Virus record (IMG/VR): IMGVR_UViG_3300034117_001582 | Span: 62,001 to 126,000 of that record | DNA length: 64,000 nt | Reading direction: 5' to 3' (one strand) | DNA from: a virus | Position numbers and translations under genes: made by a program | Notes under the pieces: generated by a model | What the model saw: the letters and a program-made list of their open reading frames with translations, nothing else | Told to the model about the DNA's origin: nothing | The model's database searches: none | Shown here: positions 1 to 64,000 of the stretch, piece by piece | How the letters are laid out: every line of letters begins with the position of its first letter | How positions within the stretch are numbered: position 1 is the first letter of the stretch

Positions 1-750
1 ATATGCGTGAATAAATGCAACATTTGGTTGTTCTTCCATAGGTATCGACCATCCTGTCTTGTCCCACCAATTACCAATGTCTTTTGAGTCATATTGTGCC
101 CAATCTTCCCAAAACCCACTTGTATACCCAAAAAATTGAAATAAAAATGAAAGTGTCGCATCGCACCACTCAATTGGTCTTGAATCTAACTTATAAATTT
201 CCTCCCAAGGCACCTCATCCAATCTATTATAAATTTCTATAAATTTTTCTCTATTAAATATTGTTCCACCACATGCACCATAACTTTGTAAAGAACCCGA
301 AAGACTCCAACTATGTCTTGAGTCGTCAATAACTCCAAACTTATTTTTTAAATATTCATAAAGTTCTGTGGTATATAACGGACCATTCGCACCTGAGATA
401 TCAAACTTTGGTGGCCTTGTAATTTCAAATCTACACCACACATCATCTTCATAATGAATAATCCAATCAACATCTTTAAGTGTTGTTGTACAGGCATCAT
501 AAATTCTTTTTAACCAATCAAGTTGTCCGTTCTCTTTAACAAACACTCTTCCTGAATGTGGATTGTTAATCCCTTGTTGTTCTATCCAAGTATATTCACA
601 ATTAAATTTTTTTGCAACGGGTTCCAATAATGTTGACCCATCCTCATATAACGCAACGGGAATATTGGGATACACCTTTCTTAATTGTTCTAAGGCCTTA
701 TAACACGCAACTAATTTGTGTCCTGATTGATAAAATGCTCCTATTTTCAT
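1..750 (-). CDS. Glycosyltransferase-like protein (3' end outside window)
   Basis: An open frame of 250 codons starts with ATG at 750 and is still open at base 1, so the C-terminus is missing. The N-terminus MKIGAFYQSGHKLVACYKAL and a later IHYEDDVWCRFE segment resemble a GT-A nucleotide-sugar transferase, with EDD as a possible metal-binding DxD-type motif. A GACGGTIFNREKF stretch also fits this fold. The start overlaps the stop of the upstream GlcNAc-transferase-like gene by four bases (ATGA), so the two are probably translationally coupled and act together. The donor and acceptor sugars cannot be read from sequence. The glycosyltransferase assignment comes from motif recognition only. Confidence 0.7.
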   Translation of the reverse strand, partial: MKIGAFYQSGHKLVACYKALEQLRKVYPNIPVALYEDGSTLLEPVAKKFNCEYTWIEQQGINNPHSGRVFVKENGQLDWLKRIYDACTTTLKDVDWIIHYEDDVWCRFEITRPPKFDISGANGPLYTTELYEYLKNKFGVIDDSRHSWSLSGSLQSYGACGGTIFNREKFIEIYNRLDEVPWEEIYKLDSRPIEWCDATLSFLFQFFGYTSGFWEDWAQYDSKDIGNWWDKTGWSIPMEEQPNVAFIHAY

Positions 751-1943
751 AATATTGTATCTATTCTTTGTCCCCATTCACCATTTTTATGATTAACCCA
801 ATAAACCCATTTATGTGGTTTTTCATATGATTCTATGGTTATGTGTAATTTATCTTGATGTAACATCAAGTCTTGTCTATGAAGTACAACCCCGTCTTTA
901 TCTTCTATTCCAATATAAATAAAATTAAAATCTTCAGGTTTTGGTATTTCTAAATTATATTCAAACTTTTCTTTTTGTTTTAAATGCCAATCAGATAAAT
1001 CATTAATAGGCGGGTCGATTCCTCTTATCGTGTCCTCGTGTAACCGTCTGTCTTTAAAGTTAATGCCGGCATATATTTCATAATCTCTATGTGTTCTAAC
1101 ATTACCTAAACCATATATCTCAAGGTCAATATTATTATCCTCTTCTTGCAACATATGTCTTAACCTTCTTTTGGATTCGTTATCCATTTCCCACCATTGT
1201 TTTTCAACAACACCTTTGTTTTTGTTTTCATCATTAAAGTCTGTCCAATGTTTTGTCCTACCTTCTCTTGTATATTCATGCCAAACAACAGTCTTATGTG
1301 GGTGGAATAAATCATATCCTAATGTAAATGAACGAATGGATAAACTAATTTCATCACCAGCAAAATAGATATTCGGATCGTACTTATATTCTTCACAATG
1401 CTTTCCTATTGTAAAAAAGAAGTGTCCACTAACAAATCTTGCAGGTATTGGTTTATCTAAGGTTTCCCAACCTGAAATAGAGTGAGGCCTAAAAAGTATT
1501 GTTCCTCCTGGTGTAAAATTTGACGCAACCATCTTATATGGTTCAGTGTTTAACAACTCATTTGTACTTGGTCTGTACATACCAGCATATGACGTGATGA
1601 TTGGTTTTTCAGAACCGGTTTGTTTCATCATTTCAATTAATTCAACATCCCAATCTTGTAAAAATCTGTGGTGTGAGTCTAATTGTAATGTGTATTCTTC
1701 ATTATCCCATAATTTTTGAATCTCACTACGAGCCCAACAAAGACCTTTACTTAATGACCAATGATAATCTAAAATTTTAAATCTTGGGTCATTTACAAAT
1801 TCTTCCATTGATTCAGTTTCGTCATGTTGCCAACAAATTCCAAATGTTAAATTTTCGGGGTGTTTTGCATTATTAATGCAATCTCTAATAGTCGGTAAAA
1901 GTTCGGGGTCTCGATAAGACGCTATTTGAACAAATATTTTCAT
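747..1943 (-). CDS. GT60-type polypeptide GlcNAc-transferase-like protein
   Basis: The 398-residue protein opens with IFVQIASYRDPELLPTIRDC and continues with GICWQHD, LDSHHRFLQDWD, a GGTILFRP loop, and FAGDEISLSIRSFTLGYDLF followed by VVWHEYTRE. This is the motif order of the Pfam GlcNAc family (PF11397, GT60), whose characterised eukaryotic members transfer GlcNAc from UDP-GlcNAc onto hydroxyproline or threonine of proteins. LDSHH occupies the place of the DxD metal site. The gene lies 50 bp downstream of the fibre gene carrying a (Thr-Pro)14 tract and overlaps a second glycosyltransferase, so glycosylation of the fibre is a reasonable inference. A 7-bp inverted repeat covers its start codon. 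Confidence 0.82.
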   Translation of the reverse strand: MKIFVQIASYRDPELLPTIRDCINNAKHPENLTFGICWQHDETESMEEFVNDPRFKILDYHWSLSKGLCWARSEIQKLWDNEEYTLQLDSHHRFLQDWDVELIEMMKQTGSEKPIITSYAGMYRPSTNELLNTEPYKMVASNFTPGGTILFRPHSISGWETLDKPIPARFVSGHFFFTIGKHCEEYKYDPNIYFAGDEISLSIRSFTLGYDLFHPHKTVVWHEYTREGRTKHWTDFNDENKNKGVVEKQWWEMDNESKRRLRHMLQEEDNNIDLEIYGLGNVRTHRDYEIYAGINFKDRRLHEDTIRGIDPPINDLSDWHLKQKEKFEYNLEIPKPEDFNFIYIGIEDKDGVVLHRQDLMLHQDKLHITIESYEKPHKWVYWVNHKNGEWGQRIDTIL

Positions 1944-1960
1944 AAAGGGTTTTCTTTATG
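1941..1960 (-). promoter_or_regulatory. Inverted repeat covering the GT60 start codon
   Basis: On the mRNA strand the sequence reads CATAAAG, a six-base loop, then CTTTATG, with the ATG start codon forming the end of the second arm. The 7-bp stem is perfect but contains only one G-C pair. It could modulate access to the start codon, or be chance in AT-rich DNA. Confidence 0.3.
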
Positions 1961-1993
1961 ATAAGTTTTAACGATAAAAAAACAATAGTAAAT

Positions 1994-2506
1994 CTAACAA
2001 GTTGGGCAGATACTCAATAGTGTTACGGTACCATAAGTCACACTACTTGTTGTTGGTGTAGTAGACGAACATATACTAAAATTTCCATTACTTAATCCGT
2101 ATGGTGATATGTTTATTTCACCACAACAAGGAGTAAAAGTAACTTCGATTATTCCGTCACCAATATTACCGACCCTATAATAAAGACAAGTAGGTGGTTT
2201 AAATGTTGGAGTAGGAGTCGGTGTCGGTGTAGGGGTTGGTGTCGGTGTCGGTGTAGGGGTTGGTGTCGGTGTAGGTGTTGGTGTCGGTGTGCAGGGTTGT
2301 GGGTCAACAAAAACACAACCAGTTCCATCTATAATTTTTATTTGTAGTAATTCTAAATTTGGAAAATAATTATCACTATCTATCTGTACGGTTGGTGGTA
2401 TCGATGTAACCCCTGAAACATAAAAACAAGAAGTTAAAGTCCAATCACATAAGAATATGTCGTATGGGCTTGTACCGCTAGTTACTCCTGTAATATCTAT
2501 TATCAT
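1994..2506 (-). CDS. Fibre/adhesin-like virion protein with (Thr-Pro)14 linker
   Basis: The protein has about 170 residues in three parts. An N-terminal Ig/SprB-like module (about 1-75) ends in LLQIKIIDGTGC. An uninterrupted (TP)14-T linker follows. A C-terminal module (about 110-170) contains EVTFTPCCGEIN and NFSICSS and resembles Cys-containing modules in two other virion proteins of this window. I start it at ATG 2506, because that gives an ATGA overlap with the upstream stop; the longer TTG start at 2512 is less likely. The N-terminal module is paralogous to the preceding 95-residue protein. The last position in the tail operon suggests a distal fibre or receptor-contact role (inference). 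Confidence 0.7.
   Translation of the reverse strand: MIIDITGVTSGTSPYDIFLCDWTLTSCFYVSGVTSIPPTVQIDSDNYFPNLELLQIKIIDGTGCVFVDPQPCTPTPTPTPTPTPTPTPTPTPTPTPTPTPTFKPPTCLYYRVGNIGDGIIEVTFTPCCGEINISPYGLSNGNFSICSSTTPTTSSVTYGTVTLLSICPTC
2006..2188 (-). repeat. Cys module copy 1 (C-terminal module of the TP-linker protein)
   Basis: This stretch encodes about 60 residues bounded by cysteines, with core VTFTPCCGEIN and then ICSS. It shares spacing and key residues (aromatic-T-x-C-x-G, then I-C) with modules at 38485-38673 and 50425-50607. It is the most divergent of the three. Confidence 0.45.
2204..2290 (-). repeat. (Thr-Pro)14 coding tract
   Basis: The tract has 29 codons alternating Thr and Pro without interruption: 15 Thr and 14 Pro, by codon count from F at 2203 back to C at 2291. 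The DNA repeats GGTGT(C/A)-type hexamers, so copy number could change by slippage. Such Pro/Thr linkers are extended and are typical O-glycosylation substrates. Confidence 0.9.
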
Positions 2507-2790
2507 AACCAAACTAATGTATCTCCACTTTCCGTGGTTATTATTAACGAGTTTTCCGTTATTATGAAGAACGTATCAAATGGACAATAAACCATTTTAA
2601 AAGTGAAACAACCCGTACTATCAACTATTTTGATTAGTAATGTCTGAGCAGTAGAAAAGAAAGTATTAAGAGTAAATGTTCCGCCGGTAGGTCCCAATAA
2701 AAAACAATTATTCATGTATTCGTCACACACATAAAATTGATAGGGAGGTGTTCCTCCTGTCTGTCCCGATATTATTAGTTGATGGGCCAT
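2503..2790 (-). CDS. Small single-repeat tail/fibre protein
   Basis: The 95-residue protein starts at ATG 2790, which overlaps the TAA of the upstream gene by one base. A TTG start at 2805 is possible but less likely. The pattern GQTGGTPPYQFYVCDEYMNN, then NCFLLG and LLIKIVDSTGC, is a single SprB-like Ig module. It closely parallels residues 1-75 of the downstream TP-linker protein (TSPYDIFLCDW, LLQIKIIDGTGC), so these are tandem paralogues. There is no signal peptide or membrane segment. I infer a virion surface or fibre-tip component from its position. Confidence 0.65.
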   Translation of the reverse strand: MAHQLIISGQTGGTPPYQFYVCDEYMNNCFLLGPTGGTFTLNTFFSTAQTLLIKIVDSTGCFTFKMVYCPFDTFFIITENSLIITTESGDTLVWL

Positions 2791-5099
2791 TATGGTGTTC
2801 CACAAACAACATCATAAACAATACTTAACCCTAATGAAAAATCCGCGTCAGATAAAGGGTCACTATCACCACTACATTTTGACGTAATAGTTAAAGTATT
2901 GTCTAATAAGTTTATTTCGTAACTACCTATTTCAGTTATTCCCGAAAGAATACCATCAATTGTTGACTGCCAAACAGTATCTTGTGGTACATCATTTAAT
3001 GTTGTTGCAGTATAAAACGTTTCAGTAAAGGCAGAAGTAAACGCAGAACCACTAATTGTTAAATTACAAGTTAATACCGCAGAGTTAAAAACACAATCAG
3101 TATAACCTGAGGTAATATCAATAAACCCTTCATTTAACATTTCACTTAAACCTCTTTGGTTACCTGAAGTGGTTATAAATGTGTTTTTACAAAGTGTATA
3201 TAATTGGTACGATACAACATTTGTACCTATACATGTTATTGTTGCATATTGTGTATTTGTACATCCTGATGAATCTGTAGTGATAACAGAATACGTGTCG
3301 GCAGATAAATTAGTTGCCGTAGCCCCCGTTTGTCCATCTGACCAAAGATAAGTAAATGTTGGTTCACCATCATAAATTACAACGGTAGCAGTGCCATCAT
3401 TACTTCCCGTACAGTTTGTTGTTGAAATAGCAGTTTGTAATGACCCACCGGTGCTAATGGTAAACCCTGTACTAACCGCACATCCATCATAATCTGTTAC
3501 GGTTATAGTATATGAACCTGCAGGTAAATTATTATAAGTTATCGCACTTAAAGGAGTATCAATAATAGTATTACCATTACTTAAAACAAAATCTAAAGGT
3601 GATGTAAATCCGGTAGACACATTAATAATAGCAATACCATTTGATTGACTACAGGTTGACCCCGTTGTTGTCGCACTTACAGAGAATTTACTATTAGATG
3701 TTACGTTTAAAGTTGTTGAATAAACACAATCACTACCACTACCTGATATTACCAATAAGTAATTATCATTAGGTAAGTTTGTAAAATTATAATTTTGGTT
3801 TTGTGAAACGTTTCCATATACGGTACCACTAGATTGCCCTGAAAGACTATAAACATAAAACCCTCCAACACCGGCAATAGTCACATCAACCGCACCATTA
3901 TTTAAACTACAATTTGAGTTTGTTATAGTGGTCCCAACAACACTAAACCCATTAACACTAGTAACATAACCATTTAACGTGGTTTGACAGAAATTTGCAT
4001 CCCTAACCAAAACGGTATAGTTTCCAGTGGATAAATTACTAATTGTAAAGGTGTCAGATAAAGTATAACCAACCTCACCTGTAGAAGCCGAATAATAAAA
4101 TGGTACGGTACCCCCTGAAACGGTAAATGTAAGTGAACCATCAGAAGAAAAACACGTAGGATTTACTGCCGTTAAGTTTGCTAAACTAATTGGATCAGCA
4201 ACACCAATAACATCTGATTTAGTTGTTGAACATCCTAAACTATCTGTAACTGTACAAGAATAGGTTCCTTGAGTTAATCCTGTTATGATTTGACCCGTTC
4301 CACCATTACTCCAAAGATATGTATAAGGTCCCGTACCTGTTAATCCCGTTACCGCCAATTTACCGGTTGTTATTACACAATTAGAGGTATTAACCTTCCA
4401 AAAACCAAAATCAACGGCAGTACTTGCACTTATAACCGCATTTTCTGTATTTGCGCCTGTCGAGCCATAATCATATACCGTGGCATAATATATACCAACA
4501 CCAAGCCCATTAAAATTATATGGTAACGTTGAGGTTGTTTGAACATCATATATGACGTTATCTTTATAAAGTAATATATTATACGGCGAACCTGTAGTTG
4601 TCGCGGTGACTTGTAAAAAACCATTATCTAAACCACAAGTAGTACCGCTAGCATTTATAATATTAGCCTCAAAACAAGACGTAATACCGACATTTATATA
4701 TAGTTCGTCGTTTTGAAGACCCAAGGTATCGTTAAGTCTAAACACATATGTACCACCGGTTAATCCGGTAAAAGTCATAGTAGTTGAGCTTGTTTGTGCG
4801 GTTAAGGTACCAGGAATTATACTATCAATAGTATAAGGTGGAACACCACCAAAAGGGGTTATCGCAACATTACCTGTAATAGAGTCACATACTCCAGCCA
4901 CAGAAAACGAATAACTTAAACTACCTTGTATACAGTTTTGCGAACAAGTCTGACCGGTAGCGATATAAACACCATATGATGTTCCACTATAAGATTCATC
5001 CAAACAAATACTAACACCTAAAGATGCTCCCGCCTGTAGTAAACCACAACAGTCAACATAACTATATACACCATTAGTTAATCCCGATACACAAGCCAT
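2790..5099 (-). CDS. SprB-repeat tail fibre/adhesin protein
   Basis: The 769-residue protein is almost entirely tandem Ig-like repeats of the SprB type (PF13573-like). About seven units share the pattern C-x-G-x-V-x-GG-x-PY-x-Y-x-W-S-x-G, then LTQGTYSCTVTDSLGC. The clearest units are around residues 255-300 and 560-605. SprB repeats are characteristic of Bacteroidetes gliding and surface adhesins. The C-terminal ~120 residues match the C-terminus of the upstream 978-residue protein. The start overlaps that gene's stop by one base. There is no secretion signal, consistent with assembly on the virion. Host binding is inferred. Confidence 0.8.
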   Translation of the reverse strand: MACVSGLTNGVYSYVDCCGLLQAGASLGVSICLDESYSGTSYGVYIATGQTCSQNCIQGSLSYSFSVAGVCDSITGNVAITPFGGVPPYTIDSIIPGTLTAQTSSTTMTFTGLTGGTYVFRLNDTLGLQNDELYINVGITSCFEANIINASGTTCGLDNGFLQVTATTTGSPYNILLYKDNVIYDVQTTSTLPYNFNGLGVGIYYATVYDYGSTGANTENAVISASTAVDFGFWKVNTSNCVITTGKLAVTGLTGTGPYTYLWSNGGTGQIITGLTQGTYSCTVTDSLGCSTTKSDVIGVADPISLANLTAVNPTCFSSDGSLTFTVSGGTVPFYYSASTGEVGYTLSDTFTISNLSTGNYTVLVRDANFCQTTLNGYVTSVNGFSVVGTTITNSNCSLNNGAVDVTIAGVGGFYVYSLSGQSSGTVYGNVSQNQNYNFTNLPNDNYLLVISGSGSDCVYSTTLNVTSNSKFSVSATTTGSTCSQSNGIAIINVSTGFTSPLDFVLSNGNTIIDTPLSAITYNNLPAGSYTITVTDYDGCAVSTGFTISTGGSLQTAISTTNCTGSNDGTATVVIYDGEPTFTYLWSDGQTGATATNLSADTYSVITTDSSGCTNTQYATITCIGTNVVSYQLYTLCKNTFITTSGNQRGLSEMLNEGFIDITSGYTDCVFNSAVLTCNLTISGSAFTSAFTETFYTATTLNDVPQDTVWQSTIDGILSGITEIGSYEINLLDNTLTITSKCSGDSDPLSDADFSLGLSIVYDVVCGTP
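2797..3160 (-). repeat. Shared C-terminal domain, copy in the SprB-repeat protein
   Basis: The segment includes MLNEGFIDITSGY, ETFYTATTLNDVPQDTV and DNTLTITSKC, and ends near IVYDVVC. It aligns through its length with the C-terminus of the adjacent 978-residue protein, with conserved FYT, DVPxxT, a hydrophobic-x-NTL strand and terminal Cys. Confidence 0.7.
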
Positions 5100-8035
5100 T
5101 AGTTACAATTAATTTCAATGTTTATTCCAATATTTAACGACAAAGTACTATTTGTAAAGTCATCATAACAAGTTGAGTTACTAACAACTAATGTATTACC
5201 AGCAAAATAATAATTAAGACCGTGTTGATATAATGTTTCCAACTTTAGGTCTATCGCATCTAAAACTTGTGTCTGTGTTGGCACATCACCTAACCCATAC
5301 CCTGTGTAGAATTGTTCTTGAACCAAAACATTATTATCTAATCTACAGTCAATATACCAATCTGAAACAATACTATTTAAATCACATTGACTTTGTGAAT
5401 AACCACTATAACTCAATAAATCGCCTAATAAAAGTTGTAACATTTGTGAAGGTTCTCCTTGTAAATTACATTTTAAAGTTTGGTCGATGCAATCATAAGC
5501 AAATGGTTGTCCATTATATTTACAAGGGATACAAAGCACAGGAATAAATTGACATCCTCTTTGTCTTCTCCATACAAATTTTTGTCTGTGGAAAATTGTA
5601 TTTTCCATTTTTTGACCTGTCAGCCACAAAGTAGTACCAGGAACAACTTGTTCCAATAATCTTTGCCAATAATCACCAATACCTAAGGTATAGTCTATCA
5701 TTTTTTGATATGTGTACTTATTTGAAGGTATACCTACAGTTTGCTCTGATTCAAGGTATCTCCAAAATATCGATTGTAAGGTTGGATAACCACCCGTTTT
5801 ACCATCAAATATTGTTTGTCTATTTCTTACATTAATAAAATTATTATAGAAATCTTGCGCAAATTCAAAGAATGTCTTCTCATTTGGTTTTGGATTAATA
5901 TATGTCCAATCAACATTACCAGGGTAAGGATATGGAGCAGTCATACCAGAATTAGGTATTGGGTAATTATACTTAACCGACATATCCCATATGTCGTAAG
6001 TAATCCCCTGACCCATATTTGTGTATAACTCAATATTTTTAGAGTTAATAACTAATTTATCATCATTAACTTTATAATTAACACCATTTGTATTTGCACC
6101 ATCTCTTCTAATTCCAGTATCAGTAACCGCCCAAGATTTTTGATTATCAGAGACCTTAGTTAAAGTATATCCAACCCCCATATTAGGGAATTGTCTAAAC
6201 TTATCCATATATTCTTGTCCAAAAGTAAAAGGGTTTAAAGTGGTAACTAAGAATGGGTTTGATGGGTTAAAAGACGAGTTTGACGGGTCAGAAACTTCAG
6301 GAGACCTATGTTGTGGGCTCTTTTCAAACCAACCAGCACCTTTTTGGAAAAAGTCAGTTTCAGTTGCTTGCGGACTACTTGGATATCCGTCACTATCAAT
6401 TCCATAATCAACTGAAGTATTATTAACGGGCCTAATGAAACCACTTGTGGTATAACCAGTATACGTTACCCCTTGAATACTAAAAGTGTTGTTAGGGTCA
6501 AATGTTGGTTGTTCAACGTATTGAGTTCCTCCTGAAATTCTAGCGTATTGTTGGTCAAACTTATTAACATTAATTTTAGTATCGGCAATATAGATAACCT
6601 CATTAAACTCTAAAAGAGCCTCAGGAGCACCAACAAATCTCATAATATATTCTAAAGATTTTCTTGTTCCTTTACTTTTGAACATATAAGCGGCATTCAA
6701 GATAAGGTTCCTATAGTATTGATAATTTAACTCTGTCGGCGTTTGACTTTGAGCTTGTCCAGTAAATATTTGTTTTGGTTTTGTATTAAATACGGATTCT
6801 AAAAACCCTTCGTTGGTTATTGGTGATATATCAGTATTTATCCCTAATGTTGATGCTAAGTTTGTTAATAATTGTGATGGTATATCGTTACCAACTTGAT
6901 AATTAACTGAATTCATGTAAGCCAATGAGTCAATGAACTTTCTAACCTCATCAAAACTTCTACCATAAATTTGTAATACCTTTTCTATTTTTTGGTCAGA
7001 TGTGTCAAACTCTTTAATCGACCCTGTGATTAAAAACCTACTAATTAGGTTTGTTTTATACTCATCTAATTTTTCAGCAATAAATTGTAATTCATTTAAA
7101 TACTCACTAAATTTATTACTACTAATATCAATATTCCAAACTCGGTTTAAAGGCCAAGTTAAATTTTTAACGTACATAGTATATTTACCATCCGCATCGT
7201 AATCAGGATATTTGAAAGTTGATGTGTATTTTGGAAATGAAGTCCTGCTAATTAAAAAGTCCTCAACCTCATCAAAGTTTTCATCAAATATTTGTTGGGT
7301 TATTGTGGTGTTTGGTTTTATTATTAAGGTACTTGTAGTTGCACTTGCCCCACTAAACGGGTCACCCATTACAGTAACAGTAACCGTTCCACCAGACATA
7401 TTTAATGTTGGCGTAAAATCCGTAAATTTATATTCTGTTTGTAAATCTTCAAAGTATAACGCATAACTTTCAAAGTTAGGGGTTAACGCCCTAATCTGAC
7501 TTATTGGGTAAGGCTTAACCTCAATGTTTCTTTTAGCGTTTATTGAAAAATCAACATCAAACGGATTTCTAAATAATGAAGTATCCATGTCGAATGTTGT
7601 CTCATCATCTTTAGAATCATAAACAATATTTTCAGCAGTATTACCATAAAATAATCCTGATTGTTGTCTACTAAAAACTTCAATTGCCGCTGGAAAATTA
7701 TTAATGATTTTAATTGCCGATGTGGATATTCTTTTTGAAAGTGAACCATATAAAGAAAAACTCGTGATTTCCGATATGTCAAAGTTTGGATATACTTTAA
7801 AATTCTTTTCTATTATTCTTTTTGCCTGTTGTATGTCATCTATTTTAAGATTTTCCAAAGTATAAGCATCTGAAAATATGCCGGTATCAAACTTTCTATT
7901 TGCCTTTTCATATATCGCAGTAGTGAATTGGAAATTACCCTGCGTAAGTCCCCCACCGTCGGTTATTTGTAAACCGACCAAGTTGTCAGAAAAAGTCTTG
8001 ACACCACCAGGAGGAAAAAATATTTTATTAGCCAT
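5099..8035 (-). CDS. Large tail/baseplate-associated structural protein
   Basis: This 978-residue protein has no enzyme motif I can identify. The N-terminal third (PPGGVKTFSDNLVGLQI onwards) and the middle, with the segment MFKSKGTRKSLEYIMRFVGA, look like a phage structural protein. The C-terminal ~115 residues (EQFYTGYGLGDVPTQTQ, GNTLVVSNSTC) are homologous to the C-terminus of the SprB-repeat protein encoded next. The gene overlaps both neighbours by one base at TAATG junctions, so it sits inside one operon. The shared domain may dock both proteins to one site or to each other (inference). The exact tail position is unknown. Confidence 0.6.
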   Translation of the reverse strand: MANKIFFPPGGVKTFSDNLVGLQITDGGGLTQGNFQFTTAIYEKANRKFDTGIFSDAYTLENLKIDDIQQAKRIIEKNFKVYPNFDISEITSFSLYGSLSKRISTSAIKIINNFPAAIEVFSRQQSGLFYGNTAENIVYDSKDDETTFDMDTSLFRNPFDVDFSINAKRNIEVKPYPISQIRALTPNFESYALYFEDLQTEYKFTDFTPTLNMSGGTVTVTVMGDPFSGASATTSTLIIKPNTTITQQIFDENFDEVEDFLISRTSFPKYTSTFKYPDYDADGKYTMYVKNLTWPLNRVWNIDISSNKFSEYLNELQFIAEKLDEYKTNLISRFLITGSIKEFDTSDQKIEKVLQIYGRSFDEVRKFIDSLAYMNSVNYQVGNDIPSQLLTNLASTLGINTDISPITNEGFLESVFNTKPKQIFTGQAQSQTPTELNYQYYRNLILNAAYMFKSKGTRKSLEYIMRFVGAPEALLEFNEVIYIADTKINVNKFDQQYARISGGTQYVEQPTFDPNNTFSIQGVTYTGYTTSGFIRPVNNTSVDYGIDSDGYPSSPQATETDFFQKGAGWFEKSPQHRSPEVSDPSNSSFNPSNPFLVTTLNPFTFGQEYMDKFRQFPNMGVGYTLTKVSDNQKSWAVTDTGIRRDGANTNGVNYKVNDDKLVINSKNIELYTNMGQGITYDIWDMSVKYNYPIPNSGMTAPYPYPGNVDWTYINPKPNEKTFFEFAQDFYNNFINVRNRQTIFDGKTGGYPTLQSIFWRYLESEQTVGIPSNKYTYQKMIDYTLGIGDYWQRLLEQVVPGTTLWLTGQKMENTIFHRQKFVWRRQRGCQFIPVLCIPCKYNGQPFAYDCIDQTLKCNLQGEPSQMLQLLLGDLLSYSGYSQSQCDLNSIVSDWYIDCRLDNNVLVQEQFYTGYGLGDVPTQTQVLDAIDLKLETLYQHGLNYYFAGNTLVVSNSTCYDDFTNSTLSLNIGINIEINCN
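5102..5450 (-). repeat. Shared C-terminal domain, copy in the 978-residue protein
   Basis: This encodes the C-terminus from about MLQLLLGDLLSYSGY to the terminal NCN. It aligns with the C-terminus of the following protein (FYT, DVPTQT/DVPQDT, NTLVV/NTLTI, closing Cys). Confidence 0.7.
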
Positions 8036-8943
8036 TAAGTAATAATATTTGTGAAGTTTTTACTAAAGTCTATGTTATTACCCCTATCCTGTCTAACCTC
8101 ATATAATAATTCATTAAAGTTATCTCTAACCTCAAACAAGTTGTATTGTTTATAGATATTACCACCACTATCATATAATGTGTAAATACCATCTTCAACA
8201 CTCTTAGTTTGATTACCATAAAGAGCTATTGCTATTGTATCTAAATCGTAATCAGCCATTTGTATATCAATAGTGATTGGATTAAAGAATGTGTTTGTAA
8301 CTATAATGTTTTGGTTTGGTTGACCAATAAAAGGAGTTGCGTTTGGTTTGTTTGTTGGTGAAGATGATGGCGATAAAGTACAAAATATTAAATCACTTCC
8401 ACCCTCAACATATCTATATCTAATGTTTTTTTGTGATGAGTTAACTTGTTCCGTAACTACAGGTTCACAAAAGAACGAAGAGGTTACAATTCTATAAAAG
8501 TTAGGGATTTTGGTCCCATCTTGATTTAAATATTCAACCCTAAAACCCACTAGCCCTTGATTTGTAAATTTGTTTCTAAAAATTGAAGGGACACTATTAA
8601 TATTAATAACAATACCTTTAACATTTGGTAATGCCGATAAAACACCACAATCAGAAATTGTTGTTCTAATTTCAGCAGGTCGTAAATATACCGTGTAAAT
8701 TCCTTTTTTATTAAACTCAGATGCTGGTAACTTTAAATTGTAAAGACCACCTAATATTTCAACATTCGCATTTCCTCCCGTATCCGCATTATGAAAATAA
8801 GGTGTTAGAATACTCCTTGCGTTTAATTTTTTTAATAGGTAATTATCAGTCACATCTCTTGACGCAGTATAATGTAATATTACATCAACATCATCTGGCG
8901 ATACATCTGCGGGTCTAACAATTCCATAGGTTCCAAGTGCCAT
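8035..8943 (-). CDS. Virion structural protein of the tail operon, unknown
   Basis: The 302-residue protein begins MALGTYGIVRPADVSPDDVD and has a beta-rich composition, with no signal peptide, membrane segment or catalytic motif that I recognise. The stop shares one base with the ATG of the next gene. Upstream is a 33-bp gap with a TATTTATT motif 11 nt before the start, so a transcript or translation unit may begin here and continue through the fibre genes. Operon membership supports a tail or baseplate role, but the specific function is unknown. Confidence 0.55.
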   Translation of the reverse strand: MALGTYGIVRPADVSPDDVDVILHYTASRDVTDNYLLKKLNARSILTPYFHNADTGGNANVEILGGLYNLKLPASEFNKKGIYTVYLRPAEIRTTISDCGVLSALPNVKGIVININSVPSIFRNKFTNQGLVGFRVEYLNQDGTKIPNFYRIVTSSFFCEPVVTEQVNSSQKNIRYRYVEGGSDLIFCTLSPSSSPTNKPNATPFIGQPNQNIIVTNTFFNPITIDIQMADYDLDTIAIALYGNQTKSVEDGIYTLYDSGGNIYKQYNLFEVRDNFNELLYEVRQDRGNNIDFSKNFTNIIT

Positions 8944-8954
8944 TTTTTTTATTT

Positions 8955-8962
8955 AATAAATA
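8955..8962 (-). promoter_or_regulatory. TATTTAT motif, 11 nt before the 8943 start
   Basis: The sense sequence is CTATTTATTAAATAAAAAA ahead of ATG. It is one member of the recurrent motif set described in the findings. Confidence 0.45.
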
Positions 8963-8976
8963 GTTTATATTGTTTT

Positions 8977-10119
8977 TTATGCATTGTTAATTTTGAAGAA
9001 CCCATACCCGTATCTTACCATATCACCAATATTGTCCACCTCTCCAAGTCTTTGTAACGATTCAAATGCCGAGTATTTACCTCTTTCAACGTATATGTCC
9101 GTTTGTATTTCAGGAGCCATTACAAAGTCTAATAGATACTCGTTTTTTGTTATTGCCGAAGCAACAATATCATTTGCGGTTAAACCACTACTATTAACAA
9201 CATACAAAGTTTTTCCATTAATTAAATCGTAGTAGTCAACATTATTAATAGTATACCCTGTAACATCAGCAGTTATTGAGTTAACTTGACCAAATACTTG
9301 GTTGTTCTTATTAAAGACATACCCAACGGTATATGGAATCGATCCCCACCTTTTAAGGTCAATTAATTTAGAATTTGTAAACCCAGATATCGGAAATGGT
9401 ATTGTTGTCCAGTTACTTGAAATCTGATAAGGTATCGTATTATTTGAATCTAAAGGATAGATGTAATCATAAGATAATGGTATATTTGCCCAATTACCTT
9501 GTTGTGGCACAAACACAATATTACCATTTGGATTAGATATGGTTACCGATTGTAATGGTATTGTTATTGGTTTTTCAATAATCGTAACCCCCCATGGATT
9601 TGACCCCGAAAGAGTTATAGTATAATCGTTATTCGCTAAGTATGTATGTGTAAGCGAACTTGATGTTAATTGTTGTGTTGGTGAATTATCCCCCCAATCA
9701 ACATAGAAAGTCGTAAAATCTAAATAACTAACCGTATAATCTCCCGATGTGTTATACAACGTTACCGAATTTAAGTTACTCGTGCTATTACCAGAATATA
9801 AAAAGTTTGTTACGATGTCTTTTTGAACCATTAACCCATCAAATTCAGAATAGAATCCAATATCATTATATGTTTGAGTAAAAAGAATTGGCATTGTTAA
9901 TCCTGTCAGTAAAGAATCCCCATTTGTTCCTCCACTTAAAATATAAGACATTCCAGAATATACAAAGATACTTTGTGTGTTCTGAATTGCGGTAGTCGCA
10001 CTTGTAATACATTCGTCTTGACCTAATTCATAAGTTGTCGATGCCGTATATATTAAATTAATAAGGTCGGAAGATAATACTTCAGGCGAGATTAATACAC
10101 TAAATTTTTCAGACTCCAT
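8977..10119 (-). CDS. Tail structural protein with PKD-like domain
   Basis: The 380-residue protein contains a PKD-type Ig domain at about residues 120-195: FYVDWGDNSPTQ, then LTHTYLANNDYTITLSGSN. The WGD motif and the H-T-Y strand are diagnostic of PKD folds, which mediate protein-protein or carbohydrate contacts at surfaces. The remainder is beta-rich and unrecognised. It overlaps the upstream gene by one base and is followed by a short AT-rich gap. A structural or adhesive tail component is inferred from the domain and operon. Confidence 0.65.
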   Translation of the reverse strand: MESEKFSVLISPEVLSSDLINLIYTASTTYELGQDECITSATTAIQNTQSIFVYSGMSYILSGGTNGDSLLTGLTMPILFTQTYNDIGFYSEFDGLMVQKDIVTNFLYSGNSTSNLNSVTLYNTSGDYTVSYLDFTTFYVDWGDNSPTQQLTSSSLTHTYLANNDYTITLSGSNPWGVTIIEKPITIPLQSVTISNPNGNIVFVPQQGNWANIPLSYDYIYPLDSNNTIPYQISSNWTTIPFPISGFTNSKLIDLKRWGSIPYTVGYVFNKNNQVFGQVNSITADVTGYTINNVDYYDLINGKTLYVVNSSGLTANDIVASAITKNEYLLDFVMAPEIQTDIYVERGKYSAFESLQRLGEVDNIGDMVRYGYGFFKINNA

Positions 10120-10961
10120 TATGGGTTTACATATTCATACCAGATTATAGCTTCAGTGGCTAAAGAACCAACACCTACTCGTTGTCCCGTTGTTTCATCA
10201 TATACCTTATATTCATAACTACTTTGGTCAAAGGTTACTTTGTAATAAAATAATGATTCTTTATCAAAATTATAAACACCCGCACCTATTAATGTAGATT
10301 GTGGTTTATTCATCATTCTAACAAATTGTCCTTTTTTTGCGTTAAAAAATTTACATGACATATAGAATGTTGTTTGGTCCATATAATTTGGATTTTTTAA
10401 CCAATAATAGAAAAACCCTTCTTTATCTTGTCCTGTATAGTCTAAAATATATTTTGGTTTTTTAACTTGAACTTGTGTTGGATTAAAAGCGGGACCAATA
10501 AATCCAGGTTCTTTTAACCCTTGTTGTGTTGGTAAAATAACAGAAAACAATATCTTTTGTTTTTCATTAACTTTACTATCATAAAAATCTAATTTAAAAA
10601 AACTACCCTTAAATGAATTTGAAAAGTAATATATTTCAGAATCCGTAAATGTCGCATATTCATAGTCATCCAACCAATCAGTTATTGATGGTGGTGTGGT
10701 TATAAAATCTGTTGAAGTATTTGGATTAAAAAAATTAAATTGGTGGTAAATTTGTGTTACATCCGCATTTGTATCCCAAGGCGCGTGTGCAAATTTTGCA
10801 ATTTCAAAATCATCAACACCATTAATTAATTGTTGTAACACTTCTTCTTCATAGGCCTCAACTCCTTGGTCCCTACCTTCAGTATCAAATGATATTTCAA
10901 CAGGTATAATGATATCTTTATCATTAATGTTTAATGAAAATCTATAATAATTATTATTCAC
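10119..10961 (-). CDS. Tail operon structural protein, unknown
   Basis: The 280-residue protein begins with MNNNYYRFSLNINDKDIIIP. Aromatic-rich beta segments such as YYFSNSFKGSFFKLDFYDSK and a C-terminal YKVYDETTGQRVG strand are visible, but no known domain. Its start lies inside the 3' end of the upstream 583-residue gene (8-bp overlap), and its stop shares a base with the next start. Both point to co-translation with tail genes. The function is not recognised. Confidence 0.55.
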   Translation of the reverse strand: MNNNYYRFSLNINDKDIIIPVEISFDTEGRDQGVEAYEEEVLQQLINGVDDFEIAKFAHAPWDTNADVTQIYHQFNFFNPNTSTDFITTPPSITDWLDDYEYATFTDSEIYYFSNSFKGSFFKLDFYDSKVNEKQKILFSVILPTQQGLKEPGFIGPAFNPTQVQVKKPKYILDYTGQDKEGFFYYWLKNPNYMDQTTFYMSCKFFNAKKGQFVRMMNKPQSTLIGAGVYNFDKESLFYYKVTFDQSSYEYKVYDETTGQRVGVGSLATEAIIWYEYVNP

Positions 10962-12705
10962 AATCGTCGTTTGCTGGTTGGTTTATAAGTGTCGTGTTCA
11001 CTTTATTTGTTCTTTGGATTGGTTTTTGTAAAAACAAAACACTTTTAAATGGGTAATGAGCCCCATTAATAAATGGGTAATCAACACCAAGTCCGTCACC
11101 ATCAATAAAACCGTAAGTATATAAATCTCTCCAAACAAAAGTGTCCTCATATTGTGAATACCAAGCATAAACAGGTATATTATCTACGGTTTCTTTAGAA
11201 CCATACTCGACATAATCACTAAAAACTCTAATGGGTATTGAGAAATGCGGTTCATAAACGTAACCACTTGGGTAATTAATTGTTGAGTTATCATAAAAGT
11301 ATGTTGGGTTAAAAGAGTATTTATGGTACATTGGTGATACCACATATTCTTTTTGTTCCATATAGTTGTACTCACAAAAATCACCTTTGATAACATCACC
11401 AACATTTAAAAAGTCGTTATAATAAAAGAATTGACCACTACCCGCTGGTTGTTCATATGACCCTAATGGTATGTTATCTTTGTTCGATAATGATGCGTGA
11501 TCCCACCAAGTATCTATTGAATTTTTTAAGAAATTAAACCCCCACCCAATATCTAAACCGGTTTGTGAACCATTTTGATTTATTGCTGGAGGGTTAAACC
11601 AACCCATATAACCACGTTCTATCATTGTAACAAAAAGTTCAATGACAGGTTTTCCATTATTATCTTTCAATCCGTTTATTGATACATCTTTATTAAATGT
11701 AAACGTAAAACTTTTACTACCTTCTTTTGTTGAGACCCTTTGAATTTGATTTGGCGTTAGTGCAGAATATTCTAATTTAGTTTTTTTATAAAATGGATTG
11801 TTTTCAAACCCTGCCTGTACAATATTACAATCTTCAGGGTTTGTTAATATTTTGTGTAATCTAACATAATATATGGACTTAGTTTCACCACTATTTTGAA
11901 TGTTTTTTATTCTTTTAAACGTACCAAAAGTACCTGTAGTGGTTTGAGCGGTGGGGAACTTAAGATTATATATACTAAAAACATTTTTTTCAGAACCATA
12001 ATTACCATTACCAATATCATAAACTTGAAACACATTTTTACCACCTAACCCATTTGGGTTTGATGGTATACTTAATTCTACCCATTCTCCCGCAGTTAAA
12101 TTATGGTTAGTACCACAAATAAAATAAACCAAACTTTTACCATTAAATGATGAGGTATCAATCACAAATGGTATACCATCGGACGCAATAAAATTGTTTG
12201 TTACGTTATAGTCTTCATTTGTATATGCCATCGCTTGTTGGGTATCACTACTAAACGCATAAGAAACATATGTCCCCCAATTATACGTTGTTGAACTTTT
12301 TGGAATAAATGTTCTATGTCCTGATACTGTCGCATCTCTTGTTATTGTAAATTCATCAAATTGTGGGTAACCTTCCCAAGCAACAGAAGGATTGGGTGGA
12401 ATGTTTGATGTCGCATTTGCAATAGCATTTGTATAATATAAATTATTTCTATAGGGTGAGTAAGTTGTCTTACCACTAACAATATTGTTAAATATGTTTG
12501 TTATTTTACCTGATAATCTAAAAACATCACTTGTTTGTCTTTCGGTATTGAATTGTTCGGCCAAATTTAAACTGACGGACCTATCACCCTCAACCATAGT
12601 TTTTCTATCACCAATAAGTGGTGCCTGAACCCATACGTCTTTATCACTATTCGATGCGTATCGTTTAGAACCTAATACTATTAATATTTCGTTTTCATTA
12701 GACAT
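10954..12705 (-). CDS. Tail operon structural protein, unknown
   Basis: The 583-residue protein begins MSNENEILIVLGSKRYASNS. It has Gly/Asn/Tyr-rich beta regions and no obvious catalytic residues, signal peptide or coiled coil. It overlaps both the upstream 1621-residue gene and the downstream 280-residue gene by eight bases, an arrangement typical of stoichiometrically coupled morphogenesis genes. A baseplate-peripheral or fibre-connector role is possible but rests only on context. Confidence 0.55.
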   Translation of the reverse strand: MSNENEILIVLGSKRYASNSDKDVWVQAPLIGDRKTMVEGDRSVSLNLAEQFNTERQTSDVFRLSGKITNIFNNIVSGKTTYSPYRNNLYYTNAIANATSNIPPNPSVAWEGYPQFDEFTITRDATVSGHRTFIPKSSTTYNWGTYVSYAFSSDTQQAMAYTNEDYNVTNNFIASDGIPFVIDTSSFNGKSLVYFICGTNHNLTAGEWVELSIPSNPNGLGGKNVFQVYDIGNGNYGSEKNVFSIYNLKFPTAQTTTGTFGTFKRIKNIQNSGETKSIYYVRLHKILTNPEDCNIVQAGFENNPFYKKTKLEYSALTPNQIQRVSTKEGSKSFTFTFNKDVSINGLKDNNGKPVIELFVTMIERGYMGWFNPPAINQNGSQTGLDIGWGFNFLKNSIDTWWDHASLSNKDNIPLGSYEQPAGSGQFFYYNDFLNVGDVIKGDFCEYNYMEQKEYVVSPMYHKYSFNPTYFYDNSTINYPSGYVYEPHFSIPIRVFSDYVEYGSKETVDNIPVYAWYSQYEDTFVWRDLYTYGFIDGDGLGVDYPFINGAHYPFKSVLFLQKPIQRTNKVNTTLINQPANDDCE

Positions 12706-15700
12706 CTTGATTCAAAATGTATTTTGTGATATATCTGTTTATTGCGGATTTACCTTTACCTAACCCAAAATAGAAATGGTAAGGTGTACCAACTAAAAAT
12801 TTATTTGGTAATCCAGGTGTAAATGTCGGGTCATTACCTTGTGGGTTTGAGTTAAATATGAACCCCCTTCTACCTGTATTTAAATCATTAAAGTAAGGGG
12901 AATAAGGCGCTTGGTAAAAACTTAACGCTTGGTACTTTTCTTTATAAAACCCACCCCCTTGTAAGTTGGTGTCCCATTCATTAGTGTCACTACCAAAGAT
13001 TGTAGTTGTGTTTGCCAACCCCCATTTATAAAATGGTACTTCTTGTGTTTTTGGGAACCCATAATAGTTTGTGAGTATGGGTGAGAATGTTGTTATTCCG
13101 GGACTCACCATGACTCTGTTTTCAGTGCTAGAAGAAAAGAAAACGCCAACAAGAGCATCTCCAGTTCCACCAACATATAAATCAGAATCCTCATAGTTAT
13201 CATCACCAAACGGTTCGACACCATATTCTGAATTTATACTAAATAACTGAGCAATATCCCCATCAATTCTATCTTCAGTTCTAGAGAACATTCTATTTAT
13301 TGATGAGTCACCTAACCCTAACATTTGACTTAAAAAGCTGGTATTTATTAATCTAGATAGTATAAATAATTGTAATAAATCCGAAGTATCATTAAACGAC
13401 GTACTCTTAATACTCTCAATAATGTACCCATTAAAAGATGGGTTCGCACATATTTCTTTAGTAAATTCGTCTCTTGGCCCTAAATCCGTAACCGTTGTTG
13501 GAAAAAATAGATTCCTATCATTCATCCCTTTATAGTTAGCAGGTAATAACGAACCGTTAGGTAAGTTTTTCTTTTTAGGAAGTTGACCAATAAAGTCAGT
13601 ACCGTTATATGGTGTTGATCGGTAGAATAAAGAGTTAGTAGTTCCTTCAGTATAGAATATTGGTCCTTGACCCGGTCTTAACGTACTATCATAACTTCCA
13701 CAAAATTTATACTTTTTTGGTTGTCCTGTTATGTTAAATATTGTTTGTTTTTTAAACGCAAACATGTAAAGTGAACCATTAACCCAATTATTTTGAAATA
13801 CATGTGAGAATATTCCACGACAAGCTCCAAACACCATTCTAAACCTTGCTTTCCATTCGATAAAATATTTAAGGTCTTTTGGTATCGATATTAGTAATGG
13901 ACTATCAACAAAGTAATAACACCCACCTGTCATCCTTTTTCCGTTAGGGTTTTCAGAACACGGAGTATCAACTCCAAAATTGGTTCCACTTCCAGAATAA
14001 CACGCTAATGGTGTCATATTTTCACATTGTAATGTGCCTAAAACCGCATCAACAACCGCACTAGAAGTGTCGCCAGTTAAATCTTGAGCATTATTTGATG
14101 TGTCGGTAACCCCTTGAGATACAAATGGTACTGCGGTTCCGTTACCCTCTTCATCTATAATGTAGAATAAACAATTGTCATTTAAATGTAGTGAATATGA
14201 ACAATTACCACTCACTTGTACCTTATCCGATGTTGGTAATCTGTCAGACCTCAATACCAATCTATTATTATTAGTTATAGTAATGTTTGTAGATACTTGA
14301 TTGTGATATGCCGGTGAAAACGCCCTAATAACGGTACTGGTTAATGTTGGGTCGACCGGTACGTTTGTTGCAACATTTGAAGCTATCAAAGTACCACCCT
14401 CAACGCTTCCTTGTGGTGATAACGTATTATTACTCGTAGTATATTGGAATCCTATTTTATTATTTCCTGCGGTTGTTACCGGAGAATAGGCCCCTTGTGG
14501 TGAAGTAAAATACCCTAAATTTGCACTATCACCAGGAAACGCGACAAAATTATTTTGTGTCTTATCCGTTGAGTTGTAATAATATGCATTATTGTTTGTA
14601 AAAGCAGTAAACAATGTTGGGTCAACCGTAAATCCAAATGGTTGGTGAAATAAACTAAGATTAGTGTTATTTGTTACGTTTTGTGATTCCGGGGTTTTAT
14701 AGTTATTAAACCAAGCTCCTAAACCTGTATTTTTTTGTATAGGAACATTAAGATAATAGTCACCCTCAACTGATATTGTATTACTACCTAAAGAAAACCC
14801 AAAAAGCCTAGATAAGTCATATCTAATATTTTGTTTTTCAGTGTATGGGTCAACACCTCTATTTAAGATTATAATTTCTGAAGTATCAAACCCATCAAAA
14901 AGAGTAATAGGTGTCACAACCTCAGTTACACCAAAAGACCCCGTTCCATATGAGAATCGTTGTGTTTTTTTAAATAGATATGTATTTAACAATCCACCCG
15001 TAGTATTAGTTAGTCCTGAAAATTGGCTAACAGTTCCTCCTGTAATTACTTGGAAATACTCAACACCTGATTTATATTTATATTCTTTACCGTCTTGGCT
15101 TATTTTTAACTTTAATGTTCCCGTCTGTTCCGCACCACTAATATCTATCCATTTAAAAGGCACTTGTACTAAGTTAGTTGCGTTATATGGCGTACTACCT
15201 GTGATATTATTACTATTAAACTGATTTGGGGTTGTTAATCCGGTAGTATTTGTGTCGTTAATTAATGTAACATCGTAAAACGATATTATTGATCCGGCAG
15301 GTAAATCACTTAATGTTCCAGCATCACAGAATACGACAAGAGTACTATCCGTGAATGTAGTTGACGGGTCCACTGTAGTTGTGTTTGGTATGGTATTTCT
15401 TACCGTTGTTTGAATAATATTTTGATTATCAAAATATCTTTCTCTAATGTTTGCCATGTTCATTGATTGCGATAATTGAACATCCATACCAACAAATGGT
15501 ATTCCCCCCTGAGCCAACCATTGGGCTACAGGTGTCTTTATTATTTTATCATACCCGTTACCCGTGTTTTGATATTGATATCCAGCAAAAATTTGTCTAA
15601 TACCGTTATTAAAGTTTTCAGGATTACTACTGGCCGCGGCATTTACCGAATCATAGGTAGTAAACGAACTAATTGAATTAGTATCTGAAAGTTGACTAAA

Positions 15701-17563
15701 GTTAGTACTAGATATAGTCGTAGTTGCTCCAGAACCAAAAGCCCCTCCATCCCCCTCATCCAATGATAAATCTTGGCAAGGACATGCTTCACAATCAGGA
15801 TACGATAACATTGGTAACGCTATACGTTTAAATGGATTTTCTTTTGAAATTGGTTTTATTGCCGATTTTTTACAATCTTCTTTTTTCTTTTTTACTGATA
15901 TCGCAGCAATAATTAAACAAATCCCATATATAACAACGTTTATTATCCATATTATTAAATTTATTATTATACGAATTATAGGGTATAAAAACGCTAAAAC
16001 ATGTACAATTATTATTAATTGAACAAACGTTGGAGTTAATAACGTTATTAATATATTAAATAAGAAAAATAAAAAATCAAAATTTTTCACCCCATCATTA
16101 ACCGGAAATCTATTTGTTGTTGTCGTACACCCTCTATCTGTAATTTCTTTAATACCTAAATGTCTACTTCGGTTAAACCCCCATTTCCATCTATCCACAA
16201 AATTAGCAATAGTATATACCTTATTATAGTTAAACTCATAAAACCTATCTTCACAATTGACCGCCTCTTGTATCATCTGTTGGCCAATAGTTGTGCTTGC
16301 ATCCCCATATTCGTTCCAATCTAAACTAAATGCGTATGAATATAATTGGGCGTTTAAATCTGTTGGAGCATCATTAGCACCTGAAGACCATCCCCATTCT
16401 TTTATATTTGGTACTAAATAATCACCTCTCATGATGTCATTATTCATCCCATCCTCATTTTGATATTTGATTCTAAATCTATATTTTGCCTTTGTTGGTA
16501 TGCCGACAGCAGGGTCATTTGATAATATTTGTTCTCCAAATTCATTTGTGGTAACATAATCCAAGTTCATTGGTACTTCCGTTAACCATGTACCTTCATC
16601 ATCAATTATTTTACCCCCCTCAGGCAAACTATATTGTTCAAGTACAGGTCTACCATCAACATCGTAGTTAATAGTCTGTCTAATCGCCAAAATGGTACCC
16701 GAAGCAGAAACTAAATCACAAAGATTACCAGAATTTTTTTTAGGTTTACAATTTGTTTTTAAAAAATCCTCTTCACTTGTTGAAAATATTGACCCCATAA
16801 AAATTGCATGAGGTTTAATATCAATACCAAAATCACGAAGATCAAAGTCAGACCTTGTAATTCCAATATTACATAAATCGGTTTCACCCCAAAATGATGT
16901 CACGTCAATATCATTTTTAATATTAACTAATTGTGGTAGTGAACCTAAATCGGTTGAAGATTTAAATTGATCTCCGTTAAATTGTTCGGGACCCGCCAAA
17001 CCTGATCTAATAAAATCAGCGGGACGTAAAGAGAAACAACCTATGTTTGATAAGTCTAAATCTAATACTAATGTTTGAATCCCTAATGGTGCACCAATAA
17101 TCATAAAGTCACCACTTTCGTTTGTTTTAACCGTAAACTTGTAATATTTTTCGTATACCTCTAAAACTTCACTTCTTGTTAAAACATCCTCTCTATCAGG
17201 AAATGTTCCTGTTGGTGTGTGTCCACCATATTCTTGTCGATAAGGTAAAAGGTTATATCTATATCCGTCTTCATTTTTTTGGTCAACGGTTTTATATGGG
17301 TACAAGGTAGATATTACAGGGTCAGTTTCATCAATAGACTCTAAAGGTACAAATATCGATACGTTAGCGTTTGGTACCCCATAACCTCCGTTTACAATCA
17401 CCCTACCCGCAACAACACCATAATCGGCACAGAATCTTGTATAAACATCTTCTTGTCTTAATTTTAAGGATAATATTTCCAAAAAATCAAAATCTTGATT
17501 GACGTTTATTCTTATGTTTTTGTCTGTACCCGGTTGGGTTCTTATGCGATAACTCTTGGTCAT
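12698..17563 (-). CDS. Giant tail protein with carboxypeptidase-regulatory-like domain and membrane-like segment
   Basis: The 1621-residue protein has an N-terminal Ig-like region (about 50-190: GRVIVNGGYGVPNANVSIFV, then TNESGDFMIIGAPLG) of the carboxypeptidase-regulatory-like type. At about residues 491-558 there is a long hydrophobic stretch (FLFFLFNILITLLTPTF, IIIVHVLAFLYPIIRIIINL, WIINVVIYGICLIIAAI) ending in a KKKKEDCKK basic/Cys patch. That is enough for two or three membrane helices. The rest is Asn/Thr-rich beta structure. It leads the fibre operon, preceded by a 72-bp non-coding gap with a TATTTATT motif 12 nt upstream. Hydrophobic helices are unusual in a tail protein, and insertion into host membranes during infection is an inference. 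Confidence 0.65.
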   Translation of the reverse strand: MTKSYRIRTQPGTDKNIRINVNQDFDFLEILSLKLRQEDVYTRFCADYGVVAGRVIVNGGYGVPNANVSIFVPLESIDETDPVISTLYPYKTVDQKNEDGYRYNLLPYRQEYGGHTPTGTFPDREDVLTRSEVLEVYEKYYKFTVKTNESGDFMIIGAPLGIQTLVLDLDLSNIGCFSLRPADFIRSGLAGPEQFNGDQFKSSTDLGSLPQLVNIKNDIDVTSFWGETDLCNIGITRSDFDLRDFGIDIKPHAIFMGSIFSTSEEDFLKTNCKPKKNSGNLCDLVSASGTILAIRQTINYDVDGRPVLEQYSLPEGGKIIDDEGTWLTEVPMNLDYVTTNEFGEQILSNDPAVGIPTKAKYRFRIKYQNEDGMNNDIMRGDYLVPNIKEWGWSSGANDAPTDLNAQLYSYAFSLDWNEYGDASTTIGQQMIQEAVNCEDRFYEFNYNKVYTIANFVDRWKWGFNRSRHLGIKEITDRGCTTTTNRFPVNDGVKNFDFLFFLFNILITLLTPTFVQLIIIVHVLAFLYPIIRIIINLIIWIINVVIYGICLIIAAISVKKKKEDCKKSAIKPISKENPFKRIALPMLSYPDCEACPCQDLSLDEGDGGAFGSGATTTISSTNFSQLSDTNSISSFTTYDSVNAAASSNPENFNNGIRQIFAGYQYQNTGNGYDKIIKTPVAQWLAQGGIPFVGMDVQLSQSMNMANIRERYFDNQNIIQTTVRNTIPNTTTVDPSTTFTDSTLVVFCDAGTLSDLPAGSIISFYDVTLINDTNTTGLTTPNQFNSNNITGSTPYNATNLVQVPFKWIDISGAEQTGTLKLKISQDGKEYKYKSGVEYFQVITGGTVSQFSGLTNTTGGLLNTYLFKKTQRFSYGTGSFGVTEVVTPITLFDGFDTSEIIILNRGVDPYTEKQNIRYDLSRLFGFSLGSNTISVEGDYYLNVPIQKNTGLGAWFNNYKTPESQNVTNNTNLSLFHQPFGFTVDPTLFTAFTNNNAYYYNSTDKTQNNFVAFPGDSANLGYFTSPQGAYSPVTTAGNNKIGFQYTTSNNTLSPQGSVEGGTLIASNVATNVPVDPTLTSTVIRAFSPAYHNQVSTNITITNNNRLVLRSDRLPTSDKVQVSGNCSYSLHLNDNCLFYIIDEEGNGTAVPFVSQGVTDTSNNAQDLTGDTSSAVVDAVLGTLQCENMTPLACYSGSGTNFGVDTPCSENPNGKRMTGGCYYFVDSPLLISIPKDLKYFIEWKARFRMVFGACRGIFSHVFQNNWVNGSLYMFAFKKQTIFNITGQPKKYKFCGSYDSTLRPGQGPIFYTEGTTNSLFYRSTPYNGTDFIGQLPKKKNLPNGSLLPANYKGMNDRNLFFPTTVTDLGPRDEFTKEICANPSFNGYIIESIKSTSFNDTSDLLQLFILSRLINTSFLSQMLGLGDSSINRMFSRTEDRIDGDIAQLFSINSEYGVEPFGDDNYEDSDLYVGGTGDALVGVFFSSSTENRVMVSPGITTFSPILTNYYGFPKTQEVPFYKWGLANTTTIFGSDTNEWDTNLQGGGFYKEKYQALSFYQAPYSPYFNDLNTGRRGFIFNSNPQGNDPTFTPGLPNKFLVGTPYHFYFGLGKGKSAINRYITKYILNQDV

Positions 17564-17575
17564 TGATCTTTTAAA

Positions 17576-17583
17576 AATAAATA
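17576..17583 (-). promoter_or_regulatory. TATTTAT motif, 12 nt before the 17563 start
   Basis: The sense sequence CTATTTATTTTTAAAAG precedes the giant tail gene. The 72-bp gap also holds a GTTATG/CATAAC inverted repeat with a long loop, which I do not consider a terminator. Confidence 0.45.
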
Positions 17584-17635
17584 GTTATGTTCCTCATTTT
17601 AAAAAATAAGTCATAACATTTTAAAATAAAGAATC

Positions 17636-19474
17636 TTATGAGAAATCTACAGTTGTTAGGTTTTTAACACGTACCTTGATGTCTTTATTTGTGTACCTAA
17701 CTTGATAGATTTGTGTCGGTTCAGAATAGATAGTGTCATCTATTAATTGAATCTGTCTTGTTGTTTTATCGACATATCTTTGTGACGTTTCAGATATTGA
17801 GTATTGACCACCAACTTTATTAAATACTTTAAGATCGGATAGTGTGGATACTCCAGCAGTGTTTTGAATTAATCTTCTAACGTCAGATACATTAACATTT
17901 TGACCTAATTCTCTATTTTCAGGAGCCATATAATTTGAAATACCGTTAATAATTTCGGTAATGACTTGTCCTTGATTTCTATCTGATTCTAACACAACAT
18001 AAATATCATACTCCAAATCAATTACTTTTGCAACATCAATAGAAATGTAGTCATTAATCATTCTATATTTTGAAAGATATGTTGCCAAATTACTTTTTAA
18101 GTTGTTAGAAACGGTTTGTGTTAATTTTCCAGTATCGTCGTAAGATAAAATTTGAATTGTAATTTTATTATTATTTTCAGTAATAGAGACCTTTGCAGGT
18201 GCACCAAACTTACCTGGCATTGTATCAATTAAAGATTTATAGTCATTAATCGTTACCGCCCTTTTTTGAGCAGAAAAGTTAAATGTTACCATATTTCTAA
18301 CTTCTTCTGTTGATGGGGGATTTGCACCCCCAATTGCCGCAGTAACATTATTAACACTTAAAGATTGTCTTACATTTGTATTAATACTATCGGATGGTCC
18401 ATTAATTGCAAAATCTAAAGTACCGATTTGATTAATAACCCCAACACCAACATTTGAACCTAAACCACCACCAATTCTATATTGAACAAATATGGTTGTG
18501 TTTGGTTGAACGGTTAATCCTAATCCTATGTTATTTTGGTAGTTTGCCAAATCTAATTTAATTCCGTTTTTAGCAAAATCAGTTAGTTGTTGTTGTGGTG
18601 TTGTGGTACCTCCACCAAATTGTATTTTTAAGAACCCTTCAGGTGTGTATTCGCTGATGAATCTATTTTCAGTTTTAATATATTTCCCAACTTTAACACC
18701 AGCATTGTCTGTTGGTTTTGTTGGGTCTTCGATAAATACCGTATCTTCAGCCAATGCGTCAACCTCATACCAACGACTTGTTGAATTAACAAAGTCAGAA
18801 TAAGTTGGAACATTAGGGTAACTTGTCCCTTCTTTTTGTATTATAGATGTAATACCTAAAACGTTTCTTTCAGGTAAGAAAAAATTAAAGAATGGTACAA
18901 CGTCAGATGAGTTAATAACTCTTTTAAACACTTTAGTAGTTCCATTAACAACCACTTCCCTTTTTGTGATTACATAATTAACAATCTTATTATTTGCATC
19001 AAAGGTTGGTATCTTTGTTCTATTAACAAAACCTTCAGGGTTATATTGTGTACTAAAGTCGATATCATATACTGTTTCAAATACTGTTCCTCCTCCATTA
19101 AATTGTGACCCTGCTCTTAAAATACCTAAATAACGGTAATCTTCACTATCCCCAAGTGGTGGTACCACAATAGAAACATCAACAACAGCAACAGATGGTC
19201 GATATCCTGGAATTTTTAATCCGTACGTTCTTGCGATATTATAAATAGATGATCTTTGTTGTGCGTATTGAAGTACGGTTTCTTGCACACTCCTATCTAT
19301 TTGATAATTTAAATTGTCGGCTACGGCAGCATTTAAATCCATTAAAACTGAAAATATCGAAGCGTCGTTAAAGTTTTGTACTAACTCAGGATAATACTGT
19401 TTAGTATAATTTATTAACTCTTGTCTTATACCTTCAAAATCCCTTTCAGTATAATTTATTTTTTTATTAGCCAT
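17636..19474 (-). CDS. gp6: Baseplate wedge protein gp6
   Basis: The 612-residue protein begins MANKKINYTERDFEGIRQEL and continues INYTKQYYPELVQNFNDASIFSVLMDLNAAVADNL. This is the characteristic N-terminus of T4-type gp6 wedge proteins (baseplate J-like family; T4 gp6 is about 660 residues). The C-terminal half (NMVTFNFSAQKRAVTINDYKSL) matches the J-like core. In T4, gp6 dimers form the ring joining the wedges around the hub. It follows gp25 with a two-base gap, a gene pairing usual in contractile tails. The start ATG is unambiguous. Confidence 0.92.
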   Translation of the reverse strand: MANKKINYTERDFEGIRQELINYTKQYYPELVQNFNDASIFSVLMDLNAAVADNLNYQIDRSVQETVLQYAQQRSSIYNIARTYGLKIPGYRPSVAVVDVSIVVPPLGDSEDYRYLGILRAGSQFNGGGTVFETVYDIDFSTQYNPEGFVNRTKIPTFDANNKIVNYVITKREVVVNGTTKVFKRVINSSDVVPFFNFFLPERNVLGITSIIQKEGTSYPNVPTYSDFVNSTSRWYEVDALAEDTVFIEDPTKPTDNAGVKVGKYIKTENRFISEYTPEGFLKIQFGGGTTTPQQQLTDFAKNGIKLDLANYQNNIGLGLTVQPNTTIFVQYRIGGGLGSNVGVGVINQIGTLDFAINGPSDSINTNVRQSLSVNNVTAAIGGANPPSTEEVRNMVTFNFSAQKRAVTINDYKSLIDTMPGKFGAPAKVSITENNNKITIQILSYDDTGKLTQTVSNNLKSNLATYLSKYRMINDYISIDVAKVIDLEYDIYVVLESDRNQGQVITEIINGISNYMAPENRELGQNVNVSDVRRLIQNTAGVSTLSDLKVFNKVGGQYSISETSQRYVDKTTRQIQLIDDTIYSEPTQIYQVRYTNKDIKVRVKNLTTVDFS

Positions 19475-19476
19475 AA

Positions 19477-19941
19477 TTAAATGTTAATTATTATAAATTC
19501 TCGACTACCAAACGCCTTATTTTCGTCGGTATAATCTATTTTTAATTTTGCAGTATACTCGGCGGTGTTAGCACCAGGTATTCTATATATACTAGCTTGA
19601 CCTAAAAGTTCATAATCAAGTTGACCAACAACATCCCCACTTTCAACGTAAGGTTCAACAGTAATACTATTGATTGTTAGGTTTGGTATGTATTTTTCAA
19701 CCTGTTCTTCAATTTCAGTCTTAATGCTTTCAAACGTTTCACCGTCTAAGGGTTCAAAAATAAATTCGTATATTCTTGTACCAAAATCAGGTAAATAATA
19801 CCTACTACCCCTTCTGGTTAATATAAGATGCAATAAACTAGACCTAATCTCCTGATCGGCAGTTTGGGTTAGTTTAACATAATTCCCTTCAACACTTTGT
19901 AAAAAAGGGAAATTTATTCCGTATGTAATACCATTAGACAT
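19477..19941 (-). CDS. gp25: Baseplate wedge protein gp25 (GPW/gp25 family)
   Basis: The 154-residue protein contains QEIRSSLLHLILTRRGSRYY followed by LPDFGTRIYEFIFEPLD, the signature of the gp25/GPW family (PF04965). This is a small wedge protein that nucleates the sheath at the baseplate. The length is close to T4 gp25 (132 residues). Upstream are two TATTTATT motifs (4 and 30 nt) and then the terminator of the DUF5522 gene, so a new late unit for gp25-gp6 likely begins here. Confidence 0.93.
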   Translation of the reverse strand: MSNGITYGINFPFLQSVEGNYVKLTQTADQEIRSSLLHLILTRRGSRYYLPDFGTRIYEFIFEPLDGETFESIKTEIEEQVEKYIPNLTINSITVEPYVESGDVVGQLDYELLGQASIYRIPGANTAEYTAKLKIDYTDENKAFGSREFIIINI

Positions 19942-19945
19942 ATTA

Positions 19946-19953
19946 AATAAATA
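19946..19953 (-). promoter_or_regulatory. TATTTAT motif, 4 nt before gp25
   Basis: The sense strand reads TATTTATT four bases before ATG. It is too close for a conventional promoter with a leader, so it may be a chance second copy. Confidence 0.25.
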
Positions 19954-19971
19954 TAATGTGATGAATTTTCT

Positions 19972-19979
19972 AATAAATA
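19972..19979 (-). promoter_or_regulatory. TATTTATTAGAAAA motif, 30 nt before gp25
   Basis: The extended form CTATTTATTAGAAAATT is shared with the helicase and tail-tube leaders at similar distances (27-32 nt). It lies just downstream of the terminator at 19990-20015, as expected for the promoter of a new unit. Confidence 0.5.
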
Positions 19980-19989
19980 GATATAAAAT

Positions 19990-20015
19990 AAAAAATCCTT
20001 ACGAAAGTAAGGATT
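19990..20015 (-). terminator. Intrinsic terminator after the DUF5522 gene
   Basis: On the minus strand a perfect 9-bp stem AATCCTTAC/GTAAGGATT with a four-base loop is followed by six T residues. It overlaps the stop codon of the DUF5522 gene and separates DNA-metabolism genes from gp25-gp6. Confidence 0.9.
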
Positions 20016-20229
20016 CTTTAAGGTCTTTATTTCCTTTAATATGTGGCGGCCAATAACAACAATGTAAACATTTATTACCACAACAACTTCCTCTACCTTT
20101 ATGGTATTCTTCAGTCATAACCATTCTACCATCATTATTATAATAAAAGTCAGTAGGAAGGAGTTTAGGTCTTATAAACTCCTTCACGTACAACTCTTGT
20201 ATCCAATCTTTAGATGAGTTTACTGTCAT
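19999..20229 (-). CDS. DUF5522-type Cys-rich small protein
   Basis: The 76-residue protein has an aromatic segment YYNNDGRMVMTEEYHKGRG followed by SCCGNKCLHCCYWPPH. The G-x-M-V-x-T-E-x-Y-H-x-x-RG-x-CCGN-x-C-x-HC pattern matches the small Bacteroidetes family DUF5522. The clustered Cys/His residues suggest metal (Zn or Fe-S) binding. Its function is not known. It lies 19 bp downstream of the ribonucleotide reductase stop and is the last gene before a strong terminator. A role linked to reductase maturation or redox would be speculation. Confidence 0.75.
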   Translation of the reverse strand: MTVNSSKDWIQELYVKEFIRPKLLPTDFYYNNDGRMVMTEEYHKGRGSCCGNKCLHCCYWPPHIKGNKDLKESLLS

Positions 20230-20248
20230 TTAATTATTTTTTATTATA

Positions 20249-22108
20249 TTAAACAATTTCACAGGCTCCACCAGCACAAGCGGCTTCACCTCTAAGGTCT
20301 GTATTATCTTGTAACTCAACCACTTTTGTAAGATCAACATCTGATAATGTTTTAACCAATCTTTCAAATTCTTCTTTTGTACAATCTTCAAAAGGAGCTT
20401 GGGTATAAGTTCCTCCGTTATATGGTAATACCGATAGTCCGTTATAGAAATCTCTATTATTCCACATCCATTCACCTACCAAGTCCCACTCATCTTCTTT
20501 AATTGAAACTGTTGCAGATACGTTGTGAGAGTTTTGTCCGTTTCTATGTCCAGGTTTAATCCATTCTTGAGATACTTTTTTAACTCTTTCCAACATTTGG
20601 AATACAGACTCGTGTCTTATAATTGCTCCTTCAGGTGCTTTTTGTGGTATACCAATAACTGCGGTATCGTGAGGACGGAAAAACTCATCTTCAATCAACT
20701 CAGGGTGATTAGTCGCCAAGTAAGAATAGATTGATTCATTCTTACCTACACGGATTCTTCTTAGGTAGTAATCATTATGCCAAGCGTGAATTCCTGATGA
20801 TGTACCCAAAACCAACGATGATGTTCCTGATGGTTTAACGGTTGTTGTTCTTGCAGATTTATTAATTCCAATAAGTGATGCAACTCTTTCGTTTTCTTCT
20901 TTAACCGCCTTAGCCGCTTTTTTCATATCATACCCTAAAACAACACCTGAACCAATACCTGTCATTCCAACACCAATAAGAGCATCTTTTTCAGTTGTTC
21001 GTTTCCAAATGTCTCTTAGATAATGGAAATCAGTGTATCCAGCCTGTAATGTACCAATGAATGATGCTGCTTTAACTCTTGCGTCGAAATCTTCTTGTGA
21101 TTCAATATCTGAAGCATTAACCTCACACAAGTTACAGAATTGAAATGGTCTAAGTGCAATTTCACAACAAGGATTGGTTCCCCAATCTTTGTCGTTTGAC
21201 AAATAGATACCCGGTTCCCCTGCTCCTGATAACTCAATTCTTTTCCAAAGACCCATAAAGAATTCTTTAGTGATTTTGTGTCGAAGAAGAACCGCCGAGT
21301 TATTAGCCCTACCTCTTTGTGCGTTTTGTTCCCACCAATTTCCTGACTTACAAGAAATCATTTCCTCGTCATCTGCAGAAAATAACGAGATAAGAGCCGC
21401 TCTTCTGATACCACCCGCTAATACCGCATCTGCAATATGACATACGATATCGTGAGTTTCGATTGGTGTTAATTTTTCACCATCTTTTTTGTTGTTCAAT
21501 ACTTTTGTAATATTGTGTATACAATCTTTTAATGGTTGAGGACCTGGAGCCTTTCCTCCTGATGTTACTAACATCGCACCTTTGTGTCTAATATCTGAAA
21601 AGTCAAATATAGGGGTTGATGATTTATAACCTAAATACGATTCCATTAACACTTTAATCGCGTCCGCCCATCCTTCAATAGAATCACCAATTAGGTAACG
21701 TCTTGTCCTTTCAGGGTTTGGTTTTTTAATATCTGGTAATTTTTCAACGTGATGTTTTTGAACTGAATACCCAACACCGGTACCACCTAAAAGTAAAAAC
21801 ATAGTTTCAGAAAAAGAGTCAACATGGTCTATCGGCATATACGCACAATTATAAACTCTATTTGGTGAAATTTCAATTGGTTTACCTCCAAATTGTAAAG
21901 ACCTCATTGATGGTAATACTTTCTTGTCGTATACCATTTTATATACCTCTTCAATCTCATTTTTAATGTTAGGGTACTTACGTTGGTGCATCTCTTTGTT
22001 TCGAGTTACCAATTCTTCCCAAGTCTCTCTCCGGTTCTTTTCGGGTTGAAACTTAGCGTATTTCATAAAGACAGTAATGTCACTTAATATTTTTTGCGAA
22101 ATATTCAT
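20249..22108 (-). CDS. nrdJ: Adenosylcobalamin-dependent (class II) ribonucleotide reductase
   Basis: The 619-residue enzyme would reduce ribonucleotides to deoxyribonucleotides for phage DNA synthesis. Visible catalytic residues are C88 in VYNCAY and the radical site TNPCCEIALR (C314, E316). C325 in FQFCNL partners C88 for disulfide exchange. KPSGTSSLVLGTSSG forms the phosphate-binding loop. The C-terminal CAGGAC pair (C611, C616) has the spacing of the re-reducing cysteines in the monomeric Lactobacillus-type enzyme. No NrdB-like subunit or NrdG activase gene is nearby, consistent with class II. It is shorter than the ~740-residue bacterial form. The leader has (AAAAT)n repeats running into the ATG. 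Confidence 0.88.
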   Translation of the reverse strand: MNISQKILSDITVFMKYAKFQPEKNRRETWEELVTRNKEMHQRKYPNIKNEIEEVYKMVYDKKVLPSMRSLQFGGKPIEISPNRVYNCAYMPIDHVDSFSETMFLLLGGTGVGYSVQKHHVEKLPDIKKPNPERTRRYLIGDSIEGWADAIKVLMESYLGYKSSTPIFDFSDIRHKGAMLVTSGGKAPGPQPLKDCIHNITKVLNNKKDGEKLTPIETHDIVCHIADAVLAGGIRRAALISLFSADDEEMISCKSGNWWEQNAQRGRANNSAVLLRHKITKEFFMGLWKRIELSGAGEPGIYLSNDKDWGTNPCCEIALRPFQFCNLCEVNASDIESQEDFDARVKAASFIGTLQAGYTDFHYLRDIWKRTTEKDALIGVGMTGIGSGVVLGYDMKKAAKAVKEENERVASLIGINKSARTTTVKPSGTSSLVLGTSSGIHAWHNDYYLRRIRVGKNESIYSYLATNHPELIEDEFFRPHDTAVIGIPQKAPEGAIIRHESVFQMLERVKKVSQEWIKPGHRNGQNSHNVSATVSIKEDEWDLVGEWMWNNRDFYNGLSVLPYNGGTYTQAPFEDCTKEEFERLVKTLSDVDLTKVVELQDNTDLRGEAACAGGACEIV

Positions 22109-22137
22109 TTTATTTTATTTTATTTTATTAATTTATG

Positions 22138-23517
22138 TTAAGATTCTTGTTGCTTTTGCTTCTTTCTTTCAAGTAGCTCTTTGATTCGGTTTTTGTTTCT
22201 TTCTTCTTTTTGTTCCTCATGACCAAGAAACGTCACGCTTTGTTCTGTATCTATTTCTAACATTCCGTTATCAAATTTACAGTTTTCAAAAACAATTCCG
22301 TCTTTACCAATTCTAGATTTGGTAATAGCGATTGTTGCCAAATTCATTTCTTTCTGTTGTAGACTCTTAGCCACCGTAATAATTACGTGACCAACTTGTG
22401 CCTTTTTAATAGACCCACCCATTTGGTCTGTTGTTACTACCTCTGATGATATTGAGCTTCTATTCCCTTGTGTTGCAGTCCAACCAGCGATGTCTAACTC
22501 GTGACACATCGATTCAAACCCTCTCATAACTGAACCTTCACTTTTCCATTCGTCACCCAAGTTCTTGTCAGGTACAACACAATCAATATAATCTAAAATT
22601 ATCATATCAACTTTATTACCTTCCGCAATCATCTTTCTTACTTGATTTTTAATTTGATTCATAGTAATCGTATCGGAAGGTAGTTTTTTCATTATCAACT
22701 TATTTTTCATAGTTGATTGAATGTGTTTGATTTTTTCCACAACTTCTATTTTGTTTTCAGATAAATCATCGGGATGTACTCCTGTCCAAAGCGTAAAGTG
22801 TTTTCTTTGAATAATTTTTGGGTTGTCTTCAAAAAAGATTTGAAGAACATTATACCCTAAGTTAAATGCGTGGTTAGCAATTTTAGTTGTAAATGTTGAT
22901 TTACCTACACCGGTTGGTGCTAAAATTACACCAATTTCACCTTTAGCCAAACCACCTTTTAATAAGTTGTCAATACCAGGGATTCCAATTGGAATGGGGT
23001 GTCTGTAATCATCATCCATAACCTCATCAATGTTAAAAAAAACATCAGTTGTTCCTTTGTCGGTTTCGCCAACTTGAAGTGCTCCACGTACCATTTCTTC
23101 TAACGTATCGTAACTCTCGAAATCACCTTTATCGATGATTGATTGAGCTTTAGTCATTACTTTTTGGAGTTCTTGTTGTTTACAAAACTTTAGGGCTTTT
23201 TCTTGTACGTACGCTGAACCATCATCTGAAACCGTCCTTACTTGGTCAAGAGTGTCTAAAATACTCTTCTGAGCCATCGGAGAACTAATTTCTGACTTTG
23301 TCAGTTGTTCAAGTGTATCAAACGTAGGTGTGTGCTCATATTTTGAATAAAACTCCTTTATCATTTGACAAATGATTCGGAAATATTGGTTATCAAAATA
23401 GTGCGGGTCAATAACTTCAATGATGGAATTTGAGAAATCTTTATAAACAATAATGTTATTTATTAATTGATTTTGAAAGGTATTCCCTAGATACCCGAAG
23501 TTCTTTTTGTCTGACAT
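22138..23517 (-). CDS. gp41: Replicative DNA helicase (gp41/DnaB family)
   Basis: This 459-residue SF4 helicase has an N-terminal DnaB-like helical domain (about 1-130). The RecA-like motor carries GIPGIDNLLKGGLAKGE, Walker A APTGVGKST (200-208) and Walker B VDMIILDYID (303-312), with DnaB motif H4-like WTATQGNRSS. It would unwind the fork 5'-3' on the lagging strand with a primase, which is not found in this window. A TATTTATTAGAAAA motif lies 27 nt upstream. The C-terminal tail is highly charged (KEERNKNRIKELLERKKQK). Confidence 0.9.
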   Translation of the reverse strand: MSDKKNFGYLGNTFQNQLINNIIVYKDFSNSIIEVIDPHYFDNQYFRIICQMIKEFYSKYEHTPTFDTLEQLTKSEISSPMAQKSILDTLDQVRTVSDDGSAYVQEKALKFCKQQELQKVMTKAQSIIDKGDFESYDTLEEMVRGALQVGETDKGTTDVFFNIDEVMDDDYRHPIPIGIPGIDNLLKGGLAKGEIGVILAPTGVGKSTFTTKIANHAFNLGYNVLQIFFEDNPKIIQRKHFTLWTGVHPDDLSENKIEVVEKIKHIQSTMKNKLIMKKLPSDTITMNQIKNQVRKMIAEGNKVDMIILDYIDCVVPDKNLGDEWKSEGSVMRGFESMCHELDIAGWTATQGNRSSISSEVVTTDQMGGSIKKAQVGHVIITVAKSLQQKEMNLATIAITKSRIGKDGIVFENCKFDNGMLEIDTEQSVTFLGHEEQKEERNKNRIKELLERKKQKQQES

Positions 23518-23544
23518 AATTTAATGATTTGTTATTTGTTTTCT

Positions 23545-23552
23545 AATAAATA
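23545..23552 (-). promoter_or_regulatory. TATTTATTAGAAAA motif, 27 nt before the helicase
   Basis: The sense sequence AGTATTTATTAGAAAACAAA is the same extended form as ahead of gp25 and the tail tube. Its presence before a replication gene argues against a purely late role for this motif. Confidence 0.45.
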
Positions 23553-23555
23553 CTA

Positions 23556-24008
23556 TTAGGCGAATGAATAATTTAGGTAATTATAAGATAAATTTTTATC
23601 TGATAAAATGTCAGTCAGGTCTCTTAGAATGTTTTTTATTGATGGTCGTACGTCCAGCGTATATCTTACCTTCGGCGGGTATACTTTAGCATCAATCACT
23701 CTATGACAAATTGTCTCATTTCCTAACTTTAAAATGATGTTAAATACCTCCGGTCCATCCGTATTTGATGTTTCTAAAATACTAGAATCCTCTTCAATTT
23801 GAAAACGATTTTCTAACATATAGACAACACATTTATTTCTTAATTTAGTTTGTAAATCTAGAGATAACCCATTAAGGTAATTTAGAAGTTCAATACTATT
23901 TTTTGCTTTAATATTGAACCCTTTAACATTAAAAAATCTCTGAACAACAAAGTTGTTGTTTAATGTAATTAAGAATTCAACCTTTGTTACGTCGTTTTGT
24001 TCTTTCAT
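23556..24008 (-). CDS. Unknown protein in replication block
   Basis: The 150-residue protein begins MKEQNDVTKVEFLITLNNNF. Mixed alpha/beta composition, a KVRYTLDVRPSIKNILRDLT segment and a hydrophobic C-terminus are visible, with no motif I recognise. It sits between the RNase H and helicase genes with short spacers (12 and 38 bp), so a role in replication such as a loader or accessory factor is possible but unproven. Confidence 0.55.
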   Translation of the reverse strand: MKEQNDVTKVEFLITLNNNFVVQRFFNVKGFNIKAKNSIELLNYLNGLSLDLQTKLRNKCVVYMLENRFQIEEDSSILETSNTDGPEVFNIILKLGNETICHRVIDAKVYPPKVRYTLDVRPSIKNILRDLTDILSDKNLSYNYLNYSFA

Positions 24009-24020
24009 GTTTTTTTTGTT

Positions 24021-25028
24021 TTACTTTTTGTTTTTAAACTTTGTTTTTTCTTTTCTTGTTAACTTTAAAAATGGTTTTATAAAATAAATCCAATTTTCGT
24101 CATTCTTTGGTAGGTATTTAAACAAACCATCTTCCATCATCATTCTAATTAAATTCTTATGTCCTCTTCCGTCGGGATCCATCGACTCGGAATAATAAGA
24201 TTCAACTAATTCTTTTCCTTCTTCACTTATTAGTGGTTCCGATAAATCTACAAGTTTTTTATTTATCTCGTAATACTCATTACCAAAAATACCATCCTTT
24301 GTTCTACCACTTAATAGGTTTTTTAAGGCTGAATTATCTTTATCTTCTTTTAAAAGTAATTCCCCTTTTGTTAAAATATCGGCGATATTTACCTCTTTGT
24401 CAAGTAACTCAGGAAATAACTTAACTAATGTTTTTTCTCCCAAATAATAAATACCATTAATATTGTCTGACTTGTCGCCAGATAATATTTTCCAAGTTTT
24501 AACATTATAGTGAGGTATCTCAACATCATACATTTTAATCATATCCCCATTCTTATAATGTTTTTTAGTACTCGGGGAATAGATACTCACATCTTCAGAG
24601 ATAAGCTGTGTAAGGTCTCTATCACTTGAGAAAATAGTTTTGTGTTCGTCTTTAGATATTTTACAGTAGTACGCAATAATATCATCAGCCTCACAAGCAT
24701 CAATTTCAATATGTCTTATAAACATCTCTTCAAGATATTGTTTTACCCTTGTCTTTTGATATGAGAATGAATGTACTTGTTCTTCGGTATTTGCTTGTCT
24801 TCGGTTAAGTTTATAATTGGGATAAAATAATCTTCGTTGTGTTGAACTACTTTCACTGTCCCAACAAACCACAACTTTATTGTAGTTTCCTTCATCCAAA
24901 AATCTTCTGGTTGTGTTTAAGAAATGCCAAATCCCGCCAACGTGTTCTCCTTTGTTATAAAAATCTTTGACCCCACAAACACCAATCTTTAGTAGATTGT
25001 TGCCGTCAATAACAAGAGTTTTAATCAT
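24021..25028 (-). CDS. rnh: RNase H / 5'-3' exonuclease (FEN family)
   Basis: The 335-residue protein carries the metal-binding acidic clusters of T4 RNase H and other FEN-family nucleases: LVIDGNNLLK (D8), VVVCWDSESS, EADDIIAYY, FSSDRDLTQL and LSGDKSDNINGI, the last opening the helix-3-turn-helix region. The T4 enzyme removes RNA primers and 5' flaps in lagging-strand synthesis. It lies between UvsX and an unknown gene in the replication block. The basic C-terminus (LTRKEKTKFKNKK) may aid DNA binding. Confidence 0.9.
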   Translation of the reverse strand: MIKTLVIDGNNLLKIGVCGVKDFYNKGEHVGGIWHFLNTTRRFLDEGNYNKVVVCWDSESSSTQRRLFYPNYKLNRRQANTEEQVHSFSYQKTRVKQYLEEMFIRHIEIDACEADDIIAYYCKISKDEHKTIFSSDRDLTQLISEDVSIYSPSTKKHYKNGDMIKMYDVEIPHYNVKTWKILSGDKSDNINGIYYLGEKTLVKLFPELLDKEVNIADILTKGELLLKEDKDNSALKNLLSGRTKDGIFGNEYYEINKKLVDLSEPLISEEGKELVESYYSESMDPDGRGHKNLIRMMMEDGLFKYLPKNDENWIYFIKPFLKLTRKEKTKFKNKK

Positions 25029-25060
25029 TTAAATTTTTTAAGTTGTTTGAAAATACTTTT

Positions 25061-26044
25061 TTACTCGTCAGAGTCATCATCAGATTCGTCTAAAGAATAA
25101 TCTGAATACCCTAATTTTGTTTCCCAATAATCAGAATATTCTTTCTTATAGTTATCCAAAGATTCTTTTGTGTCTGTAATATAACCTTGTGGTACCGCAA
25201 TAATCTTACCATCTTTATATCCAAGACCATTAACATGATTCTTTAATATAGAAATTTTTGTTCTAATTGCAAACGATACTTTTCTACCATTCTTAGTAGC
25301 ATCAATGTGACTAATACCCGCCTTTTTCTGATTACCAAATAAGAACACTAATGATGATGCTAACCATATTGCCTCACCACCCTTAGCCTTTATTTCAGGT
25401 TGTCCAAACGGATTGTCAGGAAGTAACACCCAAGGTTGATTTAAAATCACAAGAGTGTTATAATAAGGGTATTCTTCTTTTTTAGATTTTGAAATCCTTG
25501 AATGAATTCCCATACCAATCTTATCTGCAAGTACCTTAGCGTTGTGCATACCACCACCTTTTCCATCAAAAGTCATCTGACAAGGGACACTACCAATACT
25601 ATCCCATAAAAACAATAGGCTATAAGGTATGTCTCCTTTTTCTTGAGAATCAAGTATTTCATTAATAAACTCGGTTGCTTGTTCGATAACGTCAAATGAA
25701 TCATTAAAGATAAACATACCATCATACTCACCAAGTTCGTTTTTCTCCGCTTGCAATCCTAATTCAATTGCGTGTTCCCAAGACCATTTTTTCTCAGTAA
25801 TAATAAGAACAGGTAAATGACCTTTCTTTTGCGCATCGGCCGCCGCCAATATCATTGCCGTTGTTTTTGAAGTGTTTGAATGCCCCAAGAACATATTAAC
25901 ACCACCCATTACAGGGCCAGGTAAACCACAAGAGTTCATAAAGGCCTCACCACAATTATAAAAACTTTCGGGTTTATATTTTGTTTTGGTTGAGAACTTA
26001 TTTTTTATTGCGTCTAAACTAAATTCTTTCTTTTTCAATGCCAT
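25061..26044 (-). CDS. uvsX: UvsX-like RecA-family recombinase
   Basis: The protein has 327 residues from ATG 26044; an in-frame TTG nine bases upstream is less likely. Walker A is GHSNTSKTT (54-62), a GxxxxxKT form like that of phage UvsX rather than bacterial RecA. LLFLWDSIGS provides the Walker B region, and LVILNQPWVLL and AKGGEAIWLASS follow the RecA motor order. The C-terminus is strongly acidic (DESDDDSDE), as in T4 UvsX. It would form presynaptic filaments for recombination-dependent replication and repair. A terminator separates it from the SSB gene, so it probably has its own promoter. Confidence 0.9.
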   Translation of the reverse strand: MALKKKEFSLDAIKNKFSTKTKYKPESFYNCGEAFMNSCGLPGPVMGGVNMFLGHSNTSKTTAMILAAADAQKKGHLPVLIITEKKWSWEHAIELGLQAEKNELGEYDGMFIFNDSFDVIEQATEFINEILDSQEKGDIPYSLLFLWDSIGSVPCQMTFDGKGGGMHNAKVLADKIGMGIHSRISKSKKEEYPYYNTLVILNQPWVLLPDNPFGQPEIKAKGGEAIWLASSLVFLFGNQKKAGISHIDATKNGRKVSFAIRTKISILKNHVNGLGYKDGKIIAVPQGYITDTKESLDNYKKEYSDYWETKLGYSDYSLDESDDDSDE

Positions 26045-26076
26045 AATAATCAATATTTGTTATAAAAAATATATAT

Positions 26077-26105
26077 AAAAAAACGGGAACTTTAAATGGT
26101 CCCCG
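26077..26105 (-). terminator. Intrinsic terminator after the SSB gene
   Basis: On the minus strand CGGGGAC, an eight-base loop, then GTTCCCG (one G-T pair) is followed by seven T residues. It lies directly after the SSB stop and before UvsX, which fits the separate, higher expression of an SSB. Confidence 0.85.
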
Positions 26106-26129
26106 CCTAATTTTTTGTTGTTAATAAAC

Positions 26130-26987
26130 TTAGAATGGTAGGTCTTCTGCAGGCTCTTCATTCACTTGTGGATCCACTACAGGAATCTCTTGTTTTGTTT
26201 TTGTTCCACCAATAGAAATGTCAGCACTTTCACCATAAACATATTTTTTAAGTTCTGTACTCCACATTGGCGTCTCTCCGATTGCAATTGCTTCCAAATA
26301 CTCAACAGGTTTTTTAGCGTATACATCATTCCATGTTAATTCGTCATCCAACCATCCACTCATGATTTCTTTATCTTCGTGAAGTAATGCTTGGTCTTCA
26401 TACATAACCGTTTGAATTACCGTGTATTCTTTTCCTTGTGGTGTTTTTGCTTTCTTAAGTTCGATGATTAAGTCACGTCCTTTTTCTGCGTCAGTGATAT
26501 CACCCTTAGCTTTCCAAATAGGAAGGATTTTATCCAAAATTCCCTCATTTTTGTAGTTGTGTTTGAATCTCCAAAATTTAACACCATCTTGTTCGTTATC
26601 GCGGTCAACAACTTTTACAATGTAAAATAAACGTGAACGATATTGTGAAGCTAAATCTTTATCTTCTTTTTTACCTGTTTGGATTAGTTCGTTATAAACT
26701 TCTGTAAGTGGAGAACGTTCGTTGTCATTCTTACTCGGGTCATATAACTTAACCCATTGTCCGTTTACCATGATTTCGTGATACCATACTTCAACAAATG
26801 GCGATGAACCATCTTTTGTGGGTAAAATACGAACTCTACGTTGTGCGGATGTTTCGTTTTTCATTAAGATTGCGGAAAAATATCTCTTTAATCTGTCTTC
26901 TTGTGAGATGTTTACTCTCTGTGAACCACTTGGTTGTGCGTTCTTCTCGTACTGCGCAAGTACGGAATCTAATACTGAATTTGCCAT
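26130..26987 (-). CDS. gp32: Single-stranded DNA-binding protein (gp32-like)
   Basis: The 285-residue protein has a basic N-terminal cooperativity-type segment (SQEDRLKRYFSAIL), an OB-like core with RRVRILPTKDGSSPFVEVWY and FWRFKHNYKNEGILDKILPI, and an acidic tail ending EEPAEDLPF. The core order follows T4 gp32. However, the protein has no cysteine at all, so the zinc site of T4 gp32 is absent. The DLPF end resembles the protein-docking tip of bacterial SSB. It has its own Bacteroidetes-type promoter at 27023-27053 and its own terminator, making a single-gene unit. Confidence 0.85.
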   Translation of the reverse strand: MANSVLDSVLAQYEKNAQPSGSQRVNISQEDRLKRYFSAILMKNETSAQRRVRILPTKDGSSPFVEVWYHEIMVNGQWVKLYDPSKNDNERSPLTEVYNELIQTGKKEDKDLASQYRSRLFYIVKVVDRDNEQDGVKFWRFKHNYKNEGILDKILPIWKAKGDITDAEKGRDLIIELKKAKTPQGKEYTVIQTVMYEDQALLHEDKEIMSGWLDDELTWNDVYAKKPVEYLEAIAIGETPMWSTELKKYVYGESADISIGGTKTKQEIPVVDPQVNEEPAEDLPF

Positions 26988-27022
26988 AAATTAATTTTAA
27001 ATTATTACTCTTTTATCTACAA

Positions 27023-27053
27023 CAAATATAGGTACAAATGTCAGAATGTCAAA
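27023..27053 (-). promoter_or_regulatory. Bacteroidetes-type promoter of the SSB gene
   Basis: On the minus strand TTTG (27053-27050), 19 bp, then TATATTTG (27030-27023) matches the Bacteroidetes primary-sigma consensus TTTG/TAnnTTTG in sequence and spacing. It sits about 36 nt upstream of the SSB ATG and downstream of the 27065-27090 terminator. It implies expression by unmodified host RNA polymerase. Confidence 0.75.
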
Positions 27054-27064
27054 TGAAATGGCAT

Positions 27065-27090
27065 AAAAAAAGGGGACTTACAATCCCCTT
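27065..27090 (-). terminator. Intrinsic terminator after the acidic coiled-coil gene
   Basis: The minus strand has AAGGGGA, a seven-base loop, then TCCCCTT running into a T tract (complement of A's at 27065-27071). It closes the long structural unit before the SSB promoter. Confidence 0.9.
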
Positions 27091-27107
27091 AAATTTTTAT
27101 TTTTATA

Positions 27108-27773
27108 TTACAATGCGTTATCGTTTTCGTCGTAAACATTAAATGTTTTTTTAACTTCATTTGGTGAAAAATTTTCAACATCATCAGAAGTTAATACATA
27201 TTCATTTTTACCTGTCGCTTCCATCTCATCTTTTTTATCATCAAAGAAATCCGTTAATTTTTGGTTAAATGGGTAAGAATCTAATGAACGTAACATTAAT
27301 TTTTCTTCAGGAGTTTTTTCTCGGTATTTGTCAAATTTAGCTTCAAGACCACTAATCTTATCCATGATTTCGTCCATGTGTGATAATTTACTTTCTAATT
27401 CATCTAACTTAGTAAATATGCCATCCATAAACTCATCTTGTTTAGCCTGTATTTCTTGTTGTGTAGTAACAAGATCTGTGATATCGATTTCTTCTGACTC
27501 TCCTTCTCCACCTTCAGGTTCATTACCAACTTCTTCAACATCAGGGTCATTTTCTATATCAATTGGCTCTGGAATTGCATCACCTCCTGCCGGTGGTGCT
27601 CCTGCAGCGTCTGCCGGTGGTGGCACTTCACCTATAGGTGGTTCCAATCCAGGATCCGCAACCGGATCAACAGGTGCGGGTGGTGCTGGTGGTTCGGGCT
27701 GCTCATTTAAGACGTAGGTATTAATCTGATTGAATCTTTTTAATTCTTCTAATATTTTTCTATCTAAACTCAT
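27108..27773 (-). CDS. Acidic Pro-rich coiled-coil protein, unknown
   Basis: The 221-residue protein has an N-terminal helix (SLDRKILEELKRFNQIN), a Pro/Ala/Gly/Glu-rich disordered segment (about 25-90, with PPAPPAPVDPV), a coiled coil (about 100-155: QDEFMDGIFTKLDELESKL) and an acidic tail. Codon use is richer in G/C in the Pro-rich part, which looks compositional. Disorder plus coiled coil suits a scaffold, core or connector protein, but I recognise no family. It is the last gene of the giant-protein unit, ahead of a terminator. Confidence 0.6.
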   Translation of the reverse strand: MSLDRKILEELKRFNQINTYVLNEQPEPPAPPAPVDPVADPGLEPPIGEVPPPADAAGAPPAGGDAIPEPIDIENDPDVEEVGNEPEGGEGESEEIDITDLVTTQQEIQAKQDEFMDGIFTKLDELESKLSHMDEIMDKISGLEAKFDKYREKTPEEKLMLRSLDSYPFNQKLTDFFDDKKDEMEATGKNEYVLTSDDVENFSPNEVKKTFNVYDENDNAL

Positions 27774-27784
27774 TTTTTTAATTT

Positions 27785-28009
27785 TTAACCATTTAATAAT
27801 GTCTTAACCCCTTGCGGAGTTTCAACCTTTAACGTTCTATTTGTTTTCATAGTATTATCTACTCTTTCAATCAAACCATCTTTCATTCTGATTGTATAGC
27901 AATCGCCGGTATCTAAATCACAAACTTCTTGGTATCCGTTACCACCATCTTTTTGAGTTACACGAACATCTTTTTTAAGATAATCGTCAAGTAAATTTTT
28001 CATGTTCAT
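27785..28009 (-). CDS. Small unknown protein
   Basis: The 74-residue protein runs from ATG 28009 (MNMKNLLDDYLKKDVRVTQK). A second ATG at 28003 and a GTG at 28039 are alternatives. I prefer 28009 because a TATTTATA motif lies 14 nt upstream, the spacing seen at other genes. The beta-type pattern DLDTGDCYTIRMKDGLIERV suggests a compact domain. The function is unknown. It sits between a giant tail protein and the acidic coiled-coil gene. Confidence 0.6.
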   Translation of the reverse strand: MNMKNLLDDYLKKDVRVTQKDGGNGYQEVCDLDTGDCYTIRMKDGLIERVDNTMKTNRTLKVETPQGVKTLLNG

Positions 28010-28023
28010 ACTTTTTATTTTTA

Positions 28024-28031
28024 TATAAATA
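28024..28031 (-). promoter_or_regulatory. TATTTAT motif, 14 nt before the 28009 start
   Basis: The sense sequence GTATATTTATATAAAAATAA precedes the small gene. It supports the ATG choice at 28009. Confidence 0.45.
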
Positions 28032-28038
28032 TACGACA

Positions 28039-31000
28039 CTAAGGGTTTTGTACAAAAAACTCATAACTATCTTTAAATATCTTAACATACGCATCATACG
28101 TAGTCGCATTATTTAATAATAAATCATTTTCAACGTAATCTTTAATTTGTTGAGCGTTTAATGATGATGTTACCGCGGCAGCAGTTTTCCATGTGGTTAG
28201 GGCCAATTGGGTCAATGCTTTACCATAACTAACATTAACATCAATATTAGGATTAACATTTTTTAAATTTTGAATCATTGGGGAATAAACCTGATAATAA
28301 GAAATCATATAATTTGTTGCCGTTAATATATTTGGGAATTTAGCAATAGGTACTTTAATTCCAGATATATCAACACAAGATTGTTCGGTAATAAATGTTG
28401 CTAAATTTCCTCTTGGTGCGTTTGATGTTGTAATTTCATACAAATTATTATTAATTACGTTATATATTAGGTTATTACGTGTATTTAATGTTGATATGAT
28501 GGCAATCCCTAAAAGTAATGCCCTAATTTCCGTATTTGTTGTTGCCGAATCTATAACACTAATAATTTCATTAAGAGTATAAGTACTAGCACTTATATCT
28601 AAGAACGGAATTGTTGGGTAAGCCGACGTATCCCTACATTTTACTTCGGTTGTTGTAATAATTTTTGGGTCCTCAGTTAATAATTTCTCAGTCGGCGATT
28701 GTGCAGTAACTCCAGATTCTGGAATTACTTTTTTAATTTTTTCTTTAAATGAACTTAATATCTTCTTATTAACATTAACTAATAAATTATCAACGTTAGG
28801 TAAACTATATTTAGGTATTCTAGTACCTTTAAAATCAGTATCAAAACCACTTTCAGAAACATTATGATTTACTTCGTATATCCAATAAGGACCATAAAAC
28901 ATTGGCACATGTCTTAATACAAAATACATTGTAGGTTGTATCATAACATTCCCCATAGACTGCACACCACAAGAATACGATCTAGACTTATATACCCCAT
29001 ACATTGATGTAGATTGTTGTCCTACTTTATCTCCAGCAACAGAACTCCCTATATCAGCAAAAACTTTAAAAGATTCTGACGTATTTTTCATTTCCGACAT
29101 ATCTAAATCTAAAGTTTTAAATATACTTTGATTTTGTATACCAAAATCAACACTAAAACCAACAACTTTGTTTGTTTTTGAGTAATCTCTATTAGGGTCA
29201 GAAACCCTTAGTGGGTTATCTGGTACTCTTAAATCAAAACTATCATCACCAAATCTATTAAATGAATTTTCTTTTGGTTTAGGGTACTCTGACGGGTTAC
29301 CCATATATAAACATAAAAATTTAGGACTTGATTTTGTATAGTCAACCTCCAAATATGTACCAAAAAGCGAATTACCTACGTTGGGGTCTTCGACGGCCTT
29401 TCCGTTTTTAACCGCCTCTTGTAATCCATAAAAATTAATATATGCTGGCATTGCCATAAACATAAACTGGTTATCATCTAATATATTACTAACGGCCTGC
29501 ATTAAGTTCATATTAGGATTTTTATCCGTATCCAAACTATCAACTACTTTTTGTACGTCAACAATATAGGTATCACCAATATCACTATTAGCTCTATCCA
29601 TAAATAAAAAGTCTTCAAATAGTGTTACGGTTTTTAAATCAGAACCAGCAATCCATTTATCATTAAACCCTTTTAAAGTATTATATAAAGTTAATTTTGT
29701 GTTATCGCCATTAACCGTAACCGGTTGGGTATTTGTGGTTATTTGGATGTCTTTTAATATCTTATTTAGATTAGTGAACGTTTCACTAACAATACCATTT
29801 TGTAAGTTATACTGCGATGTTAAGTAATTGTTTATGAAAGTTGTGAATTTTGTACTATTAAAGGTAGGGTCTTTTAATTTTTGTTCTGCGTATAATCTTA
29901 TTAATGGATATGCGGTTTCAACGTTTGCTGAATTAAACGCAATGTTATTATCAATAAAGAAATCGGTTACGTATGATTTTTGAGTGTTTTGTAGTGGAGT
30001 GACATTTGGGTTGGGGTTAGTTGGTGTTGGTGTTGTTGTTTGGTTACCGCTTACTGTAGAAATGTTTGCAGACAATGTTTGATAACTTACACCGGTTACC
30101 GCATATTTAACGGTCATTATATAATTACCAGAAGTGTTACCATTAACCTCAAATACTCTCGCGTAGTTTGTATCTAAACCACTACTACCATTAAATGGTA
30201 ATGAACTATTATTAGGGTCATTTATATTACTATTTGCAGGATAAAATAGAGTACTACTAAAATTTAGTGGTTCAAAAACAGGTATTCCTGTTAATTTATA
30301 AACGGTATATCCACCACTAGGTTTAACAATATTAAAGTAGTTAATGTTATCTTGATTTGGTGTTTCAGGTAATATAACAGAACTATCACCAACAAATTCT
30401 AATTGTAGTGATGTATTTAATGGAGATTGTGAGCAATTTACATTTGTATTCCAAAAAGACATACAAAAACTTTCTGGCAAAAGGTTTCCGGTATTTCCGT
30501 CAAGATATGTATTGTCCTCAGCAACTATATTATAGTTAGTAGTTATTGCACTATCTGATACTTTTCTAGCACAGAATTTTTTATCTTGTGATGCACTATC
30601 AACAACATCCAAATACCATATATCCCCATTAGTGTAGTTTAGCGAAGAAAAATTGTTCGGGTCAGTTATATTAAAATATTGTCCTGTACATACATCTTGA
30701 AAAGTTCTAAATGTTTGTGTCGGTATTGGTGGAATATATGTGTAATTTACAAATGATGTTGAGGTCGGGATTGATGCCGCTAATGGTACGGAAGGAAAAG
30801 ATGGTTGTACTTGAGTTTGGAAGTCTAATTTTGGTATTGTAGAATACCCCAAATACTTTCTTAATGAGTCCCACGCATCTTTATTTTGTGCGACACTTTG
30901 TAGTAATGTTACAGATGTTCCGTCACCAGGTAATGTGCCTTTAATATAAGGTGAAAATTGATATTTATCGGTTGGTACAAATTGTGTTAGATTAGAAAAC

Positions 31001-34000
31001 GAATTAAATAATTTTCTATTAAAATGTCCTGGATTACCTAATTTTATTACACAATCAAAATTTAAAAACTTTTTAACTGATTCTGTAAATGAACTTATTT
31101 GTTTAGTTGCTAATGCTTTACCGTCAACGTTTTGATTAACAAAATCTATTCCTGTTTTACTCACAACAAATAATGATTTAATCTGACTAACAAGTGACTT
31201 CTCTTCTAAATTATGTAAACCTCCCGTTTGGTTATACGTTGGTGATATAATCTCATCGGTTAATGATATGTCTTTAGCCTTTGGGTTATAATTACAAAAC
31301 CCTAAAAACTTTTCTTCAAATTTATCTAACATTTCAACAGTAAAAATATTGAAAATCTCATCTATGTTTGAATAGAATGATTGTGTTGACCCTATATCAA
31401 AAGGATATTGTTCCTCAGACTCGGTGTCTATGTTTTTTACATATTGTGTTGGTGATGGTTTTTTAATTAAACTATTATCAAAATATCCAAAATGAGATGT
31501 ACCCCATAAAGACCTAACCGAACCATTATAAAGTGATTTGTTATTTAAAAGTTCCGTCTTTAAGTTATCAGTATCGTTAACACATTCAAATATTGATTGG
31601 TCTATTGGTATACCACCCATAGAAGGGTAAAGTAAAATAGACGTATTACCTTGATTAACTGAAGTTGCTGCACTGAATTCTCTATATTGATAATAGTTTT
31701 GTTTTATTAACGACCGATTAAGATTTGCAGTATCGAAACCAAAATTTAAAACCTTTGTCGATTGTCCATTAACCCCAATTCTTAATTTATTTTTTGTGTA
31801 TGCAGTTAAAAAATCAGAAGTGGTATACCCTGTAAACAAATCTTTACCAATTACAAAATTATTTACCGCGTTTATAACTTTAGGGTAAAACCCAACATTA
31901 ATAGTGTCTTTTGATTGTATTGAAGGTATTGGAAATACTTCTGTATTTTGTAGCCTTATGTTTTGTGAACCCCCTGTATAGTTAGGAATTGTATATTGTG
32001 TTGTAATTGCAGATGTTACAGGGTCATAAGAACCAGCATAGTCAAAATCTTTCCAAACACTATCTAATATATCTACCCCCGTTTCTATATATTTTTTATA
32101 TCGGTGCCAAATTGACCCATACTTTAAAACCCAAGCATACGGGACTTGGTGTATTGCTGAATATTTTTTAAATGTTGCCGCCAAATAATCTAAATCCGTA
32201 ATTGTCCCATCATTATTAATATTTTTTAATCTTTCTTTGGTGGTAATCAATGGCATGGAATTAAGATACAAATACCCTAATGGTACAAATGCATTTTTAT
32301 CTTTTGTCTTATTTAATTCAACCCCATTAATTATTGAATTAATAAAATAAGGAGTATTTAATAATGATGTTGTTTGGTATTGAGTATTAACTTGACCACT
32401 ATATGAGGTACCGTAATTAATAGACGATTCGGTTATATAATAATCTTTAATCCTCCTTTTTTTATAAAAATCAAATAAAGTTTGTCTTGTTGTTACTGAA
32501 ACGGTATTACTTTGATTAGTAATATATGGTTGTACATTATTTTTAAAAGAAAAATCATCTGTAAATAATTTGATATTCTTGTACGTTTCGGTTTCATTAA
32601 TTCTAGCAATGGTTTTTTTATCTTGTAAATAAACAAAAGTTTTAGTTGTATCATTAAATTCATCAAAAGAATTTAAAGTAAACCCATCAGACACATTTTC
32701 TTTTAACCAAGAAACATTTGTAAATGGGTAGGTATCTAATGTGTTTATTTTTGAACTATCAGTACTTTTTAGATAATCAGTTAAATTAGTGACTAATGGT
32801 TGGTCTGAAGAAACTTTTATTGATCTTGAACTTAAAGTATCAATACTATATATCTCATCTTGTACCTTTAACATATTTTCAATATACTCAGTTTTAAATA
32901 AACTTCTTAGATATGTTTGCCAACTATCACCTTGTCCGTTACTAGATATTTTTTTCATATAATCTAACAAAGTGGTTAGATTAAGTTTTAACTCTTTTAA
33001 AGTCTTATTTAATGAAATATCATCAGGAGCAATTAAACTTAAATTTTTACTTTCAATATCACCATAGAATTTATCTATTTGTTTTGGAGAAACTATCGTT
33101 GGGTCTAATTTACTGTAGTGAGCGATTATATATGCCCTCTCATAAATTTCATATAGTGTTTTTATTGCGTCTAAATCTTGATATGGTAATGTTTTAAATG
33201 GAAACTCCAAAGCATTTGCAGAAACAAACTTAGTAGTGTCTAATGGGTTTTCGTATAAATTACCTTCTTCTGGTTTTGCCTTTTCTACCACACCTTTTAA
33301 ATATGCCTCCACAAACCCTATTTCAGGCCATATTCTATAATCATACGCTCTAGTTTGATTTATAACTTTTGAGTCTCCAGGATATTGTATTGTGTATAAT
33401 TCCCTCCCATCTTTTTGTTTTTCTAATGTGAAATATAATGGCCAAGGATAAATTACATTATCTTTATTTAAGTCACCACTAGATGTTTGTAACGCCTTAA
33501 GCGCATCAGGCGAAAACGCCTTTTCAGGTGGTATAACCGACATAAGCCTAGCAACATCATCTCTAACATTCCAAGCATCTTGATGTACGTCATCCATTAA
33601 CCTATAAAATGTATCGGCGCCTGCCATAATAACCGCAAATACATTTCTTATTGTTGGTACAAATCCTAAATTTCCCGAAGCCGCTTTAGATAATAATCCC
33701 CCTAATTCTTTTTCAATTATTTCTTCATTTGTGTTTAAAGTTTTTTCCATTTGGTCCAACTTAAACAAGTAACTATTTTTTAAGTAAACACCATTGTTAA
33801 CCAATTGGTCACCAAAAACAAAATAATCCGGAATTTCTGATACCAAAACATTATTTACTAAAACTCTTTTTAGTTCATTATTTTCAGTTTCGTCTATAAC
33901 AAATTTTTGATAGTCAGCAACAATATTAGGGTCGTTTGGATTATATTGTTTACCCGTCCTAAAGTAAAAAGTATTTTGAACATTTTTTTCATTTGCAATC

Positions 34001-35334
34001 CAACTATTAAAATCTAATTTTTTAATAACCTCTTTACTGTCTTTTATTGTTACCGGTATTTGTTTTTTAGCGTCTTTTGACTTGGTTCCAAATGTCGTGT
34101 TATTTTGAAGATTTTCAACATAAGTTGCAATTCTATCTTGTGTTTTTGTTTTGTAATCTTCTTTAGATTGGTCTGAGATTTCTTTTTTAAACGGATAGTA
34201 TATTTCATTATCACCGTTTGTACTAACAACATAATAACTACTCCTATCTAAAAAATTATTTAAAGAGTTTTCGTAAACTTCTTTTTTTAATTTTGTTAAA
34301 TTTTCTCTATAATCTATAATATCATTAAGTTGTGTAAAATCACCTTTCTTATCATTTATTAATGATTCTAAAATATTTGTAACAAAATTATTTACTCGAT
34401 ATTTAAATTCATCTATTGTGATTTCATTAAAGTCTTTATCTATTAACCCCTTTCTTTTATATATTTGATAAACCTCATGTAATTTTTGTCTACCCTTATA
34501 TGTGTTTAATTGTCTAACGTTACCTGTTGTTGGGTCATTTATAGTAATCTGACTATTATACATTTTTGGAGCCGTTTGGGCATACTGTAAAGGAGTATCA
34601 AAAAGAAGGGCAGTAAATTTACCAATAAGTTTTAAACTAATATTATAGTTACCAGTATCCGCATCAAATTTAGCATTAAACGACATTAAAGATAATCTAT
34701 ATCTTATTGCCTTACCATAATAACCTTTAAGTGTTAAATAAAATAATGGGTAAGGGAAATTAAAAAATGCGGAATATAAAGAATTTTCACCTTGTTCAAA
34801 TAACGACCTACCTTGTATATCAACCATTTCAATACTAACTTCAGGAACCCCAGTTCCTTTAACATTTACCGAAATTCTTTTAATACCTAATAATTGTGTA
34901 TCTTCATAGTTAGATACACTATTTTTAAATTTAGGGTTACCATCAACACTTACTACTTGTTCTGTTTTTTGATTTAACCCTTTTTTATTTCTAGACTCTT
35001 TACCGGTTATTTGGTCTGACCAACTTGTGTCAAATTCTGTTTTACCCCCTTTTGGTTTTAAAAAATTAATCTTTAAGTCATCATCACCACCAAATACTGT
35101 AGCAATTGTGGTATTAAATACCGGTGAGTCAAAACTTTCACCAATTGCCAATTTTGTTCTTGGAATTATGAATGTTTCTAAATTTGCATAATAAACCAAA
35201 TCTTCGTGGTCAACCAATCTTGGTGCTGCACTTTTATTATCGTCAGCATACACTTCATTTGGGTTTACTAAAATTACATTATCGTAATCGGTTTCAACAA
35301 ATATTTTTTTTGAGTTTGGTATCTTACCTGCCAT
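28039..35334 (-). CDS. Giant baseplate/tail-hub-like structural protein
   Basis: The 2431-residue protein has an N-terminal region (about 130-260: ISVNVKGTGVPEVSIEMVDI, then SAFFNFPYPLFYLTLKGYYG) and a C-terminal region (about 2130-2220: MIQPTMYFVLRHVPMFYGPY, then WIYEVNHNVSESGFDTDFKG). These resemble the beta-barrel parts of phage tail-hub proteins. The middle is Asn/Thr-rich with no catalytic motif. A gp53-like gene precedes it with an 11-bp overlap, placing it in the baseplate cluster. The hub assignment is inference from limited similarity. Its size far exceeds T4 hub proteins, so fusion or large insertions are likely. Confidence 0.55.
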   Translation of the reverse strand: MAGKIPNSKKIFVETDYDNVILVNPNEVYADDNKSAAPRLVDHEDLVYYANLETFIIPRTKLAIGESFDSPVFNTTIATVFGGDDDLKINFLKPKGGKTEFDTSWSDQITGKESRNKKGLNQKTEQVVSVDGNPKFKNSVSNYEDTQLLGIKRISVNVKGTGVPEVSIEMVDIQGRSLFEQGENSLYSAFFNFPYPLFYLTLKGYYGKAIRYRLSLMSFNAKFDADTGNYNISLKLIGKFTALLFDTPLQYAQTAPKMYNSQITINDPTTGNVRQLNTYKGRQKLHEVYQIYKRKGLIDKDFNEITIDEFKYRVNNFVTNILESLINDKKGDFTQLNDIIDYRENLTKLKKEVYENSLNNFLDRSSYYVVSTNGDNEIYYPFKKEISDQSKEDYKTKTQDRIATYVENLQNNTTFGTKSKDAKKQIPVTIKDSKEVIKKLDFNSWIANEKNVQNTFYFRTGKQYNPNDPNIVADYQKFVIDETENNELKRVLVNNVLVSEIPDYFVFGDQLVNNGVYLKNSYLFKLDQMEKTLNTNEEIIEKELGGLLSKAASGNLGFVPTIRNVFAVIMAGADTFYRLMDDVHQDAWNVRDDVARLMSVIPPEKAFSPDALKALQTSSGDLNKDNVIYPWPLYFTLEKQKDGRELYTIQYPGDSKVINQTRAYDYRIWPEIGFVEAYLKGVVEKAKPEEGNLYENPLDTTKFVSANALEFPFKTLPYQDLDAIKTLYEIYERAYIIAHYSKLDPTIVSPKQIDKFYGDIESKNLSLIAPDDISLNKTLKELKLNLTTLLDYMKKISSNGQGDSWQTYLRSLFKTEYIENMLKVQDEIYSIDTLSSRSIKVSSDQPLVTNLTDYLKSTDSSKINTLDTYPFTNVSWLKENVSDGFTLNSFDEFNDTTKTFVYLQDKKTIARINETETYKNIKLFTDDFSFKNNVQPYITNQSNTVSVTTRQTLFDFYKKRRIKDYYITESSINYGTSYSGQVNTQYQTTSLLNTPYFINSIINGVELNKTKDKNAFVPLGYLYLNSMPLITTKERLKNINNDGTITDLDYLAATFKKYSAIHQVPYAWVLKYGSIWHRYKKYIETGVDILDSVWKDFDYAGSYDPVTSAITTQYTIPNYTGGSQNIRLQNTEVFPIPSIQSKDTINVGFYPKVINAVNNFVIGKDLFTGYTTSDFLTAYTKNKLRIGVNGQSTKVLNFGFDTANLNRSLIKQNYYQYREFSAATSVNQGNTSILLYPSMGGIPIDQSIFECVNDTDNLKTELLNNKSLYNGSVRSLWGTSHFGYFDNSLIKKPSPTQYVKNIDTESEEQYPFDIGSTQSFYSNIDEIFNIFTVEMLDKFEEKFLGFCNYNPKAKDISLTDEIISPTYNQTGGLHNLEEKSLVSQIKSLFVVSKTGIDFVNQNVDGKALATKQISSFTESVKKFLNFDCVIKLGNPGHFNRKLFNSFSNLTQFVPTDKYQFSPYIKGTLPGDGTSVTLLQSVAQNKDAWDSLRKYLGYSTIPKLDFQTQVQPSFPSVPLAASIPTSTSFVNYTYIPPIPTQTFRTFQDVCTGQYFNITDPNNFSSLNYTNGDIWYLDVVDSASQDKKFCARKVSDSAITTNYNIVAEDNTYLDGNTGNLLPESFCMSFWNTNVNCSQSPLNTSLQLEFVGDSSVILPETPNQDNINYFNIVKPSGGYTVYKLTGIPVFEPLNFSSTLFYPANSNINDPNNSSLPFNGSSGLDTNYARVFEVNGNTSGNYIMTVKYAVTGVSYQTLSANISTVSGNQTTTPTPTNPNPNVTPLQNTQKSYVTDFFIDNNIAFNSANVETAYPLIRLYAEQKLKDPTFNSTKFTTFINNYLTSQYNLQNGIVSETFTNLNKILKDIQITTNTQPVTVNGDNTKLTLYNTLKGFNDKWIAGSDLKTVTLFEDFLFMDRANSDIGDTYIVDVQKVVDSLDTDKNPNMNLMQAVSNILDDNQFMFMAMPAYINFYGLQEAVKNGKAVEDPNVGNSLFGTYLEVDYTKSSPKFLCLYMGNPSEYPKPKENSFNRFGDDSFDLRVPDNPLRVSDPNRDYSKTNKVVGFSVDFGIQNQSIFKTLDLDMSEMKNTSESFKVFADIGSSVAGDKVGQQSTSMYGVYKSRSYSCGVQSMGNVMIQPTMYFVLRHVPMFYGPYWIYEVNHNVSESGFDTDFKGTRIPKYSLPNVDNLLVNVNKKILSSFKEKIKKVIPESGVTAQSPTEKLLTEDPKIITTTEVKCRDTSAYPTIPFLDISASTYTLNEIISVIDSATTNTEIRALLLGIAIISTLNTRNNLIYNVINNNLYEITTSNAPRGNLATFITEQSCVDISGIKVPIAKFPNILTATNYMISYYQVYSPMIQNLKNVNPNIDVNVSYGKALTQLALTTWKTAAAVTSSLNAQQIKDYVENDLLLNNATTYDAYVKIFKDSYEFFVQNP

Positions 35335-35641
35335 AATAAAAAATATGTGTATCTAGTGCAGATTTGTAGTCTTGCAATGCAGCAACTAGCGGAAATGGTA
35401 TAATTAATATAGTTCCGTCAGGTATATTTTGTTCTAAACCACCAAAAATCGGATTAGAAGCCAAAATTAACCAACTAAAGTATGGTGTTCCATATTTTTC
35501 ATAACTCACCTTATCAAGTCTACTTTGATTAACTCTATAGACATATCTTTGGTCTGTGGCTCTTTGTGGTAGTTTTAAAAACGGTACCACTGTAGGAGAA
35601 CCATTAATTAAAAAATCACCATATCTATTATAATAATTCAT
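35324..35641 (-). CDS. Baseplate wedge gp53-like / LysM-type tail protein
   Basis: The 105-residue protein contains VNQSRLDKVSYEKYGTPYFS, then WLILASNPI, then IPDGTILIIP. This is the LysM-like pattern (start at the D-K-V-S-x-x-x-Y-G helix, ending in P-x-G-x-x-L-x-I-P) seen in T4 gp53 and tail protein X. T4 gp53 clamps wedges together. It lies between two giant genes, sharing one base with the upstream stop and 11 bp with the downstream start. Gp53 versus protein X cannot be separated by eye. Confidence 0.7.
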   Translation of the reverse strand: MNYYNRYGDFLINGSPTVVPFLKLPQRATDQRYVYRVNQSRLDKVSYEKYGTPYFSWLILASNPIFGGLEQNIPDGTILIIPFPLVAALQDYKSALDTHIFYYGR

Positions 35642-38600
35642 TATGTGAATGTTTTTTTCAAATTAAATTTATCACCCGAAGAGTTAGAATCTGAATAAAT
35701 TTTCTTTAAATCCTCATCATACGGAGCGGTTGAAGTTAAAATTATTTCATAAGTCATTATTCTTTTTTTAGATGTGAAAGTTGTTTTATAAGTATTAAAG
35801 TTATTCTTAAAGTAATCGTCTTTAAATTTCTTAAAATGTTTGTCTGTTTCTGTTTTTGAATTTTTATAGTTTTTAACAAGTTCTTCATTCACGTTTTTAG
35901 ATAAAAAATCAAACCATTTCTTTTTATCCTCATCGTTAGCGTTTGGTAATCCATTATCCACACACCCTTGTACAAATTTAGTTGGGTCATCAATTATTTC
36001 TTTTCCAAATAACATAAAGAATCTATTATAACTTGGTACTCCATTAGTGTTACTATCATTAAAATAACTATCAAAAGTAAAACTATCATTATATTCTGTA
36101 TTACCAGATGGTATTATATTATTTGTTAATTCATTATAAAACTTACCAATATCATTTTTAATTTCTTCTGAGTCCGCAAGTAGTTCCTGTAGAGTATTAG
36201 TAACCGTCGCTTTGTTTGGTGGGGTAATTTGGGTTGTTCCTGATATATTATACACTATAACCTTACCTTTATTTGTTATGTATCCGTCATGAGCATTACT
36301 GACATAATTAATTTTATCTATAATGTTAATTAATTTAAGTTCTTCGTTAGATATTTGTGTTGAGTAATTGTTCAATTCCCCAATTAATAGTGGCGACTTA
36401 TTATCAATTAATGTTTGTATGTGTTTTTTAATTTTTCTTTTTTGTGGATTCGCTAAGTCTTCAAGTTCTAAACCATCTAATAAAGGACAAGTATTATCAT
36501 CAACATCTTTGTTAGCCAATTTCACTAAATTTTCAACTTTTTCTTGTGTTTTGGACGATTTACCAAATATCTTAACATTATCTGTAGTTCCGACACCAAT
36601 ATAACCATCAACATATTTTTTATCTTTTGTAAATATTTGTAAACCACCAAGTAAAAATTCATTATTAATTTTTTCAAGCGTATCTATTGTTGTTGTTAAA
36701 CTAGATTTAGTACTATCAATTAATTGTTTCATTATATCTGTATAACTAATAGTTCCAGAAACTAAATTAAGATTATTAGCGTCCAAATTAGTTGTAATGG
36801 GAACACCAATAGGAACACCACCATTTGTCGTGTTTTCCCTATTATCATCAGACTCAATTACACCAACTTCATTTTTAATAGATTCAAATAATTCAGCATC
36901 ATATTGTGACGTAACATCTTCAGTTGATTCCGCCCTTTCATCATACATTTCAGTATTTGCGTAATAATTAAACGATAACGCGTTTTGTAATGAGGCAATA
37001 GGTCCGGCTAACCCGTGTCCACCAATAAAATTAAAACCAAGTTTAACATCAGCAATCATCGGTTGTACTCCAATACCTTCAGGATTTAAATCAAATCTAC
37101 CGTCTTCATATCCAATACTTAAAGAGTCTATCACAATTTTAGTATGGAAAAAGTCTCCAACCCTTAGAACACATATAGGAGGAGCACCAAACACACTATT
37201 AGTTACATCATTATATATCAACTTAGTATTATTACCATCCATAGAAACCGTAGGGATAGTATCACCAGGTCTCATACATTGTTGTAAAAATGTTAACCTT
37301 GCATTCAAACCTTCAGGTGTGATTGAGTGGAACACAGGATGGAAGTGTTTAATTTTACTTTTTATGCCATCATATATCATTGGATTCTCTCTTTTAACCA
37401 TCTCAAAATAATTACACTCTGTGAGTAATTTTCTCGCCAACCTTTTAGTTAAGTCCGCCCTTCTTTTAGGTGCCACCTTACCGGCCGGTGGTTTTGTTAA
37501 TGAAGAACTTGGTGGATCAATATTGGTTTCGGTTTTTCCTGTTTGTGCTTGATTAACAAATGCTGGAGTTTCTGTTACAGTGTTTACAGGTTTGGTTTCT
37601 ACTCCGGAAGAGTTATTTTGTGGTGCCGGATCTATAGCACTAGTAGTACCATCATTATTTGTTGGTGATGTTTCTGTTGTGACTGTTGTTGTTGGTGTTG
37701 CGGTGTTATTATTACTGATGAAAGTTTTAATAATTCTCGCTCTACGACATGCCATAGCGTTTACCGATACAGTACCCTCATTACTATTACTTACATAATT
37801 TTTATTACAATTAATTGCAGAATATGTCTCTTCAATTAAAGGCCCACCTTCTCCAGTGGCCTTTGTAGTAATAATTAATTTTTTATTAGCACCCGTAGTA
37901 AAGTCTACAAGTTTTTTTCCATTTGGAGTTACTTGTTTAAAAATCCATTGCATAACCGAATCAATTCTCCTTTTTGATAAATTAATATTATATGCTTCAT
38001 CAGTAATCGCCGACGCAGACCCCAAAAGGTCAAAAGAAACCGTTTCTCCAGCATCTAACGCTTCTGATATTTTTTTAATGAACCTTTTTGCTTCTTCAAA
38101 CTCACTATTAATAAACGTAAAGAACTCATCTACCTTAACTATTCTTGTATCAACATATGCATCTAAATATTTAATTTTTAACTCAGAACTTCCACTTAAA
38201 ACAAAATTTGTGTAATCAACATATCCTGCGTCACCATATTTAATTATTTTATTTCTTGCCTTACCAAAATTTCTAGTACCATCACTACCACCCGTAGTTA
38301 AATATTTAGTTTTTAATTCTTTATATTTTGTTAACCAAAAATTATAGTCATTTGACGCTGTAACCCTATTGTCATTTGGGTCAGGAAAATCATTATGGAA
38401 ATAGAACCCAACCTCAGGAAATTGGTCATCAATTGGTGCTTCAGTGGTCTCAGGCGGAGTTGAGGTTACTGTTGGTGGTGTCGAACAAGGGGTTGTTGTG
38501 TTTGTTACTGTATTTGTTGCGTCCGGTGTTGTAAAGCTAGGTGTTGTCGTACTTTTAACACAAATGGTTGTTGCTGTTGACGTTAACCCAGTTAATGTAA

Positions 38601-41600
38601 CAAGAGTTCCCGAACAATCGGTGTACGATATATCTGTCGTTACCAAACCAACATTAATTTTCCATTCAGTACATGGTGCTGACTCCGTTGTGGTAATTGT
38701 TGGAGCAGTAAATGTTTCCACTTCCTGTTCAACAATGTTATTAGGTAACGTTTCTGTAAATGTTTCCACATCTTCAGGAGTATTTAAAAGTTGAACCTCA
38801 TATACGTCATTTGGGGTAAACATCGGGAATTTCTTAACTAAATCGTATAAATCATATTTAGTACATCCGGCAAAAAATGAATCAATAACTTGATTTATAG
38901 TCTCATTTGATGATTCGTTTTCTAATTCTTTATTAACTAATACATTCATAATTGATGGGTGATCAACAATTACTTTAAAACTTATATTACCTTTTCTTGA
39001 TGTATTTGAATATGTATATATTGGTTCGGGTCTACCTAAAAATGTATTATCTTTCCAACTAGTATTTATACTTTCATCAAAAGTTAAATCATAAGGTGGA
39101 AACCACATTATACGACCACCATTTGGTCCTTTTTCACAATCAGGTAAATCTTCATATGTATAACCAGGCCTGTTCGATGTTCTCCAAGAAAGATTTTCTA
39201 AAGAAAGCATATATTTTTTAACCTTACCATTTTTAATATTGGTAGAGTCGACACCACCCATTGGTGCAATATTTAAATTAAATGTACTATCTAAAACTGA
39301 ATTTGTATATTTTCTAATATTTCCGTCAGGTTTTTGTAATTCATCAAACGTGTAATAAGGTCTATCTTTTGTGAATACTCGACAATATTCAAGACCTTCG
39401 ACCGCACCACCTGGTACAGAATTTTTTGTAGTATAACGTATTACCCTTGAACCTTTTGTTAATTCTTGATACCCGTCGTTAAATACTTTAGATACTTGAT
39501 TGATTGCATTACCAACATGTTCTAATTTGTTTGGTGATTGATTACCAGCATCTACTAATTTTTGAGTAACATCTAAAATAGACCCTGGTGTAAATTCATA
39601 TTTTGTTGATTGACTTGGGTCGTATCCACTTGATATTCTATCAAAATTAAAATCAGATTCGTCAGTAAAATCAACTCCACCTCTACCTTGTAATTTACCA
39701 GGTAAGGTATAGTTTTTACTACCCTTACCCATTTTAGACACCCAAGTTAATCCACCAACAATATTAACAGATGCCCATGTACTTGTGTCTTTAGCCCCTG
39801 AACTATAAAAGTTTCGTGTATTTAAACCAAATAAGGACCCGGTTAATTGGTCACTTTCATAAAGTTTACCAACATTACCATAAGACAATACAGGACCATT
39901 ACTTGACCCACTTCCATCTTTATTTAATGGTAATTGTTCAAATGGTGAAATCGATTCTGTTATTGAATTTTTTCTATCACCAACATAGAACACCCCCTTA
40001 GGTGCCAATAAATTATTACCAATTTTATAGTTAGGTCTATAAGGGTTATATCTTATTTGGTCATATAAAAGACTTCTTGTCGCCACAGACGTATATTCAA
40101 CCAATAACTCAGAAGACGATTGATTTGCTGGTTGTAAGACACTAAATAACGCCCCCAACGCACCACCAACTAAAGATAGTGGATTTTTAAATGGACCATT
40201 ACCTTTACTATTAGGATAATCAAAATACTCACCAGGGATATACGAGTAAGGAGAATATGTTCCGGCAAGTTTAGCGGCAAAATTAATTGCTTGACCTAAA
40301 AATAAATCGGGGTTAGTTATTGAATAGTTTCTTGCAATTATTGGAATGTTCCCTGTTAGTAAACCAATAGCGTTAAACGGGTCTAAATTAGGTTTTGCTG
40401 AAACCTCACCAGTATCGGGGTTTACATTAGAATTTAGTAAATTAACCCTACCTAACGTTTGTTGTAGAAGTTCTAATGCAACCCTATGTTTAAATTCTTT
40501 TTGTAATTGTTTAGCCCCTAAAGCGGCCAATTGTGAATCTTGAGAAAGACTACCATCAGAACCATTAGGATTATCACTTAATAATATGTTTACTGGCGTA
40601 TAGGTAGAAGGAATAAAAACAAAAGTTGAATCTGAATTTGCGTATGGTAAACCTGTCGTTGTATATTGAATATCCTTAATGGTTAAAACCTCATAGTCAC
40701 CATTACCTGTTACATATTTGTTTTTAACATATGCCTCAGTTTCTTTTACACCACCCACAAACTCCAATTCATTTTGATTGGTATCGGTAACGTCGTAATT
40801 ACCTTGATTAATAGTTAAATTTTTAAGTTTTCTATATGGGTCAACTTCTTCACTACTTTGATTACCTTCAGGTCCCCAAGGATTTTGTAAAAATGTTGGT
40901 TTTCTTTCGTCAACACCAACCACTTCTAACTCACTACTAACAGTATCGGGGTACCCATATTCACCCTCATTAGATTTTGTTTGTAAATTTCTATTAATTG
41001 GTGCTTCTCCCTTAATAGGGTTATCGGGACCATACTGATTTGACGCAATTAATATTGGTCTATCTGCTTTACCTTCAAACTCTAAATCACTACCGATAGT
41101 ATCAGAGTAATCGTAGTTTCCTGAACCAATAATAAGATTTTTTTGTATTCTGTAAGGTTCAACCTCAAAAACACTTTGTCCACCTTCAGGACGATACTGA
41201 TTATTAGTAAATAATGTTGGCCTAATACTAACACCTTTAAGTTCTAATTCATCACCAATAGTATCACCATAATCGTATTCACCTTGATTTGAACCAAGTA
41301 TTAAATCATTATTAATACTATATTTTGTATCACCATATTGATTTGAATTTTCTGGTGAATATTTGTTTTTTGTTATTAATACCGCTTCTTGAGTATTACC
41401 AACTTGTTCTAACTCACTATTATCCGTATAAGTAATACCATATCCAAAAATTTGACGGAAACTTGATGGTAAAGTTAAAACATCATTGATTTCATATTTT
41501 GTATCACCAAATCCACCAAAAGTACCACTACTTGGTTTGTATTTGTTTAATACTTTGTGTTCGACCTCACTATTATTACCTATTTGAAATAAATTACTAT

Positions 41601-42087
41601 TAAATGTGTCGACAATCGTATATTCTCCACTTCCAACGGTGTTTATAGTTTTATCATTATTAATATAATAAACACTATCACCGTAATCGGCTCTATTATT
41701 TTGTGGTTTATAAACATTTTTTACAATATTTTGTAATTCAGAGTTGTTTCCAATTAATTCTAAATCACTTTTAAATGTGTCGGCAAAACCATATTCACCT
41801 TCATTTGTTTTGTAATTACGGTTAATATTGATTTTAACCATGTCTCCGTAAGAATTTTTGTTTTCAGGACCATATTGATTGATTGGGTATATTAATCTCT
41901 CCTGTTGGTCTCCAATAACTTCTACGGGAACTGAATCAACTATAGAATAGTCTAAAATTCTAAATTCGTCGGCAGCAGGCTTATCACCACTACTGAACAC
42001 ACCATCCACTTTGTAAGCAGGTAGATTACGTACCAATAGTTTTTTTCTAAAGTTTTCTGACGAATTAAATGATAGTGGACTTTCCAT
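35641..42087 (-). CDS. Giant tail/baseplate protein with 55-residue repeats and OmpA-like region
   Basis: The 2148-residue protein has several regions. About 70-455 holds seven tandem ~55-residue repeats (N-x-Y-x-P-E, YGDxxYxIN, GEYxYxDT, LEL-x-G) and a partial eighth. Residues ~1139-1200 form a Cys module (ISYTDCSGTLVTLTGL, TTICVKS). Residues ~1320-1450 resemble an OmpA C-terminal peptidoglycan-binding domain (FDLLGSASA, then INLSKRRIDSVMQWI and ACRRARI). Residues ~1535-1715 include TPEGLNARLTFLQQCMRPGD and FHTKIVIDSLSIGYEDGRFD. There is no signal peptide. It follows the tape measure gene, so a central baseplate role is likely, but T4 equivalence is not established. Confidence 0.6.
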   Translation of the reverse strand: MESPLSFNSSENFRKKLLVRNLPAYKVDGVFSSGDKPAADEFRILDYSIVDSVPVEVIGDQQERLIYPINQYGPENKNSYGDMVKININRNYKTNEGEYGFADTFKSDLELIGNNSELQNIVKNVYKPQNNRADYGDSVYYINNDKTINTVGSGEYTIVDTFNSNLFQIGNNSEVEHKVLNKYKPSSGTFGGFGDTKYEINDVLTLPSSFRQIFGYGITYTDNSELEQVGNTQEAVLITKNKYSPENSNQYGDTKYSINNDLILGSNQGEYDYGDTIGDELELKGVSIRPTLFTNNQYRPEGGQSVFEVEPYRIQKNLIIGSGNYDYSDTIGSDLEFEGKADRPILIASNQYGPDNPIKGEAPINRNLQTKSNEGEYGYPDTVSSELEVVGVDERKPTFLQNPWGPEGNQSSEEVDPYRKLKNLTINQGNYDVTDTNQNELEFVGGVKETEAYVKNKYVTGNGDYEVLTIKDIQYTTTGLPYANSDSTFVFIPSTYTPVNILLSDNPNGSDGSLSQDSQLAALGAKQLQKEFKHRVALELLQQTLGRVNLLNSNVNPDTGEVSAKPNLDPFNAIGLLTGNIPIIARNYSITNPDLFLGQAINFAAKLAGTYSPYSYIPGEYFDYPNSKGNGPFKNPLSLVGGALGALFSVLQPANQSSSELLVEYTSVATRSLLYDQIRYNPYRPNYKIGNNLLAPKGVFYVGDRKNSITESISPFEQLPLNKDGSGSSNGPVLSYGNVGKLYESDQLTGSLFGLNTRNFYSSGAKDTSTWASVNIVGGLTWVSKMGKGSKNYTLPGKLQGRGGVDFTDESDFNFDRISSGYDPSQSTKYEFTPGSILDVTQKLVDAGNQSPNKLEHVGNAINQVSKVFNDGYQELTKGSRVIRYTTKNSVPGGAVEGLEYCRVFTKDRPYYTFDELQKPDGNIRKYTNSVLDSTFNLNIAPMGGVDSTNIKNGKVKKYMLSLENLSWRTSNRPGYTYEDLPDCEKGPNGGRIMWFPPYDLTFDESINTSWKDNTFLGRPEPIYTYSNTSRKGNISFKVIVDHPSIMNVLVNKELENESSNETINQVIDSFFAGCTKYDLYDLVKKFPMFTPNDVYEVQLLNTPEDVETFTETLPNNIVEQEVETFTAPTITTTESAPCTEWKINVGLVTTDISYTDCSGTLVTLTGLTSTATTICVKSTTTPSFTTPDATNTVTNTTTPCSTPPTVTSTPPETTEAPIDDQFPEVGFYFHNDFPDPNDNRVTASNDYNFWLTKYKELKTKYLTTGGSDGTRNFGKARNKIIKYGDAGYVDYTNFVLSGSSELKIKYLDAYVDTRIVKVDEFFTFINSEFEEAKRFIKKISEALDAGETVSFDLLGSASAITDEAYNINLSKRRIDSVMQWIFKQVTPNGKKLVDFTTGANKKLIITTKATGEGGPLIEETYSAINCNKNYVSNSNEGTVSVNAMACRRARIIKTFISNNNTATPTTTVTTETSPTNNDGTTSAIDPAPQNNSSGVETKPVNTVTETPAFVNQAQTGKTETNIDPPSSSLTKPPAGKVAPKRRADLTKRLARKLLTECNYFEMVKRENPMIYDGIKSKIKHFHPVFHSITPEGLNARLTFLQQCMRPGDTIPTVSMDGNNTKLIYNDVTNSVFGAPPICVLRVGDFFHTKIVIDSLSIGYEDGRFDLNPEGIGVQPMIADVKLGFNFIGGHGLAGPIASLQNALSFNYYANTEMYDERAESTEDVTSQYDAELFESIKNEVGVIESDDNRENTTNGGVPIGVPITTNLDANNLNLVSGTISYTDIMKQLIDSTKSSLTTTIDTLEKINNEFLLGGLQIFTKDKKYVDGYIGVGTTDNVKIFGKSSKTQEKVENLVKLANKDVDDNTCPLLDGLELEDLANPQKRKIKKHIQTLIDNKSPLLIGELNNYSTQISNEELKLINIIDKINYVSNAHDGYITNKGKVIVYNISGTTQITPPNKATVTNTLQELLADSEEIKNDIGKFYNELTNNIIPSGNTEYNDSFTFDSYFNDSNTNGVPSYNRFFMLFGKEIIDDPTKFVQGCVDNGLPNANDEDKKKWFDFLSKNVNEELVKNYKNSKTETDKHFKKFKDDYFKNNFNTYKTTFTSKKRIMTYEIILTSTAPYDEDLKKIYSDSNSSGDKFNLKKTFT
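37740..38130 (-). other. OmpA-like region within the 2148-residue protein
   Basis: The translation shows a G-S-A-S loop, the NINLSKRRIDSVMQW helix and a later VNAMACRRARI helix. These correspond to the N-x-x-LS-x-x-RA-x-x-V and closing-helix signatures of OmpA C-terminal domains, which bind peptidoglycan. The match is by eye and moderately degenerate. Confidence 0.5.
38485..38673 (-). repeat. Cys module copy 2 (in the 2148-residue protein)
   Basis: The module is bounded by Cys in APCTEW and PCSTPP, with core ISYTDCSGTLVT and TTICVKSTTTPSF. It is nearly superimposable on the copy in the 409-residue protein at 50425-50607. Confidence 0.75.
40720..41880 (-). repeat. Tandem ~55-residue protein repeats (7 plus partial)
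   Basis: Repeats begin at NQYGPENKNSYGD, NVYKPQNNRADYGD, NKYKPSSGTFGGFGD, NKYSPENSNQYGD, NQYRPEGGQS, NQYGPDNPIKGE and NPWGPEGNQSSEE, each followed by a Y-x-Y-x-DT strand and an LE-x-x-G turn. The copies are divergent, so the array is old rather than recently expanded. Confidence 0.8.
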
Positions 42088-42100
42088 TTAGTCTTTTTAT

Positions 42101-42108
42101 CATAAATA
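42101..42108 (-). promoter_or_regulatory. TATTTAT motif, 13 nt before the 42087 start
   Basis: The sense sequence TCTATTTATGATAAAAAG precedes the 2148-residue gene. The eighth base is G rather than A or T. Confidence 0.4.
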
Positions 42109-42125
42109 GATTATTTATTGTTTTT

Positions 42126-44075
42126 TCATTTAGAAAGAACACCTTGTTGTCTTTTATAACTATCAAGTTTATAAAGAACGGTATCCATTAGTTGTTTTTG
42201 TATTCTTGGGTCACTAAACATTTTTTCAACGTCACCAGCCTTATCTCCCGATACCGCACCCGTTACGTTAATATTGATATCTATTTTACCATCAACAGAC
42301 GCATTACCACCACCCGTATTATTTGTTGAGGCCATACTTGACATAATTTCATTTAATTTGCCAGATTTATTAAATGCCTCTGTAAGATTTGTACCAATAG
42401 CAACATCATCACCTACAATACCCTTATAAAGCGTACCTTCAGACATTAGTTGGGGGGCCCTTCCTGACGAACTTAAAAACATATCATTACCACTTATTGT
42501 TGGAGTTGCACCAGTTATTGTATTACTAATAGCGGCACCTGTGTTTCTAATTACCCCTTTTATTGCCCCTTGTTTCAAAGGGTCTTCAGGGTTACCATAC
42601 CCTGTCGTTTGATTTATTGCAGTATTAAATCCCGTACCTAACGCACTAATTGCTGGAATCATAGTCGCACCAACTTCTTTACCAATATCTTTACTAGCTT
42701 CCGTTAATGCCGATTTTGCCGTGTTATTACTTTCTCTAATAGTTTCCTCTAAACTTGCTCTTTGATTTTTATCTAACCCTAAAACAACCGCATTTTTAAT
42801 AATATTCACATCTTTTGCTTGAGTTTCGGTTAATGACATCTGCGCTTGAGCAATTTGTTTCTCACTAAGTAGTGATTGGTCATTATATTCTTTTAATTTT
42901 TTAACAAATTCAGGGTCTTTCATCATGTCTTCTAAACTTTGATTACCCTCTTCATAACCAGGTAAATCTACAGTAACTTTTCCACTTTTATCTATTTGAG
43001 CCAAACTCGCCAAAACACCTTTAGACGAATCGTCTAAACCACTAAGATCAAATTTAGATGATATAAAATCCATTTTAGCTGCTTCTCTTCCCGCCTCCAC
43101 TAATTCGTCAAAATTAGCTCCAGTTATATCTGCTTGTTCTCTTAATTTATACAAATCTTGGGTTGAGGCCTCAAACCCACCGGTGGCCTTATTAAATGCA
43201 AATGAAGATTTAGTCGCATTAACTAATTCTTTTTGTAATCCAGCCATATCTGTTTGAGCCATATGCATCAATTGAAACGGGTCACTTAATTTACCCATAG
43301 CTCCACCTAACATTTGCATACCTGCGGCAGCTTGAATAGCCCCTTCAGGTGTTAAAATCTTTGCTTGGAATTTTGCTGCCCCTATTTTTTCTATTGATGA
43401 TCTTAAAAGTAACGCCTCTTTAGCCATCGACTTAACCCCTTCGATACCCGTTTTAAAACCAAAACCATTCATAAGTTTCATATTACTAGAAACTTCTTTC
43501 ATGTAACCCTTAGTATTTAAACCAACTTTTCTTGCTTCCAGTGCCAAGCTACTCATCATTGTTGTCGCTTCTTTTTGGTTACCGTTAAACCTAACCATAC
43601 TAGTTACCATCTCACCAACCTCCTCATTTGACAATCCGGTACTTTGTGATAACTCAACCATAGAAGTTAAAACGTCAACACTTGGGTTAACCATTCTACC
43701 CATACCTGCAGCTAATGCGCTCATAGATTTAGCGGCGTCTTCAAAAGTTGCCCCTATATCTTGAGTGAGTGTAAATGTATCCATTAACTTATTTCTAAGT
43801 TCGGAAGTGTTTTCAATAAGTTTACCTTGGGCATTTATGTATGAATAAGCAAACCCACCCATACTTTTTTGAATGGCTAACGCGGAATCTTCCATATGGG
43901 TAAACGCCTTAACAGCATTTTCCATCGGTTTTAATAATTCCGTGGCACTAAAAACGTAATCCTTAAATGCCGTTCCTAAATCTTTTATTTGATCCCCAAA
44001 ACCTTGACCTTGTGAATATGGATCACTAGTTGACGCATTTCCTTGGGTGTTAACTTGACTTCCTCCAAAAAACAT
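42126..44075 (-). CDS. Tail tape measure protein (gp29-like)
   Basis: The 649-residue protein is helical and rich in Ala, Met, Gly and Lys, with long amphipathic segments (LKPMENAVKAFTHMEDSALA; AAAGMQMLGGAMGKL; ESNNTAKSALTEASKDIGKE) and no enzyme motif. This composition is typical of tape measure proteins, which set tail length inside the tube. T4 gp29 has 590 residues. The upstream gp26-like gene with an overlapping small ORF is where tape-measure chaperones usually lie. A TATTTATT motif lies 11 nt before the ATG. Confidence 0.75.
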   Translation of the reverse strand: MFFGGSQVNTQGNASTSDPYSQGQGFGDQIKDLGTAFKDYVFSATELLKPMENAVKAFTHMEDSALAIQKSMGGFAYSYINAQGKLIENTSELRNKLMDTFTLTQDIGATFEDAAKSMSALAAGMGRMVNPSVDVLTSMVELSQSTGLSNEEVGEMVTSMVRFNGNQKEATTMMSSLALEARKVGLNTKGYMKEVSSNMKLMNGFGFKTGIEGVKSMAKEALLLRSSIEKIGAAKFQAKILTPEGAIQAAAGMQMLGGAMGKLSDPFQLMHMAQTDMAGLQKELVNATKSSFAFNKATGGFEASTQDLYKLREQADITGANFDELVEAGREAAKMDFISSKFDLSGLDDSSKGVLASLAQIDKSGKVTVDLPGYEEGNQSLEDMMKDPEFVKKLKEYNDQSLLSEKQIAQAQMSLTETQAKDVNIIKNAVVLGLDKNQRASLEETIRESNNTAKSALTEASKDIGKEVGATMIPAISALGTGFNTAINQTTGYGNPEDPLKQGAIKGVIRNTGAAISNTITGATPTISGNDMFLSSSGRAPQLMSEGTLYKGIVGDDVAIGTNLTEAFNKSGKLNEIMSSMASTNNTGGGNASVDGKIDININVTGAVSGDKAGDVEKMFSDPRIQKQLMDTVLYKLDSYKRQQGVLSK

Positions 44076-44086
44076 ATTTTTTATTT

Positions 44087-44094
44087 AATAAATA
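44087..44094 (-). promoter_or_regulatory. TATTTAT motif, 11 nt before the tape measure
   Basis: The sense sequence TATATTTATTAAATAAAAAA precedes ATG, nearly identical to the leader of the 8943 gene. Confidence 0.45.
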
Positions 44095-44102
44095 TAATTT
44101 GA

Positions 44103-44282
44103 TTATGTTTTCTGCGTTTCTTCTATTAGTTTTTCAATAAAATACTTACGTTCAAATGTTGGCATAATCATAATGTCACTATATGAAAAATGACAATGTT
44201 TTGCCAAATAATACATCTCATCCAATAGATGTTTTTTATATTGAGAAGAAAGGACGAAAAAATTCAGCCCCAAAGGCAACAT
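44103..44282 (-). CDS. Small hub-assembly/tail chaperone-like ORF overlapping gp26
   Basis: This frame overlaps the 3' end of the gp26-like gene by 47 bp, in the +1 frame. The conserved-looking part is KKHLLDEMYYLAKHCHFSYS followed by DIMIMPTFERKYFIEKLIEE, a two-helix pattern reminiscent of small T4-type hub-assembly (gp51-like) or tape-measure chaperone proteins. The start is uncertain. ATG 44282 gives 59 residues. ATG 44216 gives 37 but cuts the first helix. A +1 shift at TTT-TTT-C (44262-44256) would fuse it to gp26. Confidence 0.55.
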   Translation of the reverse strand: MLPLGLNFFVLSSQYKKHLLDEMYYLAKHCHFSYSDIMIMPTFERKYFIEKLIEETQKT

Positions 44283-44994
44283 CAAATGTTATCTTTTCTC
44301 CTGACGGGGCTACTACAGTTTTATTTAAATCTATTTTTGGTTCACAATCTTTTAAAAATTTTCTTAAATCTTTAGAATCGGATATGGGCATTTGATTAAT
44401 AAACTCACTAATTTTCATCCTATCGGTTTCACCTTCAATTTCAATTATATGTTTTTCTAATCTTTTGGTAACCACAGGAGCAATTAACCCGCTTGGGTAT
44501 TGACTCTCTAATTTATCTAAATCTCTTTGGTCCCCTAAAGTCAACAACCTAACCTTAACGTTTTTTTTACTCTTAGGCAACATAAAACTAAAATACCCTT
44601 GTTCATTTGCTTCATGTAATGGTTTAATATAATTTAATTCATCTATTAATATTGTTGTTTCAAATTGTATGTTAGTTTTTGGGTCAATAAAGGTATAATT
44701 ATATTCACCTCCAAATGACGTATTTCTCAAAAAGATTAATACCGCTTGAACATCAACATCAATCATACTATTAACGTCAAACCCAGGTTCATAAATTTTA
44801 TTTTTTAAAAGGTTATATATTAAACCATCTTTTGCAATATTTTGAGACATTAACAAATTTTCATCCGAAGCGGTTAAAAACCCAACTTTTAACGATTCTT
44901 TTTTTGGTTTATAAAATATTCCTTTGGACGGTAAAGAAACCACATCGTGTGGTAGGTTAAAGTCCATTTGTCCGTATTGTGCAGATTGATCCAT
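44236..44994 (-). CDS. gp26: Baseplate hub assembly protein gp26-like
   Basis: The 252-residue protein has the N-terminal pattern VVSLPSKGIFYKPKKESLKV, then FLTASDENLLMSQNIAKDGL and IDVDVQAVLIFLRNTSFGGE. These are features of the T4 gp26-type baseplate family (LPS-x-G-x-x-Y start, conserved E/D-N-L-L and S-x-G-x-E-Y). T4 gp26 has 208 residues and is needed for hub assembly. The 3' end overlaps a small +1-frame ORF just before the tape measure. No TATTTAT motif is evident in its leader, which lies downstream of the tube gene's terminator. Confidence 0.75.
   Translation of the reverse strand: MDQSAQYGQMDFNLPHDVVSLPSKGIFYKPKKESLKVGFLTASDENLLMSQNIAKDGLIYNLLKNKIYEPGFDVNSMIDVDVQAVLIFLRNTSFGGEYNYTFIDPKTNIQFETTILIDELNYIKPLHEANEQGYFSFMLPKSKKNVKVRLLTLGDQRDLDKLESQYPSGLIAPVVTKRLEKHIIEIEGETDRMKISEFINQMPISDSKDLRKFLKDCEPKIDLNKTVVAPSGEKITFDVAFGAEFFRPFFSI
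44256..44262 (-). other. Candidate +1 frameshift site in gp26
   Basis: The gp26-frame codons TTT TTT CGT can be re-read as TTT TTT (C) GTC, joining the first 246 gp26 residues to the C-terminal small ORF. The geometry parallels chaperone frameshifts ahead of tape-measure genes in other phages, most of which are -1. There is no direct evidence. Confidence 0.3.
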
Positions 44995-45039
44995 AATTGT
45001 TTTTTATTAAAAAATAAACGATTAAAACTCTTAGTAAAT

Positions 45040-45068
45040 AAAAAATCCCACCTATTATAGATGGGATT
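45040..45068 (-). terminator. Intrinsic terminator after the tail tube gene
   Basis: The minus strand has AATCCCA, an 11-base interior with two more pairs, then TGGGATT running into a six-base T tract. It lies 22 bp past the tube stop, as expected for a highly expressed single gene. Confidence 0.88.
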
Positions 45069-45089
45069 AGAAAATATTTTATTTTTATT

Positions 45090-45578
45090 TTAGTATACCA
45101 AGATACATCTATCAGGTCTAAGTGTCGCTTTAACTGTAATTAATCCGTCTTCACTATATCCTAATGAATCAAAATCTACGTTTGTTAAAAAACAACCTTG
45201 TAATATCCACTTTTCAACGGCCACACCTGTTGGGTCCAACATTTCTAAATCAACATCTTTCTTATAACCTGCAGCATAACCCATACGACCTGTAACGGAT
45301 TCAGCATGTAAACGAACCCACTCCATAAGTGCTTGAGCGGCTGAAGGTCCAATTGGGTCACGAAAAGTAACGTCAATTGCTCCCCAATTAAAACGACCAG
45401 CAACATATGTTGATGTATTTAAGAATGGTATTTCAACCTCTTTGATTTCGATTTTTGGTCTTGTTGTGGATTCCACATACCAAGAATTGATTCCCAAAGA
45501 AGAAGGGAAAGTGATTATAAACCTATTTTTTCTTTTTGGTTCATACTGAAAGGGCATTTTCATTAATAAATCAGCCAT
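45090..45578 (-). CDS. gp19: Tail tube protein gp19
   Basis: The 162-residue protein has RKNRFIITFPSSLGINSWYV followed by ESTTRPKIEIKEVEIPFLNT, YVAGRFNWGAIDVTFRDPIG, and a C-terminal LQGCFLTNVDFDSLGYSEDG. This matches the T4-type gp19 tube family (PF06841) in order and length (T4 gp19: 163 residues). Hexamers stack to form the inner tube. It has its own leader with a TATTTATTAGAAAA motif 32 nt upstream and its own terminator, consistent with abundant expression. Confidence 0.95.
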   Translation of the reverse strand: MADLLMKMPFQYEPKRKNRFIITFPSSLGINSWYVESTTRPKIEIKEVEIPFLNTSTYVAGRFNWGAIDVTFRDPIGPSAAQALMEWVRLHAESVTGRMGYAAGYKKDVDLEMLDPTGVAVEKWILQGCFLTNVDFDSLGYSEDGLITVKATLRPDRCILVY

Positions 45579-45610
45579 ATTGTGTGTATTTAAATTTCTT
45601 TTATTTTTCT

Positions 45611-45618
45611 AATAAATA
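45611..45618 (-). promoter_or_regulatory. TATTTATTAGAAAA motif, 32 nt before the tail tube
   Basis: The sense sequence GATATATTTATTAGAAAAATAA has the same extended form as the gp25 and helicase leaders. The 117-bp gap holding it has no ORF longer than about 15 codons. Confidence 0.5.
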
Positions 45619-45695
45619 TATCGTATTTATTTTTTTTCTATTTACTTCCATTTTTATTTCGAATATTCTTTAACTAGAACCGGAATTAATAATTA

Positions 45696-46571
45696 TTAAA
45701 CTTCTTTTTTATTACCTCCTTTAGTTAAATATGTTTTAACTGGATTTTTTTCATACTCTTTTTCTAAAAATCCTTTCATCTTTTCTATATTTCTTTCATC
45801 ATCATCTGAAAATCCAATTATAGGTTCAATTTCATTATTTACTATATCATTCTTGAAAAAAGCTTTTTCCCCAATTTCTTGAGCCATTTCTTTACAATAA
45901 CCAATAAAGTTTCTCATCGCTTTAATTTTTCCTTCTTCAGGATTTGAAGCATCTCCGTCACCAAAAGTAACAGGTTCAAAACGACACAAATTCAAATATT
46001 CATTTAATTCGTTCTTTGTAAGGGTTGTGATGGTTTTACCGTCTACATTAACATCACCACCTAAATTACGATACCTTTTAAGATTAGTCGATAATGTCTT
46101 ACTATTAATACCTAAATGATTACCCATAATAAGATTATATACCGCTTCTCTTAACGTCTTTGGGTTGTGTCCTCTAGCCGTAATGATTGCAAATATTGAG
46201 CCCCCGTTAATACACTCTACAAAATCGTTCCATGAAGGTCCTGGTTGAGCTAACATAGAGTCTAACACAAATCTCTTATCACCTTCTGACCTGAAGTTTC
46301 TAAATGGATTAGGTGCAAAATCTACAATAGCGGTCCCCTTATAATTAAAGGGTTCTTTACCTATCTGTTGCCTGTGTTCAGCAAAGTCTTCAGTAGACAT
46401 TGGGACCTCATCGTCTTTATCAGACAATAAAATAATTGAGGTAGGCATAAATAAAATATTATCATCCCAATCGAATGCATAATATTTTGTATCAGGTCTA
46501 CCCTCATCTGTGAAACCTTCATTTAAATTAGTCTTATTAAGATAATTAAAAACGTGTTTTCTAATGTTCAT
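45696..46571 (-). CDS. HAD-superfamily phosphatase-like protein
   Basis: The 291-residue protein shows HAD motif I as YAFDWDDNILF (D34 nucleophile, D36 acid/base), motif II as FAIITARG, and motif IV as GFSDDDERNIEKMKG. The fold therefore supports phosphoryl transfer, with the family's polynucleotide 3'-phosphatases and nucleotidases as possible roles. The substrate cannot be read. It shares one base with the upstream 45-residue gene (TAATG) and lies between sheath and tube genes, an unusual place for an enzyme. The C-terminus is Lys-rich. Confidence 0.75.
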   Translation of the reverse strand: MNIRKHVFNYLNKTNLNEGFTDEGRPDTKYYAFDWDDNILFMPTSIILLSDKDDEVPMSTEDFAEHRQQIGKEPFNYKGTAIVDFAPNPFRNFRSEGDKRFVLDSMLAQPGPSWNDFVECINGGSIFAIITARGHNPKTLREAVYNLIMGNHLGINSKTLSTNLKRYRNLGGDVNVDGKTITTLTKNELNEYLNLCRFEPVTFGDGDASNPEEGKIKAMRNFIGYCKEMAQEIGEKAFFKNDIVNNEIEPIIGFSDDDERNIEKMKGFLEKEYEKNPVKTYLTKGGNKKEV

Positions 46572-46708
46572 TACTTTTTAAGTTTTTCTAATAATTTTTC
46601 TAACTGAGCCTCAGTAATGATAATGTTTTGTTTTTTATTAGAAAACGTTTTTTTACCTTGTTGGGTATACCCTAAAGATTCTTTGATTAATTTTTTTTCA
46701 ATTTTCAT
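46571..46708 (-). CDS. 45-residue basic protein, unknown
   Basis: A short frame begins ATG at 46708: MKIEKKLIKESLGYTQQGKK and ends with ITEAQLEKLLEKLKK. It is Lys-rich with a C-terminal amphipathic helix. Three features support it as real: its TAA overlaps the HAD gene's ATG by one base, a TATTTATA motif lies 13 nt before its start, and codon use matches its neighbours. The function is unknown. Confidence 0.65.
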   Translation of the reverse strand: MKIEKKLIKESLGYTQQGKKTFSNKKQNIIITEAQLEKLLEKLKK

Positions 46709-46721
46709 GGTTTTCTTTTTC

Positions 46722-46729
46722 TATAAATA
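46722..46729 (-). promoter_or_regulatory. TATTTAT motif, 13 nt before the 46708 start
   Basis: The sense sequence TATATATTTATAGAAAAAGA lies just after the GC hairpin that follows the sheath gene. Confidence 0.45.
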
Positions 46730-46734
46730 TATAA

Positions 46735-46756
46735 TGGGGGATATTTCTACCCCCCA
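46735..46756 (-). terminator. GC hairpin after the sheath gene, without T tract
   Basis: A six-pair stem TGGGGG/CCCCCA with a ten-base loop lies 24 bp past the sheath stop. On the minus strand it is followed by ATTATATATTTATAG rather than a T run, so it may attenuate, protect the mRNA 3' end, or mark the unit boundary. Confidence 0.5.
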
Positions 46757-46779
46757 CTCTATTTTTTTATTGTTTTTTA

Positions 46780-49700
46780 TTATACGTCATCAAAAGATGC
46801 CCCAGTCGGTGTAATCACAAACTCGATGTCTATATATTCTAACGCTCTTGTTGGTTTCAAGAAGATTTTACCTGTTAAAGTATTTGAATCTAAATCTTCA
46901 GGTGTGTTTGAAACCGTTACACGGAAGTCAATTAAACCTCTATCTCTTCTAATTGAATCCAAAATTGGGTTAACAGAATCCAAGAAGTCTTGTCTAACTT
47001 TGTTGTCGTTTTGTTCAAACAATAATCTAACCGCTACCGCTGAAATCAATTTACGAGCTTGTAACAACAATCTTCTAACGTTGATTCTGTCAAGTGCAGA
47101 TTCTTTAATTTGCATTGTTTTGTTACCCCAAATTACGGTACCAACATCAGAGAAGGTTGCAATTGGGTTAATTCTACCCTTGTATAAAGTATCTCTATCG
47201 TCTTGTGTTAACTTACGTCTTGCTCTAATTGCATTTACTAAACCTCTTGTGTAACCTGCAGATGCAAACCAAGGGAATGCTATGTTATCAGTCAAAGCTA
47301 AATTTTTAACAACTTCAGATGTTGGTGGAATATAGATTTGTGTGTTGTTAACAGCATCTCTCGTTAATACCCAAGGGTAATAAGTTGCGGTGTAGTTAGA
47401 GTCAATTCCAGTGTTTTCTAAATTATCAACAACTTCTTGAGGATAAATTAAACCTTCTTCAATATCTTGATATGACGGTAAGAACAAATTAAAGTCAGGG
47501 GTTGTTGCAATGTAGATTGAATCCGCTCTTTCTGTTTCAATCATATCAATAGCATCTTCAACCAAGTTTGAGTTATTTACATAATCAATACCTGGCGTTG
47601 CAAATATATTGATGTTTGTTGCTTCAGGGTTTGCAAAAGTTGACTGACCCCATTTGTATGCGTAGTAGTCAGTATTTGCCCAACTTTCTTGGTTAGGTCC
47701 TGAAATCGCTTTGAATGCTCCCCATCCTGTTGCTGTTGGGTATGTTACTGATGCTGCCGCTCCGTTTTTAAACCCTGTTTGACCTAATGCGAATGTGTCA
47801 GCATTTGTTCTATATTCTCTATAGATATCCCATCCGTCAAATCCACCGTAAGCGAGTACTGTGAATTTACGAGTATTCAATCTGTAGTAAGGATTTTCAC
47901 TATCTGTTGGTTCAGAATTAAATGACCCAACACCAACTTCAAATGCTGATTGTCCTGATGTTGCATAACCATTAGTGATTGTTACAACTGTTGCTCCACT
48001 ATCCATGTGGAACCCTTTAGTTAAATAACCCCAAGCCATACCTGTAGTATCAGTCGCAATGTTAGCTGGTAATTGTTTTCCTTTGTATTGGAAGAAGTCG
48101 TAATCAAAACCTGTAATATTAGAAATACCTAAATACGCTTTTCTTACATTTTCACCACTTGATATAACTGGATTATCACCACCGTTAGATGAACCAAAAG
48201 GTGGGTTATAAATAGTTTCACCTGCCGTGTAATATTTAGTTTTATAATTTACATATGGCGGAGTTGCGTTTGCATATTCTCTTGAAATGTATCCTTCAAA
48301 TCCACAAGGTAATGCGTCAATTGGTGCCTCATCGTTCATCTCTAACATTACGTATTTAGATTTAACTTGATATTCACCGTTTGATGTTCCAATTTTATTA
48401 GCTACATAATTGTTATTTGTTGGATCCATAGAACAATTTGTGAAACTTTCAATAACTCTTACATTTTGGTCATTATCAAAGAAATCACGAATAAACACAT
48501 CAAATGTTCCATTATTAAATGAAATATTACCAATAGACATTTTAACTTGAGTGTTAGCATTATTACCATCAGATATAAGAACAAATTTAAATAATTTATA
48601 AACTGTGTTACCTCTAAGTTCTGAAACCATAAAAGGAGTTTCAGGTGTTTGATATTGTTCTAAATAAAAACCAATTGAATCAGTATCTAATGATTCTGCA
48701 CTGTCTAGTTCAATTAAATTACAATTTAACCCTCTAATTTGGCCCGCTCGATAACCAGTTAATAATAAACTTGAGTATGTTTCTTCAACAAATAATGGAA
48801 CCTCTGTTCTGTTTTTACCAAAGTTACTTCCACCAAACACTTTTCTAATGAATTTTGTATCTGTTGATTGCATTGATGTCTCAAATTCAAAAACATCTCC
48901 ATCGTAACTAACCCCTGAAATTGAGAATGGTGAGAATGGGTTTTTAGTTACCGCCGAATATGCTCCTGTACAAATCATATTAACATCGGTTAAACCTGTA
49001 ACTTCATAACTTGGTCCGTGTTGTGTTGAGTTGTAATTTGTTATACCTCGAGATCTTAATGTTGCTACTACTAATTCGTCGTACGCCGTGTAAGGTGTAC
49101 CTGAATAGTTAGTAATGTAAAATTTAGCAGAACCTGAGTAGTTTCCACCTGCACCTGATAAAGATCCTAACGAACAACCAAAACCTTGTCCATAATAATA
49201 ATTAGTCGCTACGTTTTGGTAATTAAATAAACCATAGAACCAAGCATCATTAAGACCACTAGTTGAACTAGTTGTTGGGTTTAATGTTCCTCCACTTGCC
49301 GATGTTACCCCAAAGTTTTCAGTAAACGCGGTCACTGTATTTACAGACCCACCTGTGATAAGATTAAATGTACCACCACTAACAATACCCCAAAAAGTTG
49401 AGGTTGTTCCTGTTCCTGCCGTACCAGCCAAATTAATTTGGTTAGATAAATATGTTGTTAAATCATCATTGATTGTTGATGTTCCTCCATTAAATTCCGT
49501 ATAAGTATTATAAAAATTACCATTAACATTTAATGATGAGTCTACACTAGTAAGTGTTACGTTTGCACTTGTACCTGTTGTTCCCGTAAATAAAACATAA
49601 ACAGGGCCGGTATTACCTGTAGCAGCAATAGTTGCCGGATTAACATTAGCGATTGTTGTAATAGACCAAGATGGTCCCGCATCGTAACCTGACAATCCAA

Positions 49701-49989
49701 GTACTCTTGTAACAAACAATTGATTTGATTGTTGTAAATATGCTTTAGTAATATATCCTAATTCATATTTAGGTATTTGTGTGTTTACAAATTTTTCAGG
49801 ACTAGTTCCTCCAAAATAGACTTGGAATTCGTCAAAATTTGTAATAAAAATTGGTTCGAAAGCTGGTCCTTGTAGCGTTTCCCCTACAACTCCCAATGTT
49901 GTTACACCCACACTCTGTGCAACAAACGTTAAGTCTCTTTCGGATGTATAAACTCCAGGTGAAACAAAAACTTTGTTAGATGATGCCAT
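46780..49989 (-). CDS. gp18: Tail sheath protein gp18
   Basis: The 1069-residue protein starts SNKVFVSPGVYTSERDLTFV and has ITNFDEFQVYFGG, the typical sheath N-terminus. The conserved C-terminal domain (NLALTDNIAFPWFASAGYTR, WGNKTMQIKESALDRINVRR, then RDRGLIDFRVTVSNTPED) carries the handshake region. T4 gp18 has 659 residues, so this sheath has about 400 extra. These are mainly Gly/Thr/Ser-rich segments around residues 130-260 and the mid region, probably surface domains. It is preceded by a TATTTATA motif at 33 nt and followed by a GC hairpin. Confidence 0.93.
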   Translation of the reverse strand: MASSNKVFVSPGVYTSERDLTFVAQSVGVTTLGVVGETLQGPAFEPIFITNFDEFQVYFGGTSPEKFVNTQIPKYELGYITKAYLQQSNQLFVTRVLGLSGYDAGPSWSITTIANVNPATIAATGNTGPVYVLFTGTTGTSANVTLTSVDSSLNVNGNFYNTYTEFNGGTSTINDDLTTYLSNQINLAGTAGTGTTSTFWGIVSGGTFNLITGGSVNTVTAFTENFGVTSASGGTLNPTTSSTSGLNDAWFYGLFNYQNVATNYYYGQGFGCSLGSLSGAGGNYSGSAKFYITNYSGTPYTAYDELVVATLRSRGITNYNSTQHGPSYEVTGLTDVNMICTGAYSAVTKNPFSPFSISGVSYDGDVFEFETSMQSTDTKFIRKVFGGSNFGKNRTEVPLFVEETYSSLLLTGYRAGQIRGLNCNLIELDSAESLDTDSIGFYLEQYQTPETPFMVSELRGNTVYKLFKFVLISDGNNANTQVKMSIGNISFNNGTFDVFIRDFFDNDQNVRVIESFTNCSMDPTNNNYVANKIGTSNGEYQVKSKYVMLEMNDEAPIDALPCGFEGYISREYANATPPYVNYKTKYYTAGETIYNPPFGSSNGGDNPVISSGENVRKAYLGISNITGFDYDFFQYKGKQLPANIATDTTGMAWGYLTKGFHMDSGATVVTITNGYATSGQSAFEVGVGSFNSEPTDSENPYYRLNTRKFTVLAYGGFDGWDIYREYRTNADTFALGQTGFKNGAAASVTYPTATGWGAFKAISGPNQESWANTDYYAYKWGQSTFANPEATNINIFATPGIDYVNNSNLVEDAIDMIETERADSIYIATTPDFNLFLPSYQDIEEGLIYPQEVVDNLENTGIDSNYTATYYPWVLTRDAVNNTQIYIPPTSEVVKNLALTDNIAFPWFASAGYTRGLVNAIRARRKLTQDDRDTLYKGRINPIATFSDVGTVIWGNKTMQIKESALDRINVRRLLLQARKLISAVAVRLLFEQNDNKVRQDFLDSVNPILDSIRRDRGLIDFRVTVSNTPEDLDSNTLTGKIFLKPTRALEYIDIEFVITPTGASFDDV

Positions 49990-50022
49990 GTTTTAATTAG
50001 TATTTAAATTTTTATTTTATTA

Positions 50023-50030
50023 TATAAATA
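50023..50030 (-). promoter_or_regulatory. TATTTAT motif, 33 nt before the sheath
   Basis: The sense sequence AAGGTATTTATATAATAAAA has a leader length like that of the tube gene. Confidence 0.5.
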
Positions 50031-50066
50031 CCTTGTTAAAACACAAAAAACTTTCCCCTAGCGTAA

Positions 50067-50074
50067 TATTTATC
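50067..50074 (+). promoter_or_regulatory. Weak TATTTATC motif ahead of the RHH gene
   Basis: TATTTATC lies 50 nt before the ATG and directly abuts the inverted repeat at 50075-50101. The distance is outside the usual range, so this is tentative. Confidence 0.25.
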
Positions 50075-50101
50075 AAAAGGTAAGAAAAAATTCTACCTTT
50101 T
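50075..50101. promoter_or_regulatory. Inverted repeat between sheath and RHH genes (operator or terminator)
   Basis: AAAAGGTA (50075-50082), an 11-base spacer, then TACCTTTT (50094-50101) forms a perfect 8-bp inverted repeat, with a six-base T tract on the plus strand. It sits between two divergent starts (sheath minus, RHH plus). It could be the operator of the adjacent ribbon-helix-helix protein, or a terminator for transcripts entering from either side. Confidence 0.5.
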
Positions 50102-50124
50102 TTCTGCCTATATAATTTCACACT

Positions 50125-50274
50125 ATGAAAAAAATAAAAAACTTAAAAATATCGGAAGAAAGTCACGAACTATTAAAAAAGTATTGTGAAGATAACGGAC
50201 TTAAAATGTATAAGTTTTTAGAAAATCTTATTAAAAAAAATTGTGAGAAGAAAAAAGACCTATACGGAGAATAA
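50125..50274 (+). CDS. Small ribbon-helix-helix-type protein
   Basis: The 49-residue protein MKKIKNLKISEESHELLKKY, then CEDNGLKMYKFLENLIKKN, has the layout of an Arc/MetJ-type ribbon-helix-helix DNA-binding domain. A short strand (IKNLKIS), a helix (EESHELLKKYCEDNG) and a second helix (KMYKFLENLIKKN) are visible. It is the only plus-strand gene inside a long minus-strand morphogenesis region, and its stop abuts the stop of the facing gene at 50275. A lone small regulator here suggests transcriptional control, perhaps through the adjacent inverted repeat (inference). Confidence 0.7.
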   Translation: MKKIKNLKISEESHELLKKYCEDNGLKMYKFLENLIKKNCEKKKDLYGE

Positions 50275-51504
50275 TTAAACCAAGTATGCGGTTGTTTTTA
50301 TTGTTGAAGTTTTTGTGTTATCATTTTTATACACCGTTACCGATAAAGTGTCACCATCATTTATTTGTATCAATTCTAAATCATCTCCAACGTAGTTACC
50401 ATTAATATAAACCGAATACCCTGTGGCACAAGATAAACCAGTGTTGTACGTGGCACCTGTCACATTTGAAAAAGACGGTACGGTACCTCCTTTAACACAT
50501 ATCGTGTTTGTATTACCTGTTGTTAATGCGGATGTTACTACGGTACCAGAACAATTAGTATAAGTTAAATTTGTATTTGTAATTGCGGTGTAAGTCGCAT
50601 TATAACAATTGGTTAGGTTTTGTTGTTCAGTAACTTTTAAATCTGCAGTATACCTAAAAACCTCACTTAATTGTGTTACTCCACTAACAAAAGTTAAATC
50701 TAAATCAAAACTATTTGGTCTTGGTGGTTGTGGTGTAACTTTTCTTCCTCTTGTTTTTGTGTCCACTTCAAACATAGTTACCTGTCTTGTAATTGCCGGT
50801 GAAATTTGAAACTCTTCTTCATCAATTAATAAACCTTTCATGACAAAAGTATAATTTGCAATATAATATTTTCTTTTTTCTAAATCTTTTGCTGATTCAT
50901 CAGCAACACTATCCAAAGTTATTGGAATAAAGTGCCCTTTAATTTGTGTATACGCCTGTTTTGATGTAAAAGTCTGCATAACAATCTTATTGAACTCATT
51001 TAACTCTCTCATTCTATTACAGAATAATTTTATATTAAATGTTATATCAACGGGAATTGGTTGTGGTATTTTATAAACATCAGCACCTTTTCTTTGTCCG
51101 TCCCATGTTGGTACGGTATAATAAAAGAATTGTCTTCTATTAGGTATATTTGCAGCACCTCCTTGAAATGTTCCATATTTAACTTCTGGCATTCTTACCG
51201 TCGCAATAAAGGGTAATGAAACATTACTATCTAAATCTTGAAAATTCCAAGACTCAACAAATTGTGACCAGTTTTGGTTTGTTATTATTTTATCTATTGT
51301 TGGTACCGTTTTTTCATCTACAACTAATAGTAGAGTATCTTTAACAAAATCTAACATACCCCTATCTAAATCTGCATGTAAAACACCTTTAGGTAAAAAA
51401 GTGCCATGTTCGGTTATATCATCCAACATCTGTTGTCTTCTTTCTCGACCAACCTTTTCAGGTGTTAACGGTAAATAGTTTTTTATTTTTTTAGGTAATG
51501 CCAT
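50275..51504 (-). CDS. Tail completion/sheath-stabiliser candidate with C-terminal Cys module
   Basis: The 409-residue protein has an N-terminal ~290 residues (QQMLDDITEHGTFLPKGVLH, then PIPVDITFNIKLFCNRMREL and YIANYTFVMKGLLIDEEEFQ) that look like a tail-terminal structural domain. Its C-terminal ~110 residues hold a Cys module (LTYTNCSGTVVT, TNTICVKGGTVPSF) and an Ig-like strand set. Its place just upstream of the sheath matches T4 gene 15, the tail sheath stabiliser. That equivalence is synteny-based inference, not sequence proof. It follows the 171-residue gene with a two-base gap. Confidence 0.6.
   Translation of the reverse strand: MALPKKIKNYLPLTPEKVGRERRQQMLDDITEHGTFLPKGVLHADLDRGMLDFVKDTLLLVVDEKTVPTIDKIITNQNWSQFVESWNFQDLDSNVSLPFIATVRMPEVKYGTFQGGAANIPNRRQFFYYTVPTWDGQRKGADVYKIPQPIPVDITFNIKLFCNRMRELNEFNKIVMQTFTSKQAYTQIKGHFIPITLDSVADESAKDLEKRKYYIANYTFVMKGLLIDEEEFQISPAITRQVTMFEVDTKTRGRKVTPQPPRPNSFDLDLTFVSGVTQLSEVFRYTADLKVTEQQNLTNCYNATYTAITNTNLTYTNCSGTVVTSALTTGNTNTICVKGGTVPSFSNVTGATYNTGLSCATGYSVYINGNYVGDDLELIQINDGDTLSVTVYKNDNTKTSTIKTTAYLV
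50425..50607 (-). repeat. Cys module copy 3 (in the 409-residue protein)
   Basis: The module is bounded by Cys in NCYNAT and LSCATG, with core LTYTNCSGTVVTSALT and NTICVKGGTVPSF. It aligns closely with 38485-38673. Confidence 0.75.
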
Positions 51505-51506
51505 AC

Positions 51507-52022
51507 TTATATTCCTCTAAATTCATTGTCGTTGACAGGTGCTCCAATAATAGAACGATAAAATGGTTTATAACCACCATATGTGTGTTTATTATCCGAT
51601 ACTACACGACCATCATTTACTACACTATAATATCTAACTCTTGTTTCCGTTTCATAATAACCAATATAATCACCATAGGAAATTTGAATCCCCAATTCAT
51701 CCAATTGTTTTTGGTAAACACCAACTTTAATGTTTCCTGGTTCTGTTTGTGAAATTTTAGATGCACCATAATCAGCATTAGCCGGTTGTTCAATTTGAAC
51801 ATATCCTTTAAATTCGACGGGAGCCAAAAATTGTATACCATCTTCTAACGCTTCACCATAAACATCATCATTAACGGTTCTTTGTCTATCTACACGATAT
51901 AAAACTAAAGTGAAGTTCATATCCCCACCTAACCATTCGTCACCCATAGAAATGTCCAAATCAAAATCTTGTTCTGAAAAAAACTTACCTAAACGAGTAA
52001 TTGGAACTTTATTATCTGCCAT
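51507..52022 (-). CDS. Neck/head-completion candidate
   Basis: The 171-residue protein contains FTLVLYRVDRQRTVNDDVYG, GNIKVGVYQKQLDELGIQIS and YGDYIGYYETETRVRYYSVV, then a C-terminal HTYGGYKPFYRSII. The latter, describing a surface followed by aromatic-rich strands, is loosely like the C-terminal part of T4 gp14. Its location before a gp15-like gene and the sheath also matches gp14. A direct family match is not claimed. A TATTTATA motif lies only three bases from the ATG. It is divergent from the SNF2 helicase gene. Confidence 0.55.
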   Translation of the reverse strand: MADNKVPITRLGKFFSEQDFDLDISMGDEWLGGDMNFTLVLYRVDRQRTVNDDVYGEALEDGIQFLAPVEFKGYVQIEQPANADYGASKISQTEPGNIKVGVYQKQLDELGIQISYGDYIGYYETETRVRYYSVVNDGRVVSDNKHTYGGYKPFYRSIIGAPVNDNEFRGI

Positions 52023-52025
52023 ACC

Positions 52026-52033
52026 TATAAATA
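52026..52033 (-). promoter_or_regulatory. TATTTAT motif, 3 nt before the 52022 start
   Basis: The sense sequence AGTATTTATAGGTATG has spacing too short for a leader. If functional as a promoter, the mRNA would be leaderless. Confidence 0.3.
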
Positions 52034-52064
52034 CTTTGATTGATTTTTTCTTTTATTTTATTAT

Positions 52065-52072
52065 TATTTATA
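52065..52072 (+). promoter_or_regulatory. TATTTAT motif, 5 nt before the SNF2-type helicase
   Basis: The sense sequence ATTATTTATATAATAATG supports ATG 52078 as the start but has short spacing. Confidence 0.3.
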
Positions 52073-52077
52073 TAATA

Positions 52078-53841
52078 ATGGAAGATGTCGTATCAAAAAC
52101 ACCTGAGTCCAAAGCCCTTTTAATTTTAGACAATTATGTAGGGTCAAATAACTACATCCTAAATTTAAAACACAAAAAACAAAATAGCAAGTCTTTTATC
52201 CCCACAAGACCACAATCCGACTATATTATTAATTATCATGAGGTACAACCAAAAGTTGCCAAAAAATGGGTTAAGTTAGATTCATACTTTGGCAAAAAGT
52301 TAATGGAAGATAAGATGTACACCAAAGAACCAAAAGAAATTTATGTTGAAAAACTTTTGGTAGAAAAAGATAAATCTTATCACATTTGGGGTAAAATATT
52401 CTCAGGGGACACAACTTATGATTTTTGGATGCCAAAATCAGCAATCATTAAAGATAACGAAGTAAAAAATATTGTTATCGATTATAGTAAGTACCAACAT
52501 AGAATGCCAATGACACACCAACTTGAGGCGATTGAAAAGTTAGTTGGGAACAAAAAGTTTATTTTGGCTGATGATATGGGGTTAGGCAAAACAACCGCAA
52601 CAATTATTGCAGCATTAGAAACGGGAGCAAAAAAAATATTGATTGTTTGTCCCGCATCTTTAAAAATTAATTGGCAACGTGAAATTGAAAATTATTCAGA
52701 TAGACCTGTTTATATTGCAGAAGGTAAGAAATTTTCAGATAAACATGATTTTGTTATTATTAATTACGACATTTTAAAAAATTTCCACGATATTAAAAAA
52801 AAAGATGACTCAACTATTTTAAAATCAAAGTTTGACCTTGTTATTATGGATGAGGCACATATGATTTCAAATCCACAAGCAAATAGAACTAAGATTGTAA
52901 ATGATATCATATCCAAAATAGAAAGAGTTTGGTTATTATCGGGAACGCCAATGACATCAAGACCAATGAATTATTATAACTTATTAAATATCGTTGAAAG
53001 TCCTGTTGCCGCAAATTGGATGGCTTATGCCATAAGATATTGTAATGGGTTTCAATTTAATGTTGGTAGAAGAAAGATTTGGAATGTTCAAGGAGCAACA
53101 AACTTGGACGAACTAAGAGAACGAACTCAAACACACATTCTTAGAAGATTAAAAGAAGAGGTATTAGATTTACCTGAAAAAATAATAACACCTGTTTATT
53201 TAAGGTTGGCATCTAAAGACTATGAAGAGCTCATGGGTGAATACTATGATTGGTACGAACAAAACCCCGAAGAATCTAATTCATTAACAATTCAATTTGG
53301 TAAGTTAATGAAAGTTAGAAAAGTAATCGCACAAGAAAAAGTTAATAATACTATTGAGTTAGCGGAAAACATTATTGAACAAGGTAAGAAAGTTATTATT
53401 TTTACAAACTTTACAGATACTCTACAACAAATTTATCAACATTTTGGAAAATCTGCAGTTTATTTGGATGGTAGTTGTTCAAAACCTCATCGTCAAAACT
53501 CGGTGGATGAGTTCCAAACAAATGACAAAATAATGGTGTTTGTTGGTAATCTAAAAGCTGCGGGGGTTGGTTTAACATTAACGGCAGCCGAAGCCGTGAT
53601 TATGAATGACCTATCATTTGTACCTGCAGAACATGCCCAAGCAGAAGACCGTTCACATAGAATTGGACAAAAAAATTCAACTTCAGTTTATTATCCTTTG
53701 TTTGAAAACACAATTGAAGGGGCCATTTATGATATACTAAATAGAAAGAAAAAAATCATATCAACCGTTATGGGTGATGATATGATGGATGACGCATCAA
53801 CAATTGAGGAAATGTTAAAATTAATTTCTAAAGGTAGATGA
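52078..53841 (+). CDS. SNF2/Rad54-type SF2 helicase
   Basis: The protein has 587 residues from ATG 52078; an upstream in-frame extension would run into the divergent gene and reads as non-coding hydrophobic sequence. SF2 motifs are in order: ADDMGLGKTT (164-173), MDEAHM (DEAH 258-261), LLSGTPM (286-292), KVIIFTNFTDTLQQI, and AEDRSHRIGQ (motif VI, Swi2/Snf2 type). The ~130-residue N-terminal domain is phage-specific. Such enzymes remodel DNA forks or displace bound proteins; T4 uses UvsW for branch migration. It begins a plus-strand cluster leading to the neck gene. Confidence 0.88.
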   Translation: MEDVVSKTPESKALLILDNYVGSNNYILNLKHKKQNSKSFIPTRPQSDYIINYHEVQPKVAKKWVKLDSYFGKKLMEDKMYTKEPKEIYVEKLLVEKDKSYHIWGKIFSGDTTYDFWMPKSAIIKDNEVKNIVIDYSKYQHRMPMTHQLEAIEKLVGNKKFILADDMGLGKTTATIIAALETGAKKILIVCPASLKINWQREIENYSDRPVYIAEGKKFSDKHDFVIINYDILKNFHDIKKKDDSTILKSKFDLVIMDEAHMISNPQANRTKIVNDIISKIERVWLLSGTPMTSRPMNYYNLLNIVESPVAANWMAYAIRYCNGFQFNVGRRKIWNVQGATNLDELRERTQTHILRRLKEEVLDLPEKIITPVYLRLASKDYEELMGEYYDWYEQNPEESNSLTIQFGKLMKVRKVIAQEKVNNTIELAENIIEQGKKVIIFTNFTDTLQQIYQHFGKSAVYLDGSCSKPHRQNSVDEFQTNDKIMVFVGNLKAAGVGLTLTAAEAVIMNDLSFVPAEHAQAEDRSHRIGQKNSTSVYYPLFENTIEGAIYDILNRKKKIISTVMGDDMMDDASTIEEMLKLISKGR

Positions 53842-53849
53842 TATTTATA
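53842..53849 (+). promoter_or_regulatory. TATTTAT motif, 4 nt before the SOD gene
   Basis: The sense sequence GATATTTATATGTTATGG follows the helicase stop directly, inside a 12-bp gap. Confidence 0.3.
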
Positions 53850-53853
53850 TGTT

Positions 53854-54588
53854 ATGGAAGTTAAATATGTAGGGGGCAAACCAACAAAACACAAGTCTTT
53901 TCAAGAAAGAATTAATTCAATAGAACTTAAATTAAACCTTGAGTCAACATCCAAAAAAAATATTATAAGTGAGATTAAAAAAATAAGTATAGATAAACTA
54001 CCTTATGAATACGATTCGTTAAGTAGTTTTATTGATAGTGAAACTATGGAAACTCACTACAAAAAACACTACAAGACGTATGTTGAAAAATTAAATGTTG
54101 AATTAGAAAAGGTTAAAGGTCCTGATTTGGAATTGGAAGAAATAATTGAAAAAATTTCAAAATTCAATCAGGTTGTTAAAAATAATGGTGGTGGGGCTTT
54201 TAATCACGCATTATTTTGGAAAATGATGTCACCAAAAAAACAAACACTAAAGGATCCGTTACTTTCAAAAATAAAAAAAGAATTTGGGTCTTTTGAAAAA
54301 TTTAAAGAAAAATTTGAAGAAGAAGGTAAATTAAGATTTGGTTCAGGATGGGTTTGGTTAATTTTAACTAAAAATAATAGATTAAAAATTATAACAACAG
54401 CAAACCAAGATAACCCATTAATGAATACAGAAAAAGAAAATGGATATCCATTATTAGGTTTGGATGTATGGGAACACGCATACTATCTTAAATATAAAAA
54501 CAAAAGAGACGAATACATTAGAAATTTTTGGAAAGTCGTTAATTGGGACTTTGTTACTGAAACATTTGTTTCCCAATCCAAAAAATAA
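53854..54588 (+). CDS. Mn/Fe superoxide dismutase with N-terminal extension
   Basis: The 244-residue protein has a complete SOD fold after a ~45-residue charged extension ([17 protein letters not shown]). Metal ligands are H68 (METHYKKHY), H118 ([11 protein letters not shown]), D204 and H208 ([20 protein letters not shown]). TTANQDNPL with Q185 and GGGAFNH rather than a Gln there favour Mn specificity. It would convert superoxide to peroxide and oxygen. The gene lies 12 bp after the SNF2-type helicase and before the neck gene. No signal peptide is seen, so it acts in the cytoplasm, or in the virion if packaged (speculative). Confidence 0.9.
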
Positions 54589-54610
54589 TTAATCCTTTTT
54601 AATTAGCAGA

Positions 54611-54618
54611 TATTTATA
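54611..54618 (+). promoter_or_regulatory. TATTTAT motif, 13 nt before the gp13-like gene
   Basis: The sense sequence GATATTTATATATAAAATATC lies in the 43-bp gap after the SOD stop. Confidence 0.45.
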
Positions 54619-54631
54619 TATAAAATATCTT

Positions 54632-55750
54632 ATGTCTATTGTAATTATCAACGAACCAGAGAGAAGTAAATTATATAAAAGAATACGAAATCTTTTAGGC
54701 GCCCCTTTACGTAGTGTTGAATTGGAAGATGAAATGCTTGACTCATTATTAGAATTATCTATTGAGGATTATGAACAACATGTGCAAGATTGGTTAATTG
54801 AATCTCAATGGACTTCAGTATATGGTTTAAATCTTGATGAACAATCAATTACAAGAGCATTAACTACTCGTAGTATGGATTGGGAAACACAATACACATA
54901 TGCATATTCTAAAATTGTAGGACTACAAGCCGGTGGTGATTCGGTATTGAAAAAAGATTATATTGAATTAGTCGATAACCAACAAATTTATGAAATACCT
55001 GCAGGTAGAGAACTAAATGAACTTCTTTGGTTTTCTCGTTCAGAATTAGATGCGGCTTACTTCGATCCATTAATGGGTGGATTTGGTGGTATGGGTGGTA
55101 TTGGTTTAGGTGGTGGTGCCGGTTTTTCACAAATGGGCACATCGGGTAATTATTTTGTTACCCCCGCATTTGATATATTATTAAGAATGTCAGACATTAG
55201 TATTAAAAGAAGAATTATTACCGGCGATTTAACATATAGAGTTACGGCATTACCTGAAGGAAAAAAAGCAATTCACTTAATGAACGTTCCTGGAGGTAAA
55301 TTTGATTTTGGTAATATGAGACGACATCGTAATAGAGTTTGGTATTGGTATTATGATACTTTTGATAGAGAAGATTGTTTATCAAAAAATCCTGATGTTG
55401 TTAGGTTACCTTCGGACATACCATTAGATAAATTAAGATGGGATAAACTTAATTCCCCCGCACAAACTTGGGTTAGAAGATGGTTTACAGCATATTGTAA
55501 AGAAACTTTAAGTAGAGTTAGAGGTAAGTTTAGTGGTAATCTTAAAACTCCTGATTCTGAGTTAACATTGGACTATACTTCTTTGGCGACTGAAGCAAAA
55601 GATGAAAAAACAATGTTATGGGAAGAACTTAAAACTAGGTTAGAAAGGTTAAGACCAGAAAAAATGATGGAACAAAAGGCTTTACAAGCTGAAAATTTAA
55701 ACAAATTATTAAAGTTCAGAGCCTTCCAAAGCCCATACACCGTAATTTAA
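54632..55750 (+). CDS. gp13: Neck protein gp13-like
   Basis: The 372-residue protein starts with RIRNLLGAPLRSVELEDEML, then DSLLELSIEDYEQHVQDWLI. This is the pattern of T4-type gp13 neck proteins (x-x-LGAP-x-x-x-VEL near the N-terminus). A Gly/Met-rich insert (GGFGGMGGIGLGGGAGF, about 148-166) interrupts the domain, and a C-terminal charged helix follows. T4 gp13 (309 residues) helps join head and tail with gp14. The gene is plus-strand, unlike the other neck/tail genes, with a small gene 4 bp downstream. Confidence 0.75.
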   Translation: MSIVIINEPERSKLYKRIRNLLGAPLRSVELEDEMLDSLLELSIEDYEQHVQDWLIESQWTSVYGLNLDEQSITRALTTRSMDWETQYTYAYSKIVGLQAGGDSVLKKDYIELVDNQQIYEIPAGRELNELLWFSRSELDAAYFDPLMGGFGGMGGIGLGGGAGFSQMGTSGNYFVTPAFDILLRMSDISIKRRIITGDLTYRVTALPEGKKAIHLMNVPGGKFDFGNMRRHRNRVWYWYYDTFDREDCLSKNPDVVRLPSDIPLDKLRWDKLNSPAQTWVRRWFTAYCKETLSRVRGKFSGNLKTPDSELTLDYTSLATEAKDEKTMLWEELKTRLERLRPEKMMEQKALQAENLNKLLKFRAFQSPYTVI

Positions 55751-55754
55751 TTTT

Positions 55755-56087
55755 ATGCCAATATTTAAATCCTTACCCTCTAAAAGAATCATTAACGGTT
55801 ATGAGATAATTACGTCTGATAATGCCATCGTTACCGATAAATCATACTCAACAAATGGAGAGTCAACAATTGTTATAAAAACTGTTGATGTTTGTGATTT
55901 ATTTTTAAATTCAAAGACTACCGACCATATCGTAATAAAAGCATTAACAAGAGTTAACGTTAAGGCTGACTCACTCATTGACGAAGAATTTGATGAAATT
56001 GAATTAGATAAAGGTGCTTGTGTTGAATTTAAAAAAATCGGAGACTTTTGGTATATTTTATCTTCAGATGGTATGAAAAACTCTTAG
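55755..56087 (+). CDS. Small unknown protein after neck gene
   Basis: The 110-residue beta-rich protein (KRIINGYEIITSDNAIVTDK; STIVIKTVDVCDLFLN; ELDKGACVEFKKIGDFWYIL) has no motif I recognise. The pattern of strands around a final FWYILSS is reminiscent of small phage decoration or fibre-base proteins, but this is weak. It lies 4 bp after the gp13-like gene and its end overlaps the facing DNA polymerase gene by four bases, so no terminator separates them. Confidence 0.55.
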   Translation: MPIFKSLPSKRIINGYEIITSDNAIVTDKSYSTNGESTIVIKTVDVCDLFLNSKTTDHIVIKALTRVNVKADSLIDEEFDEIELDKGACVEFKKIGDFWYILSSDGMKNS

Positions 56088-58909
56088 TCAAAACTAAGGG
56101 ACATTAAATCTCCATCAACATCAAATTCATATAATTCTTCAGAATCCACTTTAATATTTTTATTAACCACCTCTAACATTAATTTTCTGTTACTTTCAAC
56201 AGAATCAGTATTAACCATAGATAAAGTATCATCAATATACATATAGTAAGGGTCGATACCCACACTTTGCCAAAACGATATTTCAGTATCAGATAATGTT
56301 AATACCTCCTCAAGGGTATCTTGGTGAAACTCTTTCATTGGGTATCCTCTAACAAGTTCCGTTTGTGATTTTGTAAAAATAGGTTGGTCTTTAGGGTCTT
56401 CAATTAAAATATCTTCTCTAATTTCAGGACTATAAACAACTAACAAGGGCTCAATTCTTTTATTAAATGCCGCCAAATATCTTGGTACGTTATACTCACC
56501 TAACAAATCAGGATTCATTTCAATTTCCCTCTCATCAATCATATAACAATTTAACACCAAAGAATCTTTTCTTTTTTGAACATCTCCGTGTGATTTTCTT
56601 TCTCCGTTGTTAACATAAAAAATGGTATCTCCAAGTCCCGGACTTTTATTTGCTTGTAATAATAATTCCATATGTGCTTGTCGTGACATCATACTTCCAG
56701 ACTTTGTTGTCTTTGTGATGTGAACTTTGTAGTCCTCTAAGGATTGTTTAACACGAGCCTTGTTTGCGATTTTAGATAATGGAATTTCTTTGTAAAAGAT
56801 TTTATTTACATACTCATAATAAAAATCTAAAAATTCAGAACCCTTACCATCAAGCAACATCCTAAGACCCTTGTCTAAAAATTCTGCAACATATGTTTGT
56901 AATTTTTTAGATTTAATTGAATTACCTGTTAATTTTACTTTTCCTTTATCGGTAAGAAGCGCGTAGTTTTTACGAGCAACATTAATCGTTGCTGGCCATA
57001 CCCCATCAATATCAAGACCCATTTCATTTCTCATAAATAAATCATTATACTCTGCAACATCGGCTTCCGAACCAACATATTCTTTACCCTCCTTAACTAA
57101 CCCATTAAGGCCTTTACCGATATATTTGTATTCGACGCGTTCTTGAGGTGTTTCAAAGTTAACCCCATCCGTATCCATTACTAATGGAACGTAACCTCTT
57201 TTCATAAAGTACATAATCATCTGTCGAAGGTATTGTCTACCCGTACAGGTAATTTGTTCACCCATATCAATATCTCCCCATGGAAATACGTGAGGAGCCG
57301 ATAATGAACCAAAGAACGCGTTAATAAAGATTTTAATTGGTAATTGTTTTCTATCGTATGAAATTGCAAGTTTAGGGTCAGACGTTTTAAATTCACCCGC
57401 TAAGTTCTTATACATGATACGAGTATCTCTAAAATACTTTAACATGCTCTTCATTGCTCCTGTAACATCACATTTAGGAAATACATCGTGAACTAACTGA
57501 ATAGATGGGTATAGTGAAGAGTAGTCAAGTTTCAATACGTTTCTTGAGTACCCAACTTGAACCAAACGTGATAATCCACCCGTAAACTTTCTTTTCTCTA
57601 ATTTTTTAGGTATTGCTAATTTATGTTTGTATGACCATGAACACATAATCATTTTCCATAAAGTTGCAGTACCCATCGTTGAAAGTCTTTCATACGTGGT
57701 TGGTACAAGTTTGGACAATAAAAAGTTTGCTTGATTAAATTGCTCATCAACCACCATCGTCTCATAAAGGTCATCGTCCAAGTATCGTTCAATAATATTG
57801 GAACCTTTTACTTCTAAAAACTTACCAGGGAATCTTTCCATAAGATTTTCTGTTCCTGGCATACCAACCTTTTTAAACCCACCACTTTCAGGATTTAAAT
57901 AATAATCTTCATTATCGAAATATATTTTACCAATCTTATCCCCTTCCACATAAACACGACTTGTCTTTTCTGCCTCAATAAACTTGGTAATATATTTCAA
58001 AGACCAACTCTTAATGTCTGAGTTAATCGCTTGCGCTCTACGAACCGCATGAGCAATATCTACAATATTATATCCCCACATTTGAGTTTGAACATAAGGT
58101 TCCATTTCATTTGCCAACTTTAAGATACCGTCTTTTTGTTTTAACGAATAATCGGGATGTAAGGTCTTTGATATTTTTTTAATATTTAAGTTTAATAATT
58201 CAGCTCTTTTTAAAATGTAAGGAAAGTCAAAGAATGCTGAGTTGTAACCCCCAATTAGTGATGGCTTTAACTCATCAATTGTTCTAAAGAATTCAACAAT
58301 CATTTGTCTTTCTTCATCTTCATTTTGTGCAGATAACAATTTTAGAAAACCACGATTATCTCTCATCCCAATTAAGAACATTTTACTGGTCTTAGGGTCT
58401 AACCCCGTGGTCTCAATATCGAATACAAATCTGTGAATATCATCGTATTCGTCAAACCCTTTAAATAGTCTTTTACTTTTTTGAATTAAATATTGTTCAA
58501 CAGGAGAAAGTATGGTTATACAATCTGAGTTATCTCGACCCCACGGATCAAGACCACCACCTTTAAAAAAGTTTATAAGGTTGGAATACGTCTTTGTTGT
58601 TTTAACCAAATAGGTTAATCCTTGTTGTAGTCGTTCGTCTCCGTGGTCTTCTAATTTTTCAATAAGAATTCCATTTTCACTCATCGCACGTTTTTGTGCG
58701 TGTTTGTCGTTCTTGTAAAAGTTTTTACCCTTCAAGTCACCAACCCAAGCAAACGGAATGAATGTGTCAGGACGTAACATTTTTCCCTTAACGGGGTCCT
58801 GAATAACTTTATATATTTTTGAGGTTTTATAATCGTATTCGAGTGAAACGATATATTTTTCATCATCTTCTCCTAAAAGAAAACGTTCAATTTCTTCTTG
58901 TGGTACCAT
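56084..58909 (-). CDS. gp43: DNA polymerase, B family (gp43-like)
   Basis: The 941-residue replicative polymerase has a 3'-5' exonuclease domain (Exo I FVFDIETTGL with D164/E166; Exo II GGYNSAFFDFPY) and polymerase motifs A (LDYSSLYPSIQ, D462), B (KIFINAFFG, 526-534) and C (MDTDGVNFE, D579/D581). Motif C reads DTDG, where T4 and most relatives have DTDS, and motif B has FFG in place of the usual YG. The length is close to T4 gp43 (898). It lies 4 bp into a convergent overlap at its 3' end, and a 17-bp palindrome sits in its leader. Confidence 0.95.
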   Translation of the reverse strand: MVPQEEIERFLLGEDDEKYIVSLEYDYKTSKIYKVIQDPVKGKMLRPDTFIPFAWVGDLKGKNFYKNDKHAQKRAMSENGILIEKLEDHGDERLQQGLTYLVKTTKTYSNLINFFKGGGLDPWGRDNSDCITILSPVEQYLIQKSKRLFKGFDEYDDIHRFVFDIETTGLDPKTSKMFLIGMRDNRGFLKLLSAQNEDEERQMIVEFFRTIDELKPSLIGGYNSAFFDFPYILKRAELLNLNIKKISKTLHPDYSLKQKDGILKLANEMEPYVQTQMWGYNIVDIAHAVRRAQAINSDIKSWSLKYITKFIEAEKTSRVYVEGDKIGKIYFDNEDYYLNPESGGFKKVGMPGTENLMERFPGKFLEVKGSNIIERYLDDDLYETMVVDEQFNQANFLLSKLVPTTYERLSTMGTATLWKMIMCSWSYKHKLAIPKKLEKRKFTGGLSRLVQVGYSRNVLKLDYSSLYPSIQLVHDVFPKCDVTGAMKSMLKYFRDTRIMYKNLAGEFKTSDPKLAISYDRKQLPIKIFINAFFGSLSAPHVFPWGDIDMGEQITCTGRQYLRQMIMYFMKRGYVPLVMDTDGVNFETPQERVEYKYIGKGLNGLVKEGKEYVGSEADVAEYNDLFMRNEMGLDIDGVWPATINVARKNYALLTDKGKVKLTGNSIKSKKLQTYVAEFLDKGLRMLLDGKGSEFLDFYYEYVNKIFYKEIPLSKIANKARVKQSLEDYKVHITKTTKSGSMMSRQAHMELLLQANKSPGLGDTIFYVNNGERKSHGDVQKRKDSLVLNCYMIDEREIEMNPDLLGEYNVPRYLAAFNKRIEPLLVVYSPEIREDILIEDPKDQPIFTKSQTELVRGYPMKEFHQDTLEEVLTLSDTEISFWQSVGIDPYYMYIDDTLSMVNTDSVESNRKLMLEVVNKNIKVDSEELYEFDVDGDLMSLSFD

Positions 58910-58940
58910 ATTTATATTTTTTAGTTTTGGGTTATTATGC

Positions 58941-58957
58941 TCACAAATGATTTGTGA
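58941..58957. promoter_or_regulatory. 17-bp palindrome upstream of DNA polymerase
   Basis: TCACAAATGATTTGTGA is a perfect 8+1+8 palindrome 31 nt before the polymerase ATG, between the start and the TATTTATTAGG motif. It is long enough to be a dimeric-regulator operator. T4 gp43 autoregulates translation through an RNA hairpin, and on the mRNA strand this sequence could pair with itself too, though with almost no loop. Confidence 0.6.
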
Positions 58958-58969
58958 TTTCCCTTACCT

Positions 58970-58977
58970 AATAAATA
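58970..58977 (-). promoter_or_regulatory. TATTTATTAG motif, 60 nt before DNA polymerase
   Basis: The sense sequence TCGTATTTATTAGGTAAGGG resembles the extended motif form, with a long leader containing the palindrome. Confidence 0.4.
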
Positions 58978-58996
58978 CGATTTATATAGTGAAATG

Positions 58997-59350
58997 TCAA
59001 ATGATATTGATATAAAGATTTTCTGCGATTGGGGATACTAACTCACCCTCTTCCAACTGAACTAAAAATTGACCTACGAACCTTCCTTTCTTATTTGTGT
59101 CTTTTTGTACCCATTTATAGTAGATATAATATTCTCTTGGTGAATCAAAATTTCTTCTATATTTTTCTGTAAGGTAGGCCTCTTTCATAAATATTTTTTG
59201 AATACCGTCATCCTCACAAACCATAGAAAATCTTAAAGTTGCATTATCTAAAATACTATAAAAATCTTTACCTGCGTCCGTTTTACCATCAAGAATCACA
59301 TCCATTTTAATTATTGGTAATGTTGAGTTTTGTTGTATAAAAAATTCCAT
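58997..59350 (-). CDS. Unknown protein, possibly virion-associated
   Basis: The 117-residue protein (TLPIIKMDVILDGKTDAGKD; YYIYYKWVQKDTNKKGRFVG; a C-terminal ELVSPIAENLYINII) has a compact mixed fold with a conserved-looking GRFVGQFLVQ strand. No family is recognised. It lies 10 bp downstream of a fibre-like gene, probably in one unit with it and the 644-residue gene, so a structural or assembly role is the most economical guess. Confidence 0.55.
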   Translation of the reverse strand: MEFFIQQNSTLPIIKMDVILDGKTDAGKDFYSILDNATLRFSMVCEDDGIQKIFMKEAYLTEKYRRNFDSPREYYIYYKWVQKDTNKKGRFVGQFLVQLEEGELVSPIAENLYINII

Positions 59351-59360
59351 TTAAATTAAT

Positions 59361-60086
59361 TTAATATATTCTTATTTCAACAGGTAAATTGGTAAAGTTT
59401 GGTGTACTTGATAAAACAAAAGTGGAAGGATAAATATATACTTGCATATAGTAGTTATTGCTAGGTCCTGATTTTGTTCCCATACATATATAAGGTACAC
59501 CATTAGCAAACATATTTTCCACGCTAATTAGAATATTTGAAGATGTAAAAGCACCAGTCTTAGTGGCTCTAATAACACCATTACTTGCAATACTCCACTC
59601 TATGTCATTTGGACTAAGATTAGTACCATCTCCTATTGTGTTTTCTAATTGAGTTACGGTAAATGTAGTGCCATTTAAACTAACCAACGCTTTATATATT
59701 GTGTAAGGTAATCCACTACTAAAACCACTAACGGAAACAGTTCCTCCTGTATTGTTTATTAATGTTAATGTGCCGGCCGAATACGTTCCACCTGTAAGAA
59801 AAGTGTCTTGTTTTGATACTCCAGTTATGTTAGAACCGTCACCATATAAAGTAGTACCACTTATTGTTGTTGCAGATATGGTACCATTAACCGTTAATCC
59901 TGTAAAATTATTAATATTTGTGGTTTTTACCCCTCCTGTTGGGTTTGTTATGGTCAATGTGTTTGATGAAAAGGTTAACGCGCTCACCCCCAAAGCTTGT
60001 AAATAATATAAATTATTATCCATTTCAATGGACGTAAGTTTTGCACCCTTATTATCTGGTGCGACAATTCTAGTAATTAATGGCAT
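59361..60086 (-). CDS. Tail fibre-like protein
   Basis: The 241-residue protein has the repetitive beta-helix style of phage fibres: LTFSSNTLTITNPTGG, LTVNGTISATTISGTTLYGD, GSNITGV and TLTLINNTGGTVSVSG. The segment ATTISGTTLYGDGSNITGV is of a type common in fibre shafts. The C-terminal ~100 residues form a putative globular domain. No chaperone or protease domain is visible. A TATTTATA motif lies 10 nt before the ATG. The spacing to the 644-residue gene upstream is 24 bp. Confidence 0.7.
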   Translation of the reverse strand: MPLITRIVAPDNKGAKLTSIEMDNNLYYLQALGVSALTFSSNTLTITNPTGGVKTTNINNFTGLTVNGTISATTISGTTLYGDGSNITGVSKQDTFLTGGTYSAGTLTLINNTGGTVSVSGFSSGLPYTIYKALVSLNGTTFTVTQLENTIGDGTNLSPNDIEWSIASNGVIRATKTGAFTSSNILISVENMFANGVPYICMGTKSGPSNNYYMQVYIYPSTFVLSSTPNFTNLPVEIRIY

Positions 60087-60096
60087 GTTTTTATTA

Positions 60097-60104
60097 TATA
60101 AATA
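60097..60104 (-). promoter_or_regulatory. TATTTAT motif, 10 nt before the 60086 start
   Basis: The sense sequence TTATATTTATATAATAAAAAC lies in the 24-bp gap after the 644-residue gene. Confidence 0.45.
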
Positions 60105-60110
60105 TAAAGT

Positions 60111-62045
60111 TTATTCAAAATAAGTGTCGTCTATGTAAATAGGGTCTATATAATCATTAGTAGTAACCGGTGTTAAACAATTTGGACACCAATAATTAAA
60201 TAAATTAAATTTATCTTTTAATATTCTAAAATTATGTTGTACTTGTGGACTACTAAATGCTTCGGTATACATTCTAAATTGAGATAACCCCCCCATAAAG
60301 GAACCACCAAAATTCTGTTCTAAAAGTATGTCCGTTGATAATCCAGAGAACGTTGTTGCCGATAAAATATTGTTTGGAAACAATTCAGGGTCTTGTTTGT
60401 ATGGGCCATTAAGTAATGTTGATGCGGAAAAAATTAAATGGTCATGTAACCCTTGAGTTCCCCCACCCCAAGAAATATTAAAAGGTACTCCAATTTGTTT
60501 TTCCTTTTCGGTATTTAATTCTCTTGGAATTATTTCTTCAAAATTTTCAATAACCATAAAATAGTATCCATTAATGTAGAGTTTTAATCTACCCATTCTA
60601 TACCAAGCATCATCAAACCATTTTCTATCAAAAACCACTCGATAAACTTTATCTTCTTTTGTTCCTCCCGAATGTGTTTCAGGTGGCATTATTAAATTAT
60701 AAGATGTGTTATTTAATATTGATTGGTACGTAACTTGTCTAATATCGTTTAATCCTCCTAAATTTAATAAATCACACTCCTCTATTGTGGTATATCTTTC
60801 AAAAACCGCAGTAACCATTACCCACCTATCATCTGCAATAGTATCACATATATAATCACATACCTCATAAATTGGGGGGCTACAAACTTCAGTTATCGTA
60901 TATCCTGTTTGAAATGTTAACCCTGTGGTCCCACATGAACCTGTGGTAACACAATCACCAGTAATAACTATAGTTTTAACACAAAGTCTTGGATCCGCAG
61001 CGCACCCACTAAATCTAATTGATAGCGCGTTTGATAATACGTCAAATTTAGGGTCTAATGGTGGTATAGGTATTTGTTCCGTACATGTACCACACCCACA
61101 CCCAATTTGGTGAACTGCAGTTGTTGCACTTTGTGGATATAGTGTAACACAATTTGCGTTAGTGACGCCAGTGTCTGAACATTTACAACTTTGTAAACTT
61201 GTAAGTCCTGTGGTTGCTCTTGTGTAACCACTATCCGATTCTGGATTTCCATCGGCAAAATGATAATATTTGTTTTCCGCTCTTGTACCAAAATAAAAGA
61301 AAGTTCCGGCATTTTGTGGATATCTTGTGTTTAAATATTCTTCAGTTGTGTAATCTATACCGTACTCATCAAAAATTCTTGGTTTTATAACCGTTTCCAT
61401 AGTCCAACCTTTATTCATTCTTTCAGGAAAAACCTCATAGTCATAACCAAATAATTTATAAAACCCTTGATAAAACCCACCATAAAGTTCTTGATAATAC
61501 CCTACCGTTGCATCATTTTTAGAAACTATATTATATTTTGCATTTTTTGGTCTACCGGAAAACACTTCATTTGGCGGTAAAGTATAACCCGTAACCGTAT
61601 GAAGTTTCATTCTTCTATCATAATAGTGTGGATGAAATTTATAATCGTCCCTTATACCCATAGTATAATATAAAGTTTCACCGGTCATACCAGTATATAA
61701 ACCATTGTCTGTGGCAACTAAACCAACATCACAAGCACCTGTAAATGCAGAATAACAACTTAAATCTAAATTATTTGGGTTATAATAATTTTTTGAAACT
61801 AAGGTTGACCCCGAATAAAAATTATTAAAAACCATAGTTAATTGTGGTGAGGATCCGGTAAAGTTTAAATCTAAACTAATTGGTAGTCTGGTTCCGTCAT
61901 TAACACCAATAATATCATTTGAAAACACAACTTCTTCATCGTAGTCCCTTTCATCTGCAGCCAAAGTCAAATCAAAATATTGTCTTGAATTCAATAATGA
62001 TTTGTATTTTGGATAATAATATGTATTTAAATTTTGAGTTGGCAT
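60111..62045 (-). CDS. Cys-rich virion protein with LamG-like C-terminus
   Basis: The 644-residue protein has a Cys-rich centre (about 285-410: SCKCSDTG, GCGCGTCTEQIP, CVTTGSCGTTG, YEVCDYICDT). Its C-terminal half, with YRMGRLKLYINGYYFMVIEN and FMGGLSQFRMYTEAFSSPQV, resembles a concanavalin/LamG-type jelly-roll ending in the usual L-x-x-x-R-I-Y-x-x-x-L-S motif. A fibre or surface carbohydrate-binding protein is likely (inference). It is divergent from the 62097 gene, with a TATTTATC motif 10 nt before its ATG. Confidence 0.6.
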   Translation of the reverse strand: MPTQNLNTYYYPKYKSLLNSRQYFDLTLAADERDYDEEVVFSNDIIGVNDGTRLPISLDLNFTGSSPQLTMVFNNFYSGSTLVSKNYYNPNNLDLSCYSAFTGACDVGLVATDNGLYTGMTGETLYYTMGIRDDYKFHPHYYDRRMKLHTVTGYTLPPNEVFSGRPKNAKYNIVSKNDATVGYYQELYGGFYQGFYKLFGYDYEVFPERMNKGWTMETVIKPRIFDEYGIDYTTEEYLNTRYPQNAGTFFYFGTRAENKYYHFADGNPESDSGYTRATTGLTSLQSCKCSDTGVTNANCVTLYPQSATTAVHQIGCGCGTCTEQIPIPPLDPKFDVLSNALSIRFSGCAADPRLCVKTIVITGDCVTTGSCGTTGLTFQTGYTITEVCSPPIYEVCDYICDTIADDRWVMVTAVFERYTTIEECDLLNLGGLNDIRQVTYQSILNNTSYNLIMPPETHSGGTKEDKVYRVVFDRKWFDDAWYRMGRLKLYINGYYFMVIENFEEIIPRELNTEKEKQIGVPFNISWGGGTQGLHDHLIFSASTLLNGPYKQDPELFPNNILSATTFSGLSTDILLEQNFGGSFMGGLSQFRMYTEAFSSPQVQHNFRILKDKFNLFNYWCPNCLTPVTTNDYIDPIYIDDTYFE

Positions 62046-62055
62046 TCTTTTTTTA

Positions 62056-62063
62056 GATAAATA
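62056..62063 (-). promoter_or_regulatory. TATTTAT motif, 10 nt before the 62045 start
   Basis: The sense sequence AGTATTTATCTAAAAAAAG precedes the ATG of the 644-residue gene. Confidence 0.45.
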
Positions 62064-62076
62064 CTTTATATGAAGG

Positions 62077-62084
62077 TATTTATA
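62077..62084 (+). promoter_or_regulatory. TATTTAT motif, 12 nt before the 62097 start
   Basis: The sense sequence GGTATTTATAGGTAAAGCC precedes ATG 62097. An ATG at 62070 lies upstream of the motif, so the downstream ATG is preferred. Confidence 0.5.
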
Positions 62085-62096
62085 GGTAAAGCCTGC

Positions 62097-62846
62097 ATGA
62101 AAACATATAAATATTCAACAAAAGAAAGAGCGGAAAGGGTTTCTAAAACTTTGGGATGTTCGGGTTCTCACTATCACAATGAGGATGGCGATAGAAAATA
62201 TATGCCATGTAAGTCTCACAACATATTCTTATCTAAAACTAAAAAAAATAAAAAAGGGGAAGAACAAGAAGTCACCGAACTTGTTGATGCGGATGGTACG
62301 TGGTTATCATCGAATACCCCAATATTAGATCCGGCAAGTACGGGTGTGGGCACAAAAACTATGGACCAAATCATACCGGCAGCAAGAAATCCAAGAGACC
62401 CGTTGATGAGAGGGTGGTACGGTTATTATGGTGAAGGTCGTGTTAAAGAAGAAGACATGTCTAAAGCATTTGGATATAAGAATACAAAAAATATGGACGC
62501 TAAAGAAACTCTTGATTACTTCAAAGATGAATTAGAAATGGATGATGAATCCGCCGAACACAGAGTTGAGGATGAATTTGGTAAAAGTCCCGAAAGAGAT
62601 AAAAAATCTAAATTTAAAAACAAAAAAGGATTTGTTGGAAGACCAATACTTAAAGAAAAAGAAAGTGAAGATATTGCCGAAGACGTATTAGTTGATAAAG
62701 AAACAAACGACCAAGAAAATATTAAGAAAAGAGTATTAGATATTAATCCACTTTTAGTTAGAAATATTAAGTCAATTAAAAAAATGGCAAAAGAAAATGG
62801 AATAACCGTTAGGGAATTAATAATGATGTTAAAAGATGAACAGTAA
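62097..62846 (+). CDS. Head-region protein with Cys/His motif, unknown
   Basis: The protein has 249 residues from ATG 62097 (MKTYKYSTKERAERVSKTLG); ATG 62070 would add nine residues but places the TATTTATA motif inside the gene. The N-terminus has GCSGSHYHNEDGDRKYMPCK followed by SH, a Cys/His cluster like those of phage head-region proteins of unknown role. The rest is charged and helical, with a final helix VRELIMMLKDEQ. It overlaps the next gene by 11 bp, and the four plus-strand genes here read as one operon. Confidence 0.6.
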   Translation: MKTYKYSTKERAERVSKTLGCSGSHYHNEDGDRKYMPCKSHNIFLSKTKKNKKGEEQEVTELVDADGTWLSSNTPILDPASTGVGTKTMDQIIPAARNPRDPLMRGWYGYYGEGRVKEEDMSKAFGYKNTKNMDAKETLDYFKDELEMDDESAEHRVEDEFGKSPERDKKSKFKNKKGFVGRPILKEKESEDIAEDVLVDKETNDQENIKKRVLDINPLLVRNIKSIKKMAKENGITVRELIMMLKDEQ

Positions 62847-63288
62847 TCTATACGATAGAATTGCAATCATACCGGATTCATTGGTTAAACACTTAAATGA
62901 TTGTTTTGGATCAACTGAAGGTGATAATAATGTTGAGGGTTATAAAAGAAACCAAGATTTAAGAAAATCAAGAAAGGCAACATACCAACAAATTAAAAGA
63001 ATTAAAAGTTGGTTTGATAGTTATGGTGGAAATAAAGAAGACGCTCCATTTATATTAAATGGTGGTGATAGAATGCAACAATGGTGTGATGAGGTTTTAA
63101 GGGTTTGGAGAGACAACGATTTAAGTGGAAAAAAATTAAAAATGGATACAGGAATGCAAAACCAATTTTTAGATTCACACGAAAAAAATAGTTTTAACTT
63201 AAACGATAAACACGGAACAACCGTAGATGATTTAAAAGTTAACGAGGATGTTAATAAAATTAATAAACTAATGAAAAAAATAATATAA
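62836..63288 (+). CDS. Small conserved-looking phage protein, unknown
   Basis: The 150-residue protein is helical and basic, with ATYQQIKRIKSWFDSYGGNK, FILNGGDRMQQWCDEVLRVW and a C-terminal VDDLKVNEDVNKINKLMKKI. The pattern W-F-D then L-N-GG-x-x-M-x-x-W is one I associate with small phage head-region proteins of unknown function, without a firm family. The start lies within the end of the upstream gene, and the stop abuts the next ATG, showing tight coupling. Confidence 0.6.
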   Translation: MNSNLYDRIAIIPDSLVKHLNDCFGSTEGDNNVEGYKRNQDLRKSRKATYQQIKRIKSWFDSYGGNKEDAPFILNGGDRMQQWCDEVLRVWRDNDLSGKKLKMDTGMQNQFLDSHEKNSFNLNDKHGTTVDDLKVNEDVNKINKLMKKII

Positions 63289-63582
63289 ATGGCAAATCAA
63301 TCAGACAAGTTAGATTTTTCACAACCTGATAATGCGTTATCACAAATTGCTGAAGAACAAAGAAAAAAACTTTTCCCAAGAAATGACTTTAAACCTACTG
63401 ACCCATATTCGTCTGTTCATCCTGATGCAATTGCAAATGGTGATAAGATTGGTAGAGGAACTGGTGGTGACTTAGATATTTATAACCAACAAGCGGGAAC
63501 ATCAACAGACATTACAGAAAGAAAAGACGATTTAAAAGTTAATAAATTCTCATCTAATAACCCATACTACACGGTAACATGA
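63289..63582 (+). CDS. Small Asp/Pro-rich protein, unknown
   Basis: The 97-residue hydrophilic protein (SQPDNALSQIAEEQRKKLFP; DPYSSVHPDAIANGDKIGRG; a C-terminal NNPYYTVT) appears largely disordered. It shares the DDLKVN motif with the preceding protein (TVDDLKVNEDV against RKDDLKVNKFS), a possible common docking peptide. It abuts the previous gene and overlaps the next by four bases (ATGA). The function is unknown. Confidence 0.6.
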   Translation: MANQSDKLDFSQPDNALSQIAEEQRKKLFPRNDFKPTDPYSSVHPDAIANGDKIGRGTGGDLDIYNQQAGTSTDITERKDDLKVNKFSSNNPYYTVT

Positions 63583-64000
63583 AACTAGTTAGGAGTTTAA
63601 GTAAAGTAATTACTGAAGTGGCAGCTTTAGATAATGTTCAAAGTAGCATTAAACAAAAGAATATTATCACGATTAATTATGATGGTGACGAGTACGGTAA
63701 AGGTTATCGTGACGTTGAGCCAGTTTGCTTAGGAATTAGTAAAGCCGGTAATATGGTTTTAAGGGCTTGGGAAAGACAAGGGTCTTCACACTCTAATAAG
63801 GTTGATGGTAACCCAATTCCAGGATGGAGACTTTTTAGATTAGATAAAATATTGACTTATGCTTTACAAGGTGATAGTTTTACAGAAGTTAGACCTAAAT
63901 ATAACCCTAACGGTGATAGGTCAATGGAAAGAGTTATTTTAAATGCCGTATTTGATTACACACCAAATACAGATGACATAGAAAATATCGATAATATAGA
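63579..64000 (+). CDS. WYL-like domain protein (3' end outside window)
   Basis: The frame from ATG 63579 is open to the window end (140 codons). It contains NIITINYDGDEYGKGYRDVE, then PVCLGISKAGNMVLRAWERQ and PGWRLFRLDKILTYAL. This is the strand layout of WYL-type domains (I-x-Y, R-x-V-E-P, L-R-A-x, and a terminal F-R-L-D-x-I), which can bind ligands or nucleic acid in regulators. No HTH is visible in the part seen. The ATGA overlap links it to the upstream genes. WYL-like is a pattern call, not a proven family. Confidence 0.6.
   Translation, partial: MKLVRSLSKVITEVAALDNVQSSIKQKNIITINYDGDEYGKGYRDVEPVCLGISKAGNMVLRAWERQGSSHSNKVDGNPIPGWRLFRLDKILTYALQGDSFTEVRPKYNPNGDRSMERVILNAVFDYTPNTDDIENIDNI

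Follow-up and report, generated by a model that had tools for sequence, protein, structure and literature searches.

A pair of glycosyltransferase genes in an uncultured, apparently jumbo phage lies between two genes encoding proteins with threonine–proline (TP) tracts. We propose, with a probability of about 0.7, that this cassette is a mucin-type O-glycosylation module that acts on the phage's own virion proteins, starting on threonine of their TP linkers. The reading that the phage glycosylates its own TP proteins is based on the confinement of the tracts to genes beside the enzymes, on the co-occurrence of enzyme and tract together with its control, on the swapping of enzymes in a conserved slot, on the transfer of the association to a different gene background, and on a predicted structure resembling GalNAc-transferases. 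The type of activity is already known; new here are the proposed enzyme–acceptor pairing, the proposed type of acceptor and the modular enzyme slot. The initial annotation knew of no described phage example of a GT60 enzyme paired with a TP protein, and in the literature, of which few subscription papers were covered, we found no description of GT60 or of Thr-Pro tracts in any phage.

Genomic setting of the cassette

The window, the whole 64,000-nucleotide stretch analysed here, corresponds to positions 62001–126000 of a 291,867-base record of an uncultured virus, which is possibly incomplete. Sheath, baseplate wedge, gp32-like, DnaB-like and family-B polymerase genes are present in the record, and judged from this gene content the source is a myovirus-like jumbo phage. 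A tight row of minus-strand genes occupies the left edge of the window in the order 978-aa conserved protein, 769-aa SprB-repeat protein, 94-aa small-domain protein, protein A with its (TP)14 tract, GT60, second enzyme and protein B. Beyond B, outside the window, follow a 95-aa small-domain protein and then more large structural-type proteins. The features are, in window coordinates unless stated otherwise:

1–750 (3' end at record position ~61956), minus strand: putative second glycosyltransferase (GT2), 265 aa from the ATG at 750
747–1943, minus strand: GT60/PF11397-type glycosyltransferase, 398 aa
1994–2506, minus strand: TP-tract protein A, 170 aa from ATG
2207–2290, minus strand: (TP)14 tract followed by T, uninterrupted; proposed acceptor
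2503–2787, minus strand: 94-aa small-domain protein, a paralogue of the N-terminal domain of protein A, in the same structural gene row
2790–5099, minus strand: 769-aa SprB-repeat protein (PF13573, E 2.9e-11), in the structural row
5099–8035, minus strand: 978-aa conserved neighbour, the neutral bait in the co-occurrence test (70 loci)
17636–19474, minus strand: baseplate wedge protein (PF04865, E 2.8e-6; phrog_219, baseplate wedge subunit, E 8e-22)
Record positions 60285–61907, just outside the window, minus strand: TP-tract protein B, 541 aa

The baseplate wedge gene places the region in a tail/baseplate module. A, B and the enzyme genes are co-directional with the structural genes and near the wedge gene. 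Scans of the cassette for sigma-70 promoters and terminators gave no more matches than shuffled sequence. Relatives of the 769-aa SprB-repeat protein sometimes carry TP tracts themselves. Among 50,697 phage records there was no useful match to B, the 978-aa bait or a 735-aa neighbour, and no near match to the first 3 kb of the window; thus, the phage appears to have no cultured close relative.

Two TP-tract proteins flank the enzyme pair

Protein A consists of a small SprB-like/Ig-like domain, the (TP)14 tract and a C-terminal domain of ~70 aa; a TTG upstream, at 2512, is a possible alternative start. The uninterrupted (TP)14-T run that the initial annotation reported in this reading frame is present, and its gene was correctly delimited. 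However, that annotation named A as the TP partner and missed the main one, B, just outside the window, whose folded, cysteine-containing domains are separated by three more tracts (11, 8 and 11 units). The (TP)5 pattern has 27 overlapping matches in the whole record, all at 60832–64290 on the minus strand and all in A or B, whereas the reversed control pattern has zero matches in the 291,867 bases. Tracts of five or more units are therefore confined to the two genes that flank the enzyme pair.

The tracts are encoded by mixed codons (ACA, ACC and ACT with CCG, CCA and CCT). Tandem Repeats Finder (TRF) detects a periodicity of 6, 18 and 24 bp in the (TP)14 DNA, yet the tract is not a perfect DNA microsatellite. 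The mixture of codons within tracts argues for selection at the protein level, and not for a DNA repeat alone.

A and B are likely to be virion components, and their position in the tail/baseplate region suggests that one or both may have a fibre or receptor-binding role. Neither has a recognised virion homologue. Against PDB sequences, the profile of B matched nothing but low-complexity, TP-like stretches, and that of the 978-aa bait protein had no match. The N-terminal domain of A recurs in relatives as TP-less genes of ~95 aa. The 1994–2506 gene was considered as the constant partner of the enzymes and rejected, as its counterpart is TP-less in many relatives and it is B that is constant.

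A GT60-type enzyme and a GT-A-like partner

The gene at 747–1943 starts 50 bp downstream of the end of A, in the same direction, and is the GT60/PF11397-type enzyme that the initial annotation had placed downstream of the TP gene. Its sequence assigns it to PF11397/GT60, and its modelled GT-A fold agrees with this. The PF11397 match (E 1.5e-66, 225.7 bits against a cut-off of 21) covers profile positions 98–350 of 352, plus an N-terminal part, and the protein also matches phrog_24687, 'glycosyltransferase' (E 1.5e-103). Across 27 relatives, down to ~38% identity, the invariant columns are D89-S90-H91, W98-D99, P190, G196, W221-H222 and R226, and the surrounding motifs LDSHHRF and WHEYTR (221–226) are strongly conserved. 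DSH may act as a metal motif of the DXD type.

The structural model (mean pLDDT 93.9) matches GT-A polypeptide transferases. Its best 49 PDB structure matches are GT27 polypeptide GalNAc-transferases, the enzymes of mucin-type glycosylation, with E-values from 7e-12; GalNAc-T2, -T4 and -T12 are the closest solved folds. The likeness is at the level of the fold, since the TM-score is only ~0.5 and the identity ~13%. GT27 is a separate CAZy family, and PDB sequence searches with the single GT60 protein and with a GT60 profile matched no chain. GT27 enzymes act on Thr or Ser with nearby Pro.

Dictyostelium and Toxoplasma Gnt1 is a GT60 member that acts on hydroxyproline, and by a route like that of Skp1 the prolines of the TP tract could be hydroxylated before GT60 glycosylates them. 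We consider this very improbable, given that PF13640 (2OG-Fe(II) oxygenase), the sole hydroxylase family searched, has no match at E <= 0.1 in the 292-kb record. A precedent for glycosylation of threonine itself is TcOGNT1, a Trypanosoma cruzi GT60 enzyme that makes GlcNAc-alpha-Thr in mucins, later extended by other sugars (PMC9472816; PMC3769586). The phage enzyme resembles TcOGNT1 and Skp1 Gnt1 in its PF11397 domain and, on our reading, in having a Thr-rich or Pro-rich protein as the acceptor. It differs from these enzymes of the Golgi or the eukaryotic cytosol in being phage-encoded and predicted to be cytosolic, in its proposed acceptor, a TP-repeat virion protein, and in that the genes of enzyme and acceptor adjoin and form a cassette of variable content.

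DNA and O-antigen are the best-known targets of phage glycosyltransferases (discussed in PMC12619734), and the enzymes of the cassette could act on DNA or on host surface glycans, in receptor alteration or superinfection exclusion, with the TP neighbours being coincidental. In line with this explanation, some distant GT60 genes lie in glycan/methyltransferase gene clusters without TP, and those of Xanthomonas phage XacN1 and its relative RAS14 (see below) sit, together with a carbamoyl transferase gene, in a region of mixed content. However, the precedent of the GT60 family is a polypeptide acceptor, and the nearest folds are polypeptide transferases and not DNA glucosyltransferases. Moreover, the cassette contains no transmembrane or lipid-carrier partner genes, and its position between structural genes is conserved. 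We therefore regard a DNA or host-glycan target as quite unlikely.

The start of the second enzyme gene overlaps the end of the GT60 gene by four bases (ATGA), as annotated initially, and the gene ends ~50 bases before B starts. We call its product GT2, for second glycosyltransferase of the cassette and not for CAZy family GT2. Its annotation as a glycosyltransferase is backed by a YEDDV motif, invariant in 13 relatives, and by a GT-A-like model, and not by a family assignment, as there is no Pfam or PHROG match. The best PDB matches of the model (pLDDT 71) are to the GT6 family (E 3e-8, TM ~0.45). A GT6 assignment was considered and dropped because the resemblance is one of fold, with no match to a sequence family; given the low TM-score and pLDDT, GT2 is best described as a GT-A-like enzyme.

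Co-occurrence and swapping of enzymes in a conserved slot

To avoid choosing loci by their enzymes, we fetched 70 loci using the 978-aa neighbour as bait. TP tracts were found in 15 out of 15 loci with GT60 and were lacking in 46 of the 55 with no GT60 in the stretch (Fisher test, p 2e-9; loci >=20 kb, 1.5e-7), although these values ignore kinship and may reflect one gain or loss. Nine loci have TP tracts and no GT60. Seven of these end before the slot, which we define as the interval between the small-domain gene and B. In the other two (L195 and L199) B bears TP tracts, and the slot is occupied by a gene of the GT29 sialyltransferase type that lies on the opposite strand. A GT29-type gene likewise occupies the slot in L230, a locus cut inside B. 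Within the family, a large part of the co-occurrence goes back to a single inheritance.

The contents of the slot vary. It holds GT60 alone, GT60 with GT2, GT60 with an HtrL/YibB-type enzyme (PF09612, E 2e-23), GT60 with a GT34-type enzyme (PF05637, E 3e-22), or a GT29-type enzyme (PF00777, E 2e-22). A tree of B from which the TP tracts were left out requires a minimum of six changes among these states. Every full-length B keeps TP tracts at the same positions and with the same flanking domains; in some lineages the third tract is replaced by another domain. Changing enzymes beside an unchanging tract are what one would expect if the slot served to attach differing glycans to one constant acceptor. 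In the GT29-only loci no GT60 was seen in the stretch, and if GT29 cannot initiate, these loci would need another initiator elsewhere.

The same patterns bear on the possibility that the TP tracts are stiff but unmodified linkers, and that the glycosyltransferases are accessory cargo in a tolerant slot with some other target. Morons do enter phage structural operons, part of the association within the family is inheritance, and many TP-tract contigs lack PF11397 (see below). On the other hand, TP tracts are gone from enzyme-less relatives (zero tracts in 719 kb from 39 non-truncated GT60-less loci of the family), the slot is filled by four enzyme types and nothing else, and enzyme and TP genes are neighbours again in unrelated phages and in bacteria. 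In addition, where TP-bearing B-like genes are relocated (genomes G023 and G028, loci L092 and L100), PF11397 is still present elsewhere in both records. Considering both sides, we find passive linkers unlikely.

The association outside the family

Evidence for glycosylation of the TP proteins also comes from outside the family. In locus L026 a GT60 and GT2 pair lies on a different gene background and converges on a gene for a protein of 974 aa. This protein contains TP tracts of 8, 5 and 6 units and is not a homologue of B. We also sampled contigs by a (TP)8 DNA pattern alone and compared them with contigs sampled by the reversed pattern (3.06 and 2.51 Mb in total). PF11397 was found in 10 out of 50 (TP)8 contigs compared with 1 out of 50 controls (p 0.008). 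When the three family members are removed the values are 7 of 47 and 1 of 50 (p 0.028). A TP tract is no more than 2.3 kb away from six of the ten PF11397 genes (five of which are not from the family), against an expectation of ~0.2. The remaining 40 contigs have no PF11397, but the contigs are fragments.

Starting from the enzyme, a TP-rich gene lies within 1.5 kb in 5 of 20 distant viral GT60 loci (near versus far, p 0.02) and in 7 of 77 bacterial ones (p 0.07). TP/SP-rich genes adjoin GT60 in the distant phages L037, L047, L048 and L050, and in bacterial loci including L372, L384, L390 and L397. The TP-rich open frame of bacterial locus L390 has an apparent Tat signal. Taken crudely, the density of TP near distant GT60 loci (34 per Mb) does not stand out clearly from that of control sets (16–27 per Mb); for these loci the association is carried by the distance-based test and by the converse sampling that started from TP contigs. 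About 15 of the 20 distant viral loci and 70 of the 77 bacterial loci lack any TP-rich gene at a distance of 1.5 kb or less. Thus, the association of GT60 with TP tracts is real but not universal, and the many GT60 genes without a TP neighbour indicate that the family also has other acceptors.

Comparison with characterized phages

Xanthomonas phage XacN1 encodes a GT60 homologue (ORF334, 38% identity). The only (TP)5 tract in its 385 kb is near the C-terminus of the 3313-aa ORF325, which directly follows two baseplate wedge genes and lies 9 kb from ORF334. At least two XacN1 glycoproteins were reported from proteomic analysis, and the authors suggest the phage's own transferases as the cause, according to the part of the report available to us (PMC5852040). 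XacN1 thus resembles the cassette in having a GT60 homologue, a TP-tract protein beside baseplate wedge genes and reported glycoproteins. It differs in the distance between enzyme and TP gene and in its second enzyme, a GT9, and the available part of the report does not tie the glycoproteins to TP tracts (PMC5852040). RAS14, which is related to XacN1, has no (TP)5 tract; the corresponding large protein has shorter SPTPSPTP and TPTPTP stretches.

Mycobacteriophages use their own glycosyltransferases to decorate the virion, where the modified sites are at the C-terminal ends of the capsid and tail-tube subunits (Freeman et al. 2023, as cited in PMC12619734). The parallel, drawn from that description and not from enzyme sequences, is the proposed use of phage-encoded glycosyltransferases on the phage's own structural proteins; here a GT60 enzyme would instead modify dedicated TP linkers, which belong to different structural proteins. 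Moraphages, large aquatic phages with predicted Bacteroidota hosts and four core glycosyltransferase families, are possibly a related kind, likened here by description only; PF11397, TP and threonine go unmentioned in the paper (PMC12619734).

Proposed mechanism

The comparative evidence favours the core of the initial annotation's proposal, in which the enzymes act on the phage's own TP proteins; in many relatives, however, the 170-aa gene that it singled out has a counterpart without TP, and B is the constant partner. In the mechanism that we envisage, GT60 would act in the host cytosol on the threonine hydroxyl in the TP linkers of A and B. By family precedent the first sugar would be alpha-linked GlcNAc from host UDP-GlcNAc, an identification by analogy to which we give slightly less than even weight. 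A further sugar would then come from the variable second enzyme, which is GT2 in this phage and of the HtrL/YibB, GT34 or GT29 type in relatives; that it builds on the first sugar seems to us somewhat more likely than that it works independently. Once glycosylated, the linkers, already rich in proline, would be rigid and stretched out, and would serve as shielded spacers that separate the folded domains of proteins of the tail tip or fibre. Benefits might include protease resistance, masking from host-surface or phage-binding factors and, as the initial annotation suggested, altered binding.

A broader proposition, which we consider evenly balanced, is that of a widespread and modular 'phage mucin' system in several unrelated phage lineages and some bacteria. 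Interchangeable cytosolic enzymes (GT60, GT29, GT34, YibB and an undescribed GT-A family) would act on TP-tract surface proteins, giving O-glycosylated linkers whose outer sugars vary by phage like an antigenic coat.

If our reading holds, a mucin-like strategy has arisen in tailed phages, in which TP linkers are O-glycosylated by the enzymes of adjoining genes. This would tell us what a widespread class of TP tracts in phages does, and would explain the presence of GT60, GT29, GT34 and YibB-type genes inside phage structural operons. The pair of one enzyme and one TP peptide, soluble, cytosolic and simple in sequence, would be of use for glycoengineering. Finally, by swapping the second enzyme, virions could quickly vary their surface sugars.

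Variable enzymes in the GT60 slot

In the slot between the small-domain gene and the gene of the three-tract Thr-Pro (TP) protein B, some relatives carry, immediately following the PF11397-type glycosyltransferase GT60, an HtrL/YibB gene (PF09612, labelled 'unknown function' in Pfam):
L231:19563-20354
L246:17545-18336
L042:11227-12015
Because the slot holds glycosyltransferases in other relatives, this placement suggests that YibB is itself a glycosyltransferase. Where other relatives have GT60, further loci carry a short GT29 sialyltransferase-type gene (PF00777) on the opposite strand, within a tailed-phage structural region:
L195:18381-18965 (-)
L199:18412-18999 (-)
L230:16062-16649 (-)

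TP-tract proteins

Short, TP-containing homologues of B lie at another genomic site in records G023 and G028 (L092, L100), both of which retain PF11397 elsewhere despite the moved TP gene. Protein A combines a small SprB-like domain with a TP linker and a further domain. On its own, this domain makes up a family of ~95-aa proteins (GGTSPYDI..CD...), with several members per phage; the domain occurs at:
window 1994-2787
L060:7996-8280
The window of this jumbo phage also contains a full Fe/Mn superoxide dismutase gene at 53854-54588 (+) (PF02777, E = 1.4e-41).

Bacteria and a cultured phage

Some bacterial GT60 genes lie next to genes for Thr/Pro-rich proteins, of which one bears a Tat-like signal. 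This hints that GT60-family enzymes make mucin-like surface proteins in bacteria:
L390:6507-7649 (-)
L397:6944-7396 (-)
L372:2918-4105 (-)
L375:10042-10518
In the Xanthomonas jumbo phage XacN1, baseplate wedge genes adjoin the gene of a giant TP-tract protein, with GT60 9 kb away:
AP018399.1 203370-213311 (L453), giant TP-tract protein
AP018399.1 222135-223508 (L370), GT60
Virion glycoproteins are reported by its authors (PMC5852040). XacN1 is thus a cultured phage in which the TP/GT60 pairing can be tested.
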